A stretch of 64,000 nucleotides of DNA, taken from NCBI GenBank assembly GCA_947491985.1, contig CANLLR010000002.1, positions 1 through 64,000 on the forward strand, given 5' to 3'. Under the pieces are notes generated by a model, which ran no database searches, had not been told where the DNA came from, and saw nothing but the letters and a program-made list of their open reading frames with translations. The translations under genes were made by a program, and so were the position numbers. The DNA is from Flavobacteriaceae bacterium. GTDB lineage: Bacteria > Bacteroidota > Bacteroidia > Flavobacteriales > Flavobacteriaceae. Below, piece after piece: positions 1 through 64,000 of this stretch (within the stretch, counting starts at the first letter, position 1; every line of letters starts with the position of its first letter).

Positions 1-180
1 CCCATTGTCAAAAACAGCCCATTGGTTTCCAGTAACTCCTGTCCCTAAGTTCCAAATAGTCGATGGAATCGCTTCTGGACCTGCAGTATTTTCAAATCCT
101 TCTATTCCTGGATTGGGAAACTGACTGTAAACTGAAAAGGAAAGAAAAAGTGCAAAAAAAAGTAGTGTAATTTTCTTCAT
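1..180 (-). CDS. N-terminus of a secreted/surface protein, truncated by window edge (MKKITLLFFALFLSFSVYSQFPNPGIEGFENTAGPEAIPSTIWNLGTG...)
   Basis: Reverse-strand translation from ATG at 178-180 is open to the window edge; signal peptide followed by a sequence typical of Bacteroidota extracellular proteins. Confidence 0.7.
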   Translation of the reverse strand, partial: MKKITLLFFALFLSFSVYSQFPNPGIEGFENTAGPEAIPSTIWNLGTGVTGNQWAVFDNG

Positions 181-367
181 TATTAGTAATTTTTGTTTGT
201 TTGATTTTTGTTTGATTAAGTTCTAGCTTCCAAATTTAACAAATTTTATGAAAAAAGTGAGGAAATTGAAATTTTTAACAACGTTTTCCTTTTTTTACTT
301 TGCTTTTGTTGAAAATAAAATCATCAATTGCTCGCTATTGTTTAATTTTGTTCCATATTGATCTTAT

Positions 368-1594
368 ATGTTAGAAATAGAAAAAACAAATTTTGAACGG
401 ACAATCATTGTAGGAATTGTAACTCAAAACCAAAGTGAAGAAAAACTAATTGAATACCTTGAAGAGTTAGAATTTCTCACTTTCACTGCCGGAGGTGAAG
501 TCGTTAAACGTTTTTGGCAAAAAATGGAACGACCCAATCCAAAAACTTTTTTAGGAACGGGAAAAATGGACGAAATTCATTTGTATGTTAAAGAACATGC
601 CATTTCGACCATTATTTTCGATGATGAATTATCGCCATCGCAACAAAAAAACATCTCCAAATTAATTGATTGTAAAGTCCTTGACAGAACCAATCTTATT
701 TTAGATATTTTCGCTCAAAGAGCTGAAACATCCTATGCTAGAACACAAGTTGAATTAGCCCAATGCCAATATTTACTCCCAAGACTTTCTGGAATGTGGA
801 CTCACTTAGAGCGTCAAAAAGGAGGAATCGGTCTGCGTGGACCAGGTGAAACCGAAATTGAAACTGACCGTCGTATTGTTCGTGACCGAATTGCGTTACT
901 TAAAGATAAAATTAAAACCATAGACAAACAAATGTCAGTCCAAAGAGGCAATCGTGGCGCCATGGTTCGCGTGGCGTTGGTAGGCTATACCAATGTTGGA
1001 AAATCGACGTTAATGAATGCCGTTGGGAAAAGCGACGTTTTTGTGGAAAATAAATTATTTGCTACGCTTGACACCACTGTTAGAAAAGTGGTGATTAAAA
1101 ATTTACCGTTTTTACTTTCTGATACGGTTGGATTTATTCGCAAACTTCCAACACAATTAATCGAATCGTTCAAAAGTACTTTAGATGAAGTTCGAGAAGC
1201 CGATTTACTTTTGCACGTTGTCGATATTTCGCATCCTGATTTTGAAGACCATATTGCTTCGGTGAATCAAATTTTAGCCGACATCAAATGCACCGACAAA
1301 CCCACGATTATGGTGTTCAATAAAATTGATGCTTTCAAACATTTGACTATTGATGAGGATGATTTAATTACCGAAAGAACGACTAAACACTATACCTTGG
1401 ACGAATGGAAAGCCACTTGGATGCACAACGTTGGGGAAAAGAATGCACTGTTTATCTCGGCTACCGAAAAAGAAAATTTCGAAGAATTTAGAGAAAAAGT
1501 TTATGAAAATGTGAGAGAAATTCACATCACGCGCTTTCCATACAACAAATTTTTGTATCCCGATTATAAAGATGCCTTAGAAAAAGAAGAATAA
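368..1594 (+). CDS. hflX: GTPase HflX
   Basis: GLRGPGETEIETDRR motif and G1 motif GYTNVGKST in ORF. Confidence 0.95.
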   Translation: MLEIEKTNFERTIIVGIVTQNQSEEKLIEYLEELEFLTFTAGGEVVKRFWQKMERPNPKTFLGTGKMDEIHLYVKEHAISTIIFDDELSPSQQKNISKLIDCKVLDRTNLILDIFAQRAETSYARTQVELAQCQYLLPRLSGMWTHLERQKGGIGLRGPGETEIETDRRIVRDRIALLKDKIKTIDKQMSVQRGNRGAMVRVALVGYTNVGKSTLMNAVGKSDVFVENKLFATLDTTVRKVVIKNLPFLLSDTVGFIRKLPTQLIESFKSTLDEVREADLLLHVVDISHPDFEDHIASVNQILADIKCTDKPTIMVFNKIDAFKHLTIDEDDLITERTTKHYTLDEWKATWMHNVGEKNALFISATEKENFEEFREKVYENVREIHITRFPYNKFLYPDYKDALEKEE

Positions 1595-1600
1595 GACAAT

Positions 1601-1635
1601 AAAAAAGCCCTTCAGAAATGCTAAAGGGCTTTTTT
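1601..1635. terminator. Bidirectional intrinsic terminator between convergent hflX and DUF3078 gene
   Basis: AAAAAGCCCTT / AAGGGCTTTTT hairpin with A/T tracts on both sides. Confidence 0.85.
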
Positions 1636-1653
1636 ATTTTTTTACTTTCTTGT

Positions 1654-2562
1654 TTAGAAATTATAATTTAAGCCCAAGCCAAACACTTGTCTCACCTGAA
1701 CCGCTTTAATAGCGTTGTCATCGTAAATAGCTTGAAATGCGATGTTTGCCGACATGTATTTGTTGACTTTCATAACCAAATTCATCTGATAATCGATGTC
1801 TACGTTTTGCGGTTTATCCAAATAATTGGAATACAAATTCAAAATATTTTCCATTGTTACATTGGTCATTAAAGTCGCCTTGTAATAGACATTTACAGCA
1901 GCACCAAATTCAAATCGAGTAGTTTTATTACCTTCAACACCAAAATAAGAAACGCCTTCTGGCAAACCTTCGGTAAATTCGCTGTGAACAAAAATAACTC
2001 TGGATGTTGCTGGAGCAATATTAACTTTTAGATTATCGCTTTTTTTCCACAACATTCCAGGTCCAGCTTGAAGGTAGGCAGGCGAGAAAAAATGGGATAT
2101 CTTTACACCCGTAGCTGGAGCAAAACCCGAATCCATTTGTGTTCTAAAATTCAAAAAAGCCGAATAATACCAATTGCTGTTGCCCGTTTTTTTTCCGTAA
2201 AGGGACGTAAATTCAAATCGGTCGTCCGATTTTGTCATCTCTTGACCTTTCAATTTCGTCAAACCATAAGCAACAATTAATTTATTGTCCCAAACCGATG
2301 TTACAGACGAATAATTGTAATCGTAATTCAATCCGATATTACCTGCAATATTTGACGTTCCTCCGCCAAGCCATTCGTTATTAAAGGCCGATTGATTCAA
2401 AAGAAACACGAAATTTCCAGTGCGTTTCCATCCTAATTTTGTAGTGTCAATGGCTCTTTCAGAGGCTTTTTTAGCTTTTTCTAAACCTGTTTTTTCATTG
2501 TCTTGCGCAAAAATTCCCGTAAGGAAAAACAAGGCAAAAATTGTTTGTAAAAATTTCTTCAT
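1654..2562 (-). CDS. DUF3078-like outer membrane protein with signal peptide
   Basis: Signal peptide, GWKRTGNFVFLLNQSAFNNEWLGGGTSNIAGN pattern. Confidence 0.75.
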   Translation of the reverse strand: MKKFLQTIFALFFLTGIFAQDNEKTGLEKAKKASERAIDTTKLGWKRTGNFVFLLNQSAFNNEWLGGGTSNIAGNIGLNYDYNYSSVTSVWDNKLIVAYGLTKLKGQEMTKSDDRFEFTSLYGKKTGNSNWYYSAFLNFRTQMDSGFAPATGVKISHFFSPAYLQAGPGMLWKKSDNLKVNIAPATSRVIFVHSEFTEGLPEGVSYFGVEGNKTTRFEFGAAVNVYYKATLMTNVTMENILNLYSNYLDKPQNVDIDYQMNLVMKVNKYMSANIAFQAIYDDNAIKAVQVRQVFGLGLNYNF

Positions 2563-2588
2563 TTGTTTATCTTTTTAAAATTAGGAGG

Positions 2589-2596
2589 CAAAGATA
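2589..2596 (-). promoter_or_regulatory. Bacteroidota -7 promoter element TATCTTTG upstream of DUF3078 gene
   Basis: Matches TAnnTTTG consensus just upstream of the start codon. Confidence 0.5.
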
Positions 2597-2651
2597 ACAA
2601 TACATTTGATGCATCCAAAAATTTATAAAAAAACAAGTTGTTGATTGTGAA

Positions 2652-3173
2652 TTACTTTGCTTTTTTGTACAACGGAACAGCCGAACACGCCTCTCCATAC
2701 ATAATGCTTTTAGCCACTTTTTGAAGTTGTTGCACTGCAAAAATATAAGCACTTTCTGGAACAGGTTTTTTAGAACATCCTTTTAAAATAACGGGTTTGT
2801 CTTTATATTTAGAATAATCAAGATTGGAAAGTAATTCATGATATAAAATGGCATCCATTTCGGATGATTTTCCGAGGATGATTTTTTTTGCATAAGGAGC
2901 CAAATGAACCGTGACCAAAATACTTGCCCAAGCCGGAAGTATTGCGTCTGTAGCGCAATGAATTACTACTAATTGATCTTGATACTGCGACCAATCGTGA
3001 TTTTTTAAAGCTTCTCGAAAGTCTTTTTCCTTTAACAAGAAGCCTTCATAGAGCCATTGAGAAAGGTCGATTTGAGTTCGGACTCCTACTGGATAAAAGT
3101 CTTCCAAATCGAAAACTTCGAGTGCAGAATTGGCGACTTTATTTATGATTTCATCCATCGTATCAGTGTTCAT
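2652..3173 (-). CDS. DUF2480 family protein
   Basis: ORF; sequence character and SUF-cluster context typical of the Bacteroidota family. Confidence 0.7.
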   Translation of the reverse strand: MNTDTMDEIINKVANSALEVFDLEDFYPVGVRTQIDLSQWLYEGFLLKEKDFREALKNHDWSQYQDQLVVIHCATDAILPAWASILVTVHLAPYAKKIILGKSSEMDAILYHELLSNLDYSKYKDKPVILKGCSKKPVPESAYIFAVQQLQKVAKSIMYGEACSAVPLYKKAK

Positions 3174-3234
3174 TAATCAGTGTTCAGTGTTCAGTGACAA
3201 AACTGCCGACTATGACTGCCAACTGAATACTAAT

Positions 3235-3558
3235 TTAAAGCATTCCTAATTCTAACTTCGCTTCTTCACTCATTAAATCTTTGCTCCAAGGTGGATCAAA
3301 TGTGATTTCAACTTCACACGATTTAACAGCGTCTAATTTTGCTACTTTTTCTTCTACTTCTCGTGGCAATGTTTCGGCAACGGGACAGTTGGGCGAGGTT
3401 AACGTCATTAAAACTTTTACTTCGTTGTCTTCGTTGATCATTACATCATAAATCAAACCGAGTTCGTAAATATCGACTGGAATTTCGGGGTCGTAAATTC
3501 CTTTTAACACTTTTACTACGTTTTCTCCTAAATTGATATCGTCTTTAAATTCTTCCAT
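3235..3558 (-). CDS. SUF-associated MIP18/DUF59 family protein (SufT-like)
   Basis: VLKGIYDPEIPVDIYELGLIYDV ... LTSPNCPVAETLP signature. Confidence 0.88.
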   Translation of the reverse strand: MEEFKDDINLGENVVKVLKGIYDPEIPVDIYELGLIYDVMINEDNEVKVLMTLTSPNCPVAETLPREVEEKVAKLDAVKSCEVEITFDPPWSKDLMSEEAKLELGML

Positions 3559-3615
3559 ATTTTATTTTTTGAGCCAACTTTTTAACCTTTATTAAACCTA
3601 GGGTAAATCTATTTT

Positions 3616-4332
3616 TTATTTGTAAGTAACTGATTTTAATTGAATTATTTCTCGAATACTTTCTAATTTTTCAACACCAAATTTACTATTTGTAAAAACA
3701 ATTGGTGTTATATATTTAGATAAATTAGCATTCATTAAAAGACTATTTGTGTATTGTATGCCTTTAATTTCTTCTGTGTAAGAACCTAGTATTTCGTCAT
3801 CAGTAGTAATTGTCTTTTCAATTTCTTCAAATTTTAAAACATAATTCACATTTGGAAACTGTCTTCTTTCTATTCGTGTAACATAGTTAAACTCCTGACG
3901 GTACTCAAATTTAGGATAAGATTGATGGAAATATTTTTTAAAAACTAACTTCGTTTCTTCATCGTTTCTGGTCACATAAAAAACAGTCGTTTTACTTGGT
4001 ATGTAATGTTTTGCGACAATTTTTTCATTAGAATGGTATATTGAACTTGATAAAAATCGCTGTTCCTCTTTATTCATATTTTTAAACGAAATAAAATGAA
4101 GTTCTTGTGTTGCGTCTTTTGGATTTTTTTTAATTGTTGTTTTCAATTTTGGGAAATCTATTGCAAACAAAATAGAATCACCATATACACCAGTTTCCTC
4201 TATTAAATATTTTGATTTTTTATCATACACGAAATGAATTTCTTTAGCATTCTTGGGCATTTTATCAAAACTAATTTGGGAATGACTAATAGAAAAAGAT
4301 AAAATACAAAATAAATTTATTAGTGATTTCAT
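3616..4332 (-). CDS. Hypothetical secreted protein
   Basis: Intact ORF with signal-peptide-like N-terminus; no family recognised. Confidence 0.6.
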   Translation of the reverse strand: MKSLINLFCILSFSISHSQISFDKMPKNAKEIHFVYDKKSKYLIEETGVYGDSILFAIDFPKLKTTIKKNPKDATQELHFISFKNMNKEEQRFLSSSIYHSNEKIVAKHYIPSKTTVFYVTRNDEETKLVFKKYFHQSYPKFEYRQEFNYVTRIERRQFPNVNYVLKFEEIEKTITTDDEILGSYTEEIKGIQYTNSLLMNANLSKYITPIVFTNSKFGVEKLESIREIIQLKSVTYK

Positions 4333-4335
4333 CTT

Positions 4336-4755
4336 TTAACTTTTAGAACTAAATGCCAACGCGTACATTTTTATTTCTTTTACCATCGAAACCAAACCGT
4401 TAGCTCGTGTTGGTGACAAATGCTCTTTTAAACCAATTTCATCAATAAAATCGGTGTTCGCTTCTAAAATGTCAGCCGCTTTTTGATTGGAAAAAGCGCG
4501 AATTAAAATCGCAATTATTCCTTTGGTTAAAATGGCATCACTATCGGCTGTGAATATAATTTTGTCATCTATTTTATCGCCATGCACCCAAACTTTCGAT
4601 TGACATCCTTTGATGATGTTTTCTTCGGTTTTGAACTTTTCGTCAATTAAAGGCAATGCTTTTCCCAAATCAATGATGTATTCATAACGTTGCATCCAAT
4701 CGTCAAACATCGAAAACTCATCCACTATTTCGTCTTGTATTGCTTTGATTTTCAT
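4336..4755 (-). CDS. sufE: SufE family Fe-S assembly protein
   Basis: IIKGCQSKVWVHG motif containing the SufE acceptor cysteine. Confidence 0.92.
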   Translation of the reverse strand: MKIKAIQDEIVDEFSMFDDWMQRYEYIIDLGKALPLIDEKFKTEENIIKGCQSKVWVHGDKIDDKIIFTADSDAILTKGIIAILIRAFSNQKAADILEANTDFIDEIGLKEHLSPTRANGLVSMVKEIKMYALAFSSKS

Positions 4756-5228
4756 GGTTCCTTTTTGCCGAATGAAACTATTTTGTTGACCAACTTTTCG
4801 ATTTCAGTTGGTGGAAATTCGTGATCAAAATCGACTGTTTGATATATCCTTTCTCCAACAGTTACTTTCAGATTAGCTATTGCAGCACCGTCATAAAAAC
4901 GTTTTTGTGTTGGGTCTTTAAATTTTGCCAAATCTTCTAATTGTAGCTCTTGAATCGCTGTAGTTAATGCTTTCATATCAGCATCTGAAATTTTTATAAC
5001 TTCTCCTTTATCCGCGCCATTTCTGTCATTAGAAACTGTCGCCATTTGATTTTGGATGGTTATTCTTTGATAAAATCCTCTTGTATTGGCAACATACTCT
5101 AACATCGGTAATTGGTTCTGATTGAATAAGGCAACTTTTTCAGAAGTACTGGTCTCTATGGCTTTCTTCTGACAATTGCAACTTGCAAAGACAAAAACGA
5201 TTGAAAATACTAAATACATTTTGTTCAT
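4752..5228 (-). CDS. Hypothetical lipoprotein
   Basis: N-terminal lipobox-like FASCNCQ; ORF overlaps sufE by 4 nt. Confidence 0.65.
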   Translation of the reverse strand: MNKMYLVFSIVFVFASCNCQKKAIETSTSEKVALFNQNQLPMLEYVANTRGFYQRITIQNQMATVSNDRNGADKGEVIKISDADMKALTTAIQELQLEDLAKFKDPTQKRFYDGAAIANLKVTVGERIYQTVDFDHEFPPTEIEKLVNKIVSFGKKEP

Positions 5229-5240
5229 AATTTCTATAAT

Positions 5241-6455
5241 TTAAGACAACATCATTTGGGCTTTTTTGACGGCTTCGACAAAGATATCAATTTCTTCTTT
5301 GGTATTGTAAAAAGCAAAACTGGCTCGTATCGTTCCAGGAATGTTAAAGAAATCCATAATCGGTTGCGCACAATGATGTCCGGTTCGTACTGCTATTCCT
5401 AATTTATCGATAATCGTGCCAATGTCATACGGATGAATGCCCTCAATGTTGAACGAAATTACAGACGTTTTATCAGAGGCAGTACCGAAGATTTTTACCC
5501 CTTCTATTTCAAGTAATTTTGACGTGGCATAGGTTAACAATTCGTTTTCGTATGCAGCAATGTTTTCAAAACCAATTTGATTCAAATAATCAATCGCAGT
5601 TCCGAGTACAATTCCGCCTTCAATATTGGGTGTTCCTGCTTCAAATTTGTGCGGCAAATCAGCATACGTAGTTTTTTCAAACGAAACCGTTGCAATCATT
5701 TCGCCGCCTCCTTGATACGGTGGTAATTTTTGGAGCCAAGCCTCTTTGCCATATAAAATTCCAACTCCTGTTGGACCACAAATTTTATGACCAGAAAAAA
5801 CATAAAAATCACAATCTAACGCTTGAACATCGGGCTTTAAATGCGGAACTGCTTGTGCACCGTCAATTAAAACCGCCGCACCTACTTGATGCGCTTTTTC
5901 AATCATTATTTCAATTGGATTAATGGTTCCTAACGCATTTGAGATATGATTTACGGTTACAATTTTCGTTTTATCTGATAGTAATTTATCGTATTTCGAC
6001 AAGATTAACTCACCTTTATCATTCATCGGAATGACCTTTAAAGTCGCGCCCGTTTTTTCACACAACATCTGCCACGGCACAATATTGCTGTGGTGTTCCA
6101 ATGCAGAAACCAAAACCTCATCACCAACTTTTAGCAGCGATGCAAACCCGTTTGCCACAACATTAATAGCGTGTGTCGTGCCTGAGGTAAAAATTACTTC
6201 GTGCGAATGTTTAGCGTTAATGTGATGCTGAATTTTACCACGTGACACTTCATAAGCATCCGTTGCCAATTGACTTAAAGTATGAACACCACGATGTATA
6301 TTGGCATTAATCGTTTTGTAATAATTGGCAATCGCATCAATCACCACTTGGGGTTTTTGCGATGTAGCGCCATTATCGAAATATACCAAGGGTTTGCCGT
6401 TGACTTTTTGCGAAAGAATCGGGAAATCGGCACGTATTTTCTGAATGTCTAGCAT
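5241..6455 (-). CDS. sufS: Cysteine desulfurase SufS
   Basis: FSGHKICGPTGVGILYG PLP-lysine motif and RTGHHCAQP active-site cysteine. Confidence 0.95.
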   Translation of the reverse strand: MLDIQKIRADFPILSQKVNGKPLVYFDNGATSQKPQVVIDAIANYYKTINANIHRGVHTLSQLATDAYEVSRGKIQHHINAKHSHEVIFTSGTTHAINVVANGFASLLKVGDEVLVSALEHHSNIVPWQMLCEKTGATLKVIPMNDKGELILSKYDKLLSDKTKIVTVNHISNALGTINPIEIMIEKAHQVGAAVLIDGAQAVPHLKPDVQALDCDFYVFSGHKICGPTGVGILYGKEAWLQKLPPYQGGGEMIATVSFEKTTYADLPHKFEAGTPNIEGGIVLGTAIDYLNQIGFENIAAYENELLTYATSKLLEIEGVKIFGTASDKTSVISFNIEGIHPYDIGTIIDKLGIAVRTGHHCAQPIMDFFNIPGTIRASFAFYNTKEEIDIFVEAVKKAQMMLS

Positions 6456-6640
6456 TGTTTATTTAGAATTTTTCTAAATACAAAAGTAGCTAAAATCGAG
6501 TCGTTAATTGTTAAACAAATAGTAATATTTTGATGTTATTTAATTCTGATTCCTATGTAAGAATTTAAAAAAGCTAAACTTAAACAGACATATTTTTCTT
6601 ACCTAGTTCTAATTTTATAAATTGCATAAAAATTAGTACT

Positions 6641-8020
6641 GTGAAAAAATTCTTCAAAATCTTCGTCCTTCTGCTTTTAGTAGTTTTTGTTTATTTACGA
6701 ATTGTCATCTATCCGCAACTCGATTTAATTTCGGGTTTTGCATCTAAAAGTGTGGCTTCAGGACATTTTTTGGATAATCGAAGTTTGGAAACCATTCAAC
6801 AAGGCGACAACGACATTGACAAAGTCGATTGGGCTACTAATGAAATTAAGGAAAATGGTCGATTTTCTACATCGTCTGTTTACGGATTAAAAGAACGAAA
6901 AGCAATTTACCGCCAAGGATTAGGAGCAACATTAATCAATGATGATTTCGATGTTTCGAAACCGTATGAAGTTCCAAAAAGAAATTTTATTAAAAACAAC
7001 TTGCCTTTTCCTTATGGAAATAAGGAACCAAAAGCCTGCCTGCCGAATGGCATGGACACTGTTTTTGCAACTATTGATTATGACAAATTAAATACTGCTG
7101 TTACTAATGCTTTTGATAAAAAAGGTATAAAAAATAAACGAACACGATCGGTAATCGTTATCTATAAAGACAAAATCATCGCCGAAAAATACGTTGATGA
7201 TTTTACCAAAAACTCTCGAATTTTAGGTTGGTCGATGACCAAAAGTATAACGGCAACCTACTTCGGAATACTGCAAAAACAAGGCAAAATCGACATCATG
7301 AAACCTGCGCCAATTGCCGAATGGAAGAACGACGAACGTGCTAAAATTACGATTAACGATTTGTTGCACATGAATTCGGGTTTGGAATGGGAAGAAGATT
7401 ATGGAAAGATTTCGGATGTAACAAAAATGCTATTTATTGCTGAAGACATGACCCAATCTCAAATTGACAAGCCATTTGTTGGAAAACCTAATAACACTTG
7501 GAATTACTCTTCGGGAACGACTAATTTGTTAAGTGGAATTCTCAGAAAACAATTTAAAACGCACCAAGAATATCTGGATTTTTGGTATTCGGCTTTGATT
7601 GATAAAATTGGCATGAACTCTATGATTGTAGAAACAGATATGGCTGGCAATTTTGTGGGATCATCGTATAGCTGGGCAACTACAAGAGATTGGGCAAAAT
7701 TTGGATTGCTCTACTTGCACAAAGGCAATTGGAATGGCGAACAACTCTTTGATGAAACTTGGTCAAGCTATGTGGCTACACCGACCAATACATCAAACGG
7801 AAATTACGGCGCTCAATTTTGGCTCAACGCTGGCAAGCGATTTCCTGATGCTCCAAAAGACATGTTTTATGCCAGTGGATACCAAGGGCAAATGGTAGCG
7901 GTTTTCCCAAGTCACGATTTGGTCATTGTTCGCATGGGATTGAAAGAAGATCCTGAATTTGATTTTAATGGGTTGTTAGGTGGCATTGTTTCTAGTCTAA
8001 CCGCAAAGGGCACAAAGTAA
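6641..8020 (+). CDS. Serine hydrolase, beta-lactamase class C-like
   Basis: GWSMTKSIT (SxxK) and WNYSSGTTN (YxN-like) motifs; N-terminal membrane anchor. Confidence 0.88.
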   Translation: MKKFFKIFVLLLLVVFVYLRIVIYPQLDLISGFASKSVASGHFLDNRSLETIQQGDNDIDKVDWATNEIKENGRFSTSSVYGLKERKAIYRQGLGATLINDDFDVSKPYEVPKRNFIKNNLPFPYGNKEPKACLPNGMDTVFATIDYDKLNTAVTNAFDKKGIKNKRTRSVIVIYKDKIIAEKYVDDFTKNSRILGWSMTKSITATYFGILQKQGKIDIMKPAPIAEWKNDERAKITINDLLHMNSGLEWEEDYGKISDVTKMLFIAEDMTQSQIDKPFVGKPNNTWNYSSGTTNLLSGILRKQFKTHQEYLDFWYSALIDKIGMNSMIVETDMAGNFVGSSYSWATTRDWAKFGLLYLHKGNWNGEQLFDETWSSYVATPTNTSNGNYGAQFWLNAGKRFPDAPKDMFYASGYQGQMVAVFPSHDLVIVRMGLKEDPEFDFNGLLGGIVSSLTAKGTK

Positions 8021-8087
8021 AAACCGTAAAGAGCACAAAAGTAAAAACCCTTGTGCTCTTAATGAGTTTTTAGTGTCTTTGTGGTTA
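7998..8087. repeat. Nested intergenic inverted repeat encoding the last codons and stop of the serine hydrolase
   Basis: Outer arms TAACCGCAAAGGGCAC / GTGTCTTTGTGGTTA; perfect inner arms AAGAGCACAA / TTGTGCTCTT. Confidence 0.75.
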
Positions 8088-8091
8088 AAAT

Positions 8092-9408
8092 CTACAAATC
8101 AAACCCCAAATTAACGCCCAATTTAGTAGCAATAATTTTAGTAATCCGTTGTTTCAATTCGGGTATTTTAATGCTTTCTATTACAGTATTTGAAAACGCA
8201 TACATCAATAAAGCTTTAGCTTCTTTCTTTGGAATTCCGCGGCTTTGCATATAAAACATCGCAGTTTCATCCAATTGACCTATAGTGCAACCGTGCGAAC
8301 ATTTTACATCATCGGCAAAAATTTCCAATTGTGGTTTGGCGTTTATTGTGGCTTTATCACCTAGCAAAATGTTGTTATTTTGTTGAAAAGCATCGGTTTT
8401 TTGGGCTTCTTTTTCGACGTAAATTTTTCCATTGAAAACACCTGTCGAGCTTCCTGACAAAATGGTTTTGTAGTTCTGATGGCTTTCGCAATTGGGCGTT
8501 GCGTGGTTCACCAAAGTATAATGATCTACGTGTTGTTTGTCGCCAATAATGGTAATTCCTTTTAAAGTCGAATCGATGCGTTCACCAAAATGGTAGAAAT
8601 TTAAGTTGTTTCGAGTGATGTTTCCACCAAAAGAAAAAGTATGCACCGAAACTCTACTTTCTTGTTTTTGAGAGATGTATGTATTGTCAATCAGGTTGGA
8701 CGATTGTAAATCGTTTTGAACTTTGTAATAATCAACAATCGCGCGTTTTTGCGCAAAAATTTCGGTAACCGAATTTGTCAACACTGGGTTTTCATTCAAA
8801 CTTTGATGTCTTTCAATAATTTGAACGTGTGCATTTTCGCCTACAACTACTAAATTTCGAGGTTGCACCATCAAAGCATCTTCTTTTCCGGTAGAAAAAT
8901 AAATTATTTCGATTGGCTTTTCAACTACTTTACTTTTCGGAATGTTGATGTACGCTCCTTCGTTTGCGAAAGCCGTATTTAAGGTTGTTAAACTCTCTTC
9001 TTTACTGGCGATTTTATTGAAGTATTCATCGATGGCCATCTTGTATTTAGGTTTGGTCAATGCAGACGACATAAGGCAAACATCCAATCCGTCGTGTGTC
9101 GTTGATGATAAAAAGGAAGAGAATTTTCCGTCTACAAAAATCACTTTATACGTATCAATTTCGTGTAAAAAGTATTTTCGAACGTCGGCTAATTCGACCG
9201 CATTTTCGTGTTTTGGAAATACCGAATACTCATTTTTGAGGATAGTATTCAGCGACGTGTATTTCCACGCTTCCTCTTTTTTAGAAGGAAAACCTTTGTT
9301 TTCAAAGTTTTTTATAGCCGATGTACGCACATCATGAAGCGCTGAATGAACATCGATTTGTTCTTCGAAAGCCATGAAGGATGCTACTAATTTTTCTTTT
9401 AAATCCAT
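8092..9408 (-). CDS. sufD: Fe-S cluster assembly protein SufD
   Basis: Follows SufC; C-terminal DDVKCSHGCTIGQLDE motif; start placed at internal Met (MDLKEK) because the ORF-track start lies in a repeat. Confidence 0.93.
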   Translation of the reverse strand: MDLKEKLVASFMAFEEQIDVHSALHDVRTSAIKNFENKGFPSKKEEAWKYTSLNTILKNEYSVFPKHENAVELADVRKYFLHEIDTYKVIFVDGKFSSFLSSTTHDGLDVCLMSSALTKPKYKMAIDEYFNKIASKEESLTTLNTAFANEGAYINIPKSKVVEKPIEIIYFSTGKEDALMVQPRNLVVVGENAHVQIIERHQSLNENPVLTNSVTEIFAQKRAIVDYYKVQNDLQSSNLIDNTYISQKQESRVSVHTFSFGGNITRNNLNFYHFGERIDSTLKGITIIGDKQHVDHYTLVNHATPNCESHQNYKTILSGSSTGVFNGKIYVEKEAQKTDAFQQNNNILLGDKATINAKPQLEIFADDVKCSHGCTIGQLDETAMFYMQSRGIPKKEAKALLMYAFSNTVIESIKIPELKQRITKIIATKLGVNLGFDL

Positions 9409-9424
9409 GTTTGTGTTTGCTTTT

Positions 9425-9480
9425 GTCATTACGAGGAACGAGGAATCTCATAATGAGGTGCTTCCTTGGTCAGCATGACA
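9425..9480. repeat. Dispersed hairpin repeat, GTCATTACGAGGAACGAGGAATCTCA...AGCATGAC
   Basis: Imperfect inverted repeat; same family as 44811-44837 and 44927-45003. Confidence 0.7.
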
Positions 9481-9488
9481 CTATTGAG

Positions 9489-10238
9489 TTAAACTAACTC
9501 ACTTTTAATCCAATCATATCCTTTTTCTTCCAACTCGTAAGCAAGCTCTTTTCCGCCCGATTTTACGATTTTTCCGTCCATTAAAACGTGAACAAAATCG
9601 GGAATGATATAATCTAACAAACGTTGGTAGTGCGTAATGACTAACACCGCGTTGTTTTCGTTTTTCAATTTGTTCACGCCGTTGGCTACAATGCGAAGTG
9701 CATCGATATCTAAACCCGAATCGGTTTCATCTAGAATAGCAATTTTAGGTTCTAACATCGCCATTTGGAAAATCTCGTTACGCTTCTTTTCTCCACCAGA
9801 AAAACCTTCGTTCAACGAACGCGATAAAAACTTGCGGTCAATTTCGAGTAATTCTGATTTTTCGCGGATTAATTTCAGCATTTCGTTGGCGGGCATTTCT
9901 TCTTTTCCGTTGGCTTTTCTGCTTTCGTTGATGGCCGTTTTCATGAAATTGGTTACCGAAACACCCGGGATTTCTACTGGATATTGGAACGATAAGAAAA
10001 CGCCTTTGTGTGCTCTTTCTTCCGGAGCTAACTCTGCAATATCTTCGCCTTCTAAAAGGATTTCACCTTCTGAAACTTCATACTTTTCATTTCCTGCAAT
10101 GATAGAAGCAAGCGTGCTTTTTCCGGCACCATTTGGACCCATAATGGCGTGAACTTCTCCAGCATTTATTTGAAGATTAATGCCTTTTAATATTTCTTTG
10201 TCTTCTACCGAAGCGTGTAGATTTTTTATCTGTAACAT
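9489..10238 (-). CDS. sufC: Fe-S cluster assembly ATPase SufC
   Basis: ABC ATPase: [10 protein letters not shown] Walker [16 protein letters not shown] signature. Confidence 0.96.
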
Positions 10239-10359
10239 AATTAATTTGGAAATTTGAAAATTTGGAAATTTGTAAATGAGTTTTCACTTCATAGTCAAAC
10301 TATCTTTATTTTTCAAATCATTTTTGTTTTGATGTTATTATTATTTTGTTAACTATTCT

Positions 10360-10476
10360 TTAAATGGTACATATTTGTTCTGTTAAGACATCTGCGTTTG
10401 GATAACTTTCTGAAAACTTACAAAGCGCCAACCAATAGATTGTTTCTTCAATTTCTTTAGCGGCTATTTCAAATTT
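10360..10476 (-). pseudogene. Remnant C-terminal fragment resembling a four-helix-bundle (S23-like) protein
   Basis: Reverse-strand reading KFEIAAKEIEETIYWLALCKFSESYPNADVLTEQICTI*; no upstream start in frame. Confidence 0.45.
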
Positions 10477-10497
10477 TCAAATTACCTCATTTTCAAA

Positions 10498-11946
10498 TTA
10501 TCCTACGGAACCTTCTAACGAAATTTCGAGTAGTTTTTGAGCTTCAACAGCAAATTCCATTGGTAATTTATTCAACACTTCTTTACTGAAACCGTTTACG
10601 ATTAACGCGATGGCTTTTTCTGTTGGGATGCCACGTTGGTTGCAATAAAAAACTTGGTCTTCACCGATTTTTGACGTCGTAGCCTCGTGTTCGATTTTGG
10701 CGGTTGAATTTTTACTTTCGATATATGGAAATGTATGTGCCCCACAATTATTTCCCATTAACAAAGAATCACATTGTGAAAAATTACGAGCGTTAGTGGC
10801 ATTGGCGCTAATTCGTACCAAACCACGATAACTGTTTTGAGATTTTCCTGCCGAAATTCCTTTGGAAATAATAGTCGATTTGGTGTTTTTACCCAAATGC
10901 ACCATTTTAGTTCCGGTGTCAGCTTGTTGAAAATTGTTGGTAACGGCAATCGAATAAAATTCGCCAATTGAGTTATCTCCTTTTAAAATTACAGAAGGAT
11001 ATTTCCAAGTAATTGCAGAACCTGTTTCTACTTGCGTCCATGAGATTTTTGCATTTTTTTCGCAAATTCCTCTTTTGGTAACAAAGTTAAAAACACCGCC
11101 TTTTCCTGCTGCGTTTCCTGGATACCAATTTTGTACGGTAGAATATTTGATCTCGGCATTATCTAACGCAATTAATTCGACCACGGCTGCGTGCAACTGG
11201 TTCTCATCGCGGCTTGGCGCTGTACAACCTTCTAGATACGACACATAACTGCCTTCATCAGCAATCAAAAGTGTGCGCTCAAACTGACCTGTTCCAGCTT
11301 GATTGATTCGGAAATACGTTGATAATTCCATTGGACAACGAACCCCTTTCGGAATGTAACAAAAACTTCCATCGGAGAAAACGGCCGAATTTAATGCGGC
11401 ATAAAAATTATCTCTTTGTGGGACAACCGTTCCTAAATGTTTCTGAACCAACTCGGGATGTTCGCGAATCGCTTCAGAAATACTCATAAAAATGATTCCT
11501 TTTTCGGCTAATGTTTTTTTGAACGTTGTGGCTACAGAAACCGAATCGACAACAATATCCATGGCAACATTATTCATCATTTTTTGTTCGTCGATAGAGA
11601 TGCCCAATTTTTTGTACATCTCTAACAAATCGGGATCAACGTCGTCTAAGGTTTTGTTGGGATCGGCTTTTTTAGGAGCTGAATAATACGAAATAGCTTG
11701 AAAATCGGGTTTTTCATAATGTACATTTGCCCAATCAAGTTCGGTCATTTCTTGCCAAGCACGAAACGCTTCGATACGCCAATCGGTCATCCATTGTGGT
11801 TCTTCTTTTTTCAACGAAATAGCTCGAACGATATCTTCGTTTAAACCAATCGGAAACGTCTCCGATTCTAAATTGGTGTAAAATCCGTATTCGTACTCTT
11901 TATTTTCGAGTTCAATTTTTAAATCGTCTTCGGTATATTTTGACAT
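10498..11946 (-). CDS. sufB: Fe-S cluster assembly protein SufB
   Basis: Characteristic SufB sequence [23 protein letters not shown] and [16 protein letters not shown]. Confidence 0.97.
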
Positions 11947-11961
11947 TTTGTTTGTTTATTT

Positions 11962-12291
11962 TTATAGCGAAAATGATTCTCCACATCCACATGTTCTTGA
12001 CGCATTCGGATTGTTAAAAACAAATCCTTTTCCGTTCAATCCGCCCGAAAATTCTAAAATGGTTCCGGCTAAATACAAGAACGATTTTTTTTCAACGGCG
12101 ATTTTCACGTGATTATCTTCAAAAACTTTATCGTTTTCACCCAATTCTTTGTCGAATTTTAATTCGTATGACAAACCCGAGCAACCACCACTTTTTACGC
12201 CAACTCGAACGTAATCTTTGGAAGCGTCAAAACCATCGTCATTCATCATGTCGATAATTTTTTTACTTGCTGTATCAGAAACTTTGATCAT
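11962..12291 (-). CDS. sufA: A-type Fe-S carrier protein (HesB/IscA/SufA family)
   Basis: VGVKSGGCSGLSYEL and C-terminal TCGCGESFS cysteines. Confidence 0.92.
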   Translation of the reverse strand: MIKVSDTASKKIIDMMNDDGFDASKDYVRVGVKSGGCSGLSYELKFDKELGENDKVFEDNHVKIAVEKKSFLYLAGTILEFSGGLNGKGFVFNNPNASRTCGCGESFSL

Positions 12292-12321
12292 AGCTTATTT
12301 TGATTTTGTCTAAATTAACCG

Positions 12322-12329
12322 CAAAGTTA
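12322..12329 (-). promoter_or_regulatory. Putative -7 element TAACTTTG upstream of the sufA-B-C-D genes
   Basis: Matches TAnnTTTG on the minus strand upstream of the sufA start. Confidence 0.4.
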
Positions 12330-12458
12330 GTACAATTATCTATTTTTTCTGCAAATGATAACATTTTTATAACGAATAATAAAATAGAAAAAATTGATTT
12401 CGGCGTTATTTCACTCATCATTTTATTAAATTGCAACTCTTTTAATTCTCAAATAATC

Positions 12459-13319
12459 ATGAAATTATACCCAATAGAAGCTGGAAATTTTAAGCTCGAC
12501 GGCGGTGCAATGTTTGGCGTAGTGCCAAAAACCTTGTGGAACCGCACCAACCCAGCCGACGAAAACAATTTGATAGACATTGCAGCGCGTTGTCTTCTAA
12601 TTGAAAATGGCAACCGATTAATTTTAATTGATACCGGAATGGGCAACAAACAGTCGGAGAAGTTTTTTAGCTATTATTCGCTTTGGGGAAGTCATTCGTT
12701 AGATAAATCTTTAGCAAAATACGGATTTCATCGCGAGGACATTACCGATGTTTTTATGACGCATTTGCATTTTGACCACTGTGGTGGAAGCGTAAATTGG
12801 AACGCTGGCAAAACAGGATATGAAGTCGCCTTTAAAAATGCCAAATATTGGACGAATGAAAACCACTGGAAATGGGCTACTCAACCCAATGCACGAGAAA
12901 GAGCATCGTTTTTACACGAGAATTTGATTCCGATGCAAGAAAGCGGACAACTGTATTTTATCAACCGTCCTGAGGGTGATTTTAGCTTTTCTGACGAATT
13001 GGGTTTTGCTATTTTTTATGCTGATGGTCACACCGAAAAACAAATGATTCCGCACATTCAATACCAAGACAAAACCATTGTTTTTTGTGGCGATTTGTTG
13101 GCTACAGCAGGTCATATTCCGATTCCGTATGTAATGGGATATGACACGAGACCGCTTTTAACGCTAGATGAAAAAACCAAATTCATGCATGCTGCCGCAG
13201 ATAAAAACTATTATTTGATGCTCGAACACGATGCACACAACCAAATCATAACCGTTGAAAATACCGAAAAAGGGGTGCGATTGAAGGAAGTGTTTCAATG
13301 TAATGATATCTTAATCTAA
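12459..13319 (+). CDS. MBL-fold metallo-hydrolase
   Basis: TGMGN, FMTHLHFDHCGG zinc motif; start set to MKLYPIEAGNFKLDGG. Confidence 0.88.
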   Translation: MKLYPIEAGNFKLDGGAMFGVVPKTLWNRTNPADENNLIDIAARCLLIENGNRLILIDTGMGNKQSEKFFSYYSLWGSHSLDKSLAKYGFHREDITDVFMTHLHFDHCGGSVNWNAGKTGYEVAFKNAKYWTNENHWKWATQPNARERASFLHENLIPMQESGQLYFINRPEGDFSFSDELGFAIFYADGHTEKQMIPHIQYQDKTIVFCGDLLATAGHIPIPYVMGYDTRPLLTLDEKTKFMHAAADKNYYLMLEHDAHNQIITVENTEKGVRLKEVFQCNDILI

Positions 13320-13384
13320 TGTTAATGCTCTTCAAACTTAAATCAAAACAAAATACATTTAACCCAATTTTAAATTATTTAAAA

Positions 13385-14980
13385 ATGAAATTCAACAAAC
13401 CTTTTTTCATTTCAGCAGTATTTGCAATTGCATTGTCTAGTTGTAGTCCAAAACTTGCCCCAATGGTGGGCACAAATCCGTCTAACATTGACAAAAACCC
13501 ATTAAAAACTTCTCCTATTAAAGAAGACGATTTAAAGCGTTGGAGTCACCTTGATTTAGTGAAAGATACCATTCCAGGAATGAGTGTCGACAAAGCGTAT
13601 GCTGAACTTTTGAAAGGAAAAAAAGGTATCAAAGTTATTGTAGGAATTATTGATTCAGGTGTCGATATTGATCATGAAGATTTAAAAGAAAAAATCTGGA
13701 CCAACAAAAAAGAAATTGCTGGTAACAACAAAGATGACGACAACAACGGTTTTATAGATGATGTCCACGGCTGGAATTTTCTTGGCGATTCAAATGATGA
13801 AAACTTAGAATTGACACGTATCGTAAAAAAAGGCGATGATGGTTCAGCCATTTATAAAAGCGCTAAAGCTGAATTGGAGGCAAAATTAGCAGAGATGAAT
13901 CAGCAAAAACCAACAGTTGATATGCTTTCTAAAGCTGACAAAGACATTCGTACACATTTGAAAAAGGAAATATATACAGTAGACGAATTAAAGAAGATTA
14001 CTACAACTGACGCCGAATTAAATAAAAGTAAAATGATTATGATGAGTGTAGCATCTCAAGCTGGACCTAATTTTCAAGCAGAAATCAAAGAATATATCGA
14101 TCAAGTGTATGGAATGTTAAACTACAACCTCAACGTCAATTTTGATGGAAGAAAGCCAGTAGGTGATAATCCAAACGACATCAACGACAAAAAATACGGA
14201 AACGGAAATGTAAAAGGTCCAAACGTAGAAGACGCTTTACACGGAACACACGTTGCCGGAATCGTGGCACAAGTTAGAGGCAACCAAAAAGGAGGCGACG
14301 GTGTTGCAAACAATGTTGAAATTATGGCGGTGAGAGCTGTGCCTAATGGCGATGAGTACGACAAAGATATTGCTTTAGCTATTCGTTACGCCGTTGATAA
14401 TGGCGCAAAAGTAATCAACGGGAGTTTCGGAAAAGACTATTCTCCTCAGAAAGAATGGGTTTGGGATGCTATCAAATATGCTGCAAGTAAAGACGTATTA
14501 ATTGTTCACGCTTCTGGTAATGATGGTAAAAATATCGACAGCGAACCAAATTTTCCTTCTGACGAAAAAAACAACGTTGAATTTGCCAACAATTTCCTTT
14601 CTATTGGTGCTTTAAATAAAGAATACGGTAGCAACATTATTGCAGCATTTTCCAATTACGGAAACGTAAATGTGGATATTTTTTCACCTGGAAACGAAAT
14701 ATACGCAACCGTTCCGAATAGCAAATACCGTTATTTACAAGGAACATCAATGGCGTCACCTAATGCTGCTGGAGTGGCTGCTTTAGTACGTTCATATTAT
14801 CCAAGTTTAACAGCCGCGCAAGTAAAGAAAATCATCATGGATTCGGGAACGCCTATTTCTGCGACTGTAGCGGTTGGGGAGCAAAAAACAAATATGCCTT
14901 TTGCCAACACTTGCGTTTCTGGAAAAATTGTAAACGCTTACAACGCTTTACTTATGGCAGAGCAAATGTCAAAAAAATAA
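13385..14980 (+). CDS. S8 (subtilisin-like) serine peptidase, lipoprotein
   Basis: GIIDSGVDIDHEDL, HGTHVAGI, GTSMASPNAAGVAAL catalytic motifs; lipobox LSSCSP. Confidence 0.95.
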   Translation: MKFNKPFFISAVFAIALSSCSPKLAPMVGTNPSNIDKNPLKTSPIKEDDLKRWSHLDLVKDTIPGMSVDKAYAELLKGKKGIKVIVGIIDSGVDIDHEDLKEKIWTNKKEIAGNNKDDDNNGFIDDVHGWNFLGDSNDENLELTRIVKKGDDGSAIYKSAKAELEAKLAEMNQQKPTVDMLSKADKDIRTHLKKEIYTVDELKKITTTDAELNKSKMIMMSVASQAGPNFQAEIKEYIDQVYGMLNYNLNVNFDGRKPVGDNPNDINDKKYGNGNVKGPNVEDALHGTHVAGIVAQVRGNQKGGDGVANNVEIMAVRAVPNGDEYDKDIALAIRYAVDNGAKVINGSFGKDYSPQKEWVWDAIKYAASKDVLIVHASGNDGKNIDSEPNFPSDEKNNVEFANNFLSIGALNKEYGSNIIAAFSNYGNVNVDIFSPGNEIYATVPNSKYRYLQGTSMASPNAAGVAALVRSYYPSLTAAQVKKIIMDSGTPISATVAVGEQKTNMPFANTCVSGKIVNAYNALLMAEQMSKK

Positions 14981-15009
14981 ATTTTTAGTAATTCAGGTTC
15001 CTTTCACAG

Positions 15010-16893
15010 ATGAAAAAAATCATGTTGTTTTCGTTTTTAAGCTTTGGTTGTATCGCTGCTTTTTCTCAAACATCTTCCTATTGGCAACAAAAAGCGGATT
15101 ATAAAATGGAAGTTTCGATGGACGTAAAAACCTATCAATACCAAGGAAAACAAACGCTCTTGTATACCAACAATTCGAACGATACCTTACGTAAAGTTTT
15201 TTATCATTTGTACAACAATGCCTTTCAACCTGGAAGCGAAATGGATATGCGACTACAAAGCATAAAAGATCCAGACGGTCGAATGGTTGATAAAGTAAAA
15301 ATAGGCGATAAAGAAAGTAAAGAAAGTCGCATTGCCAAATTGCAACCCAATGAAATGGGCTATTTGCACATCGCCAATTTCAAGCAAGACGGAATTCCAA
15401 TCACAGCAAAAGAAGTAGAAACAATCTTAGAAGTTACGCTTTCAAAACCCATTTTACCTGGAAAATCAACCACTTTTACACTTGATTTTGAAGGACAAGT
15501 GCCTGTTCAAATACGGCGTTCCGGAAGAAACAACAAAGAAGGTATTGCACTTTCGATGTCGCAATGGTATCCAAAAATGGCCGAATTTGATTTCGAAGGT
15601 TGGCACGCCGATCCGTATATCGCACGTGAATTTCATGGTGTTTGGGGAAATTTTGATGTAAAAATTACTATTGACAAAGACTACATTTTAGGCGGAACTG
15701 GCTATTTACAAAACGGCAACGATATCGGATACAACTACCAGGATTCAAATGTTGTGGTAAAAATTCCGAAAAAACAAAAGACACTCACTTGGCATTTTGT
15801 TGCACCTATGGTCCATGATTTTACTTGGGCTGCCGATAAAGAGTACCTTCACGATGTGGTCAAAACCGACTTCGGAACGACCTTACACTTTTTGTATAAA
15901 AACAATCCAAAAATCATTGATAATTGGAAAAATGCACAACCAAAAACGGTTGAAACAATGCGTTATTTCAATTCAATTGTGGGAAAATATCCATACCAAC
16001 AATATTCGGTAATTCAAGGTGGCGATGGCGGAATGGAATATGCCATGTGTACGTTAATTTTAGGCGAAGGCAATATAGACGGAATGGTCGGACTTATTGC
16101 ACATGAAATGGGACATTCATGGTTTCAACACGTTTTAGCAACTAACGAAAGTAAACACGGATGGATGGACGAAGGATTCACTTCATTCATAGAAGATTTA
16201 GGCGTTAATCATTTGGCTGAAAAAAAAGTCGTAAATCCATTTGCCGGCGCTTATAAAGGATATGTGAGTTTAGCCAATTCAGGAAAAGAACAACCATTGT
16301 CTACACATGCGGATCGATTTGACGAAAACCGAAGTTATAGCATTGCATCGTACAGCAAAGGGGAACTTTTTTTAACGCAATTGATCTACCTTATCGGAAA
16401 AGAAAATGTGATGAAAACCGTGAAGCGTTTTTACAGCGAATTTCAATTCAAACATCCAACCCCCAACGACATTAAACGTACAGCAGAGCGCGTTTCGGGA
16501 GCCAATTTAGATTGGTATTTAACCGATTGGACGCAAACGACCAACACCATTGATTATAGTATCACAACAGTAGAAGGTGCGACCGATGGCGGGCAAAGAA
16601 CAGTAATTTCGTTAGAAAGAATCGGTAGAATGCCAATGCCAATAGAAATTTTAGTAGACTATACTGATGGTTCAAAAGAATCATTTTACATTCCGCTACG
16701 CATGATGAGTTTCGAGAAAGAAAATCCAATACCAGAAATTAAAAGAACCGTTTTAAAAGACTGGGCTTGGGGTAATCCGAATTATTTCTTTGAAATTCCG
16801 AAATCAAAAACGACTGTTCGAAAAGTCACACTTGACCCAAGCGGATTAATGGCCGACGTGAAAAGTGACAACAATACGTATGAAATAAAATAA
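15010..16893 (+). CDS. M1 family metallopeptidase
   Basis: HEMGHSWFQH zinc motif followed by DEGFTSFIED. Confidence 0.94.
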   Translation: MKKIMLFSFLSFGCIAAFSQTSSYWQQKADYKMEVSMDVKTYQYQGKQTLLYTNNSNDTLRKVFYHLYNNAFQPGSEMDMRLQSIKDPDGRMVDKVKIGDKESKESRIAKLQPNEMGYLHIANFKQDGIPITAKEVETILEVTLSKPILPGKSTTFTLDFEGQVPVQIRRSGRNNKEGIALSMSQWYPKMAEFDFEGWHADPYIAREFHGVWGNFDVKITIDKDYILGGTGYLQNGNDIGYNYQDSNVVVKIPKKQKTLTWHFVAPMVHDFTWAADKEYLHDVVKTDFGTTLHFLYKNNPKIIDNWKNAQPKTVETMRYFNSIVGKYPYQQYSVIQGGDGGMEYAMCTLILGEGNIDGMVGLIAHEMGHSWFQHVLATNESKHGWMDEGFTSFIEDLGVNHLAEKKVVNPFAGAYKGYVSLANSGKEQPLSTHADRFDENRSYSIASYSKGELFLTQLIYLIGKENVMKTVKRFYSEFQFKHPTPNDIKRTAERVSGANLDWYLTDWTQTTNTIDYSITTVEGATDGGQRTVISLERIGRMPMPIEILVDYTDGSKESFYIPLRMMSFEKENPIPEIKRTVLKDWAWGNPNYFFEIPKSKTTVRKVTLDPSGLMADVKSDNNTYEIK

Positions 16894-16894
16894 C

Positions 16895-16926
16895 AAAAAG
16901 AAGCTTTAGGGCTTCTTTTTTTTTGG
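16895..16926 (+). terminator. Intrinsic terminator after M1 peptidase
   Basis: AAAAAGAAGC-TTTAGG-GCTTCTTTTTTTTT. Confidence 0.8.
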
Positions 16927-17031
16927 AATCCCAATCCTACAATATAAGCGCTTATAAAACGTATTCTAACTATTGTTTCTCTTTTGGAATAGAATTTGTA
17001 GTTTTACCATTCGGAATTTATCTTTTACATT

Positions 17032-17445
17032 ATGAAACTATATTCATCACTCTTATTTTTGTTTTTTTTATCTTTTGGACTGCAAAATAGTGCCGCGCAA
17101 ACGCTAACGTTTAAAACGAGTAGTGTTAGCATTACTGAAAAAAACGAAAAAGGCAAATGGAATGAATGGTCTGATTTTGTAAAAGCAGATTTGGTCATTT
17201 CTATTGATGCTAAAAAAAACAGAATCGTTGTGAATTCTCCCGAAATTCAAGTTTTTACGATTTTGGCTTATGGCGAAAAAACCGAAGACGAAACCACCAG
17301 AATTGTGCCTTTTGAATGTATTGACAATAATGGTTCAAAAGCTACCGTTTTTGTAATAACAAAGAAAAAAGAATCGAATCGAATGCAGTTTTACATCAAT
17401 TATTCGGAAGTAAAATTTGTCTACAATATTTACAACCCAAAATAA
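17032..17445 (+). CDS. Hypothetical secreted protein
   Basis: Signal peptide ORF immediately upstream of rnpA. Confidence 0.6.
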   Translation: MKLYSSLLFLFFLSFGLQNSAAQTLTFKTSSVSITEKNEKGKWNEWSDFVKADLVISIDAKKNRIVVNSPEIQVFTILAYGEKTEDETTRIVPFECIDNNGSKATVFVITKKKESNRMQFYINYSEVKFVYNIYNPK

Positions 17446-17450
17446 AATAC

Positions 17451-17831
17451 GTGGATTTTTCTTATCCAAAAGACGAAAAACTCAAAAGCAGAAAAATCAT
17501 TGATTTACTTTTTACAGAAGGAAAATCGGTGGCTAAATTTCCGTTGCGATTGGTATATATCGAAACCCCATTCGACGATAATAAACCAATAAAAATAGGT
17601 GTTTCGGTTTCTAAAAAAAACTTCAAACACGCTGTTGATCGCAATTATTTTAAAAGAGTTTTACGCGAATGTTACCGGCATAACAAACACATCTTACTTG
17701 AAAACACAGACAGAAGTTTCGCCATTCTCTTTTTTTATCAAACCAAAGAACGTTTGTCTTTTCATGAAATAAACGAAAAAACCATCCAACTTTTTGAGAA
17801 ATTTATAAAAACCGTTGAAGTTGAAAAATAA
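17451..17831 (+). CDS. rnpA: Ribonuclease P protein component (GTG start)
   Basis: VSKKNFKHAVDRNYFKRVLRECYR RNase P signature. Confidence 0.9.
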   Translation: MDFSYPKDEKLKSRKIIDLLFTEGKSVAKFPLRLVYIETPFDDNKPIKIGVSVSKKNFKHAVDRNYFKRVLRECYRHNKHILLENTDRSFAILFFYQTKERLSFHEINEKTIQLFEKFIKTVEVEK

Positions 17832-17898
17832 GACTTGGCGATTTGCGTTATCCTTCATAAGGAATTGCTAAAAAAGTTGTTTATTATTGATAATCCTA

Positions 17899-17906
17899 TA
17901 TATTTG
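17899..17906 (+). promoter_or_regulatory. Putative -7 promoter element TATATTTG for S41 peptidase gene
   Basis: TAnnTTTG consensus 40 nt upstream of ATG. Confidence 0.5.
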
Positions 17907-17945
17907 GACTGAATTTCACTAAATTACAAAAACCTACAAAAAACT

Positions 17946-19589
17946 ATGAAACTATTTTCATTTGTTAAAAAAAGATATATACTTCCTGTTATTGCAAGTG
18001 GCTTTTTATTTGTTGGAGTGAGTTTTAAAGATGACTTCTTTGAAATTGCTAAACAAATCGAAATTTTTACTACACTCTTCAAAACTGTAAATCAAAATTA
18101 TGTTGACGAAATTGCCCCAGCCGATATAATGGACAAAGCCATTAAAAGCATGTTGGCCGATTTAGATCCGTATACCAATTACTTTAATGAACAAGATGTA
18201 GTTAAATTTAAAATTAACAATACCGGAGAATATACGGGTATTGGTGCCTTAGTAACGCGTAAAGATGAAGTGTTAGTTATTAGAGAGCCATATAAAAGTT
18301 TTCCTGCTGACAAAGCGGGACTTAAAGCGGGAGATGCGATAACACAAATAGGCGATGTGCTTCTGGCCGATTATAAAGAAGATGCTTCACAATTATTAAA
18401 AGGTGCAAAAAACACAAAAATCGACATCAAATACATTCGACAAGGAAAAACACTTAGCACACAACTTGTTTTGGATGAGGTCGAGGTAAAAGCAGTTCCT
18501 TTCTTTTCAAAAATTGATGCTAAAACAGGATATATCGTTCTTTCAGCATTCAACCGTAAAACCACTCAAGAAACCAAAGAAGCGTTAGAAAAGCTTAAAG
18601 CTGAGGGAGCCGAACAAATTATTCTCGATTTAAGAGGAAATCCAGGCGGTTTACTTAATGAAGCTGTTAATGTTTGTAATCTTTTTGTTCCCAAAGGTGA
18701 AACAATTGTAACTACAAAATCTAAAAACGAAAAACACAACAATACCTATAAAACTACTCGCGAAGCGATTGACCTTGAAATTCCTTTAGTGATAATTGTA
18801 GATGGAAAAAGTGCTTCGGCCTCTGAAATCGTGGCAGGTGCGCTTCAAGATTTAGACAGAGCTGTAGTTTTAGGAAGTCGAAGTTTTGGAAAAGGATTGG
18901 TGCAACGTCCGTTTGATATGACGTATGGGACACAAGTAAAAGTAACCATTTCAAGGTATTACACTCCTTCTGGAAGATGTATCCAAGCTTTAGATTACGC
19001 TAAAAAAGACAAAGATGGGAAGGCAATTCGAAATGACGTTACAAAATACAATGCCTTCAAAACTAAAAAAGGCAGAACTGTTTTTGATGGTGGTGGTATT
19101 TTACCTGATGTAGAAATGGAAGAAACCAAAACAAGTCCGATTGCACAAGCGCTTCAAAAAAATGACGGAATATTTAATTTCGCTACGCTTTATTATTTCA
19201 AAAATCAATCATTAGGCGATAAAATTCCAACCGTTTCTGATACTGATTTTGCTGAATTTAAAGCCTATTTGAAAAAAGAAAAATTAAGCTTTGACACCGA
19301 AACCGAATTGGCATTAAAAACCACTTTGGAAAAAGCAAAAAAGGAAGAAATTGACAAAACAATCAGCAAAGAATATGATCAATTGGTAGTAGCGTTGCAA
19401 AAAAGTGAAGAAATTTTGTTAGACAAAAATCAAAAGGAAATTAAAAAGCTTATCCAAGATGAATTAATAAAAAGATACCAATACAAAGAAGGTTTGTACC
19501 AATTTTACACCAAAAATAATGCGGAAATTTCGAAAGCCGTATTGTTATTATCCAATAGAACCGACTATAATAAAATACTAAAAATATAA
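17946..19589 (+). CDS. S41 family C-terminal processing peptidase with PDZ domain
   Basis: PADKAGLKAGDAI PDZ, LRGNPGGLL, KSASASEIVAGALQD. Confidence 0.93.
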   Translation: MKLFSFVKKRYILPVIASGFLFVGVSFKDDFFEIAKQIEIFTTLFKTVNQNYVDEIAPADIMDKAIKSMLADLDPYTNYFNEQDVVKFKINNTGEYTGIGALVTRKDEVLVIREPYKSFPADKAGLKAGDAITQIGDVLLADYKEDASQLLKGAKNTKIDIKYIRQGKTLSTQLVLDEVEVKAVPFFSKIDAKTGYIVLSAFNRKTTQETKEALEKLKAEGAEQIILDLRGNPGGLLNEAVNVCNLFVPKGETIVTTKSKNEKHNNTYKTTREAIDLEIPLVIIVDGKSASASEIVAGALQDLDRAVVLGSRSFGKGLVQRPFDMTYGTQVKVTISRYYTPSGRCIQALDYAKKDKDGKAIRNDVTKYNAFKTKKGRTVFDGGGILPDVEMEETKTSPIAQALQKNDGIFNFATLYYFKNQSLGDKIPTVSDTDFAEFKAYLKKEKLSFDTETELALKTTLEKAKKEEIDKTISKEYDQLVVALQKSEEILLDKNQKEIKKLIQDELIKRYQYKEGLYQFYTKNNAEISKAVLLLSNRTDYNKILKI

Positions 19590-20404
19590 TGTTTCGATTT
19601 TTAAAGATATTTCCGCTATTTATATTCGGTCTTCTCCACGCACAAGAAGAAGTAGTGCACTCTGTATACTTTGAGTTTGACAAATTTTCTTTAGATGAAA
19701 AGCAAGCTAAAGAAGTAGTGGATTTTATTAAAACCACCGATTCAACCCGAATTGAAACCATTCAAATTTTTGGTTATACTGACGATATTGGAAAGGAAGC
19801 TTACAACTATAAATTGTCTGTAAACAGAGCTTCGGCTATTCAAAATAAATTGATTAACGGCGGTATAAAAAGCAAAATTATTGTTACTATTGAAGGAAAA
19901 GGCCGGATTTTAATAGATGATGATATTATAGAAAATCTGCCCGAAAAACGTTCTAAAAACCGTCGTGTCGATATTGTATTAAATTTAAAACCTTTACCAA
20001 AAATTGAAATCCCAGGATTTTATCACTCTGTACAAAAAAACCATATTGTAGGTGATCACATTTATCTTGATACTATTTTATTTGAAAGAGGTAGTAGTAA
20101 ATTAAATTTTAAATCCAAATCAGAATTGGATAAAGTTGCTTTATTACTGCACCGATACAAAAACATTCAGTTTGAAATTCAAGGACATGTCTGTTGCACT
20201 CCTCCTTACCAAAAAGAAGCTATCGATAAAGACACCAAAAAACGTCAATTATCAAATAACAGAGCGCAATCTGTGTACAAATATTTAATCTTCCGAAAGA
20301 TTCAGAAAAACAGAATGACTTTCAAAGGTTATGGAAACACGGTTCCGCTAGGAAAAGGCGGTGAGTATGACCGTCGAGTAGAGTTGGTAATAACTAAGAT
20401 TTAA
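19589..20404 (+). CDS. OmpA family protein
   Basis: Two OmpA-like segments (GYTDDIGKEAYNYKLSVNRA; GHVCCTPP...NNRAQSVYKYL). Confidence 0.85.
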   Translation: MFRFLKIFPLFIFGLLHAQEEVVHSVYFEFDKFSLDEKQAKEVVDFIKTTDSTRIETIQIFGYTDDIGKEAYNYKLSVNRASAIQNKLINGGIKSKIIVTIEGKGRILIDDDIIENLPEKRSKNRRVDIVLNLKPLPKIEIPGFYHSVQKNHIVGDHIYLDTILFERGSSKLNFKSKSELDKVALLLHRYKNIQFEIQGHVCCTPPYQKEAIDKDTKKRQLSNNRAQSVYKYLIFRKIQKNRMTFKGYGNTVPLGKGGEYDRRVELVITKI

Positions 20405-20853
20405 TTACCACGTTTCATTTCAATATGTGGAATGTCGTCTTCCAAATACGTATCACTTGTGGTCACAAATCCGTGACTTTCGTAAAATTGCTGCAAATAC
20501 AATTGAGCTGAGATTGTAATTTGATGTACACCGAATTTGGTTTCAACAGCTTGAATTGCTTCTCTCATCAACCCATGTCCCGCTTTCAGATGCCGGTGAC
20601 TTGCTTTGACAATTACCCTTCCAATAGATGCATTTTCAAAATAATCATTGGGTTGAAACAATCGAGCATAGGCAATTGTTTTTCCTTCGTATTCTCCAAT
20701 TAAGTGAAGGGCTTTTTCATCTTTTCCATCAATGTCTTGATAAACGCAATTTTGCTCCACTACAAAGACTTCGCTTCTTAATTGCAACACCGAATACAAC
20801 TCGACAAGGGAAAGTGCTTCAAATCGCTTTATTTTCCATTTAATATTTTGCAT
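20401..20853 (-). CDS. GNAT family acetyltransferase (ElaA-like)
   Basis: LRSEVFVVEQNCVYQDIDGKD ... IGRVIVKASHRHLKAGHGLM. Confidence 0.88.
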   Translation of the reverse strand: MQNIKWKIKRFEALSLVELYSVLQLRSEVFVVEQNCVYQDIDGKDEKALHLIGEYEGKTIAYARLFQPNDYFENASIGRVIVKASHRHLKAGHGLMREAIQAVETKFGVHQITISAQLYLQQFYESHGFVTTSDTYLEDDIPHIEMKRGN

Positions 20854-21846
20854 CTACTTTGTTGTTGTAAAAAATTGAACAGATTTTATTATGGCTTCCA
20901 ATTCTAACATTAAATCTCTTTTTTCTTTCGAAGGCGCATAACAAAAACCTTCTAAAATTAAAATCCGATTGTTTTTGGTATCTACAAAAGCGAAGTTAAT
21001 GAATGGTCCCGACATGAAATCGTTTTTTAAATCCCAAGTTCCTTTCGTTTCATATACGGTTTTTCCAGAAACAATAGCTTTTGAAAAAAAAGGAGAAAAA
21101 GCGGATTCTGTAATCATATTGGTTCTGGGTTTGCTTCCTCGGATGTACCTTCTGCCGATTGAATCTCTCCATTTTACAACGCTTTTTGCAAAGTTGGTAG
21201 TGTCTTTATTGGTGTTTATTGGAACTTGGTATACGAGCAAACTTAAATTACCGCTTGTAATTTCTTTTTTTAACCAAACAAACCTTTTCCCTTGAACTAC
21301 TATTTTATATTTAGAAGGGATGCTCAGTATAACATTAAATCTTGATTTTATTTTATCCGTAAGTAATTTATCATTGGTAATCTGACTTTGAAAAACTTTG
21401 ATTTCTGAAGCTTTAATTTCTTGTATAATCTTTGGTGCATTTTTTTCAATACTGTCTAATAATTCTTGAACGCTTGACCCAGAAATATGAACGGCAAGTT
21501 GTGGGGTAACGTATTCGTCTTCTTTGATGTAAAACTTGCTTTTTGACTCCTTTTTAATCACAATAATATTGCGACTGTTGGTCATAAATCCTTCTAATAA
21601 TTTTCCTGGATATTGATTTAATGTAAAAATAGGCTCCTCATCTTGTAGTCCTAAAACAGGAGAGGCAAATTTATTTCGAAGTGAATCACCTACTTCTCCG
21701 TTCCATAACTGGTCATCGATGATTACGGAAACAGCATTCATCTTGGTTAACGATTCGGAGGCGCTTGATGGTTTTTTTTGGGTGCATGATACCAGCAAGC
21801 TTAAAAAGCTTAGGACTGATACCAATAAAAAATGGGTTTTATTCAT
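20854..21846 (-). CDS. DUF4837 family lipoprotein
   Basis: Lipoprotein signal from internal Met (MNKTHFLL...LLVSC); LWNGEVGDSLRNKFASPVLGLQDEEPIF. Confidence 0.75.
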   Translation of the reverse strand: MNKTHFLLVSVLSFLSLLVSCTQKKPSSASESLTKMNAVSVIIDDQLWNGEVGDSLRNKFASPVLGLQDEEPIFTLNQYPGKLLEGFMTNSRNIIVIKKESKSKFYIKEDEYVTPQLAVHISGSSVQELLDSIEKNAPKIIQEIKASEIKVFQSQITNDKLLTDKIKSRFNVILSIPSKYKIVVQGKRFVWLKKEITSGNLSLLVYQVPINTNKDTTNFAKSVVKWRDSIGRRYIRGSKPRTNMITESAFSPFFSKAIVSGKTVYETKGTWDLKNDFMSGPFINFAFVDTKNNRILILEGFCYAPSKEKRDLMLELEAIIKSVQFFTTTK

Positions 21847-21883
21847 AATAAAATAAAACCCAAATTTATTGAAGATTTTTGTA

Positions 21884-24205
21884 TTATCCACTAATTTTTA
21901 ATTTCATTCCGGGTTGAATGCTTTCTCCTTTAATGTTGTTCCATTTTTTAATATCTGAAATGGTTACCCCAGGAAACTTTTTTGAAATGCTAAACAATGA
22001 ATCGCCTCTTTGAACTGAGTACATTTTGTCTTTTTGTTTTTGAGACATCGCGTAATCGCTGTTTTTTGCTTTTTTAGATTTTGGAGTTGTTGTGGCAATT
22101 TCTTCTTTACCCACAATTAATTTTTCGCCTTCTTTGATATTGGTGTCTGAAAGCGAGTTCCATTCTAACAAATCATTAATTGTTGTATTGTATTTTCTGG
22201 CAATTGCTCCCAAAAACTCACCTTTTCCAACAACGTGTTCGATAGGTTTCGTTTGAGCAACTTGATCAATAGTATCAGATACCGGTTGATTTGAAATAAT
22301 AATTTGAGTACCTAGTTTAACATTAGTATCCATTAAATTATTCCAATCTTTCAATTGTTGAACTGTAACATCGTGCGACTTTGCGATTGAACTTAAATTA
22401 TCGCCTTTTTGCACTACGTAATATCCTTCATGTTTAGAAGAAGTGTCATTAGTTTCTTCAACTTTGCTCTTGTCAGATTTTACAGATTTTGGCTCATTTA
22501 CAGCAATTACATCTGTTTTATCCAAAGTAGGCGTTTTTATTTCTTTCTTGACTGTGGCAACAACTCTTTCGTTTTTGATGATCTTTAAATTCGAACCAAG
22601 TAAGATGTTGTTGCTTTTCAACTTGTTCCATTTTTTTATATCCGCTACTGTAACATCGTGTTTTGAGGCAATTTCACTAATATTATCGCCGCTTTTTACT
22701 TTGTAAGTTTTAGTTACATCTTTGTAAGTCACTACTTTTTCAGAGGTGAATTTTTTATCCAATTTCGAATCAGCATTTGCTATTTGTGTGCTTTCGATAG
22801 TTTTGGCTACTGTATCTTTAACCGATGCATTTTTATCTCTATAGGCAATCTTCTCGGTGGCAACTATTTTTAAATTTCTACCAAGTGGTGCTTTATTGCT
22901 TCTTAAACCATTCCATTTTTTTAGCTCAGCAACCGTTACGCCATATTTGTTGGATATTTCACTTAAGTTATCTCCACGACGCACCTTGTGATATTTGGTA
23001 CGACTTACAAAATCACTCGCTACATACGAAGTATTTGTAGAATCATTTTGTCGTACAAAAGCCAATCTTTCGTATGGTTTTTCTCTTTTACTTTCAATAT
23101 AATCCGCATAGGCATATACTTTATCTTCATTGGAAGTAAATATGGCAATCTTATCTTTCGGCAATCGTAAATAATTGATTTTCCCGGCAATCGACGGAAT
23201 TTCATTTCGTTTATAAGAAGGATTAAAAAATTGCAATTCGGATTCTGAAATATCTAATAAATCAGAAATTTGTTTGAATGTTAGGTGCTTTTTAATACCA
23301 ATTGTATCGGTAGCAAAATGATTTGCAATGGCTTTATTTGGTTTAATTCCGTGCTCTTTATGGTATTCAAAAATGTACATTGTAGCTAAAAAAGCAGGCA
23401 AATATCCTTGCGTTTCTTTTGGAAGATTTTTACGGATATTCCAGTAATTCTGTTGTCCGCCTGAGCGTCGAATTGCTTTAGCAACATTTCCTGGACCTGA
23501 ATTGTACGATGCCAAAACCAAATCCCAATCGCCAAAAATGCCAAACATATTGGTCATGTATTGCGCTGCGGCATTACTTGCGATAATAGGATCGCTCCTT
23601 TCGTCAATATAAGTATCAATATTGATTCCGTATTGTTTACCGGTTTGATACATGAACTGCCACAAACCTGTTGCTCCCATTTTAGAAACTGCTTTTGGGT
23701 TCAAAGCCGACTCAACCACAGCTAAATATTTGATTTCAAGGGGAATGTTCTTTTTGGCTAATTCTTCTTCAAAAATCGGGAAATAAAACTGTGATATTCC
23801 CATTAATCGCTCAAATCCTTTTTTTCTGTTCTTCAAAAATGATTTGATTACATTTTCTAAACCAATATTGTATTCGATGTTGAACGGTGATTTTTCGTCG
23901 AGTCGTTTAAGTCTTTCTTTTAGCAATTCTGTTGGTAATTCAAAATCTACTTTTTCATCAACATTGACACTTTTAATGTCTGAAATCATTTCATTATATC
24001 CATCCAAATTGGTCAATTCTTTCATCCAAAGACTATCAATACACATGGCAATTTCGTCTTTAACGAATGTTTTTTTGATAGAATCTAAGAATGATATTTT
24101 GGGTTCTTGTTTAAGTGTAGCAACGTCATTCGTCGGTGTTTCTTGCGCATACAACGGGGAAATTGCAACTAAGAGTGCGAGAGTGATTTTATTTTTTATT
24201 CTCAT
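21884..24205 (-). CDS. MltD-like lytic transglycosylase with five C-terminal LysM repeats
   Basis: SLT core ESALNPKAVSKMGATGLWQFM...; five (V/K)xxGDxLxxI...LxxWN LysM units. Confidence 0.92.
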   Translation of the reverse strand: MRIKNKITLALLVAISPLYAQETPTNDVATLKQEPKISFLDSIKKTFVKDEIAMCIDSLWMKELTNLDGYNEMISDIKSVNVDEKVDFELPTELLKERLKRLDEKSPFNIEYNIGLENVIKSFLKNRKKGFERLMGISQFYFPIFEEELAKKNIPLEIKYLAVVESALNPKAVSKMGATGLWQFMYQTGKQYGINIDTYIDERSDPIIASNAAAQYMTNMFGIFGDWDLVLASYNSGPGNVAKAIRRSGGQQNYWNIRKNLPKETQGYLPAFLATMYIFEYHKEHGIKPNKAIANHFATDTIGIKKHLTFKQISDLLDISESELQFFNPSYKRNEIPSIAGKINYLRLPKDKIAIFTSNEDKVYAYADYIESKREKPYERLAFVRQNDSTNTSYVASDFVSRTKYHKVRRGDNLSEISNKYGVTVAELKKWNGLRSNKAPLGRNLKIVATEKIAYRDKNASVKDTVAKTIESTQIANADSKLDKKFTSEKVVTYKDVTKTYKVKSGDNISEIASKHDVTVADIKKWNKLKSNNILLGSNLKIIKNERVVATVKKEIKTPTLDKTDVIAVNEPKSVKSDKSKVEETNDTSSKHEGYYVVQKGDNLSSIAKSHDVTVQQLKDWNNLMDTNVKLGTQIIISNQPVSDTIDQVAQTKPIEHVVGKGEFLGAIARKYNTTINDLLEWNSLSDTNIKEGEKLIVGKEEIATTTPKSKKAKNSDYAMSQKQKDKMYSVQRGDSLFSISKKFPGVTISDIKKWNNIKGESIQPGMKLKISG

Positions 24206-24306
24206 AATTTTTTTACTAAATTATTATTCAGGCATTTACGCTAGAATAATGCAAACATAACGCGTTTAAATGAAAAATGTTGTTTAAATAGTGTTAAAAG
24301 TGCTTC

Positions 24307-25494
24307 TTAATCTAAAATTGCAGCAATGCCAGGTAAAACTTTTCCTTCTAACATTTCAAGCATGGCGCCGCCTCCAGTAGAAACATAACTCATCTTATTT
24401 TCTAATCCAAATTGTTTCACAGCAGCCACCGAATCGCCACCGCCAACAAGTGAAAAACAGCCATTTTTAGTCGATTCAGCAATGTATTCGCCAAGAGTTA
24501 TGGTTCCGTGAGCGAATTTTTCTAATTCAAAAACACCTAACGGACCGTTCCAAAGAATGGTTTTAGATTCCATGATGATCTTCTTAAAGCTATCTAACGA
24601 TTTTGGACCAGCATCCAACCCTTGCCAACCATCAGGAATTTCACGAACATCCACAACTTGAGTGTCAGCATCATTTGAAAAAGCATTCGCCGCTACTACG
24701 TCAACCGGAATGTGAATGTGAACGTTTTTCAGTTTCGCTTGGTGTAAAATTTCGAGCGCCAAGTCCATTTTATCGTCTTCGCAAATAGAGTTTCCAATTT
24801 TTCCACCCAAGGCTTTGATAAAGGTAAACGTCATTCCGCCTCCAATTATCATGTGATCTACTTTGTCTAAAATATTTTCGATAACTGTAATTTTAGATGA
24901 CACTTTCGAGCCTCCAAGAATTGCAGTAACAGGTTTTTCAGAATTTTTCAACACGCGATTTAAGCTTTCGATTTCTTTAGCCAAAAGCAATCCGAAACAT
25001 TTATGATCTGGAAAAAATTGGGCAATTATAGTGGTTGATGCATGTGCTCTGTGTGCCGTTCCGAAGGCGTCGTTAACGTATATATTGCCTAATAAAGTCA
25101 ATTCTTTTGCAAATGCCAAATCACCCGATTCTTCTTCTGGGTAAAAACGAAGGTTTTCAAGTAATAAAACTTGTCCTGGTTTTAAATTTTGAGAAGCAGT
25201 TTGAGCGATTTCGCCTTTGCAATCGGCTGCAAAAAGCACATCTACGCCCAATATTTCTGACGTTGTTGCTACAATATGTTTAAGTGAATACTTGTCTTCT
25301 TTTCCTTTTGGTCGACCTAAATGCGACATCAAAATCACACTTCCGCCATCGGCCAAAATAGCATCAATCGTTGGTTTTGCAGCTTCGATTCTATTGGCAT
25401 CGGTAACCTTAAAATTTTCGTCCAGGGGTACATTAAAATCAACTCGAATCAGTGCTTTTTTGTTGCTAAAATTGAAATCTGAGATTGTTTTCAT
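24307..25494 (-). CDS. pgk: Phosphoglycerate kinase
   Basis: [26 protein letters not shown] motifs. Confidence 0.98.
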
Positions 25495-25522
25495 TGTTGT
25501 TGTGTTTGTTTTATTGACGTTG

Positions 25523-25530
25523 CAAAGATA
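25523..25530 (-). promoter_or_regulatory. Putative -7 element TATCTTTG for pgk
   Basis: TAnnTTTG consensus upstream of pgk. Confidence 0.5.
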
Positions 25531-25635
25531 GGTTTTTGTTTTTTTCTAAAAAAATCAGCCAAAAATTGAGCTTTATTTAAGCATCTTTCCGACCATTTTT
25601 AGGCGCAATCACGGTATTTATTTTATATTTGCTTC

Positions 25636-26784
25636 ATGCAGTTTTCAGAAATTTTAGGACAAGATCACATCAAAAATCATTTAACAACCAGTGCGAGCAA
25701 TGGGAGAATTCCGCATGCACAATTGTTCATTGGTTCCGAAGGAAGTGGCACTTTAGCCATTGCAATTGCATATGCTCAATATATCGTTTGTGGAAATGTG
25801 GGTAACGAAAATTCAGGAGAAAACACTTCGTGTAATTTAAAATTCGACCATTTATCGCATCCTGATTTGCATTTTGTATATCCATCCGTAACTACAGAGG
25901 GCGTCAAAACCAAACCGAAAAGTTTGGATTTTATCAAAGAATGGCGCCAATTTGTTAGCGAAACACCTTATGGTAGTTTGTTTGATTGGTATAAATTATT
26001 AGGCGTGGCTAACAAACAAGGCGAAATTCGTGTGGAAGATGCGAATGAAATTGTAAAATCGCTTTCGTTAAAATCACACGAAGGCGGTTATAAAGTGATG
26101 ATTGTTTGGATGGCGGATAAAATTAACATCGCCGCGTCGAATAAACTCTTGAAATTATTGGAAGAACCGAATGAAAAAACGGTTTTTATTTTGATTTCTG
26201 AAAATGAAGAAGACATTATTCAAACCATTCGCTCGCGTTGTCAGGTATTGCATTTTAAAGGTTTGCCCGAAAAAACGATTAGTGAAGCCTTGCTTTTTAA
26301 CGAAGGTGTTGATGATAAAACGGCGTATAAAATTGCACATCAAGCACAAGGCAATTACAACAAAGCCTTGCATTTATTGCACAACGACACCGATGATTTG
26401 CCTTTTGAGGAATGGTTTTTAGTTTGGGTAAGAGCTGCGTTTAGAGCTAAAGGAAATGCCGCAGCAATTGAGGATTTAATTCGTTGGAGCGAGCAAATTG
26501 CGGGATTAGGTCGCGAGGCACAAAAGAAATTTTTAAATTATTGTATTGATATGTTCCGTCAAGGTTTGTTACTCAATTATGAAGCTAAAAAACTGGTGTA
26601 CATGGAACCCGTTGATGAAAAATTCAAACTCGAAAACTTTGCGCCTTTCGTAACTGGAAATAATATTACAGAGATTTTCACTTCGCTTTCTGATGCGATT
26701 TATCATATTGAACGCAACGGAAATGCAAAAATAATTTTGACCGATTTATCCATAAAATTAACCCGTTTAATTCATAAAAAATAA
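25636..26784 (+). CDS. holB: DNA polymerase III delta' subunit
   Basis: ILGQDHIKNHL...RIPHAQLFIGSEGSG; NKLLKLLEEPNEKTVFILIS; SRCQ. Confidence 0.9.
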   Translation: MQFSEILGQDHIKNHLTTSASNGRIPHAQLFIGSEGSGTLAIAIAYAQYIVCGNVGNENSGENTSCNLKFDHLSHPDLHFVYPSVTTEGVKTKPKSLDFIKEWRQFVSETPYGSLFDWYKLLGVANKQGEIRVEDANEIVKSLSLKSHEGGYKVMIVWMADKINIAASNKLLKLLEEPNEKTVFILISENEEDIIQTIRSRCQVLHFKGLPEKTISEALLFNEGVDDKTAYKIAHQAQGNYNKALHLLHNDTDDLPFEEWFLVWVRAAFRAKGNAAAIEDLIRWSEQIAGLGREAQKKFLNYCIDMFRQGLLLNYEAKKLVYMEPVDEKFKLENFAPFVTGNNITEIFTSLSDAIYHIERNGNAKIILTDLSIKLTRLIHKK

Positions 26785-26788
26785 CGCT

Positions 26789-27166
26789 ATGAACAATACT
26801 GCTTTGGTTTTGGCTTTTTTGGCACTCACTTTTATCATGTCGGCACACAATAAAATCTTTTATTGGAACGATAATATGGCTTGGTTGAAACCGCACTTTG
26901 AAAAAACCATCTTAAAAAATCAAGTGCCGTTGGCTACCGGAATTTTAGTGGTTTTGGAATTGATTGCTGGAATCTTATCGCTATCCGGAATTGTAGAATT
27001 GTACATTAACGGCGGTCGCATGTTTGGCTTTTATGGTGCTGTTTTCTCTTGTATTTCGTTGCTTTTTATGCTTTTCGGACAACGATTGGCTAAAGATTAC
27101 GATGGTGCTCGAACCATTGCCATTTATTTTGTTCCAGCGGTTTTAGGAGTTTTTTGGTTGAGTTAA
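26789..27166 (+). CDS. DoxX-like small membrane protein
   Basis: Four hydrophobic segments in a 125-aa ORF. Confidence 0.55.
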   Translation: MNNTALVLAFLALTFIMSAHNKIFYWNDNMAWLKPHFEKTILKNQVPLATGILVVLELIAGILSLSGIVELYINGGRMFGFYGAVFSCISLLFMLFGQRLAKDYDGARTIAIYFVPAVLGVFWLS

Positions 27167-29428
27167 TTACAAACTCGCTTTGAACAATTTCAGTTCGTCC
27201 CAAGTGAATTGATTGCCGTATTTTTCTTTTAATTCGCCCGCCGTATCGCCTTTAAATCCTTTGAAAATTATGGTCAATTCGGCAATCTTATCTTCAGGTA
27301 ACACATCAGAGATACTGATGGTTTCGGTTTCGATTAATTTGGCTAAATGATTGCTAATGGTTTGTGGTGTTAATTTTCTTAGGCTTGCTATTTCTTTGAT
27401 GGAATTGCGTTGTTGCCAGAGTTCGTAGGTTTCTTGAACGGTATTTTTTTTGGGTTCTTTTGATTTTTGTTTTTTTGCGTAACGGTTTACTTCTTCCTCA
27501 TCTTCAATTAACGTGACATGCAAATTTTTAAATGTAGCTCGAATGGTTTCGAGTTTTTTTGCTTTATAGTTTTTTATGGCTTCCGATGTTAAATTTTCTT
27601 TAGAAATAACGTCACCGTTAACGATGGTTTCAATTAACAATTTGGCTTTCATCATTTGTAAAACCGCTTTGACTTGTAGTTCTTCTAAAACCAATAATTC
27701 GTCATAAAAGGCTTTTACTTTTTTGATGCGTTGTACTTCCTCGAGCTTCCATAAAATTTCATGAACCAAATTGTCCATCGGTTGAATAAAATAAGTATAA
27801 GCCGCTTGCATGCGTTCTGAAACAAATTGTAAATCAAAAGTTTGTGCAAAAATTTTGTTCAATTGTGAAATAAATTTTTGTGACGGTTCGATTAATTTAT
27901 CCATTTCTAAAGCTTGTGCTTTTGCCCAATTGGAGTGTTTAGTTTTTTCAGAGATTTCTGATTTTTCATTGTAACTGAATTGGTGATTGCGCCATTGTTG
28001 CGCCAAATCCACCCAATCAAAACTTGATTTTAGGTAATTGTGAATAAAATCTTTCGTGTCATTTTCTAATTTGTGCGCTAAATCGCCTTCGGACGTTTTA
28101 TTTTCGGCATATTGCATCACATCTTGATCATTGGAAATGCCGTTCATCCGCAAAGGAGAAAGTAATACCAATCCGTTTAATGATCGCAAACGCGACAAGG
28201 CAACATACGCTTGTCCGGGAAGAAACACTTGTGAAACATCGAGCGCAGCCTTATCAAACGTTAATCCTTGGCTTTTGTGAACCGTAATCGCCCACGCTAA
28301 TTTTATAGGATAATGTACAAAAGTTCCCAGCACTTCTTCGTCAATTTCTTTGGTGTTTTCGTTGATCGAATAGCGAATGTTTTGCCATTCGTACTTTTCG
28401 ACTTCAATCGTTTTATTTTCATCGGGAAAATGTACAATTATTTCGGCTTCGGATAGCGATTTTACCACGCCCATTTTTCCGTTGAAATAATTTTTATCCT
28501 GCGACAAATCGTTTTTAATAAACATAATTTGAGCACCGATTTTGAGCTGTAGATTTTCTTCAACTGGATAAATTTTATCGGGAAAATCGCCCACAATTTC
28601 TGCTTTGTTATTCGTTATTTTACCTTCTAAATCAGCAAGTGATTGCACATTGATGCTATCAGCTTTTGCATTGTGCGTGGTTAAAGTGATGTATCCTTTA
28701 TTGGCTTTTAAATCGAAATTGGGTTGCACAAACTGATTCAAAACCAGTACATCATTATTCGAAATTTGATTGTTCCGTAAATTGTTTAAGATGGAAATAA
28801 ATTGTTCGTCTGTTTGACGGAAAATCTTTGATAACTCGATATATATGGGTGGATTTTGTTGTACAACATTCGAATGAAAGAAAAATTTTCCCTTGTAATA
28901 ATTCCGCAATGTTCGCCATTCTTCCTCTCGGATAACGGGCGGCAATTGCAATAAATCACCAATATAAAGCACTTGAACGCCGCCAAAAGGTTGGCTTTTT
29001 TTACGAACGGATTGCATCATATAATCGATGGCATCAAGCAAATCAGAACGGAGCATACTGACTTCGTCGATGATGAGCAACTCCATGTTTCGAATGACAG
29101 CTTTCTTTAAACCGCTCATTCTAAAATGCCTACGCAACGTATCTTTGGTTTCAAATTTGACGCTATCAGTAACATGTGCGTTGACATTAAACGCCGGAAT
29201 GAATCCTCCAAAAGGCAGTTGAAACATGGAATGAATTGTAACGCCACCTGCATTTAGAGCTGCAATTCCCGTAGGTGCCACCACTACCGTATTTTTGTGA
29301 GTAGTTTGGATTATTTTTTTAAGAAGTGTGGTTTTACCTGTTCCTGCTTTTCCGGTAAGGAAAATAGAACGGTTGGTTTGATTGATGAATTGAAGTACAT
29401 AATTGGCTTCGGCGGTAACGTTTTCCAT
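27167..29428 (-). CDS. PIF1-like AAA ATPase/helicase with C-terminal helix-turn-helix region
   Basis: TGKAGTGKTTLLK Walker A, LLIIDEVSMLR, AITVHKSQGLTFDKA, YVALSRLRSL; C-terminal EIASLRKLTPQTISNHLAKLIE. Confidence 0.9.
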   Translation of the reverse strand: MENVTAEANYVLQFINQTNRSIFLTGKAGTGKTTLLKKIIQTTHKNTVVVAPTGIAALNAGGVTIHSMFQLPFGGFIPAFNVNAHVTDSVKFETKDTLRRHFRMSGLKKAVIRNMELLIIDEVSMLRSDLLDAIDYMMQSVRKKSQPFGGVQVLYIGDLLQLPPVIREEEWRTLRNYYKGKFFFHSNVVQQNPPIYIELSKIFRQTDEQFISILNNLRNNQISNNDVLVLNQFVQPNFDLKANKGYITLTTHNAKADSINVQSLADLEGKITNNKAEIVGDFPDKIYPVEENLQLKIGAQIMFIKNDLSQDKNYFNGKMGVVKSLSEAEIIVHFPDENKTIEVEKYEWQNIRYSINENTKEIDEEVLGTFVHYPIKLAWAITVHKSQGLTFDKAALDVSQVFLPGQAYVALSRLRSLNGLVLLSPLRMNGISNDQDVMQYAENKTSEGDLAHKLENDTKDFIHNYLKSSFDWVDLAQQWRNHQFSYNEKSEISEKTKHSNWAKAQALEMDKLIEPSQKFISQLNKIFAQTFDLQFVSERMQAAYTYFIQPMDNLVHEILWKLEEVQRIKKVKAFYDELLVLEELQVKAVLQMMKAKLLIETIVNGDVISKENLTSEAIKNYKAKKLETIRATFKNLHVTLIEDEEEVNRYAKKQKSKEPKKNTVQETYELWQQRNSIKEIASLRKLTPQTISNHLAKLIETETISISDVLPEDKIAELTIIFKGFKGDTAGELKEKYGNQFTWDELKLFKASL

Positions 29429-29485
29429 GGCGTGTAATTAAAAAAACAAAATTAAAACATTGTTAATCAATATACAAAGACTCGT

Positions 29486-29519
29486 TTAAAAAAAAACGCC
29501 TTTCTAATAGAAAGGCGTT
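29486..29519 (-). terminator. Intrinsic terminator downstream of OmpH-like gene
   Basis: AACGCCTTTCTA-A-TAGAAAGGCGTT perfect stem with T-run on minus strand. Confidence 0.85.
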
Positions 29520-29542
29520 GGTAGGATTTATTCGAAAAAAAG

Positions 29543-30094
29543 TTATTTTTTTTCTTCTTTTTTTCCTTCTGATTTATACTTATTGTTAACCAATTTGGTC
29601 AATTCTTTAGTGATATCATAACTGTCTTTAGCATACAAAACCGTAGCCGCTTCGCCTGTTCCGTAGATATAATCGTAACCTTTTTCTTTACCGTACTCTT
29701 TAAAGATAGTTTTATATTTTTTTACCAAACTATCCATTTCTACTCCGCTTTCTCCTTGCAATTGTTGCAACATTCCTTGTTGCGCGTAGCGTAATTCTTG
29801 ATCTCTTTGTTGCAATTCGGCTCCTTTTTGTTGTGCCCAGGCCTGACCGTTGGCCATGGCATTTTGTTTGAAATTTTTCATTTCAGACTCTAATTTTCCT
29901 GCTTCAGATTTTAATTTATTGTCCATTTCTGCAGCTTTGCCTTTGTATTTTGCCTCGATATCTTTTGCTTCGGTGCTTTCTTCCATTAGTTTAGAAGTAT
30001 CAATGTAAGCTGTTTTAAATTCTTTTGTCTCTGTTGTTTTGTTGCAAGAAATTATCGTTGTTGCAATTGCTAAAATGAATAGTGCTTTTTTCAT
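29543..30094 (-). CDS. OmpH/Skp-like periplasmic chaperone, lipoprotein
   Basis: AYIDTSKLMEES; coiled-coil; C-terminal YGKEKGYDYIYGTGEAATVLYA. Confidence 0.85.
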   Translation of the reverse strand: MKKALFILAIATTIISCNKTTETKEFKTAYIDTSKLMEESTEAKDIEAKYKGKAAEMDNKLKSEAGKLESEMKNFKQNAMANGQAWAQQKGAELQQRDQELRYAQQGMLQQLQGESGVEMDSLVKKYKTIFKEYGKEKGYDYIYGTGEAATVLYAKDSYDITKELTKLVNNKYKSEGKKEEKK

Positions 30095-30366
30095 GCTGAT
30101 TTTTTAATTTTCTAAATTTTCTTTCTTTTAAATTCGACTCAAAAGTCTCGGGTGCCAAAAGTATACAATTTTTTATTTATGAAAGATGATTGGTTTAAAA
30201 TTTACCATTTCTTTAATTATAAGTTATCTCTATACTTTTGATATTTTAATAAGATTTAATTATTGACATTGGATTAAAATAAGGCGTTTTTAGACACTTT
30301 CTAATAATTCTCAACACTAGGCATAGCTGTTGTTAATTTTGAACAAGCTTGCGCTTTGTATCGATT

Positions 30367-31212
30367 TTAGATGTTTTTTATTACGTAAATGTGTGAAGAA
30401 TATTCTAAATTTTTGCTTCCATAGCGATTCGATTTCAAACCAATGAAAAATGCTTTGATATAATTCATTTTTCCGGATTTGTACTTTTCGGAAAGAAGAC
30501 TGACATAAAAACTATCAAATTTCATTGGAAGCACTTTTACTAATTTCAAATTTTCTTTAGCGAATAGTATTTCAATGGCTGTTTTTGAAAAATGCCACAA
30601 GTGAATTGGCACATCAAATGCTGCCCAAAACTTTCCGTAATAGTTGGCATCATACGAATTAAAATTAGGTACTGCTACGAGTATCGTTCCTGATGGTTTT
30701 AGTAATCGTTTCAATTCGGCTATTTGATGTTCTAGATTGGGAACATGTTCTAACACATGCCACATGGTAATCACATCGAAAGAATTGTTTTCTAAGGCCA
30801 CAAGGTTTTCTACAAAAGGCACTCCTTTTTTAATTGCAATTTCCTTTGCTTTTTCGCTTGGTTCGATACCAACAGTTTCCCAACCGTCATTTTTGGCTAC
30901 GGCTAAAAAATCGCCAACTCCGGCTCCGATGTCTAAAATTCGACCTTTTTGTGAATGGAAATTTAATAATCTTAATTTGTTTTTTAAAGCAATCCCTTTT
31001 ACAAATTGATACATTTTTTCAAAAAGCGAACGGTTTCCATCAGTGTGGGAAATGTAATCGTTGCTTTCGTAATAACTTGGTAATGTATCTAAAGACGGTT
31101 GTGGATGCGTAATCAACATATCCAATTCGGCATCATGAAGCAACTGAAATGTTTCTCCTGAAACGGAATAATCTTTTACTTTCAGAAAAGGTTTTGTATT
31201 TGAAATATTCAT
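30367..31212 (-). CDS. Class I SAM-dependent methyltransferase
   Basis: ILDIGAGVGDFLAVA, MWHVLEHVPN; start moved to MNISNTKPF because the upstream Met lies in a parS-like site. Confidence 0.88.
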   Translation of the reverse strand: MNISNTKPFLKVKDYSVSGETFQLLHDAELDMLITHPQPSLDTLPSYYESNDYISHTDGNRSLFEKMYQFVKGIALKNKLRLLNFHSQKGRILDIGAGVGDFLAVAKNDGWETVGIEPSEKAKEIAIKKGVPFVENLVALENNSFDVITMWHVLEHVPNLEHQIAELKRLLKPSGTILVAVPNFNSYDANYYGKFWAAFDVPIHLWHFSKTAIEILFAKENLKLVKVLPMKFDSFYVSLLSEKYKSGKMNYIKAFFIGLKSNRYGSKNLEYSSHIYVIKNI

Positions 31213-31246
31213 TAAATTCTCTTTATTTGAAGGCTTTGGCAAGATT

Positions 31247-31262
31247 CGTTTCACGTGGAACG
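31247..31262. promoter_or_regulatory. parS-like ParB-binding site CGTTTCACGTGGAACG
   Basis: Near-match to the parS consensus TGTTNCACGTGNAACA. Confidence 0.75.
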
Positions 31263-31263
31263 T

Positions 31264-33132
31264 TTACCTACCCATATAAATTAACAATACTGAAATATCG
31301 CTTGGCGAAACACCGCTAATACGAGATGCTTGTGAAATGGTTACGGGACGAATCTTGCTTAATTTTTGTTTGGCTTCGATTGACATGGATTTGATTTTAT
31401 GATAATCGAAGTTTTCTGGAATTTTCACATCTTCCAATCGGGTCAATTTATCAGCATTATTTCGTTCCTTTTCTATATAGCCTGAGTATTTCACTTGAAT
31501 TTCGGCTTGCTCTAAAATCTCCCTATCAAGATTATTTTCGGACACATAACTCGCTACTTTTTCAAACTTTAAGAAGTCATCCAAATCAATTTGTGGACGT
31601 GAGAAGACTTTAAACATTTTGTCCGATTGATCCATTAACGCGCTTTCTTTTGCTACTAATATCGGATTTGCTTCTGCCATTGTGACACTCGTTTCTTTAA
31701 AAAACTGTACCATCGCATCACTCGCAGCAAACTTTTTCTCCATTCTGCGCAAACGTTCTTCTGAAGCCAAACCAATTGCATGAGCTTTTGGTGTAAGTCG
31801 TGAATCGGCATTATCTTGTCGTAAAAGCGTTCTATATTCAGCACGAGACGTAAACATACGATACGGTTCTTCGGTTCCTTTAGTAATTAAATCGTCGATA
31901 AGAACGCCAATATACGCTTCGTCACGCTTTAAAATCATTGGTTCTTCTTCTTTTACTTTGAGTGCAGCATTGATTCCGGCCATCATTCCTTGAGAAGCAG
32001 CTTCTTCATAGCCAGTTGTTCCATTAATTTGTCCGGCAAAATACAAACCTTCAACCAACTTCGTCTCTAATGTATGTTTCAATTGCGTTGGCGGAAAATA
32101 ATCGTATTCGATGGCATAACCAGGACGGAAAAATTTTACATTTTCAAATCCGGCTACCGATCGTAAAGCTTTAAATTGAATGTCTTCAGGAAGCGATGTG
32201 GAGAAACCATTGACATATACTTCGACTGTATCCCAGCCTTCAGGTTCAACAAACAATTGGTGTCTTTCTTTATCGGCAAAGCGGTTGATTTTATCTTCGA
32301 TAGACGGACAATAACGTGGGCCGATACTTTTTATGCGACCGTTAAACATTGGCGAGCGATCAAATCCTTCACGTAAAATATCATGAACCTCTAACGAAGT
32401 ATAGGTCATGTGACACGGTTTTTGCTTAGTTAACGGTTTCGTTTCGTCTGAATAAGAGAACTTGTCTGGTTTTACATCACCTAATTCTTCACGCATTTTG
32501 GAATAATCCAACGATCGACCATCAACTCTTGGTGGTGTTCCTGTTTTCATTCGGCCCGATTCAAAACCTACGTTAACCAACTCTTCGGTGATCCCAAAAG
32601 CAGCACTTTCGCCTGCTCGTCCTCCACCGAATTGTTTATCTCCAATATGGATTAAACCATTAAGAAAAGTACCATTGGTTAAAACGACCGATTTAGCTTT
32701 GATTTCGATACCCAAAGAAGTCACAATTCCTTCCACTTTATTATTTTTAATAAGTAGACCTTTGACCATTTCTTGATAGAAATCGAGATTGGGCGTTCGC
32801 TCTAACATCAAGCGCCATTCTTCTGCAAAACGCATTCGGTCACTTTGAACACGAGGTGACCACATGGCTGGACCTTTTGACTTGTTGAGCATTTTGAATT
32901 GCACCGCGGTTTTATCGGATATGATTCCGGAATACCCGCCCATAGCATCAATTTCGCGTACAATTTGTCCTTTTGCGATTCCGCCCATAGCTGGATTACA
33001 TGACATTTGTGCAATATTTTGCAAACTCATTGTTACCAATAATGTAGAGCAGCCTAAATTGGCTGACGCTGCTGCAGCTTCGCATCCTGCGTGTCCTGCC
33101 CCTACTACTATAACATCGTATGTATTAAACAT
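31264..33132 (-). CDS. mnmG: tRNA uridine-5-carboxymethylaminomethyl(34) synthesis enzyme MnmG (GidA)
   Basis: DVIVVGAGHAGCEAA, CNPAMGGIAKGQIVREIDAMGG. Confidence 0.98.
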   Translation of the reverse strand: MFNTYDVIVVGAGHAGCEAAAASANLGCSTLLVTMSLQNIAQMSCNPAMGGIAKGQIVREIDAMGGYSGIISDKTAVQFKMLNKSKGPAMWSPRVQSDRMRFAEEWRLMLERTPNLDFYQEMVKGLLIKNNKVEGIVTSLGIEIKAKSVVLTNGTFLNGLIHIGDKQFGGGRAGESAAFGITEELVNVGFESGRMKTGTPPRVDGRSLDYSKMREELGDVKPDKFSYSDETKPLTKQKPCHMTYTSLEVHDILREGFDRSPMFNGRIKSIGPRYCPSIEDKINRFADKERHQLFVEPEGWDTVEVYVNGFSTSLPEDIQFKALRSVAGFENVKFFRPGYAIEYDYFPPTQLKHTLETKLVEGLYFAGQINGTTGYEEAASQGMMAGINAALKVKEEEPMILKRDEAYIGVLIDDLITKGTEEPYRMFTSRAEYRTLLRQDNADSRLTPKAHAIGLASEERLRRMEKKFAASDAMVQFFKETSVTMAEANPILVAKESALMDQSDKMFKVFSRPQIDLDDFLKFEKVASYVSENNLDREILEQAEIQVKYSGYIEKERNNADKLTRLEDVKIPENFDYHKIKSMSIEAKQKLSKIRPVTISQASRISGVSPSDISVLLIYMGR

Positions 33133-33188
33133 TGTAAATATTAGATTGTAGACATTAGATTTCTGAATCTATTATCTGTTTAATTGTT

Positions 33189-33204
33189 TGTTCCACGTGG
33201 AACG
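33189..33204. promoter_or_regulatory. parS-like ParB-binding site TGTTCCACGTGGAACG
   Basis: Palindromic match, one off from TGTTCCACGTGGAACA. Confidence 0.8.
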
Positions 33205-33236
33205 CTGAGCTATATTCAAATGGTTTCTCTGATAGC

Positions 33237-33256
33237 CCTGTCTGCCGTCAGGCAGG
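33237..33256. repeat. GC-rich short inverted repeat CCTGTCTGCCGTCAGGCAGG
   Basis: Arms CCTGTCTG/CAGGCAGG with one mismatch in AT-rich intergenic DNA. Confidence 0.5.
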
Positions 33257-33360
33257 CCCGATTGCGTGAAAATCTTTTTCAAACCTTTTTTTTGAAAAAA
33301 TTGAAACAAAAGCGGGAAATACGAAACCAAGAAAGTCCAAGCTATTTGCTTCAAATCATC

Positions 33361-33780
33361 TTATTGTTTCACGTGGAACAATTTGATTTTTTCGTCTTCT
33401 TTATTTCTCATTAGAATTTCTTCGTCTTCTGATTTGTCCTTATAACCACAGTAATGCAGAATGCCGTGAATGATGACTCTTTTCAATTCTTCGTCGAAAG
33501 TTACGTTGAAATCTTCGGCGTTCTCTATCACTCTTTCTACGGAAACAAAAATATCTCCGTGTAATTCGTTTCCTACAGAATAGTCAAAACTAATAATGTC
33601 GGTATAGTAGTCATGATCAAGGTATTGCTTATTGATGTTTAAGATAAACGCGTCATCACAAAAGATATAATTAATATCGCCTTCTTTTTTGTTTTCGGAT
33701 AAAATAACCTTAGATATCCAATCAGAAAAAAGCGGTTCATTATCGAGTTGAAAGTCGGTTTCGTATGTATAACTAATCAT
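33361..33780 (-). CDS. ybeY: Endoribonuclease YbeY
   Basis: VIIHGILHYCGYKDKSEDE (H-x3-H metal motif). Confidence 0.93.
   Translation of the reverse strand: MISYTYETDFQLDNEPLFSDWISKVILSENKKEGDINYIFCDDAFILNINKQYLDHDYYTDIISFDYSVGNELHGDIFVSVERVIENAEDFNVTFDEELKRVIIHGILHYCGYKDKSEDEEILMRNKEDEKIKLFHVKQ
33365..33380. promoter_or_regulatory. parS-like ParB-binding site TGTTTCACGTGGAACA
   Basis: Near-perfect parS consensus; encodes the YbeY C-terminal LFHVKQ. Confidence 0.85.
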
Positions 33781-36700
33781 CTTTTTTGAAATATTCTTGC
33801 ACCTTTTGGTTGTAATTGGAGCGCAAAGGTAAGGTTTGTCGGTTTAATATTTCAATACTATTGATATAATCCTGCAAACGCTGTGGTAGTGCATTGGTCG
33901 TGTTGTTAAATTCTTTCTTGTTGGTTTCGGATTGGCGTTTCTTTTCTTCGCCTTGTTGTTGCAACGCTTTTTCGAGTTTTAGCAATTCGTACTTAATGTT
34001 TAGAATACGCTGTAAAGATTCGTTATTAAAACCTTTATTTAGTAATTGTTTTTCGAATTGTTTCATTTGATCAAGCGCATTTTGACCGTTTCCGCCCAAT
34101 CCCTTTTTGTTCAATTCGTTTTGGAGTGCTTCCCGCAATTGTTGTTGTTCTTTGTAAATTTCCATAATAGCTTTGGCATCACCTTCACCGTCTTCTCCAT
34201 TTTCACCATCTTTTCCTTGTCCACCATTGCCTGTACCTTGACCGTTATTTCCTTTTCCGTCTTTCCCTTGCTTACCCGATTCTTTGCCTTTGCCTTCTTT
34301 TCCGTCCTTGCCTTCTTTACCGTCTTTTCCATCTTTACCCTGACCTTCTTTTCCGACTTCTTTCTCGCCTTCTTTACCATCTTTACCATCACCAGGTTTT
34401 TGTCCAGGCTTCATTCCTTTTTTCATTTTATCAGCAAGTACTTCTTGTTTTTTGATGATGTCTGGTAATTGCATATCGCTTTGTCCTTGGCCTGGTTTTG
34501 GTTTTCCTGCGCCGGGCATCGACATCGACATTTGCATGTTATTGAGTGTATCGGCTAACATATCGGCTAATAAATTAGCCGATGAAACTGCAAATTGTTG
34601 GTGTGATGTTCCTTTAGAAACGTTGGCGTCTGCAAGTGTTTCTATGGCTTTGTCAACATTGTATTGGACGTTACTTATTTCTTTAGTTACGTCTTCGGCA
34701 ATTTTAGGATTGCGCAATGACATGGCAAACAAACTGTCATCAACATGTTTGAATTGTTGTTTTAAATCTTGTTGAGTCTTCAAATTTTTATTAAATGACG
34801 GCGAACCTCTTTTAAGTCCTTTGAATTGTTTCATAACATCTTCTTGTGAAAACGAATACGCTAACAAATTGTCTAATATTTGACGTAACATCGCAATATC
34901 TTCTTCCATTTGTTCCTCTTCGCTTTGTTGCATGCCTTCCATCATGTCTTGGCTCATTTGCTGCATTTTCTTGGCTGCGCTTTTTTGTTTTGGTTTGGCT
35001 TTGTCTTTCTGTTGCTTTTGCAATTGATCAGAAGCATTTTTCATGTCTTCATCAATACTTTTCTCTTTAGGAGCAGTATCGGGTAATTCAACTGGAGCTT
35101 TGAGCTCTTTGTTTTCTTTGGAAAGTTCCTTTAGCTCTTCCTGGATTTTATCAAACTCTTTGTTGATTTCTTCTTGTTTATCAGCAGAATTACCTTTTTC
35201 ATCCTCCGAAAGTTTGTCTTGCTTTTCAGCTAACTTTTCTAATTTATCGGCGATTTGTTCCGCTTTTTTCTCTACATAATATTTCTTAGTCAATTCGACC
35301 AATTGCTCTAAAGTCTTCGATTGATTTTTGCTGTTTTGTTTGAATTTTTCCATCTTTTCAAACAACTCTTCTTTACTGATTTTATCATTCAGTTCCTTTA
35401 ATTCGTCAAGTAATTTTTTGTTTTTTTCAAAATCTTTATCGGCTTTTTCGAGTCGATCTTTGAGCAATTCTTTGAGTTCGTCTTTTTTATCGGTTTTTAC
35501 CTTGTCGAGATTTTCTTTCATCTTCTCGGCAAACTCCTTCATCATTTCATCTTGCTTTTTCTGACGTTGCAAAAAATCATTGACTTTTTGTTGTTCTTTA
35601 AATTCTAAGGTTTCTTTTTCCTTGCCCATTTTTTGCAACTTGTCCATTTCGCTTTGCTGCTTCTCTTGTGCTTTTAATGATTTTTCTAATGAATTAATAT
35701 TATCGTTTTGCTGTTGCATCAACTCGTCTTCTTTTTCTACTTCTGTGGACTCTCTGTGGGAAAATGTAGCTGATTTTGAACTTTTATAGCCATGAGGTGC
35801 ATCGTTGTCAAAAACTTCAAAATAGTATTCGTAATTCACACCCTCTTGAATAGGTAAATTGCTTGGAAATGCAAAGACAAAGCGATCATAAATTTCTCTT
35901 TTAACGCTTATATTTCCTCGCTTGGCTTCGTTGGGTTTGTCTTTTGGATAATACACAATTTGCAATCTCGACAATCCGTAATCATCCGCAACCTGACCTA
36001 AAACAATGTTCTTTGCCACTTTTAATGTGTCAGGTGCATTATTGACATTGATGGTTGGAAATTGGTCTTTGACTACAGAGATGTTATAATTGAGTTTTTC
36101 GTAATTCTGTACTTTAGTATTGGACGTAACAATTTGATATTCGGTATTTTGAATGATATTTTTAGATAAAAAAAACTGATTTTCTTTTTTGGTAAAAGCG
36201 TACTTAGAATTAGCGTCAAACCAATCTACTTTTTGTGTAGCCAGCGTATTCATAAGCCATGTAACTTTCGTTCCTTCTGGAATTATAGCATTTCCAGTTC
36301 CTTTAACCACCTCGCTTTTTTTATTTAAATAGCTTGGGTAGTTCAACACCATTTGAAAATTAGCGATAGAGGGAACGGTGACTACAGAAAGTTCATATTC
36401 ATTCGATTCCACTGAATTTGCTTCAAGGTGAAATTCGATGTTGGCTTTTGGTTTTGGAATCACAAATTCAAACTCACCCGCTTTGGTACTTTCCATAAAA
36501 TAACTTTCGTCCCCTATGAAAATCATTGCATTTTCTGGAACGACTTTTCCAACGGTTTTCACTTTTAGAAGAAAATCTTGATTCTGTTCGGTTTGTAAAT
36601 TTTGATTGACCATTTGAAATTCAAAAGGTGCTGGCGGCAAAAACTGTTGTTTGTAGTTAACCACACGATTTAAACTTTGGGATAGGATATCACTTTTTCC

Positions 36701-37207
36701 AGAAACTAAGAAAAACAAGAAGAACAAAATTGGAATCACCGCCAAAGGCAAATATTTGGTGTTCTTTTTAAAATTGATAGCATTCCCAAACGGAATCGGC
36801 TGCAAAGAATTGGCCTTTTGGTCGATGGAAGCCAACAATAATTCGGATTTGTTTTTATCGTTAGAAAGCTGTAGAAAATTGGTTAGCTTGTCGCCTACTT
36901 CGCTAAAATGGTTTCCAATAATTTTAGAAGCATCATCAAAATCAATTCCTTTCTGTAACTTAAATAATTTAAAAATCGGAAACAAAATAAAACGCAATAA
37001 CAAGAAAAGCTCTACGGATATGAATGTCCAAAACAGCAGGGTTCGCGCCATCGGTTTCAACCATAAAAAATATTCTACAAAAAGCGTAAATATAAAATAC
37101 AACAATCCAAGTCCTACGAAGAAAATTGTTCCACGTACTAATTCATTGGTATAATACTTTTTAATAAACTGCTCGAGTTTATAGTAAATCACATTTGCTT
37201 TTTCCAA
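33773..37207 (-). CDS. DUF4175 family large membrane protein
   Basis: N-terminal TM segments, long coiled-coil, low-complexity GKDGKEGK tract. Confidence 0.8.
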   Translation of the reverse strand: MEKANVIYYKLEQFIKKYYTNELVRGTIFFVGLGLLYFIFTLFVEYFLWLKPMARTLLFWTFISVELFLLLRFILFPIFKLFKLQKGIDFDDASKIIGNHFSEVGDKLTNFLQLSNDKNKSELLLASIDQKANSLQPIPFGNAINFKKNTKYLPLAVIPILFFLFFLVSGKSDILSQSLNRVVNYKQQFLPPAPFEFQMVNQNLQTEQNQDFLLKVKTVGKVVPENAMIFIGDESYFMESTKAGEFEFVIPKPKANIEFHLEANSVESNEYELSVVTVPSIANFQMVLNYPSYLNKKSEVVKGTGNAIIPEGTKVTWLMNTLATQKVDWFDANSKYAFTKKENQFFLSKNIIQNTEYQIVTSNTKVQNYEKLNYNISVVKDQFPTINVNNAPDTLKVAKNIVLGQVADDYGLSRLQIVYYPKDKPNEAKRGNISVKREIYDRFVFAFPSNLPIQEGVNYEYYFEVFDNDAPHGYKSSKSATFSHRESTEVEKEDELMQQQNDNINSLEKSLKAQEKQQSEMDKLQKMGKEKETLEFKEQQKVNDFLQRQKKQDEMMKEFAEKMKENLDKVKTDKKDELKELLKDRLEKADKDFEKNKKLLDELKELNDKISKEELFEKMEKFKQNSKNQSKTLEQLVELTKKYYVEKKAEQIADKLEKLAEKQDKLSEDEKGNSADKQEEINKEFDKIQEELKELSKENKELKAPVELPDTAPKEKSIDEDMKNASDQLQKQQKDKAKPKQKSAAKKMQQMSQDMMEGMQQSEEEQMEEDIAMLRQILDNLLAYSFSQEDVMKQFKGLKRGSPSFNKNLKTQQDLKQQFKHVDDSLFAMSLRNPKIAEDVTKEISNVQYNVDKAIETLADANVSKGTSHQQFAVSSANLLADMLADTLNNMQMSMSMPGAGKPKPGQGQSDMQLPDIIKKQEVLADKMKKGMKPGQKPGDGKDGKEGEKEVGKEGQGKDGKDGKEGKDGKEGKGKESGKQGKDGKGNNGQGTGNGGQGKDGENGEDGEGDAKAIMEIYKEQQQLREALQNELNKKGLGGNGQNALDQMKQFEKQLLNKGFNNESLQRILNIKYELLKLEKALQQQGEEKKRQSETNKKEFNNTTNALPQRLQDYINSIEILNRQTLPLRSNYNQKVQEYFKKDD

Positions 37208-37275
37208 AATTGTTGATCGTTTACCTTCGGTCAGTTCGCAAAAAACTGCTCGTGTGTTTATGACCGATAAAAATA

Positions 37276-37283
37276 CAAATTTA
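37276..37283 (-). promoter_or_regulatory. Putative -7 element TAAATTTG for the DUF4175 gene
   Basis: TAnnTTTG consensus upstream of start. Confidence 0.35.
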
Positions 37284-37377
37284 TAGTTAGGATAAAAGTT
37301 AAATCTTTACTAATGCTTTAAGTGCTCTTAAATCAGGAATCTACTTATTGGCCAACGCGCCGTCTGGCCCCATCGCT

Positions 37378-37400
37378 AAAAATGTTCACTGAACATTTTT
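37378..37400. promoter_or_regulatory. Perfect 23-bp palindrome AAAAATGTTCA-C-TGAACATTTTT upstream of gltX
   Basis: 11-bp perfect arms; ends 19 nt before the putative gltX -7 element. Confidence 0.6.
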
Positions 37401-37419
37401 CTAACGCTCGGTCCTTACT

Positions 37420-37427
37420 TATCTTTG
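37420..37427 (+). promoter_or_regulatory. Putative -7 promoter element TATCTTTG for gltX
   Basis: TAnnTTTG consensus ~50 nt upstream of ATG. Confidence 0.55.
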
Positions 37428-37477
37428 CGCCATAATTTCGCTTTCGTAGCCTAAAATTGAATTAAAAAATACAACAA

Positions 37478-38983
37478 ATGTCGAAACAAATTCGCGTGCG
37501 TTTTGCACCCAGTCCGACCGGACCTCTTCATATTGGTGGGGTTAGAACCGCACTATTTAATTACCTTTTTGCGAAGAAAAACAATGGTGTTTTTTACTTA
37601 CGTGTTGAAGATACCGATCAAAATCGCTTTGTTTATGGAGCTGAAGAATACATTATGGAAGCTTTAAATTGGCTCGGAATTGCACCTGACGAAACGGTTG
37701 GAAAAAATGAAAAATTTGGTCCGTATCGACAAAGCGAACGCAAACATTTGTATAAGCAATATGCCGATCAATTGATTGCTTCGGGTTGGGCGTATTATGC
37801 TTTTGATTCGGCTGAAGAATTGGATATTTTAAGAAAACAATACGAATCGGTAGGAAAAACCTTCATTTACAATTGGAGCAATCGCGAAAAACGGAACACA
37901 TCATTGGTTATTTCTAAGGAAGAAGTTGCAAAAAGAATTGCAAATGGCGACGATTACGTAATCCGATTTAAAACACCTGTTAACGAAACCTTGCATTTGC
38001 ATGATAGTATTCGTGGCGATATTCAATTTGCCACTAATTTATTAGACGATAAAGTTTTGTTTAAAAGTGATGGCATGCCGACCTATCATTTGGCGAATAT
38101 TGTCGACGATCATTTGATGGAAACCTCGCACGTAATTCGCGGTGAAGAATGGTTGCCATCGATGCCATTGCATTGTTTGCTGTACAAAGCTTTTGGTTGG
38201 GAAGCGCCTCAATTTGCGCATTTGCCGTTAATTTTAAAACCTATCGGTAACGGAAAATTATCCAAACGCGATGGCGATAAAATGGGTTTTCCTGTATTTC
38301 CATTGCAATGGGAAACGGAAGAAGGCGTTTCACCAGGTTATCGTGAAAAAGGATTTTTTCCAGAAGCGGTGATTAACTTTTTAGCTTTGTTGGGTTGGAA
38401 TGATGGCACCGAACAGGAATTATTTTCTTTGGAAGAATTGGTTGAAAAATTCGATTTAAATAGAGTTCATAAAGCCGGAGCCAAATTCGATCCGGAAAAA
38501 AACAAATGGTTCAACCATCAGTATTTGCAAAAGCAAAGTGATGACGATTTGGCTAAAGACTTCGCTCCTATTTTATATAAAAAAGGAATTGCTATTGATT
38601 ATACCACTTTAGTTCGAATCGTTTCATTGATAAAAGAACGTGCTAATTTTGTTTCAGATTTTTGGGAGTTATCCGATTATTTCTTTGTGGCTCCAATATC
38701 TTATGATGAAAAAGCATCGAAAAATTGGAAAGAAGATACGCCACAATTGATGCGCAATTTGATAGGTATTTTGAATGCCATTGATGATTTTACTTCGGGA
38801 AACATCGAAATCATTATAAAAGATTGGATGACGCAAAACGAAATTGGAATGGGGAAAGTAATGCAGCCTTTTCGATTGAGTTTAGTTGGCGCTTTAAAAG
38901 GACCGCACCTTTATGAAATTGTGGAAATGATTGGAAAAGAGGAAACTGTTAAACGTTTGGAAAAAGCGATTGCTACTTTATAA
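37478..38983 (+). CDS. gltX: Glutamate--tRNA ligase
   Basis: RFAPSPTGPLHIGGVRTALFNYLFAKK; KLSKRDGD. Confidence 0.97.
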   Translation: MSKQIRVRFAPSPTGPLHIGGVRTALFNYLFAKKNNGVFYLRVEDTDQNRFVYGAEEYIMEALNWLGIAPDETVGKNEKFGPYRQSERKHLYKQYADQLIASGWAYYAFDSAEELDILRKQYESVGKTFIYNWSNREKRNTSLVISKEEVAKRIANGDDYVIRFKTPVNETLHLHDSIRGDIQFATNLLDDKVLFKSDGMPTYHLANIVDDHLMETSHVIRGEEWLPSMPLHCLLYKAFGWEAPQFAHLPLILKPIGNGKLSKRDGDKMGFPVFPLQWETEEGVSPGYREKGFFPEAVINFLALLGWNDGTEQELFSLEELVEKFDLNRVHKAGAKFDPEKNKWFNHQYLQKQSDDDLAKDFAPILYKKGIAIDYTTLVRIVSLIKERANFVSDFWELSDYFFVAPISYDEKASKNWKEDTPQLMRNLIGILNAIDDFTSGNIEIIIKDWMTQNEIGMGKVMQPFRLSLVGALKGPHLYEIVEMIGKEETVKRLEKAIATL

Positions 38984-38986
38984 AAA

Positions 38987-39009
38987 AGTCCCGATTAATT
39001 CGGGACTTT
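38987..39009. terminator. Bidirectional intrinsic terminator
   Basis: AAAGTCCCGA-TTAAT... TCGGGACTTT hairpin between convergent genes. Confidence 0.85.
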
Positions 39010-39012
39010 ATT

Positions 39013-40425
39013 TTAAAAGACGGTTACCTTGTAATAGGTTTTATTGTCGCTTTCAGTAAGCCATAATTTACCGTTCATTGAATAAGTGCTGAAAAATATT
39101 TTTCCCTTACTTGGAATACTCTTGATGTAATCTGAGAAAGCTTTGTTGTTTTCGACCGCTACGATTCCTTCGTAATCAAAAAGACGGTTTTTGCCTATAT
39201 TTTTGTTGGTAAAACTCTCCTGAATGAAATCCCTTGGTCCGCTCATCATATTGAATTCCCATTTGACCTTGAAGTCCTGTTTGATGAATTTCAATTCATT
39301 TCCAGTTTTTTTATCAATATCCGCGGTAACTACAATCTGTTCGTTTTTAAAGGAGGACATCTTGAAGTTCAGCTTATCGTCATTTTCTGTCAACCAAGTG
39401 CTGATATTTACCTTATTATCAATATCTTCCAAAACCTTGTCTTCCACTTTTTTAATGTACTGCCAAACTTTGTTGCCCTTACTGTCAAATTTTACAACAT
39501 AACATCCTCTTATTGTTGCGTAGAGGGCATCTTTTTTGCCTTCTTTTCCCAACAATCCTTAGAAGTACACGTTTTGATCTTTGTCAACTATAAAATTATT
39601 CACTGACAAATCATCCAAAAAAGCAATGTTTTTAGCGTTGGCAATTGGCGGAAAGCCAATCCTGCCTCCTTCATTAAGGGACGAAACCAGTGAATAAGGC
39701 GCCACATCTATAACGTAGGAATGCTCCCTTAGTTTTTTGCCGTTAAAATCAAAAACGGTTCTGTATATAGTATTTACGGTACATTCCTTATTGATGGATT
39801 TGGTAATGATTTCGAATTCGTCATTCGATACGTTCCTTACATTGAAACTTACATCCCTTCTGCTCGAAACATAAAAGTTGTCGCCTTTCTATTTTGTAAT
39901 ATCTTGTTTTGGCAACGTAAATTTTTCGTTTTTTCTAGTGGCGATAGTGGTACGGCTCAACACCAATTCGTCTTTTTCAAAATCGATTTCCCTCTCCCCT
40001 TTTTGGTTTACAAATCCAAATTCGTATACATCATTAAAATTACTAAGGCTCTCGCTCATGTTGAAAAGTGGCGTTGATTTTCCGCTGGAAATGAATTTGT
40101 ATTTTTTTCCCTGATAGCTCATAGCTTCATATTGTGTAACTTTCAAGGTTTTGTCTGACGGCGAAGAAATAACTTTCATCACTTCGTCGTTTTCAAACAC
40201 TACTTCCTTTTTCCCTGATGCATCATAACTTACGAGATTGGTAATCATCTTGTTTGTCGACATTCCGGAATATTTGCCTTTTTCAATGACAATTTTATTT
40301 TCTTTCACAAGAAAATCATAATCTAGTGGTATATTATCTTTCTCAAATTTTTCCTCTACAATAGTTGTTTGTGCGCCCGCATACAATGCCGATAATAATG
40401 CAACACTTAAAAAAATTCTTTTCAT
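39013..40425 (-). pseudogene. Hypothetical secreted protein gene (~470 codons) interrupted by two in-frame stops
   Basis: ORFs 39889-40425 and 39013-39555 are in one frame; the intervening sequence is open except TAG at 39889-39891 and TAA at 39559-39561. Confidence 0.85.
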
Positions 40426-40437
40426 ATATACTTATAT

Positions 40438-41097
40438 TTAGAGATTAAACAAAATCTGACCGCTTAAAGTTCCTAAGTTTCCTTTGAACGTTTTGTTACC
40501 GTTATGTAAAGTGAGTTCTTCTTGACTGTTCAATTTATTCAACACATTGGTAAAACCATATTGATAAAAAACAATGGCGCGTAGACGTCGGTTTCCGGCT
40601 GAAATTCCGCCATACAAATTCCCATTAATTTTACTGACTTCCAAAATTTGGTTCGCTTTCAAAGTCGTTCCCGATATGATGTTGTTTTCTTCTTTGGTAT
40701 CGATTTTAAGATCGCCATTGACTTGCAAAACGGGACCGAAATCAATTGACACATGATTTTTTACAACGTTATAACTCAACAACAATCGCAGTTGAGCTCC
40801 TGATAAACTGTACTTTACATCAGCCTTTTGAGCGGTTGGAGTAAGCGTTCCAATTTTAAAATTGTTCTCGAAAAATTGCATTCCGAAAATCATGCTCCAA
40901 TTGTTGTAATAATTTCCTCGAACCGACAAACCACCATTCCAACCTATTCCGGGTTGTGCTGTAAAATTAGACGTGTTGAGAGTAGTTTGAGAAACACCCA
41001 CTGTAATTCCGATTCGATTGCCATCTTTTTCTTGGTATTGAGCAGTAGAAATAAAAGATATAAATAAAAGGCTTAGGGCAAAAAAAAGATTCTTCAT
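40438..41097 (-). CDS. Outer-membrane beta-barrel-like hypothetical protein
   Basis: Signal peptide and alternating beta pattern; start at MKNLFFALSLLF. Confidence 0.65.
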   Translation of the reverse strand: MKNLFFALSLLFISFISTAQYQEKDGNRIGITVGVSQTTLNTSNFTAQPGIGWNGGLSVRGNYYNNWSMIFGMQFFENNFKIGTLTPTAQKADVKYSLSGAQLRLLLSYNVVKNHVSIDFGPVLQVNGDLKIDTKEENNIISGTTLKANQILEVSKINGNLYGGISAGNRRLRAIVFYQYGFTNVLNKLNSQEELTLHNGNKTFKGNLGTLSGQILFNL

Positions 41098-41172
41098 TAT
41101 TAAAATTGTAATTTGTAACAAACATACATTTTTATCGTATAACTAGCGTATTAACAATTTAAATTTAATCTA

Positions 41173-42159
41173 ATGGATGTTTTTCTCATTATCATTGTCG
41201 TCTTCGGATTGATAATTCTTTTTTCGTCATTTTTTACAGTAAAACAACAAACCGCTGTTGTTATTGAACGTTTTGGAAAGTTTACAAGCATTAGAAACTC
41301 TGGTTTACAACTTAAAATCCCTATCATTGATAGAGTCGCTGGAAGAGTAAATCTTAGAATTCAACAATTGGATGTTATTATTGAAACCAAAACTAAAGAT
41401 AACGTGTTTATCAAAATGAAAGTGTCGGTACAATTTAACGTAATTCAAGATAAAGTTTATGAAGCTTTTTATAAATTAGAATATCCGCACGATCAAATTA
41501 CAGCTTATGTTTTTGACGTAGTACGTGCCGAAGTTCCGAAATTAATTTTGGACGATGTTTTCGAACGCAAAGACGACATTGCAATTGCTGTAAAACGCGA
41601 ATTGAACGAAGCCATGTCGACATATGGATATGATATTATAAATACTTTAGTAACTGATATTGATCCTGATTTACAAGTTAAAAATGCTATGAATAGGATT
41701 AATGCTGCTGATAGAGAAAAAACAGCTGCCGAATTTGAAAGTGAAGCACAGCGTATACGAATTGTTGCTAAAGCAAAAGCAGAAGCAGAAAGTAAAAAAT
41801 TACAAGGGCAAGGTATTGCCGACCAACGAAGAGAAATTGCTCGCGGTTTGGTGGAAAGTGTTGAAGTCTTAAACTCGGTTGGAATTAATTCGCAAGAAGC
41901 TTCTGCTTTAATTGTAGTAACCCAACATTATGATACGCTCCAAGCTATTGGCGCCGATACGAATTCGAACTTGATTTTACTACCAAATTCTCCACAGGCT
42001 GGAAGTGATATGTTAAATAACATGGTGGCAAGCTTTTCTGCTAGCAACCAAATTGGTGAAACTATGAAAAACCAACCTAAGAGACCTAAGAAAAAAATAG
42101 ACCACACATCGACCGATTATAATCCGTCAGACACATCAAATCCACAAGACGAAGTATAA
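41173..42159 (+). CDS. SPFH/Band 7 (stomatin-like) protein
   Basis: TVKQQTAVVIERFGKF, AEAESKKLQGQGIADQRREIARGL. Confidence 0.92.
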   Translation: MDVFLIIIVVFGLIILFSSFFTVKQQTAVVIERFGKFTSIRNSGLQLKIPIIDRVAGRVNLRIQQLDVIIETKTKDNVFIKMKVSVQFNVIQDKVYEAFYKLEYPHDQITAYVFDVVRAEVPKLILDDVFERKDDIAIAVKRELNEAMSTYGYDIINTLVTDIDPDLQVKNAMNRINAADREKTAAEFESEAQRIRIVAKAKAEAESKKLQGQGIADQRREIARGLVESVEVLNSVGINSQEASALIVVTQHYDTLQAIGADTNSNLILLPNSPQAGSDMLNNMVASFSASNQIGETMKNQPKRPKKKIDHTSTDYNPSDTSNPQDEV

Positions 42160-42174
42160 TTTATAACACGATTT

Positions 42175-42206
42175 AAAAGAGTTTACGAGAGTAAGCTCTT
42201 TTTTAT
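42175..42206 (+). terminator. Intrinsic terminator after SPFH gene
   Basis: AAAGAGTTTAC-GAGA-GTAAGCTCTTTTTT. Confidence 0.75.
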
Positions 42207-42374
42207 AAATTGAAACTAAAAAAAGCGAAATGAAGCTCTATAAAACAACATCTTTTTAAAACCGCGAACAACCTAAAGAAAAAGAAAAACCCTCGCAAAA
42301 TCAAGATATGAAAGTTGTTTTTAATAGTCATTCCTAATCGTTGCTTTCGCTTTGATAAGGAAAAATTTAAAAAA

Positions 42375-42400
42375 AAAAGCCGACGTTTTTGTCGGCTTTT
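42375..42400 (-). terminator. Intrinsic terminator after glnS
   Basis: AAAAGCCGAC-GTTTTT-GTCGGCTTTT, T-run on minus strand. Confidence 0.85.
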
Positions 42401-42422
42401 ATATATAAAATCTATTTAAGAT

Positions 42423-44108
42423 TTACTCTTTACTTTCCACTTTTGCCCAACTATCTCGCAAACCAACGGTTTTGTTAAAAACTAATTTTTGTCCCGAAGA
42501 ATCTTTATCTACACAAAAATAACCCAAACGTTGAAATTGAAAATGATCTAAATTTTTTACCGATTGCAAACTTGGTTCAACATATCCTGTAATTACTTCC
42601 AATGAATTCGGATTGATAAATTCTTTAAAATCGATTTCTTTATTTCCGTCCGGACTTTCATGCGAAAACAAACGATCGTAAATACGTACTTCGGCTTCAA
42701 CTGCGTGCAGAATAGAAACCCAATGAATGGTTCCTTTTACTTTTCGTTGCGAGGCTTCAGAACCACTTCCACTGCGAGAATCTTCATCATACGTACAGTG
42801 AATTTCGGTGATATTTCCATCGGAATCTTTTATAACGCTTTCTCCTTTAATGATATAGGCGTTTTTCAAACGGACTTCGGTTCCTAATGTCAAACGGAAA
42901 AATTTCTTGTTGGCTTCTTCTTGAAAATCCTCTCTTTCGATGTACAATTCCTTTGAAAAAGGGACTTTTCGAAACGTCATCACTTCCTCTTCTGGATTGT
43001 TCTCGGCTTCTAATTCTTCTACTTTTCCTTCTGGATAATTCGTGATTACCAACTTCACCGGGTTTAAAACCGCCATGACACGGGGTGCAATTTTGTTCAA
43101 ATCTTCACGCACACAAAATTCTAGTAATGAAACATCGATTAAATTGGTGCGTTTGGCAATTCCGATAGTGTTGGCAAAATTCCGAATCGCTGTTGGTGTA
43201 TAACCTCGTCGTCTCATTCCTGAAATTGTACTCATTCGTGGATCGTCCCAACCTGTTACGTGATTTTCTTCTACTAATTGCAATAATTTTCTTTTGGAAA
43301 CTACAGTGTGAGAAAGGTTTCTACGCGCAAATTCTCGTTGCTTCGGACGCACTTTTGAACTATCATACACTTGATTTAAAAACCAATCGTACAGTTCACG
43401 GTGAGGTAAAAATTCGAGTGTACAAAACGAATGTGAAATTTGCTCTAAATAATCGCTTTCGCCATGAGCCCAATCGTACATTGGATAAATACACCAATCG
43501 TTTCCTGTTCGATGATGGTGTGAATGCAAAATTCGATACATAATAGGGTCGCGCATCAACATATTGTTAGCATTCATACTTATTTTAGCACGAAGAATAT
43601 GTGTTCCATTTGGAAATTCGCCATTTTTCATTCGCTCAAACAAATCTAAATTCTCTTCAATAGAGCGATTTCTATAAGGAGAATCCGTTCCTGAAGAAGT
43701 TGGAGTTCCTTTTTGTTTTGCCATGTCTTCCGACGATTGGCTATCGACATAGGCTTTTCCTTTTTTGATGAATTCTACAGCCCAATCATACAACTGCTGA
43801 AAATAATCAGACGCATAACATTCATGCGACCACGTATAGCCCAACCATTCGATATCTCTTTTAATAGCGTCAACATATTCTTGTTCTTCTTTGGCTGGAT
43901 TGGTATCATCAAAACGTAAATTTACAGGCGCTTGGTAATCGATTCCTAATCCAAAATTCAGACAAATAGCACTAGCATGACCTACGTGTAAATACCCATT
44001 AGGTTCGGGCGGAAAACGAAAACGCAACTTCTCTTTTGACAAACCGTTTTTCAAATCTTCTTCTATGATTTGCTCGATAAAATTTAAAGACTTCTCTTCT
44101 GTTGACAT
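42423..44108 (-). CDS. glnS: Glutamine--tRNA ligase
   Basis: RFPPEPNGYLHVGHASAICLNFGL; VVSKRKL. Confidence 0.97.
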   Translation of the reverse strand: MSTEEKSLNFIEQIIEEDLKNGLSKEKLRFRFPPEPNGYLHVGHASAICLNFGLGIDYQAPVNLRFDDTNPAKEEQEYVDAIKRDIEWLGYTWSHECYASDYFQQLYDWAVEFIKKGKAYVDSQSSEDMAKQKGTPTSSGTDSPYRNRSIEENLDLFERMKNGEFPNGTHILRAKISMNANNMLMRDPIMYRILHSHHHRTGNDWCIYPMYDWAHGESDYLEQISHSFCTLEFLPHRELYDWFLNQVYDSSKVRPKQREFARRNLSHTVVSKRKLLQLVEENHVTGWDDPRMSTISGMRRRGYTPTAIRNFANTIGIAKRTNLIDVSLLEFCVREDLNKIAPRVMAVLNPVKLVITNYPEGKVEELEAENNPEEEVMTFRKVPFSKELYIEREDFQEEANKKFFRLTLGTEVRLKNAYIIKGESVIKDSDGNITEIHCTYDEDSRSGSGSEASQRKVKGTIHWVSILHAVEAEVRIYDRLFSHESPDGNKEIDFKEFINPNSLEVITGYVEPSLQSVKNLDHFQFQRLGYFCVDKDSSGQKLVFNKTVGLRDSWAKVESKE

Positions 44109-44127
44109 ATTAATTTTGTAATTTTAG

Positions 44128-44135
44128 CAAAGATA
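44128..44135 (-). promoter_or_regulatory. Putative -7 element TATCTTTG for glnS
   Basis: TAnnTTTG consensus upstream of glnS. Confidence 0.5.
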
Positions 44136-44233
44136 AATAAATGTTTGTGATTTGGTTATTCGATAATTTGGTTATATTGAAAATAGTAGCAAACCACGAA
44201 TAAACAAATTACCAAATCCACAAATTAACATCA

Positions 44234-44593
44234 ATGGGAACCATTAAACTACAAAACATTCGCACTTTCTCCTATCACGGTTGTCTAGAAGAAGAATCAA
44301 AAATAGGCTCTGATTATCGGGTTGATCTTGAAATCAAAACCGATTTACGAAAGTCGGCACAAACCGACGAATTAAAAGATACCGTAGATTATGTCCTTTT
44401 AAACCAAATTGTTGAAGAAGAAATGGGCATCCGTTCGAAGTTATTAGAACACGTAGCAAGCCGAATTATAAACCGAATTTTTAAGGAAATTCCAGCGGTT
44501 TCCCGAATTGTATTGGGTGTTTCAAAATTAAATCCTCCTATTGGCGGTGATGTTGAAGCGGTTACAGTAGAAATGGAAGAATTCAGAAATTAA
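44234..44593 (+). CDS. folB: Dihydroneopterin aldolase
   Basis: IRTFSYHGCLEEESKIGSDYRVDLEI and C-terminal KLNPPIGGDVEAVTVEME. Confidence 0.92.
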   Translation: MGTIKLQNIRTFSYHGCLEEESKIGSDYRVDLEIKTDLRKSAQTDELKDTVDYVLLNQIVEEEMGIRSKLLEHVASRIINRIFKEIPAVSRIVLGVSKLNPPIGGDVEAVTVEMEEFRN

Positions 44594-44652
44594 ATTTAAG
44601 CTGATGATGTAGCGAACAAAATGTGAAAAATGAAACTTTTTGGGTTTTGGCT

Positions 44653-44681
44653 TTTGGCTTTTAAACTTTTTACTATATTTG
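44653..44681 (+). promoter_or_regulatory. Promoter for tRNA-Cys: -33 TTTG and -7 TATATTTG
   Basis: 17-nt spacing; 20 nt upstream of the tRNA 5' end. Confidence 0.6.
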
Positions 44682-44700
44682 CAATCCGATTAAATAAATT

Positions 44701-44771
44701 GGCGTCGTGGCCGAGTGGCTAGGCTGGGCTCTGCAAAAGCTCCTACTCCGGTTCGAATCCGGACGATGCCT
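44701..44771 (+). tRNA. tRNA-Cys (GCA)
   Basis: Acceptor GGCGTCG/CGATGCC, anticodon stem GGGCT/AGCTC with loop CTGCAAA, T arm TCCGG-TTCGAAT-CCGGA, U73 discriminator. Confidence 0.96.
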
Positions 44772-44773
44772 CA

Positions 44774-44806
44774 AAAAGAGATACAGTAATGTGTCTCTTT
44801 TTTTTA
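44774..44806 (+). terminator. Terminator downstream of tRNA-Cys
   Basis: AAAAAGAGA...TCTCTTTTTTTT hairpin. Confidence 0.7.
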
Positions 44807-44856
44807 TGGTTGTCATTCTGACGAAGGAAGAATCTGAAAAATTAAGTAAAGTAGTT

Positions 44857-44876
44857 TTCGAATCTGGACGTTGTTC
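44857..44876 (+). pseudogene. Degenerate copy of tRNA-Cys 3' end
   Basis: TTCGAATCTGGACGTTG vs TTCGAATCCGGACGATG (15/17). Confidence 0.6.
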
Positions 44877-44926
44877 CTTGAAGTGAACCTTCTTAAAGAG
44901 AACAATATGAGTCTCTTTTTAATGGT

Positions 44927-45003
44927 TGTCATTCCGAAGAACGAGTAATCTCAGAATTACAAAAAGAAATATTTGATGAGATTATTCGTACTTCGGAATG
45001 GCA
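44927..45003. repeat. Imperfect palindromic repeat, arms of 26 bp
   Basis: TGTCATTCCGAAGAACGAGTAATCTC vs reverse complement TGCCATTCCGAAGTACGAATAATCTC (23/26). Confidence 0.8.
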
Positions 45004-45014
45004 ATAAAAGTGAA

Positions 45015-45698
45015 TTACTCTCGCTTCTCTAAATTTTCAAAAGCCGAATTCACAATTTGTTTTTCTTTAGGAAACCAGCCTTGAGAGAGTAAAACCAATC
45101 CAGAAATAATAAGTAGAACACTGATGGTTTTTTTTATCAAGAGAATGTTTTTAGGGTTGAGTTGATTTCGTAACTGTTTAGCTAACAATATTTTAAAAAC
45201 GTCAGTAACTAGATAGGAAAGAATTAAAGTAGTAAAAAAAACAATCATTCGAGACGCTTTTAATTCTAATTGTGGCCCAACAGTTAGTAGTACTGCCAAC
45301 CAAAATCCAAGAACTCCAATATTGATAAAATTTAAGAAGAACCCTTTCATAAACAAACTAAAGTAATTGTTTTTAGCTAGTTCAGTTGGGTCTACCAAAT
45401 CGATATTTTTAGAGGCTTTTTTTGTTTGAACAAAAGTGATAATACCATAAGTTACCATTATCAATCCGCCAAAAATAAACAATGAAGGTTCGTCTTTTAA
45501 ACTTTCGATTAAACGGTAACTGCTAAAATAAGCGACAATAATAAACACAATATCCGCTAAAACAACTCCAAAATCGAGCATCATCGCAGCTCTAAATCCT
45601 TTAACGACACTTGTTTCGAGTAAAACAAAAAAAACAGGACCAATCATAAAACTGAGGAAGAATCCGAGTGGAATGGCTGTAATAATATCGTTGAGCAT
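45015..45698 (-). CDS. LysE family transporter
   Basis: IPLGFFLSFMIGPVFFVLLETSVVKGFRAAMMLDFGVVLAD. Confidence 0.85.
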   Translation of the reverse strand: MLNDIITAIPLGFFLSFMIGPVFFVLLETSVVKGFRAAMMLDFGVVLADIVFIIVAYFSSYRLIESLKDEPSLFIFGGLIMVTYGIITFVQTKKASKNIDLVDPTELAKNNYFSLFMKGFFLNFINIGVLGFWLAVLLTVGPQLELKASRMIVFFTTLILSYLVTDVFKILLAKQLRNQLNPKNILLIKKTISVLLIISGLVLLSQGWFPKEKQIVNSAFENLEKRE

Positions 45699-45762
45699 AT
45701 AGGTTAGTTAATCCGAATTGAACTGCAATTTAAAATTTTATATTTAAAAACTAAAAAAAATT

Positions 45763-46434
45763 CTATTTTACTTCTTCAATTTTTCCGCCTGCAGTAATTT
45801 TTTGAGTTGTTTTTTTTGGATTTCCATGTATAGAAATTATGCCTCCAGCAAAAATAGTAGCATTGACAAAATCGCTTGCGTTAATAGACGTATTTCCTCC
45901 AGTATTTGAAGCGATTGTTGTTTGAATTGTTTTTAATTTACTTCCATCATATGTACCACCCGTATTTGTGATAACGTCTTGATTTTTAGCTCTTCCTGAA
46001 AGGGAAATTGAAGAGCCGTTGGTTACTCTAACATTAAGTTTGTCGGTAATTATTTTCAACTTTATTTCTGATCCCTCTTTTGCAATCAACCGTAGACTTT
46101 TTCCAATAAATTCGTCACTCGATGCTAACCGAGAACCTTCATTCGCTTCGAATTGTGCAATTGGTGTTACATAATAAACAGTTGCTGTAACGTTATCGCC
46201 TTTGAGAAATTTGAGTAACGGCATACGTATTTTTAATTCGAAATTTTTTTCAACTACTTCTACATCTTCTGAACCAGCACCGTTTAAAACTACTTTCGGA
46301 TTTCCTTCCGTTTTTACTAAAAAAACTTCAATTTGATCAAAAGACGTAATTTTAGTAAAGTTTGCAACAGTAACTTCCCGTTGAGAGAATGCTGATGAAC
46401 TTATAAAAAATATACTATAAATTAATTTTTTCAT
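45763..46434 (-). CDS. Head GIN domain (DUF2807-like) protein
   Basis: Repetitive beta-helix pattern (FEANEGSRLASSDEF..., VRVTNGSSISLSGRAKN). Confidence 0.8.
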   Translation of the reverse strand: MKKLIYSIFFISSSAFSQREVTVANFTKITSFDQIEVFLVKTEGNPKVVLNGAGSEDVEVVEKNFELKIRMPLLKFLKGDNVTATVYYVTPIAQFEANEGSRLASSDEFIGKSLRLIAKEGSEIKLKIITDKLNVRVTNGSSISLSGRAKNQDVITNTGGTYDGSKLKTIQTTIASNTGGNTSINASDFVNATIFAGGIISIHGNPKKTTQKITAGGKIEEVK

Positions 46435-46444
46435 ATTTACGTAG

Positions 46445-48625
46445 TTATTGGTTTTTTCTTATAAAGTGAAAATCCAATTGTTTTTTAACCAAATCAGCAT
46501 TCTTTACTTTAACAAAAACTTCGTCTCCTAATTGTAATAAACTCTTAGTTATTTCGCCAACTAAAGCATATTGTTTGTCATCAAAAGTGTAATAATCGTC
46601 TTTAATTTCGCGAATTCTACACATACCTTCACATTTGTTTTCGATAATTTCAACATAAATTCCCCATTCGGTAACACCCGAAATAACACCCAAAAACTCC
46701 TGATCTTTGTGATCTTGCATGTATTTAACTTGCATGTATTTAACCGAATCGCGTTCGGCTTGTGCAGCTAAATATTCCATTTCACTCGAATGTACACATT
46801 TTTCTTCAAACGCATCTTCGCTGGCACTTTTTCCTCCATCCAAATAAAATTGCAACAATCGGTGCACCATTACATCTGGATAACGTCGAATTGGCGAAGT
46901 AAAATGACTGTAATAATCAAACGCCAAACCGTAATGACCAATATTATCAGTAGAATATTTGGCTTTACTCATGGTTCGAATCGCCAACGTATCAATTAAA
47001 TTTTGCTCTTTTTTTCCGTTCACATCTTCCATCAATTGGTTGAGCGATTTGGAAATATTTTTCTTTTCACGTAAATCTATTTTATAACCAAACTTCAAAA
47101 TCAACGCTTGCATTGCAAACAACTTATCTTCGTTGGGTTCGTCGTGAATTCTGTAAATAAACGTTTTCTTTTGTTTACCAATAAATTCGGCCACTTTTCT
47201 GTTGGCTAAAAGCATGAATTCTTCAATCAAATGATTGGCATCTTTAGAAATTTTAAAGTACACGCCAACAGGTTCCGACTCTTGATTTAAATTGAATTTT
47301 ACTTCGACTTTATCAAACGAAATAGCACCATTTGCCATTCGTTTTCTTCGTAGAATTTTAGCCAATTCGTCTTGTTTCAACGTAGCAAAAACAATGTCAT
47401 CAGATACTTTGTATTCTTTTCCGGTTAACGAAATTTCAGCCGGAATTACATTCGACCTACTTTCAATGATTTGTTGTGCTTCTTCATATGAAAAACGTTG
47501 ATCCGAATAAATGACTGTTCTTCCAAACCATTGATTAACTACTTCAGCTTTTGGCGTTAATTCGAATATGGTAGAAAACGTATATTTTTCTTCATTTGGT
47601 CGTAACGAACAAGCAAAATTAGACAACACTTCTGGTAACATAGGTACTACTCTATCCACTAAATAGACCGACGTTGCACGGTTATACGCCTCATCATCTA
47701 AAATAGTTCCTTCTACTAAATAGTGCGAAACATCTGCAATGTGAACACCAATTTCATAATTTCCGTTTTCCAATACTTGAAACGACAGCGCATCATCAAA
47801 ATCTTTAGCATCTTTTGGATCGATGGTAAACGTTAACACCTTTCGCATGTCGCGCCGTTTTTTTATTTCTTCTGGAGTAATCGAAGTATCTATTTTATTA
47901 GCATACGTTTCCACTTCAATCGGAAAATCATAAGGCAAACCATATTCTGCTAAAATGGCGTGAATTTCGGTATTGTGTTCGCCTGGTTTTCCTAGAACTT
48001 TAATTACCGAACCAAAAGGGGAATCGGCTTTTTGCGGCCAATCTTCCATCTTTACTAATACCACTTCTCCGTGTTGCGCTTCGCCTAACTTATTTTTTGG
48101 AATAAAAATATCGGTGTACATTTTCGCATTGGTAGTGGTTACAAATCCGAAATTCTTTTGAATTGAAATTACTCCAACAAATTCTAATTTAGCTCTTTCT
48201 ACTATTTCTAATACTTCAGCTTCGGGTTTTCGGGAGCTTCGTCTGTCGTAAACATAAGCTTTTACAGTATCGCCATCTAAAGCGTGATTCAAATTAGTAA
48301 AAGGTACAAAAACGTCATTTTCTAATTCGTCGCAAACAAAATAACCGGTTTTTCTAGTGGTCATGTCAATTTTTCCTTCGTAGTATTTTTGACTTGATGC
48401 TTTAACCAAATACGAACCGGGTTCGGTTTCAATAATTAATTTTTGTGCTGCTAATATTTTTAAATCTTTGATTATTTCGTTTCTACTTTTGGTATCATCT
48501 AATTCTAAAATAGCAGCTATTTGTTTGTAATTGAATGGTTTATTTTCATTTTTAGAAAGTATTTTAAAAATCTTTTCGGAAAACGTTTTGGTACTTTTTC
48601 CGGGTTTGTAATGTTTCTTACTCAT
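46445..48625 (-). CDS. rnr: Ribonuclease R
   Basis: TIDPKDAKDFDDALSF, HYGLAFDYYSHFTSPIRRYPD, C-terminal S1 domain. Confidence 0.97.
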   Translation of the reverse strand: MSKKHYKPGKSTKTFSEKIFKILSKNENKPFNYKQIAAILELDDTKSRNEIIKDLKILAAQKLIIETEPGSYLVKASSQKYYEGKIDMTTRKTGYFVCDELENDVFVPFTNLNHALDGDTVKAYVYDRRSSRKPEAEVLEIVERAKLEFVGVISIQKNFGFVTTTNAKMYTDIFIPKNKLGEAQHGEVVLVKMEDWPQKADSPFGSVIKVLGKPGEHNTEIHAILAEYGLPYDFPIEVETYANKIDTSITPEEIKKRRDMRKVLTFTIDPKDAKDFDDALSFQVLENGNYEIGVHIADVSHYLVEGTILDDEAYNRATSVYLVDRVVPMLPEVLSNFACSLRPNEEKYTFSTIFELTPKAEVVNQWFGRTVIYSDQRFSYEEAQQIIESRSNVIPAEISLTGKEYKVSDDIVFATLKQDELAKILRRKRMANGAISFDKVEVKFNLNQESEPVGVYFKISKDANHLIEEFMLLANRKVAEFIGKQKKTFIYRIHDEPNEDKLFAMQALILKFGYKIDLREKKNISKSLNQLMEDVNGKKEQNLIDTLAIRTMSKAKYSTDNIGHYGLAFDYYSHFTSPIRRYPDVMVHRLLQFYLDGGKSASEDAFEEKCVHSSEMEYLAAQAERDSVKYMQVKYMQDHKDQEFLGVISGVTEWGIYVEIIENKCEGMCRIREIKDDYYTFDDKQYALVGEITKSLLQLGDEVFVKVKNADLVKKQLDFHFIRKNQ

Positions 48626-48660
48626 TGTTCATTGTCTATTAATGTTGAAAATTACGAAAT

Positions 48661-48685
48661 AGTTATAAGTTATAAGTTATAAGTT
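48661..48685. repeat. Heptanucleotide tandem repeat (AGTTATA)~3.5
   Basis: AGTTATAAGTTATAAGTTATAAGTT read directly. Confidence 0.85.
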
Positions 48686-48733
48686 GAGAGTTTTAATAGA
48701 AATCTAACATTTAGTTATCTTTATCAAAAAAAA

Positions 48734-48967
48734 ATGAATGAATTTATAACGATTGCTATTTTTAATTCGCACACTGAAATTATTGTTTTAAAATCGGTTT
48801 TAGAAAATAAAGGCATTATTCATTTATTTGAAAATGAAACACTTATTTCTATTGATCCTTTTGCAAGTATAGCGTATGGCGGCATTAAATTAAAAATACA
48901 TCCCAACGATAATGAAATCGTTCAGGAGATTTTGGATACTTTGGATTCTAATTTAAAAATTGTATAA
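48734..48967 (+). CDS. DUF2007-like small protein
   Basis: EIIVLKSVLENKGIIHLFENE...GGIKLKIHPNDNEIVQEIL. Confidence 0.7.
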   Translation: MNEFITIAIFNSHTEIIVLKSVLENKGIIHLFENETLISIDPFASIAYGGIKLKIHPNDNEIVQEILDTLDSNLKIV

Positions 48968-49632
48968 TCTATATTCTATTCTTTAAAAAAATAAAAGTTG
49001 TCAACATCTATTAAAAGCAACAAAAAGAAATTTTAAATTTAAATTAATTTATAATGCTTATTATAGTGTGTTAATTAGTACAATAAGTTTTTAAGGATTG
49101 TTTGAATTATAAAGTTATAGTTATTTATACCAATTTATCAACATCGCAATACAAAAATAAAACGCTCATTTTGAAGCCTTATTTGATTTTAATCAACAGT
49201 TGTTCACAACCAAAAATAAATAAGTTTTGTAAATAACTTTGTGTAGAAAATATGTTAACAAACTACTTTTTTATAGTGATAACTTTTCTAAAAAATAGTC
49301 AAACTAAATTAGGTTTTTAAATTACTATTTTTGATTACAATTTATTTACATACAACCAAGAAAAACTTCTAAAAATCTATCCAAACTTGTTAACAATTAA
49401 TGTTAATTTAAGGTTAATTGAATATCAATGAATTACAAAAAACTATTAACATTCAAATATTTTAACAAATTTTATACATTAAAACCATTGATTAATAGCC
49501 AATTGTAAAATAAATGTAAACAAAATAAAAGTTTTCCATTTTAAAATCAACTACTTATAAAACAGCTAAAATCAAAACGATTTAACCAAAAGTTTGTATA
49601 AATTTGTAACTATAAAATTCAAAATTAGCATT
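48968..49632. other. Candidate chromosomal origin (oriC)
   Basis: ~665-bp very AT-rich noncoding DNA; DnaA-box-like 9-mers at 48998-49006, 49135-49143, 49200-49208, 49240-49248 (-), 49253-49261 (-), 49387-49395; gene-strand switch point. Confidence 0.5.
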
Positions 49633-50061
49633 ATGAAAATTGCCATCGGAAATGACCACGCAGGACCAGATTATAAATTAGCTATTGTGGCGCATTTAGA
49701 ATCACAAGGACATGAAATTAAAAATTACGGAACCGATACTTTTAATAGTGTGGATTATCCGGATTTTGGTCATCCTGTTGCGCTTGATGTAGAAAGTAAA
49801 AAGGCCGATTTTGGTATCATAATTTGTGGCTCTGGAAACGGAATTGCGATGACGGCCAACAAACATCAAGGTATTCGGGCAGCTTTGTGTTGGACCAAAG
49901 AAATTGCTAGTTTAGCACGTCAACACAACAACTCCAATATTATTAGTATTCCCGCTCGTTTTACCTCTATTCAACAAGCTATTGAAATGGTGGATACGTT
50001 TTTAAATACAGCTTTTGAAGGCGGAAGACATGAAAATAGAGTTGAAAAAATAAATTGTTAA
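49633..50061 (+). CDS. rpiB: Ribose 5-phosphate isomerase B
   Basis: MKIAIGNDHAGPDYK; GIIICGSGNGIAMTANKHQGIRAALC. Confidence 0.95.
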   Translation: MKIAIGNDHAGPDYKLAIVAHLESQGHEIKNYGTDTFNSVDYPDFGHPVALDVESKKADFGIIICGSGNGIAMTANKHQGIRAALCWTKEIASLARQHNNSNIISIPARFTSIQQAIEMVDTFLNTAFEGGRHENRVEKINC

Positions 50062-50065
50062 TATA

Positions 50066-50395
50066 TTGGATGCCTTCTCTTCTTTTAGTGTAGAACAACT
50101 TATTTCCTATGGAAAAAAAACAGCTATAGCAAGTTTTTTAGTGGGTTCACTCATTTTGTTTATTTATTATTTGTCCAACTATAATACGATTATATATTTT
50201 TCTTTGTTTTTTGTTATCAGCGCTTTTATTGTTAATGGTTATTTTTTCACTCAATTACTCATTCATTTAATAGAAAAAAGTAAATTAAAAAATAAGATTA
50301 CTCAAACTTTACTATTAATGTTACTCAATATTCCAATAGGTTGGATGTATTTTGAAATAGGATTTCACATCTATTCTTCAGTAATGACAAACTAA
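50066..50395 (+). CDS. Small hypothetical membrane protein
   Basis: Three hydrophobic segments. Confidence 0.5.
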   Translation: MDAFSSFSVEQLISYGKKTAIASFLVGSLILFIYYLSNYNTIIYFSLFFVISAFIVNGYFFTQLLIHLIEKSKLKNKITQTLLLMLLNIPIGWMYFEIGFHIYSSVMTN

Positions 50396-50458
50396 AAAAA
50401 TGTTTTAACTAAGAACATTCCGTTTAAAAATCAAATAAATCACATCTTCGACAGTTAT

Positions 50459-52585
50459 ATGACACAAATTCAATTCATTCAAAGCCAAGTAAATACAAAG
50501 CCAAAAAACATAGAAGCGACATTAAAATTACTATCAGAAGATTGTACCATTCCGTTTATTTCACGTTACCGGAAAGACCAAACAGGTAATCTAGACGAAG
50601 TAAGTATTGAACAAATTGCCAAACTTTCTAAACAATTCGACGAAATTGTTAAACGTAAAGAAAGCATATTAAAAACCATAGAAGAACAGGGCCAGTTAAC
50701 ATTTGAATTGGCTAAAAAAATCAAAGACAGTTTCGATTTACAAGAAATTGAAGACCTTTATCTTCCTTACAAAAAGAAGAAAAAAACCAAGGCCGATATC
50801 GCCCGCGAAAACGGATTGGAACCTTTAGCCAAACTCATCATGGCACAAAACAATGACGACATCGATTTTGTTGCTTCTCAATACCTAAATAAAAATATTG
50901 TTAATGAAGACGAAGCGCTTCAAGGTGCCCGCGATATTATTGCCGAATGGATCAATGAAAATACCTACATCCGAAAAAATATACGTCGAATATTTCAACG
51001 CAATGGAATCATAACTACTAAAGTTTCTAAAACAAAAAAAGACGATGAAGCGGCTCAAAAATTTTCGCAGTATTTCGATTGGTCAGAACCCATTTCAAAA
51101 GCGCCATCACACCGATTATTAGCGATGTTGCGCGCCGAAACAGAAGGATTTGTGAAACTAAATGTTGAAATTGAAAAAGAAGAAGCGCTTACTTTTATAG
51201 AAGAAAACACCATTAAAAACTCCCGTTCCGAAGCCAAAACGCATCTCGAATTAGCCATCAAAGACAGTTATAAACGCCTATTAGAACCAGCAATATCTAA
51301 CGAAACTTTACAAGAAGCGAAAGCCAAAGCAGATACGAAAGCCATCGCTGTTTTCGCCAACAATTTGAGTCAATTATTGCTCGCGCTACCTTTGGGAGAA
51401 AAACGCATTTTAGCCATTGATCCAGGTTTTCGTAGTGGTTGTAAAGTAGTGTGTTTGGATGAAAAAGGCGATTTGCTTTACAACGAAACCATTTATCCGC
51501 ATCAACCACAAAACGAAAGCGCTATGGCGATGAAGAAAATACGTTCGATGGTGAATGCCTATAACATCGAAGCTATTTCTATCGGAAACGGAACCGCAAG
51601 TCGCGAAACAGAATTCTTCATTAAAAAAATTGCTTTTGACAAGCCGGTTCAGGTTTTTGTAGTTTCAGAAGCCGGAGCTTCAGTATATTCAGCCTCTAAA
51701 ATTGCACGCGACGAATTCCCAAATTTTGATGTGACCGTTCGTGGTTCGGTTTCTATTGGAAGACGTTTGGCCGATCCGTTGGCAGAATTGGTTAAAATTG
51801 ATGCCAAATCAATCGGTGTCGGACAATACCAACACGATGTAGATCAAACCAAATTAAAGGAAGAACTCGATACCGTAGTAGTGCGTTGTGTGAATTCGGT
51901 TGGAATTAATATCAATACAGCGAGTAAGTCGTTGTTGCGTTATGTATCGGGAATTGGCGAAAAAATGGCCGAAAATATCGTAGCGTATCGTTCAGAAAAT
52001 GGTCCGTTTGCCGATAGAAAACAAATCAAAAAAGTCCCACGATTGGGAGAAAAAGCCTACCAACAAGCCGCCGCGTTTGTGCGAATTCAAAATGGTAAAA
52101 ATCCGCTAGACAATTCGGCAGTGCACCCTGAAGCCTATCCGATTGTCGAAAATATGGCAAAAGATTTAAAAATAGGTGTGAATGAATTAATCGCCAATAA
52201 AGAAAAGATTGACCAAATACAATTAGAGCATTATCTCACCCCCGAAATTGGAATTTTGAGTTTAAAAGACATTGTAAAAGAACTTCAAAAACCAGGATTA
52301 GATCCAAGAAAATCAGCCAGAGTTTTCGAATTTGATCCAAATGTAACTTCTATAAAGAATGTAAAAACAGGTATGATTTTACCCGGAATTGTTAACAACA
52401 TTACCGCTTTTGGCTGTTTTGTTGACATCGGAATTAAAGAAAGCGGCTTGGTTCATATTTCACAACTCAAATCCGGCTATGTTTCCGACGTAAATGAAGT
52501 AGTAAAATTGCACCAACACGTGCAAGTAAAAGTAGTGGAAGTCGATGAAAACAGAAAGCGAATTCAGTTGACGATGATACTATAA
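50459..52585 (+). CDS. tex: RNA-binding transcriptional accessory protein Tex
   Basis: AIDPGFRSGCKVVCLD, helix-hairpin-helix VSGIGEKMAENIVAYR, C-terminal S1 domain. Confidence 0.95.
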   Translation: MTQIQFIQSQVNTKPKNIEATLKLLSEDCTIPFISRYRKDQTGNLDEVSIEQIAKLSKQFDEIVKRKESILKTIEEQGQLTFELAKKIKDSFDLQEIEDLYLPYKKKKKTKADIARENGLEPLAKLIMAQNNDDIDFVASQYLNKNIVNEDEALQGARDIIAEWINENTYIRKNIRRIFQRNGIITTKVSKTKKDDEAAQKFSQYFDWSEPISKAPSHRLLAMLRAETEGFVKLNVEIEKEEALTFIEENTIKNSRSEAKTHLELAIKDSYKRLLEPAISNETLQEAKAKADTKAIAVFANNLSQLLLALPLGEKRILAIDPGFRSGCKVVCLDEKGDLLYNETIYPHQPQNESAMAMKKIRSMVNAYNIEAISIGNGTASRETEFFIKKIAFDKPVQVFVVSEAGASVYSASKIARDEFPNFDVTVRGSVSIGRRLADPLAELVKIDAKSIGVGQYQHDVDQTKLKEELDTVVVRCVNSVGININTASKSLLRYVSGIGEKMAENIVAYRSENGPFADRKQIKKVPRLGEKAYQQAAAFVRIQNGKNPLDNSAVHPEAYPIVENMAKDLKIGVNELIANKEKIDQIQLEHYLTPEIGILSLKDIVKELQKPGLDPRKSARVFEFDPNVTSIKNVKTGMILPGIVNNITAFGCFVDIGIKESGLVHISQLKSGYVSDVNEVVKLHQHVQVKVVEVDENRKRIQLTMIL

Positions 52586-52613
52586 AAAAAGCCCAAAATC
52601 AGTTGAGCTTTTT
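52586..52613. terminator. Weak intrinsic terminator between tex and hydrolase gene
   Basis: AAAAAAGC...GCTTTTT short hairpin. Confidence 0.45.
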
Positions 52614-52616
52614 AAT

Positions 52617-53996
52617 TTATCTTTTCAAAATCCAAGAACTCATTTTATCTAAAACGGCTGGAGCAATGGTTTGTTCTAATTGACCATATTCTTCTACAGA
52701 ACCAATTTTTGCTTCCTGAAAAAGATGATTTAGGTTTGAAAACGCTACAATTTCAAACTGCTTGTTATTTGCTTTTTCCAATGACGATTTAATTCCGTTG
52801 AGATTTTCTTCTGAGACGACTTGTATGTCAAGCGTTCCATTGATTGCTAAAACAGGAATTTTCAATTTATTCCAATAGTCGTCGGGATTTAACTTTATAA
52901 AATAGATAAACCACGGAGAGGTAATTTTTTTACTTTCTTCGTTTATTAATTTTTGCATTTCTTTTTCGTTTGGTTGTTGATCAACAGGAAGCTTTTTCAT
53001 TTCTTCCGAAAGAATTTCTTTAATGCCATTTTTCAAATCAGTTTCACTGAAATTTTTCAAGACGCTATATATTTTTCGGTTCAATATTCCGCTAGATTTT
53101 AATTCTGCTTCTGTTGCTCCGCTGAGTTTTGCAATGGCATTTGATTGTAGAAAAAGCAATTCATCAATCGGAATTCCAGGACCAGCCATAGAAACAATAA
53201 ATTTTACTTTTTTGTTTTGTGAAGCTACCATCGGAGCTATAATTCCGCCTTCACTATGACCAACTAATCCAATGTTTTTATATCCTTTTTTTGCCAAAAA
53301 TTCGACAGCTGAATTACTATCTGAAGCAAAATTTTGAGTGGTCAAATTTTCTGTTAATCCATTTGAACCTCCAATTCCTCGATCATCAATTCTAAGAACG
53401 CCAATTCCTTTTTTTGTAAAATCATCGGCAATTACCCAAAAAGATTTATGACCAAAAATTTCAGAATCTCTGTTTTGTTGTCCAGAACCTGTAATTAAGA
53501 TAACAATCGGAAATTCTTTTTTGTTGTTTGGTGTTGTTAACGTTCCAGTTAAAGTGTTTTTATCTGTAGGATTTTCAAAAGTCACCTCTTCAATTTTATA
53601 ATCAAATGGCGCTATTGGTGTTTGTGGTCTTTTTAAGATAGATTCGCCGTCTTTTTTTCGTTTTAAAACCAGCGGTAAACTCATTTGACCTTGACTGAAA
53701 GATCCTTCAATTTCGTCTGATTTTAAAGCACCTTTGTATTGAAATTGCATATTTGACGACGTTAAAGCAAGCTCGTTTTTATCAAAAGTTGCTTTTGTAA
53801 TTGGAATGTCTTTTACACCTTGCATCGGACTATCCATCGTTACAACAATCTCGTTTCCGTTTGGTTTTATGTTAAAAACGAGGGGCAGTTTTGCTCCAGG
53901 AATATCTAATTCGCCTACCCAAGAACCAACGATTTCTTGTCCAAATAATGAAGAAAAATAAAAATAACTGATAATAATAAATAAAGTTGTTTTCAT
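52617..53996 (-). CDS. Alpha/beta hydrolase
   Basis: LITGSGQQNRDSE, GLVGHSEGGIIAP nucleophile elbow. Confidence 0.9.
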   Translation of the reverse strand: MKTTLFIIISYFYFSSLFGQEIVGSWVGELDIPGAKLPLVFNIKPNGNEIVVTMDSPMQGVKDIPITKATFDKNELALTSSNMQFQYKGALKSDEIEGSFSQGQMSLPLVLKRKKDGESILKRPQTPIAPFDYKIEEVTFENPTDKNTLTGTLTTPNNKKEFPIVILITGSGQQNRDSEIFGHKSFWVIADDFTKKGIGVLRIDDRGIGGSNGLTENLTTQNFASDSNSAVEFLAKKGYKNIGLVGHSEGGIIAPMVASQNKKVKFIVSMAGPGIPIDELLFLQSNAIAKLSGATEAELKSSGILNRKIYSVLKNFSETDLKNGIKEILSEEMKKLPVDQQPNEKEMQKLINEESKKITSPWFIYFIKLNPDDYWNKLKIPVLAINGTLDIQVVSEENLNGIKSSLEKANNKQFEIVAFSNLNHLFQEAKIGSVEEYGQLEQTIAPAVLDKMSSWILKR

Positions 53997-54055
53997 GTGT
54001 AGTGTAGTTTATAGTGATGATAAGATAAATTTTGAAATGATTTCAGCAAATAGAA

Positions 54056-54589
54056 TTATGATTCCAAATACACTAAAGTGGACGGTTTTTTTGCATTTGT
54101 AGCAGTTTTAAAACCGTTGAATAATAGTATTATGGCATAAATTAATAGTATAATTAATAAGACAGAAAGAATAAGTATACCTATTAAATCAGTAAGTTGA
54201 AGATTTATTTTATCAAGCGAATTGATGTTTTTTATGACTTCTTCTTCAACATTTTTCATTAAAGGAATTGAAGTCAATAATGCCGAAACATAAAATGGAA
54301 TTCTAAACAAAAGGCAACAGTTGAGAATATCAATAAAACGCGTTTTTGTATTTATAATTTTTCCAAATACGAAAAGTAAAAGCGTGATTATAGCAACTAA
54401 AATACTATTTTCTTTTAAAGAAGTAAGAAAAGTCATTTCAGGATGTAGATGCACGTCAATTAAACCGTCGAAAGTAACGTCAATAATTGAAGCAATTAAA
54501 CTTCCAACTATTGTTGAAGTAATTCCAAATGTCAGAAGCTGTTTTGCAGAAAATCTTCTAATCGGATTTAAAATAATTTGCCAATTCAT
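54056..54589 (-). CDS. Hypothetical membrane protein (Yip1-like)
   Basis: Several TM segments; overlaps in operon context with the DUF2089-like gene. Confidence 0.5.
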   Translation of the reverse strand: MNWQIILNPIRRFSAKQLLTFGITSTIVGSLIASIIDVTFDGLIDVHLHPEMTFLTSLKENSILVAIITLLLFVFGKIINTKTRFIDILNCCLLFRIPFYVSALLTSIPLMKNVEEEVIKNINSLDKINLQLTDLIGILILSVLLIILLIYAIILLFNGFKTATNAKKPSTLVYLES

Positions 54590-54593
54590 AGCG

Positions 54594-54863
54594 CTATAGC
54601 GTTTTTAAATGATTAATTTTTTCAATAAGATCATCCATCTTATTCCTCATCGTTGGATAGGAGTTTCCGGCTTGTTTTGCCATTTCTTTTATACTTCCGC
54701 TTGAAAGAAAGAAATCGAGTATAAAATCTTGTTCTTCTCTCGATAATTTAAAGTAAAAAGGCAAATCATATTTTCCGTTGACTTCTGTTTCACAAGAAGT
54801 ACATTTCATTTGACTAACCAAAAGTGAATTTTCACAACTTGGACAAATAACAGGAAGTTTCAT
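54594..54863 (-). CDS. DUF2089-like protein, zinc ribbon plus predicted HTH
   Basis: CPSCENSLLVSQMKCTSC; LDFFLSSGSIKEMAKQAGNSYPTMRNKMDDLI. Confidence 0.85.
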   Translation of the reverse strand: MKLPVICPSCENSLLVSQMKCTSCETEVNGKYDLPFYFKLSREEQDFILDFFLSSGSIKEMAKQAGNSYPTMRNKMDDLIEKINHLKTL

Positions 54864-55006
54864 TTTAATAAAGTTAAATAAATTTTTAACAAAATTAAAA
54901 ATTATTTACATAAAACAAATTTTTATTTGTTTTATTTTAAAATAAGAAAGGAATAACGTCGAATTATAATTTAAAAGTTTTTGATATTTTGTGAAAATAA
55001 TAGGCA

Positions 55007-55052
55007 AAAAAACCCCCAAATTCCGATTTTATAATTGGAATTTTGGGGTTTG
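55007..55052 (-). terminator. Terminator downstream of tatA
   Basis: AAACCCCCAAATTCC...GGAATTTTGGGGTTT hairpin. Confidence 0.75.
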
Positions 55053-55069
55053 AAATTTAAAATTAAAAA

Positions 55070-55246
55070 CTATTTAGTTTCTTCACTTTTAGAATCAGCT
55101 GGTTGGTCTTCGCCTTTAGCTGCATTCTTGAATTCTTTAACACCAGAACCTAACCCTTTCATAAGTTCCGGAATTTTTTTCCCTCCAAAAAGCAGTAAAA
55201 TCACAACACCGATAACAATCCATTCTGTTGCTCCCATTCTTCCCAT
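55070..55246 (-). CDS. tatA: Sec-independent translocase subunit TatA
   Basis: Own reverse translation: [58 protein letters not shown]; 58 aa, absent from ORF track. Confidence 0.93.
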
Positions 55247-55393
55247 AATATATAAAATTTTTGACTTTCGCCGATTTTTAATAAAATACTACTACAAAGG
55301 TAAAAAGAAAATAGAATAGATTTATTTTTCTTTCAATTATTTATAGTTAGCAACCTTAAAGAGAGATATAAAAGATAACCAAACATATTTTTC

Positions 55394-55401
55394 TATATTT
55401 G
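55394..55401 (+). promoter_or_regulatory. Putative -7 element TATATTTG
   Basis: TAnnTTTG consensus 18 nt upstream of ATG 55419. Confidence 0.5.
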
Positions 55402-55418
55402 TAAAACAATCAATAAGT

Positions 55419-55919
55419 ATGTCTAAAAAGCGACTCAAAAGGCAAATAATTAAAAAAAAATTATTCACAAAAAACCGTCTGGTGATTTTGAATGAAGACA
55501 CTTTTGAAGAAATTTTTTCGCTCCGACTTACCTTAATGAACGTTTTTGTAGTAGCCACAATTGGTGCCATATCGATTATTTTTGTAACCACTTTTATCAT
55601 CGCATTTACACCGTTGCGCGAATACATTCCGGGATATGCGTCTACAAAATTGAGAAAAGAAGCTACAGAATTGGCATTAAAATCGGATTCCCTTTCCAAT
55701 GCTTTGAAAAAAAATGAAGCTTACCAAAAAGCCATCATTAAAGTTTTAAAAGGCGAACTTGATTACGAAAAAGTCAATAAAGATTCCATTCTTGCTTCCG
55801 ACATCGAAGTGATTAAACCTGAACAAGTAGCGCCTTCTAACGAAGAATTACAACTTCGAAAAGAAGTCGAAGCCGAAGAAAAACGTATCCAATCAGAAGC
55901 TAAAAAATCTAAAAAATAA
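55419..55919 (+). CDS. Single-TM coiled-coil protein, resembling the N-terminal part of M23-peptidase-associated proteins
   Basis: Basic N-terminus, one TM, coiled-coil; no catalytic domain. Confidence 0.55.
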   Translation: MSKKRLKRQIIKKKLFTKNRLVILNEDTFEEIFSLRLTLMNVFVVATIGAISIIFVTTFIIAFTPLREYIPGYASTKLRKEATELALKSDSLSNALKKNEAYQKAIIKVLKGELDYEKVNKDSILASDIEVIKPEQVAPSNEELQLRKEVEAEEKRIQSEAKKSKK

Positions 55920-55928
55920 CAAAGTACA

Positions 55929-57428
55929 ATGTCAGTAAAATCAATTGCTGCCAAATTTTTTGCCGCTACAATCCATAAAAAAACGCAAAAATGGGCGTCC
56001 AATCCTGTTGCGACACAGCAAAAAGTGTTTAATGATTTGATCCGTCAAGCGGAAACTACACAGTTTGGAACCGACCATTATTTTGCTTCAATTAAAACGT
56101 TTGCCGATTTTGCGCAACACGTTCCGATTCGCGATTACGAAGAATTGCGACCGTATGTTGATCGCGTGGTAAAAGGTGAAGAAAACATACTGTGGAAAGG
56201 AAAACCCTTGTATTTTGCCAAAACATCCGGAACCACATCGGGTGCTAAATACATTCCGCTTACCGCAGCGTCAATGCCTTTTCATATTCAAGCCGCGCGA
56301 AATGCTATTTTAAGTTACATTCACGAAACAGGTAAAGCCGATTTTGTAGATGGGAAAATGATTTTTTTACAAGGAAGTCCCATTTTAGAAGAAAAAAACG
56401 GCATTAAACTCGGACGACTTTCTGGCATTGTAGCACATTTTGTTCCGAAATACCTCCAAAAAAACCGCATGCCATCTTGGGAAACCAATTGCATTGAAGA
56501 CTGGGAAACCAAAGTCTACGCCATCGTGGAAGAAACTTTTCACGAAGACATGTCGATAATTTCAGGCATTCCGTCGTGGGTGCAAATGTATTTTGAAAAA
56601 TTACAGCAAAAAGCCAATAAGCCAGTAGGCGAATTGTTTAAAAACTTCAATTTATTTATTTACGGTGGCGTAAATTTTGAACCGTATCGCGCCAAGTTTG
56701 AAAACCTTATCGGACGAAAAGTCGATTCGATTGAACTGTTTCCGGCTTCAGAAGGGTTTTTTGCGTACCAAGACTCGCAAAAAGACAAAGGCATGTTGCT
56801 GCTTTTGAATTCGGGTATTTTTTATGAATTTGTAAAATCGGACGAATTTTTTACACAAAATCCAAAACGGTATACCATTGGTGAAGTCGAATTGGGTGTC
56901 AATTATGTGTTGATTATTTCGACCAACGCTGGACTTTGGGCTTACAATATTGGAGATACCATCCAATTTACCAGTTTACAACCCTATCGCGTTATCGTTT
57001 CTGGACGCATCAAACATTACATTTCAGCATTTGGCGAACATGTGATTGGTAAAGAAGTCGAATGCGCCTTGAAAGAAGCGATGGAAAACAGTAGTGTTCG
57101 CGTGAATGAATTTACAGTAGCGCCTCAAATTGCTCCAACAACAGGTTTGCCATATCACGAATGGTTTGTTGAATTTGATTCCGAAACTTCGGGAGAACCC
57201 AATAATCTTGACGAATTTGCGTTACTCATTGACAACGCGATGCGCCAACAAAATGTGTATTACGATGATTTGATTGTAGGCAAAGTGTTGCAAACGTTAA
57301 AAATCACCAAAGTAGCCAAAAACGGATTCCAAGAGTATATGAAATCAATAGGAAAATTGGGCGGACAAAATAAATTACCACGATTGTCGAATGATAGGAA
57401 AATTGTCGATTTTTTAAAAAGAGAATAG
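55929..57428 (+). CDS. GH3 (auxin-responsive promoter) family adenylating enzyme
   Basis: YFAKTSGTTSGAKYIPLT ATP motif; FGEHVIGKEVECAL. Confidence 0.9.
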   Translation: MSVKSIAAKFFAATIHKKTQKWASNPVATQQKVFNDLIRQAETTQFGTDHYFASIKTFADFAQHVPIRDYEELRPYVDRVVKGEENILWKGKPLYFAKTSGTTSGAKYIPLTAASMPFHIQAARNAILSYIHETGKADFVDGKMIFLQGSPILEEKNGIKLGRLSGIVAHFVPKYLQKNRMPSWETNCIEDWETKVYAIVEETFHEDMSIISGIPSWVQMYFEKLQQKANKPVGELFKNFNLFIYGGVNFEPYRAKFENLIGRKVDSIELFPASEGFFAYQDSQKDKGMLLLLNSGIFYEFVKSDEFFTQNPKRYTIGEVELGVNYVLIISTNAGLWAYNIGDTIQFTSLQPYRVIVSGRIKHYISAFGEHVIGKEVECALKEAMENSSVRVNEFTVAPQIAPTTGLPYHEWFVEFDSETSGEPNNLDEFALLIDNAMRQQNVYYDDLIVGKVLQTLKITKVAKNGFQEYMKSIGKLGGQNKLPRLSNDRKIVDFLKRE

Positions 57429-57435
57429 AAAAAAA

Positions 57436-58314
57436 ATGATAGAAAAAAGACTTTGGATGTTGCTTTTTTTGATAGGCTCTAGTGTTTCTGCTCAAATAAA
57501 AGGTGTTGTAAAAGACAGCATTTCAGGAAAACCGATTCCGTTTGTAAGTATTTGGTCGGAAAATCAAAACATAGGAACTACTTCTGAAGAAGACGGTTCA
57601 TTTATCATTTACACCAACGAAAACAGCAAGAAACTTCTTTTTTCAGCCATAGGATTTAAAAAGAAAGCCGTAAACGTTTCGAATGCATCCGTTGTAAAAT
57701 TAAATCCAACCGACATTCAACTTGACGAAGTGGTGATTTCAAAAAGTTTAGGAACACGCCAAATCGAAATCGGAAAAACCAACAATACGATTTGTCAAGC
57801 TTTTGATAACGGACCTCGAATAGACGTGAAGTATTTTCCGTTTTTGCCTTCGTATAAAAAAATACGTTACATTAAAAATGTTACCATTTACACCGATAGC
57901 CGAATTGAAAACGCTACGATTCGAGTTCATTTTTACAGCGTTGATGCCAAAGGGTATCCAGGCGAAGAATTGCTAACCAAAGACTTACTTGTTTCCGTAA
58001 GAAAAGGAACGATTACCAATTTATATGATGTTTCCGATTTTAATTTACAAATACCAAAAAACGGAATTTTCGTTGGTTTTGAAAAACTTATCATCGAAAA
58101 AAACAAATTCGAAAAAGTCAAAACCAATCCGGTTACCAACAAAACAAGTACTCAAATTACCTATTATCCGTTTGTATTATACAATCGTGTGGAAAGGGAT
58201 TTTTTATACACCTTTTCAGGAGGAAAATGGAACAGACAATCCAAAACCAACAGTTCGAGTTCGGAGAAAATAACCATTTACGAACCATCGATTAATTTAA
58301 TTTTATCTAACTAA
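57436..58314 (+). CDS. CarboxypepD_reg-like domain protein, paralog A
   Basis: IKGVVKDSISGKPIPFVSIWSENQNIGTTSEEDGSF. Confidence 0.85.
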   Translation: MIEKRLWMLLFLIGSSVSAQIKGVVKDSISGKPIPFVSIWSENQNIGTTSEEDGSFIIYTNENSKKLLFSAIGFKKKAVNVSNASVVKLNPTDIQLDEVVISKSLGTRQIEIGKTNNTICQAFDNGPRIDVKYFPFLPSYKKIRYIKNVTIYTDSRIENATIRVHFYSVDAKGYPGEELLTKDLLVSVRKGTITNLYDVSDFNLQIPKNGIFVGFEKLIIEKNKFEKVKTNPVTNKTSTQITYYPFVLYNRVERDFLYTFSGGKWNRQSKTNSSSSEKITIYEPSINLILSN

Positions 58315-59189
58315 TGAAAGGGTTACTTAGTTTTTTTCTATTTTGTTGTACGTTGGTCTCAGCTCAAATAAAAGGAGTTGTGGTTAATTCAAAAGGAGCG
58401 CCTATTCCGTATGTAAATATTTGGGTAGAAAATGAAAATGTTGGCACAACTTCTGATGAAAATGGCGCTTTCCAAATCAATATAGCAACAAGCAAAACCG
58501 TTATTTTTTCATCTGTTGGGTTTGAAATCAAAAGAACGGTTGTGAAAGAAAACGAAAAAGTAATGCTACAAGAAGCGGTGTATCAATTGGATGAAGTGGC
58601 GGCTACAAAAAGAAAACAAGACAAAGAACTAGAAATTGGCGATGCCAAAAAAATACATCACAAACAGTTATCAGGTGATAAACCTTGGATTTACGGAAAA
58701 TTATTTGAATACAATTCCGAGTATTCTGATACACCTTACATAAAAAAAATCATCTTCTTTTCAGACAGTGAAAAAAAAGGCGCAAAACTAAAAATCAGAT
58801 TGTTTGAATTCAACGATACACTTCCAACCAACGATATTTTAACCGAGGATTTGATTGTAACGGTTGGAAAAGGAATGAAGAAAAATGAAATCGACATTTC
58901 TAAATACAACTTGAAATTCCCCGAAAAAGGGATTGTAATTGGTTTGGAATGGTTGATTATTGAAGAAAACAAATATGTATTTGAGTACAAAGACATTCAA
59001 ACGAAAAAACGTGTACGAAATGAATATTACGCTCCTTCATTAGTGGTCAATTATTCAAAAGAGGAACATTCATTTGATTATTCAGGTGGAAAATGGAAAC
59101 GAAAAAAAATATTTCAGACCGATAAAACCGACAAACCCTGGTACAATAACGTAATGATGCCAGCGATAAACCTAATCCTGTCTAACTAA
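58314..59189 (+). CDS. CarboxypepD_reg-like domain protein, paralog B
   Basis: IKGVVVNSKGAPIPYVNIWVENENVGTTSDENGAF; shares C-terminal FSGGKW/YSGGKW...INLILSN with paralog A. Confidence 0.85.
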   Translation: MKGLLSFFLFCCTLVSAQIKGVVVNSKGAPIPYVNIWVENENVGTTSDENGAFQINIATSKTVIFSSVGFEIKRTVVKENEKVMLQEAVYQLDEVAATKRKQDKELEIGDAKKIHHKQLSGDKPWIYGKLFEYNSEYSDTPYIKKIIFFSDSEKKGAKLKIRLFEFNDTLPTNDILTEDLIVTVGKGMKKNEIDISKYNLKFPEKGIVIGLEWLIIEENKYVFEYKDIQTKKRVRNEYYAPSLVVNYSKEEHSFDYSGGKWKRKKIFQTDKTDKPWYNNVMMPAINLILSN

Positions 59190-59202
59190 AAGCAAATTTT
59201 CT

Positions 59203-59210
59203 TACCTTTG
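59203..59210 (+). promoter_or_regulatory. Putative -7 element TACCTTTG
   Basis: TAnnTTTG consensus upstream of ATG 59232. Confidence 0.45.
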
Positions 59211-59231
59211 CGGGTTAGAAAACAAAATTTA

Positions 59232-60920
59232 ATGAAGGAAATTAAAAACATTTCGCGTTCTAGGGCGCAAGAATCGTCGGCAGCTATCGAACGATTGTAC
59301 ATTACCATGAGGCATTTATTTAACAGAGGTTTTTACAAACCAATGGGTGTTTCTGGAGAAACATTGCGAGAAGCATTATTAGAGCTTCGACCAGAAATTT
59401 ACGGCAGTATTGCCGAAGAAAAAGTAGAATTAAACGGATTGCTCTATGTTATAGAACGTTTACCAGTTGGTATTGAAGAATGTCGTTACATCAATTTAAC
59501 GTCTGATGAAGGCTATTCGAAATCCCATTTTAAGGCGATTGTTCCACCCAAACGAAGACGAAATTGCTACCGAATTGACGAAGAGCAAATGAATGTTGAA
59601 ATCACCCGTGGACGTTCTGACATTTACGATATTTTAACGCATTTGACTTTTATTTTTATCGAATCACACAAAATTAAAGACCGCGTTTTAATTGATGATG
59701 AGGGCAGAATATCGCGCGATTGGCAAAAACTAGAACAAGCGGCTTTACAAACCAAGAAACTCTCACAAGTAGAAAAAGAAAAGGCGATTTCGCATGCCGC
59801 CAATGTGTTAGGAAGAACCTTTGTTGAGGTTTTAGACATTTACGATGCTTTTGGAACTGCTGAAAAACCCGATCGGTTTTTGCATCTTATTTATTGGTTG
59901 GGAAAATTAGCCATTGAAGAAGTCGTCGACACGACTAAAAGAACTATAACGTTTAGTCCGATTTTACGTGAGCGCCTTGGGCATCACATTCACGGTGAAA
60001 TTTGGGCCAACAACATCAAAGAAGTTTTAAAAAACAACAACTTACTCGGACGACCTATTCATATCATCAGTGCTAACATGCACAGTGTGATGAATTCGAT
60101 TTTCGCTACGCATGTTTTAAAAGAGAAGTTCAAAGGCAAATCGGATTTTTACATTTTCGAAGAATTGAGCAAGCAAGGTGCGCACGATGTTCGAGATAAA
60201 GTAGCAGCATTTGCTATAAAGCACGGAATGATTTCATTACCCGACGAATCAGGAACCAATATCGACGTTCAAATTTTTGATACGGCTAAGATTGATTGGG
60301 TAAAATCGGCCTTTCCAAACACTAAAAAAGGAAAAGACAATCCGGTTATTATTGTGATGGATTATGCCTTTGGCGAACAAGCCTATGAAACCATAGACGA
60401 ATTATTAAAACCGTACAAAGAAGGAAAAACGAAAACATTAATCAATGTAGAATCGGTTTCGATTATGGGTAAAGCTGGAATTTTAGAAGGCGGAAAAGGC
60501 GATATTATGATTCCGAATGCCCATATCAACGAAGGAACAGCCGATAATTATTTCTTTGAAAACGAGTTAAAAGCTGAAATGTTTGAAGGAAATGAGATTC
60601 CGGTTTTTGCGGGACCGATGATCACCGTTTTAGGAACGTCACTTCAGAATAAGGATTTATTGAAATTTTTTCACGAGTCGACTTGGGGAGTGATCGGTCT
60701 CGAAATGGAAGGCGCTTATTATCAAAAAGCGATTCAATCAGCATCTAAAATTAGAAAAAGCATCAATCCAAATGTAAAGGTACGATATGCGTATTATGCA
60801 TCGGATAATCCGTTAGAAACCGGAAGCACATTGGCTTCGGGCGGATTAGGAACAACGGGAGTAAAACCAACCTATTTAATTACGATTAAGATATTAGAAC
60901 AAATTTTTAACTTTAACTAA
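59232..60920 (+). CDS. DUF6909-like protein with nucleosidase/phosphorylase-like C-terminus
   Basis: C-terminal WGVIGLEMEGAYYQKAI resembles the EMEgA motif of PNP/UDP-fold enzymes. Confidence 0.6.
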   Translation: MKEIKNISRSRAQESSAAIERLYITMRHLFNRGFYKPMGVSGETLREALLELRPEIYGSIAEEKVELNGLLYVIERLPVGIEECRYINLTSDEGYSKSHFKAIVPPKRRRNCYRIDEEQMNVEITRGRSDIYDILTHLTFIFIESHKIKDRVLIDDEGRISRDWQKLEQAALQTKKLSQVEKEKAISHAANVLGRTFVEVLDIYDAFGTAEKPDRFLHLIYWLGKLAIEEVVDTTKRTITFSPILRERLGHHIHGEIWANNIKEVLKNNNLLGRPIHIISANMHSVMNSIFATHVLKEKFKGKSDFYIFEELSKQGAHDVRDKVAAFAIKHGMISLPDESGTNIDVQIFDTAKIDWVKSAFPNTKKGKDNPVIIVMDYAFGEQAYETIDELLKPYKEGKTKTLINVESVSIMGKAGILEGGKGDIMIPNAHINEGTADNYFFENELKAEMFEGNEIPVFAGPMITVLGTSLQNKDLLKFFHESTWGVIGLEMEGAYYQKAIQSASKIRKSINPNVKVRYAYYASDNPLETGSTLASGGLGTTGVKPTYLITIKILEQIFNFN

Positions 60921-60925
60921 ACCAC

Positions 60926-61906
60926 ATGAGCACAACACCTCAAAGTAATGAAAATCAAGAAATTGATTTGTCACAAATTTCAAAAAAGTTTACCGCTTTT
61001 ATTGAAAGTATATTCGCCTTGATTTTTAGCGGTATTCTTTTTGTAAAAAGAAACATAATTGTACTTGGAGTTTTGTTTGTTATAGGAGTTGGTCTAGGTG
61101 TTTATTTGGATAAAAACACTAAAAACTACGATCATCAAATTATCGTAACGCCTAATTTTTCATCTACAGATTATTTGTATGCTAAAATTGACCTGATTAA
61201 TTCAAAAGTGAACGAAGGAGACACGCTTTTTTTAAAGAATGTGGTGGGCATTAAAAATCCGAAAAAATTTAGAAAAATAGAAATAGAACCAATAGCCGAT
61301 ATCTATCGTTTTATAGGAAGTAATCCTGTAAATTTTGAATTTATTAAATTGCTTGGAGAAGATGGCGATTTGAATAAAATAGTTGTCGATCCTCTTACTA
61401 GTAAGAATTATACGTATCATAATATCTCGTTTTCAACATCAAAACTTACTGATACAGAAAGCACAGTGAAACCAATTTTAGATTATTTAAACAATTCAGA
61501 TCACTTTATTAAAATTCAAAAAGAATATGCGAATAATATTAAAATAAAAATGGCAGAAAACGATACCATAATTGCACAAATAAATGGTGTTTTGAATAGT
61601 TTTTCTAAAAAAGTAAATGGCGCTCAAAATAGTGACAAATTGGTTTATTATAATGAAAGTACCCAACTTGATGACGTTATTAAAACAAAAGATTTTTTGA
61701 ATACAGAACAAGGAAATAAACGAATTGAATTGGTTAATATTGATAAAATCATCAAAGACAGTAGCACCACCATCAATATAAAAAATAATAAAGGAATAGT
61801 TGGAAAAATGAAATTGGTTCTGCCTATGGTATTCTTATTATTATTTGTCGCTATTTCTTTTTTCATCTCTTTTTACAAAAGACAATTGGCAAAATCTAAA
61901 GCATAA
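60926..61906 (+). CDS. Wzz/chain-length-determinant-like membrane protein
   Basis: N- and C-terminal TM segments around a periplasmic region; directly upstream of rfbA. Confidence 0.55.
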
Positions 61907-61911
61907 TTTTT

Positions 61912-62775
61912 ATGAAAGGAATAATTTTAGCCGGAGGCTCAGGAACACGTTTGCATCCGTTAACTTTAGCAGTTAGCAAGCAGTTGATGCCTATTTATGA
62001 TAAGCCCATGATTTATTATCCGTTGTCTACATTAATGTGGGCCGGAATTAGTGAAATATTAATCATCTCTACGCCTCATGATTTGCCATTATTTCAGCAA
62101 CTTTTGGGCGATGGTAAAAAATTTGGTTGTCGTTTTGAATACGCTGTTCAAGAACATCCTAACGGATTAGCCGAAGCTTTTATCATTGGAAAGGATTTTG
62201 TTGGAAACGACAAAGCAGCTTTAATTTTAGGCGATAACATCTTTTACGGAACCGGTTTGGCCGAATTGTTGCAAGCCAATAGCAATCCGGATGGCGGAAT
62301 TATTTATGCTTATCATGTACACGATCCAGAACGCTACGGTGTGGTTGATTTTGATAAAGAAGGCAACGTACTTTCTATCGAAGAAAAACCAACGCAACCC
62401 AAATCAAATTACGCTGTTCCTGGCATTTATTTTTATGACAATTCGATTATCGAAGTTGCTGCTAATATCAAACCAAGCCACAGAGGGGAACTCGAAATTA
62501 CCGACATCAACAAAGAATATTTAAAAAGAGGCAAGTTAAAGGTGAGTATTTTAGATCGCGGAACGGCTTGGTTAGACACCGGAACGTTTCAGTCGCTCAT
62601 GCAAGCCGGACAATTTGTTCAGGTTATCGAAGAGCGCCAAGGATTAAAAATTGGCGCTATCGAAGAAGCAGCGTACCGTATGGGATTTATTGATGCAGCC
62701 CAATTAAAAAAATTAGCGGAGCCTTTATTAAAAAGCGGCTACGGAACTCATTTAATGGCTTTATTAGAAGAATAA
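61912..62775 (+). CDS. rfbA: Glucose-1-phosphate thymidylyltransferase
   Basis: [46 protein letters not shown]. Confidence 0.97.
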
Positions 62776-62876
62776 GAAAATAGAATAAAGAAAATAGAAG
62801 TTTTTAATTAAAGATATAGTAAGTCTTTTATCTATCATCTATTCTCTTTTTTTCAAAACGTATTTAAAAGTAAAAA

Positions 62877-63428
62877 ATGAATTTTATCGAAACCAAACTC
62901 AAAGGTTGTTTCATTTTGGAACCTAAAATTTTCAAAGACGAACGTGGGTATTTTATGGAAAGTTTCAACGAAAATACCTTCCAAAACGGTATTGGTCAGC
63001 ACGTTCATTTTGTGCAAGACAATCAATCGTTTTCAACAAAAGGGGTTTTAAGAGGTTTGCATTATCAAACTGGTGAACATGCTCAATCAAAATTAGTTCG
63101 GGTTTTAGATGGCGAAGTGTTGGATGTAGCGGTTGATATTCGTCCAGATTCAGCTACTTACGGACAATACGAAGCCGTTATTCTTTCGGCAGAAAAGCAA
63201 AATCAGTTTTTTGTACCCAAAGGATTTGCCCACGGTTTTTTAGTGTTGAGTGACACCGCTACTTTTTTCTACAAATGCGATAATTTCTACAATAAAGAAA
63301 GTGAGGGAGGTATCATGTATAACGATCCAAACATCAATATCGATTGGCAATTTGAACTCGATAAATTGATTATTTCAGAAAAGGATCAAGTCCTTCCCAA
63401 TTTAGCTAACGCCAAAAAAGTATGGTAG
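62877..63428 (+). CDS. rfbC: dTDP-4-dehydrorhamnose 3,5-epimerase
   Basis: FKDERGYFMESFNE, VLRGLHYQTG, FVPKGFAHGFLVLSD. Confidence 0.96.
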   Translation: MNFIETKLKGCFILEPKIFKDERGYFMESFNENTFQNGIGQHVHFVQDNQSFSTKGVLRGLHYQTGEHAQSKLVRVLDGEVLDVAVDIRPDSATYGQYEAVILSAEKQNQFFVPKGFAHGFLVLSDTATFFYKCDNFYNKESEGGIMYNDPNINIDWQFELDKLIISEKDQVLPNLANAKKVW

Positions 63429-64000
63429 TTGTAGTAACAGGAGCCAACGGACAATTAGGACAAGCACTGCAGTTTATTGCAAGTAATTATCCCGAACTCC
63501 ACTTTGTTTTTTGTTCGTCATCCGATTTAGACATCACTAAAAAAGACAATTGTCAAGCTGTTTTTTCGAAACACAATCCGAACTATTGCATCAATGCTGC
63601 GGCGTACACCGCCGTTGACAAAGCCGAAAGCGAACCCGAAAAAGCACAACTTATTAATGTAGTTGGAGCTCAAAATTTGGCAGCCGTTTGTAAAGAAAAC
63701 AACACCATTTTACTACATGTTTCTACCGATTTTGTTTTCGACGGAAGTAAAAAAACACCTTATACTGAGGAAGATGCACCCAATCCAACAGGCATTTACG
63801 GACAAACCAAACTAGATGGCGAAAAAGCGATTCAAGAAACATTTGAGAACTACTTTATCATTCGTACCTCATGGGTGTATTCGCAATTCGCAAATAATTT
63901 CATGAAAACCATGTTGCGTTTGGCATCCGAAAGAGACACTTTATCAGTGGTAAACGATCAAATAGGAACACCAACTACCGCTGTTGATTTAGCTGAAGTC
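63422..64000 (+). CDS. rfbD: dTDP-4-dehydrorhamnose reductase, truncated by window edge
   Basis: ATG at 63422; MVVVVTGANGQLGQALQFIA...; overlaps rfbC stop, open to 64000. Confidence 0.93.
   Translation, partial: MVVVVTGANGQLGQALQFIASNYPELHFVFCSSSDLDITKKDNCQAVFSKHNPNYCINAAAYTAVDKAESEPEKAQLINVVGAQNLAAVCKENNTILLHVSTDFVFDGSKKTPYTEEDAPNPTGIYGQTKLDGEKAIQETFENYFIIRTSWVYSQFANNFMKTMLRLASERDTLSVVNDQIGTPTTAVDLAEV

Follow-up and report, generated by a model that had tools for sequence, protein, structure and literature searches.

Gene context and composition of the intergenic region

The window, i.e., the whole stretch of 64,000 nucleotides that was analysed, is part of a 158-kb contig (C2) of a draft Flavobacteriaceae genome of 2.65 Mb in 82 contigs, whose nearest relatives, judged by the Rnr and RpiB proteins, belong to Flavobacterium. 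It contains a 665-bp gap that separates a small ORF from rpiB, and rnr lies on the far side of the small ORF, divergent from rpiB (Table 1); rnr adjoins rpiB in nearly all complete relatives. Pfam agrees with the first-pass annotation in naming rpiB as the right neighbour. The DUF2007 label that had been given to the small ORF was not confirmed, no Pfam match being obtained at E 1e-3. About 16 kb away from the gap, mnmG is flanked by parS sites that adjoin ybeY, and parS-like sites with up to two mismatches number 3 in the window vs. 0.35 expected. The mnmG gene is a classic neighbour of the origin in other phyla.

The gap had been described as the longest gene-free stretch of the window and as very AT-rich, and both statements were borne out: it is the longest interval when ORFs from 70 aa upward are considered (the runner-up has 421 bp), its G+C content is 19.2% vs. 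34.9% for the window, and it ranks 5th in AT-richness among 12,667 overlapping segments of that length. The 60-mers from 49021 onward are among the least stable of the window according to their nearest-neighbour energy. Triplets resembling the DnaA-trio motif are too frequent at this base composition to be informative on inspection. The recomputed coding lengths, 14.8 kb plus and 29.8 kb minus to the left of the gap and 10.8 and 1.9 kb to the right, reproduce the strand bias reported previously, and this bias is weaker when the right side is followed over the full 158-kb contig (60.5 plus, 39.5 minus).

Table 1. Features of the proposed origin and its neighbourhood (coordinates of the window).
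Feature	Position	Strand	Evidence or remarks
Proposed oriC, AT-rich intergenic region from small ORF to rpiB	48968..49632	.	19% G+C, boxes, family-wide conservation
Conserved core, match of model R1 (227 positions)	49051..49274	+	E 1e-31, own genome
DnaA box A, TTGTCAACA	48998..49006	+	Up to 1 mismatch in 54/54 rows having the position
Most conserved non-box element, consensus TGATGGTTATTATAGCGTGTTAATA	49050..49092	+	Near-invariant alignment columns
DnaA box B, TTATCAACA	49135..49143	+	Exact in 59/90; up to 1 mismatch in 81/90
DnaA box C, TTGTTCACA	49200..49208	+	Exact on + strand in 18/90; - strand, up to 1 mismatch, in 67/90
DnaA box D, TTGTTAACA	49253..49261	-	Up to 1 mismatch in 87/90
DnaA box E, palindromic TTGTTAACAA	49387..49396	.	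Exact in 77/90; up to 1 mismatch in 90/90
Least stable stretch of the gap, candidate unwinding region	49021..49093	.	Overlaps conserved 49050-49092
Conserved right arm with TGTTAA/TTAACA half-sites	49266..49470	+	70-72% mean identity to relatives
rpiB (ribose-5-phosphate isomerase B family), usual right neighbour	49633..50061	+	Pfam PF02502
Small 77-aa ORF, usual left neighbour in Flavobacterium	48734..48967	+	No Pfam family
rnr (ribonuclease R), divergent from rpiB	46445..48625	-	Pfam RNB
parS, perfect, TGTTTCACGTGGAACA	33365..33380	.	Sole perfect parS in own genome
parS-like, 1 mismatch	33189..33204	.	Motif scan
parS-like, 2 mismatches	31247..31262	.	Motif scan
mnmG (gidA), parS sites on both sides	31264..33132	-	Pfam GIDA
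ybeY, adjoining parS	33361..33780	-	Pfam YbeY

DnaA boxes and conservation of the block

The first-pass annotation had listed six DnaA-box-like 9-mers in the gap, and all of them were located where it had placed them. Five fit the motif TTRTYMACA and are designated boxes A to E; the sixth, TTCTACACA (49240-49248, minus strand), is conserved in 0 of 90 relatives and was dropped as a DnaA box. The exact motif was counted 6 times in the gap (five 9-mers, the palindromic 49387-49396 being scored on both strands) vs. a mean of 0.155 in composition-matched shuffles, none of 5000 shuffles reaching 6. Nowhere else in the window are the boxes so densely clustered. Since the count for the entire window (13 vs. 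10.3 expected) shows no excess, the signal resides in the clustering of the boxes within the gap and not in their abundance. A search for the Escherichia coli box TTATCCACA allowing one mismatch was not specific to the gap.

The same 9-mer is found at fixed places before dnaA, and thus we consider TTRTYMACA to be the DnaA box of this lineage. Among the Flavobacterium genomes examined for this purpose (L001 and L242-L269), 25 had enough upstream sequence, and these have a box about 520 bp before dnaA in all 25 cases and another at about 118 bp in nearly all, adding up to 59 boxes vs. 3.1 expected. The main difference between the dialect, TTRTYAACA, and TTATCCACA is at position 6, and the perfect TTATCCACA is present in the same gap of several other genera. 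In bacteria, dnaA is commonly autoregulated by way of DnaA boxes, and the boxes at -520 and -118 form a conserved layout of this kind. A further cluster, five TTRTYMACA located within and immediately ahead of the beginning of a DnaB-like ORF of 514 aa (613-2155, minus strand, identity judged by eye), was observed on another contig of the own genome (G000:C12:1901-2364, L226), which suggests that DnaA may control dnaB. In one complete genome (G230:C1:1660294-1661687), dnaA appears in several pieces with stop codons, due to either sequencing error or a real pseudogene.

When 90 Flavobacterium loci were aligned, some 450 bp of non-coding sequence (roughly 49020-49470; the block) stood out by near-invariant positions, and the 160 bp adjoining rpiB varied freely, the stretch 49471-49560 having 46% mean identity to the relatives. 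The first-pass annotation had regarded a lack of conservation of the 9-mers in syntenic relatives as evidence against its reading; we found them conserved together with their spacing, box D lying 134 bp from box E in 84 of the 90 rows and box A 137 bp from box B in the commonest class, while control positions gave 0% exact boxes and 1.8% within one mismatch. A half-site, ATCAACA, is located just upstream of box C. The near-invariant element at 49050-49092 is a possible unwinding or initiator-loading element, and either GGTTATTATAG or TTATTATAG recurs between rnr and rpiB in several other genera.

The aligned loci had been selected for containing one or more pairs of boxes separated by the expected distance, and model searches are the less circular test. 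Of the 120 Flavobacterium genomes searched with model R1, built on 227 nt of the conserved block, 118 were matched, in nearly all cases by one strong match. In the own genome the only strong match is that at C2:49051-49274, with one marginal match elsewhere (E 0.02). When the search was extended to 150 Flavobacteriaceae genomes, about one per genus, 133 were matched at E up to 0.1, some 130 of them clearly, and 17 had no match at that threshold. The element is present in 28 of 29 single-contig genomes, in 27 of these within 2.5 kb of rpiB (hand count). In the 800 bp before rpiB of other genera, 70 boxes were counted vs. 5.0 expected (27 genomes), and the downstream control gave 18 vs. 3.4. The locus thus presents what is expected of an oriC in sequence, i.e., a box cluster beyond chance, an AT-rich weak duplex beside the boxes, and a conserved element with, nearly always, one strong match per genome (118/120 in the genus, about 130/150 in the family).

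Linkage to parS, distance from dnaA, and GC skew

The presence of parS in the origin region, another property of an oriC, was also observed. In complete relatives of other genera having perfect parS, every such site is at most 55 kb from the element (5-55 kb, 23 of 23 genomes), and the clusters in the listed Flavobacterium genomes are about 1-18 kb from it. In four genomes in which the element and rpiB are separated, parS stays with the element: the distances to the element and to rpiB are, respectively, 0.8 vs. 74 kb in G168, 2 vs. 52 kb in G213, 2 vs. 18 kb in G252, and 5.5 vs. 43 kb in G017. In G168, the element and its boxes are found immediately upstream of ybeY-parS-mnmG, and the gap between rnr and rpiB is short and has no boxes; the skew profile of this genome is noisy, with the coding strand and the raw skew shifting near the element and not near rpiB. 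The location of the element near ybeY-parS-mnmG-parS rather than at rnr-rpiB was noted in G168 (C1:999433-1002325), G199, G213, and G252, direct adjacency being seen in G168. The complete records G019 and G252 begin near the rnr-rpiB interval or the element, and some depositors may already have used a record start based on skew or on rpiB.

As the first-pass annotation had stated, dnaA is not near the gap. In the own genome it is encoded on a separate contig (C18), which carries no comparable box cluster, and in complete relatives it lies 0.6-2 Mb from the element, so that the adjacency to dnaA that is common, although not defining, for origins is lacking here.

Because raw GC skew is noisy and dominated by the coding strand, we used third-codon-position (GC3) skew corrected for coding strand, computed on sampled 20-kb stretches. 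In the closest complete relative (G249), the cumulative minimum is at 552 kb and the element at 543 kb; in a genome of another genus (G045), the minimum falls at 374-383 kb and the element at 388 kb; and in G211, the values are 914.4-915.0 and 913.7-913.9 kb. In G249 and G211 the maxima are almost diametrically opposite the minima, and in all three genomes dnaA is 0.6-1.1 Mb from the element. A skew minimum elsewhere on the chromosome, named beforehand as an argument against the origin, did not appear, the minima lying about 1-14 kb from the element in the three complete relatives, where the statement that no deeper minimum occurs elsewhere rests on a coarse grid covering 12% of each chromosome, since dense sampling was applied only around rpiB. 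Two of the three minima are 9 and about 5-14 kb off, and skew alone thus cannot exclude a neighbouring start. On the own contig C2, the corrected skew shows no significant change at the gap (a difference of 0.026, reached by 821 of 5000 permutations, p ~0.16), and the cumulative minimum is at 130 kb.

A probable chromosomal origin away from dnaA

We consider it very probable, from comparative sequence analysis, that the gap is the chromosomal replication origin, oriC, placed away from dnaA. The skew minima of the relatives, the conservation and spacing of the boxes, and the parS linkage support this reading, which the first-pass annotation had put forward. According to the proposed mechanism, DnaA, encoded 0.6-2 Mb away in complete relatives, would bind the TTRTYAACA boxes A to E over about 400 bp and would open the duplex where it is weak, probably near the conserved TGATGGTTATTATAG element. 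DnaB would then be loaded for two forks in this strain, and ParB bound to the parS sites flanking mnmG, about 16 kb off, would segregate the newly copied origin. In Bacteroidetes, the helicase operator is DciA and not DnaC/DnaI (PMC5109545).

Some observations would also fit a DnaA titration or regulatory site, similar to datA or DARS, with the true start a few to 20 kb away, e.g., at mnmG-parS. In Mariniflexile and Algorimicrobium, Ori-Finder placed the origin adjacent to mnmG (PMC11278836, PMC12843772), the resolution of the skew minima is only about 10 kb, and dnaA and dnaB carry such boxes too. We regard this explanation as improbable, because no other AT-rich gap of the window is as long and no other part of it has boxes so densely clustered, the element moved as a unit with its boxes where it lies away from rpiB, its family-wide, nearly gap-free conservation goes beyond the needs of a titration site, and the minimum of G211 falls within about 1 kb of it. 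Far less credible still is an origin located beside dnaA, as in many bacteria, the gap being then an unrelated conserved regulatory region. The conserved boxes upstream of dnaA and the many records rotated to begin at this gene would agree with it, but the skew switches at rpiB in three complete relatives whose dnaA is 0.6-1.1 Mb off, the parS clusters accompany the element and not dnaA, and the authors of the Mariniflexile study state that the skew does not agree with dnaA (PMC11278836).

The block is also a conserved non-coding sequence located upstream of rpiB in most genomes, and it could be conceived as a promoter, a leader, or a non-coding RNA for rpiB or for the upstream small ORF, with the boxes being incidental. 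This is most unlikely, since Rfam returned a chance-level snoRNA match alone, the block is 2-75 kb away from rpiB in over ten Flavobacterium genomes, genes inserted between the block and rpiB leave it intact, and the stretch where the rpiB promoter is expected is the least conserved part.

Returning to the oriC interpretation, we propose, as a hypothesis that we hold to be somewhat better than even, that the Flavobacteriaceae share one ancestral orisome, consisting of a nearly gap-free TTRTYAACA array (fixed spacing of 134/118-137 bp) plus TGATGGTTATTATAG, about 1 Mb from dnaA. Within the parS-mnmG-rnr neighbourhood, the array would be able to relocate as a whole and take the start site along, and the DnaA of this lineage would prefer A over C at position 6 of the box.

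The E. coli oriC, in the mioC-mnmG region, is likewise an AT-rich intergenic array of DnaA boxes that is away from dnaA and in the neighbourhood of mnmG, and the element described here shares these features with it. It differs in using TTRTYAACA and not TTATCCACA, in its linkage to parS, and in the much wider separation of its main boxes (about 120-137 bp). Within the Flavobacteriaceae, the oriC of Mariniflexile and Algorimicrobium, placed at mnmG, is also off dnaA and belongs to the same ybeY-parS-mnmG neighbourhood (PMC11278836, PMC12843772), whereas most Flavobacterium have the element beside rpiB, about 16 kb from parS-mnmG, and only some at ybeY-mnmG. Outside the family, the called oriC of Elizabethkingia (neighbouring family) is also far from dnaA (PMC8994065), and in Blattabacterium, a relative of Flavobacteriia, an origin was defined by skew within dapB and not at dnaA, although this system has no dnaA and no boxes (PMC2768785).

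The location itself is not new, since an origin at the side of rpiB was already predicted in Tenacibaculum, where Ori-Finder put oriC beside rpiB in 6 of 7 chromosomes (PMC9864904). That case concerns the same family and the same neighbour, with an origin off dnaA; in the available portion of that report, it is a software call made for record rotation, without a conserved architecture, a box dialect, a parS link, or a cross-genus test (PMC9864904). What is new is the architecture conserved throughout the family, together with the dialect of the boxes and their link to parS, for which no describing paper was found in the open-access literature searched.

In many records of Flavobacteriaceae, the sequence has been rotated to dnaA as the origin, and the present data contradict this practice. 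A family-wide origin model would lead to correct rotation, to read-depth estimates of growth rate, and to oriC plasmids for laboratory strains of Flavobacterium, and the element itself is a DnaA-box array that can be tested, is unusually well conserved, and has its own dialect.
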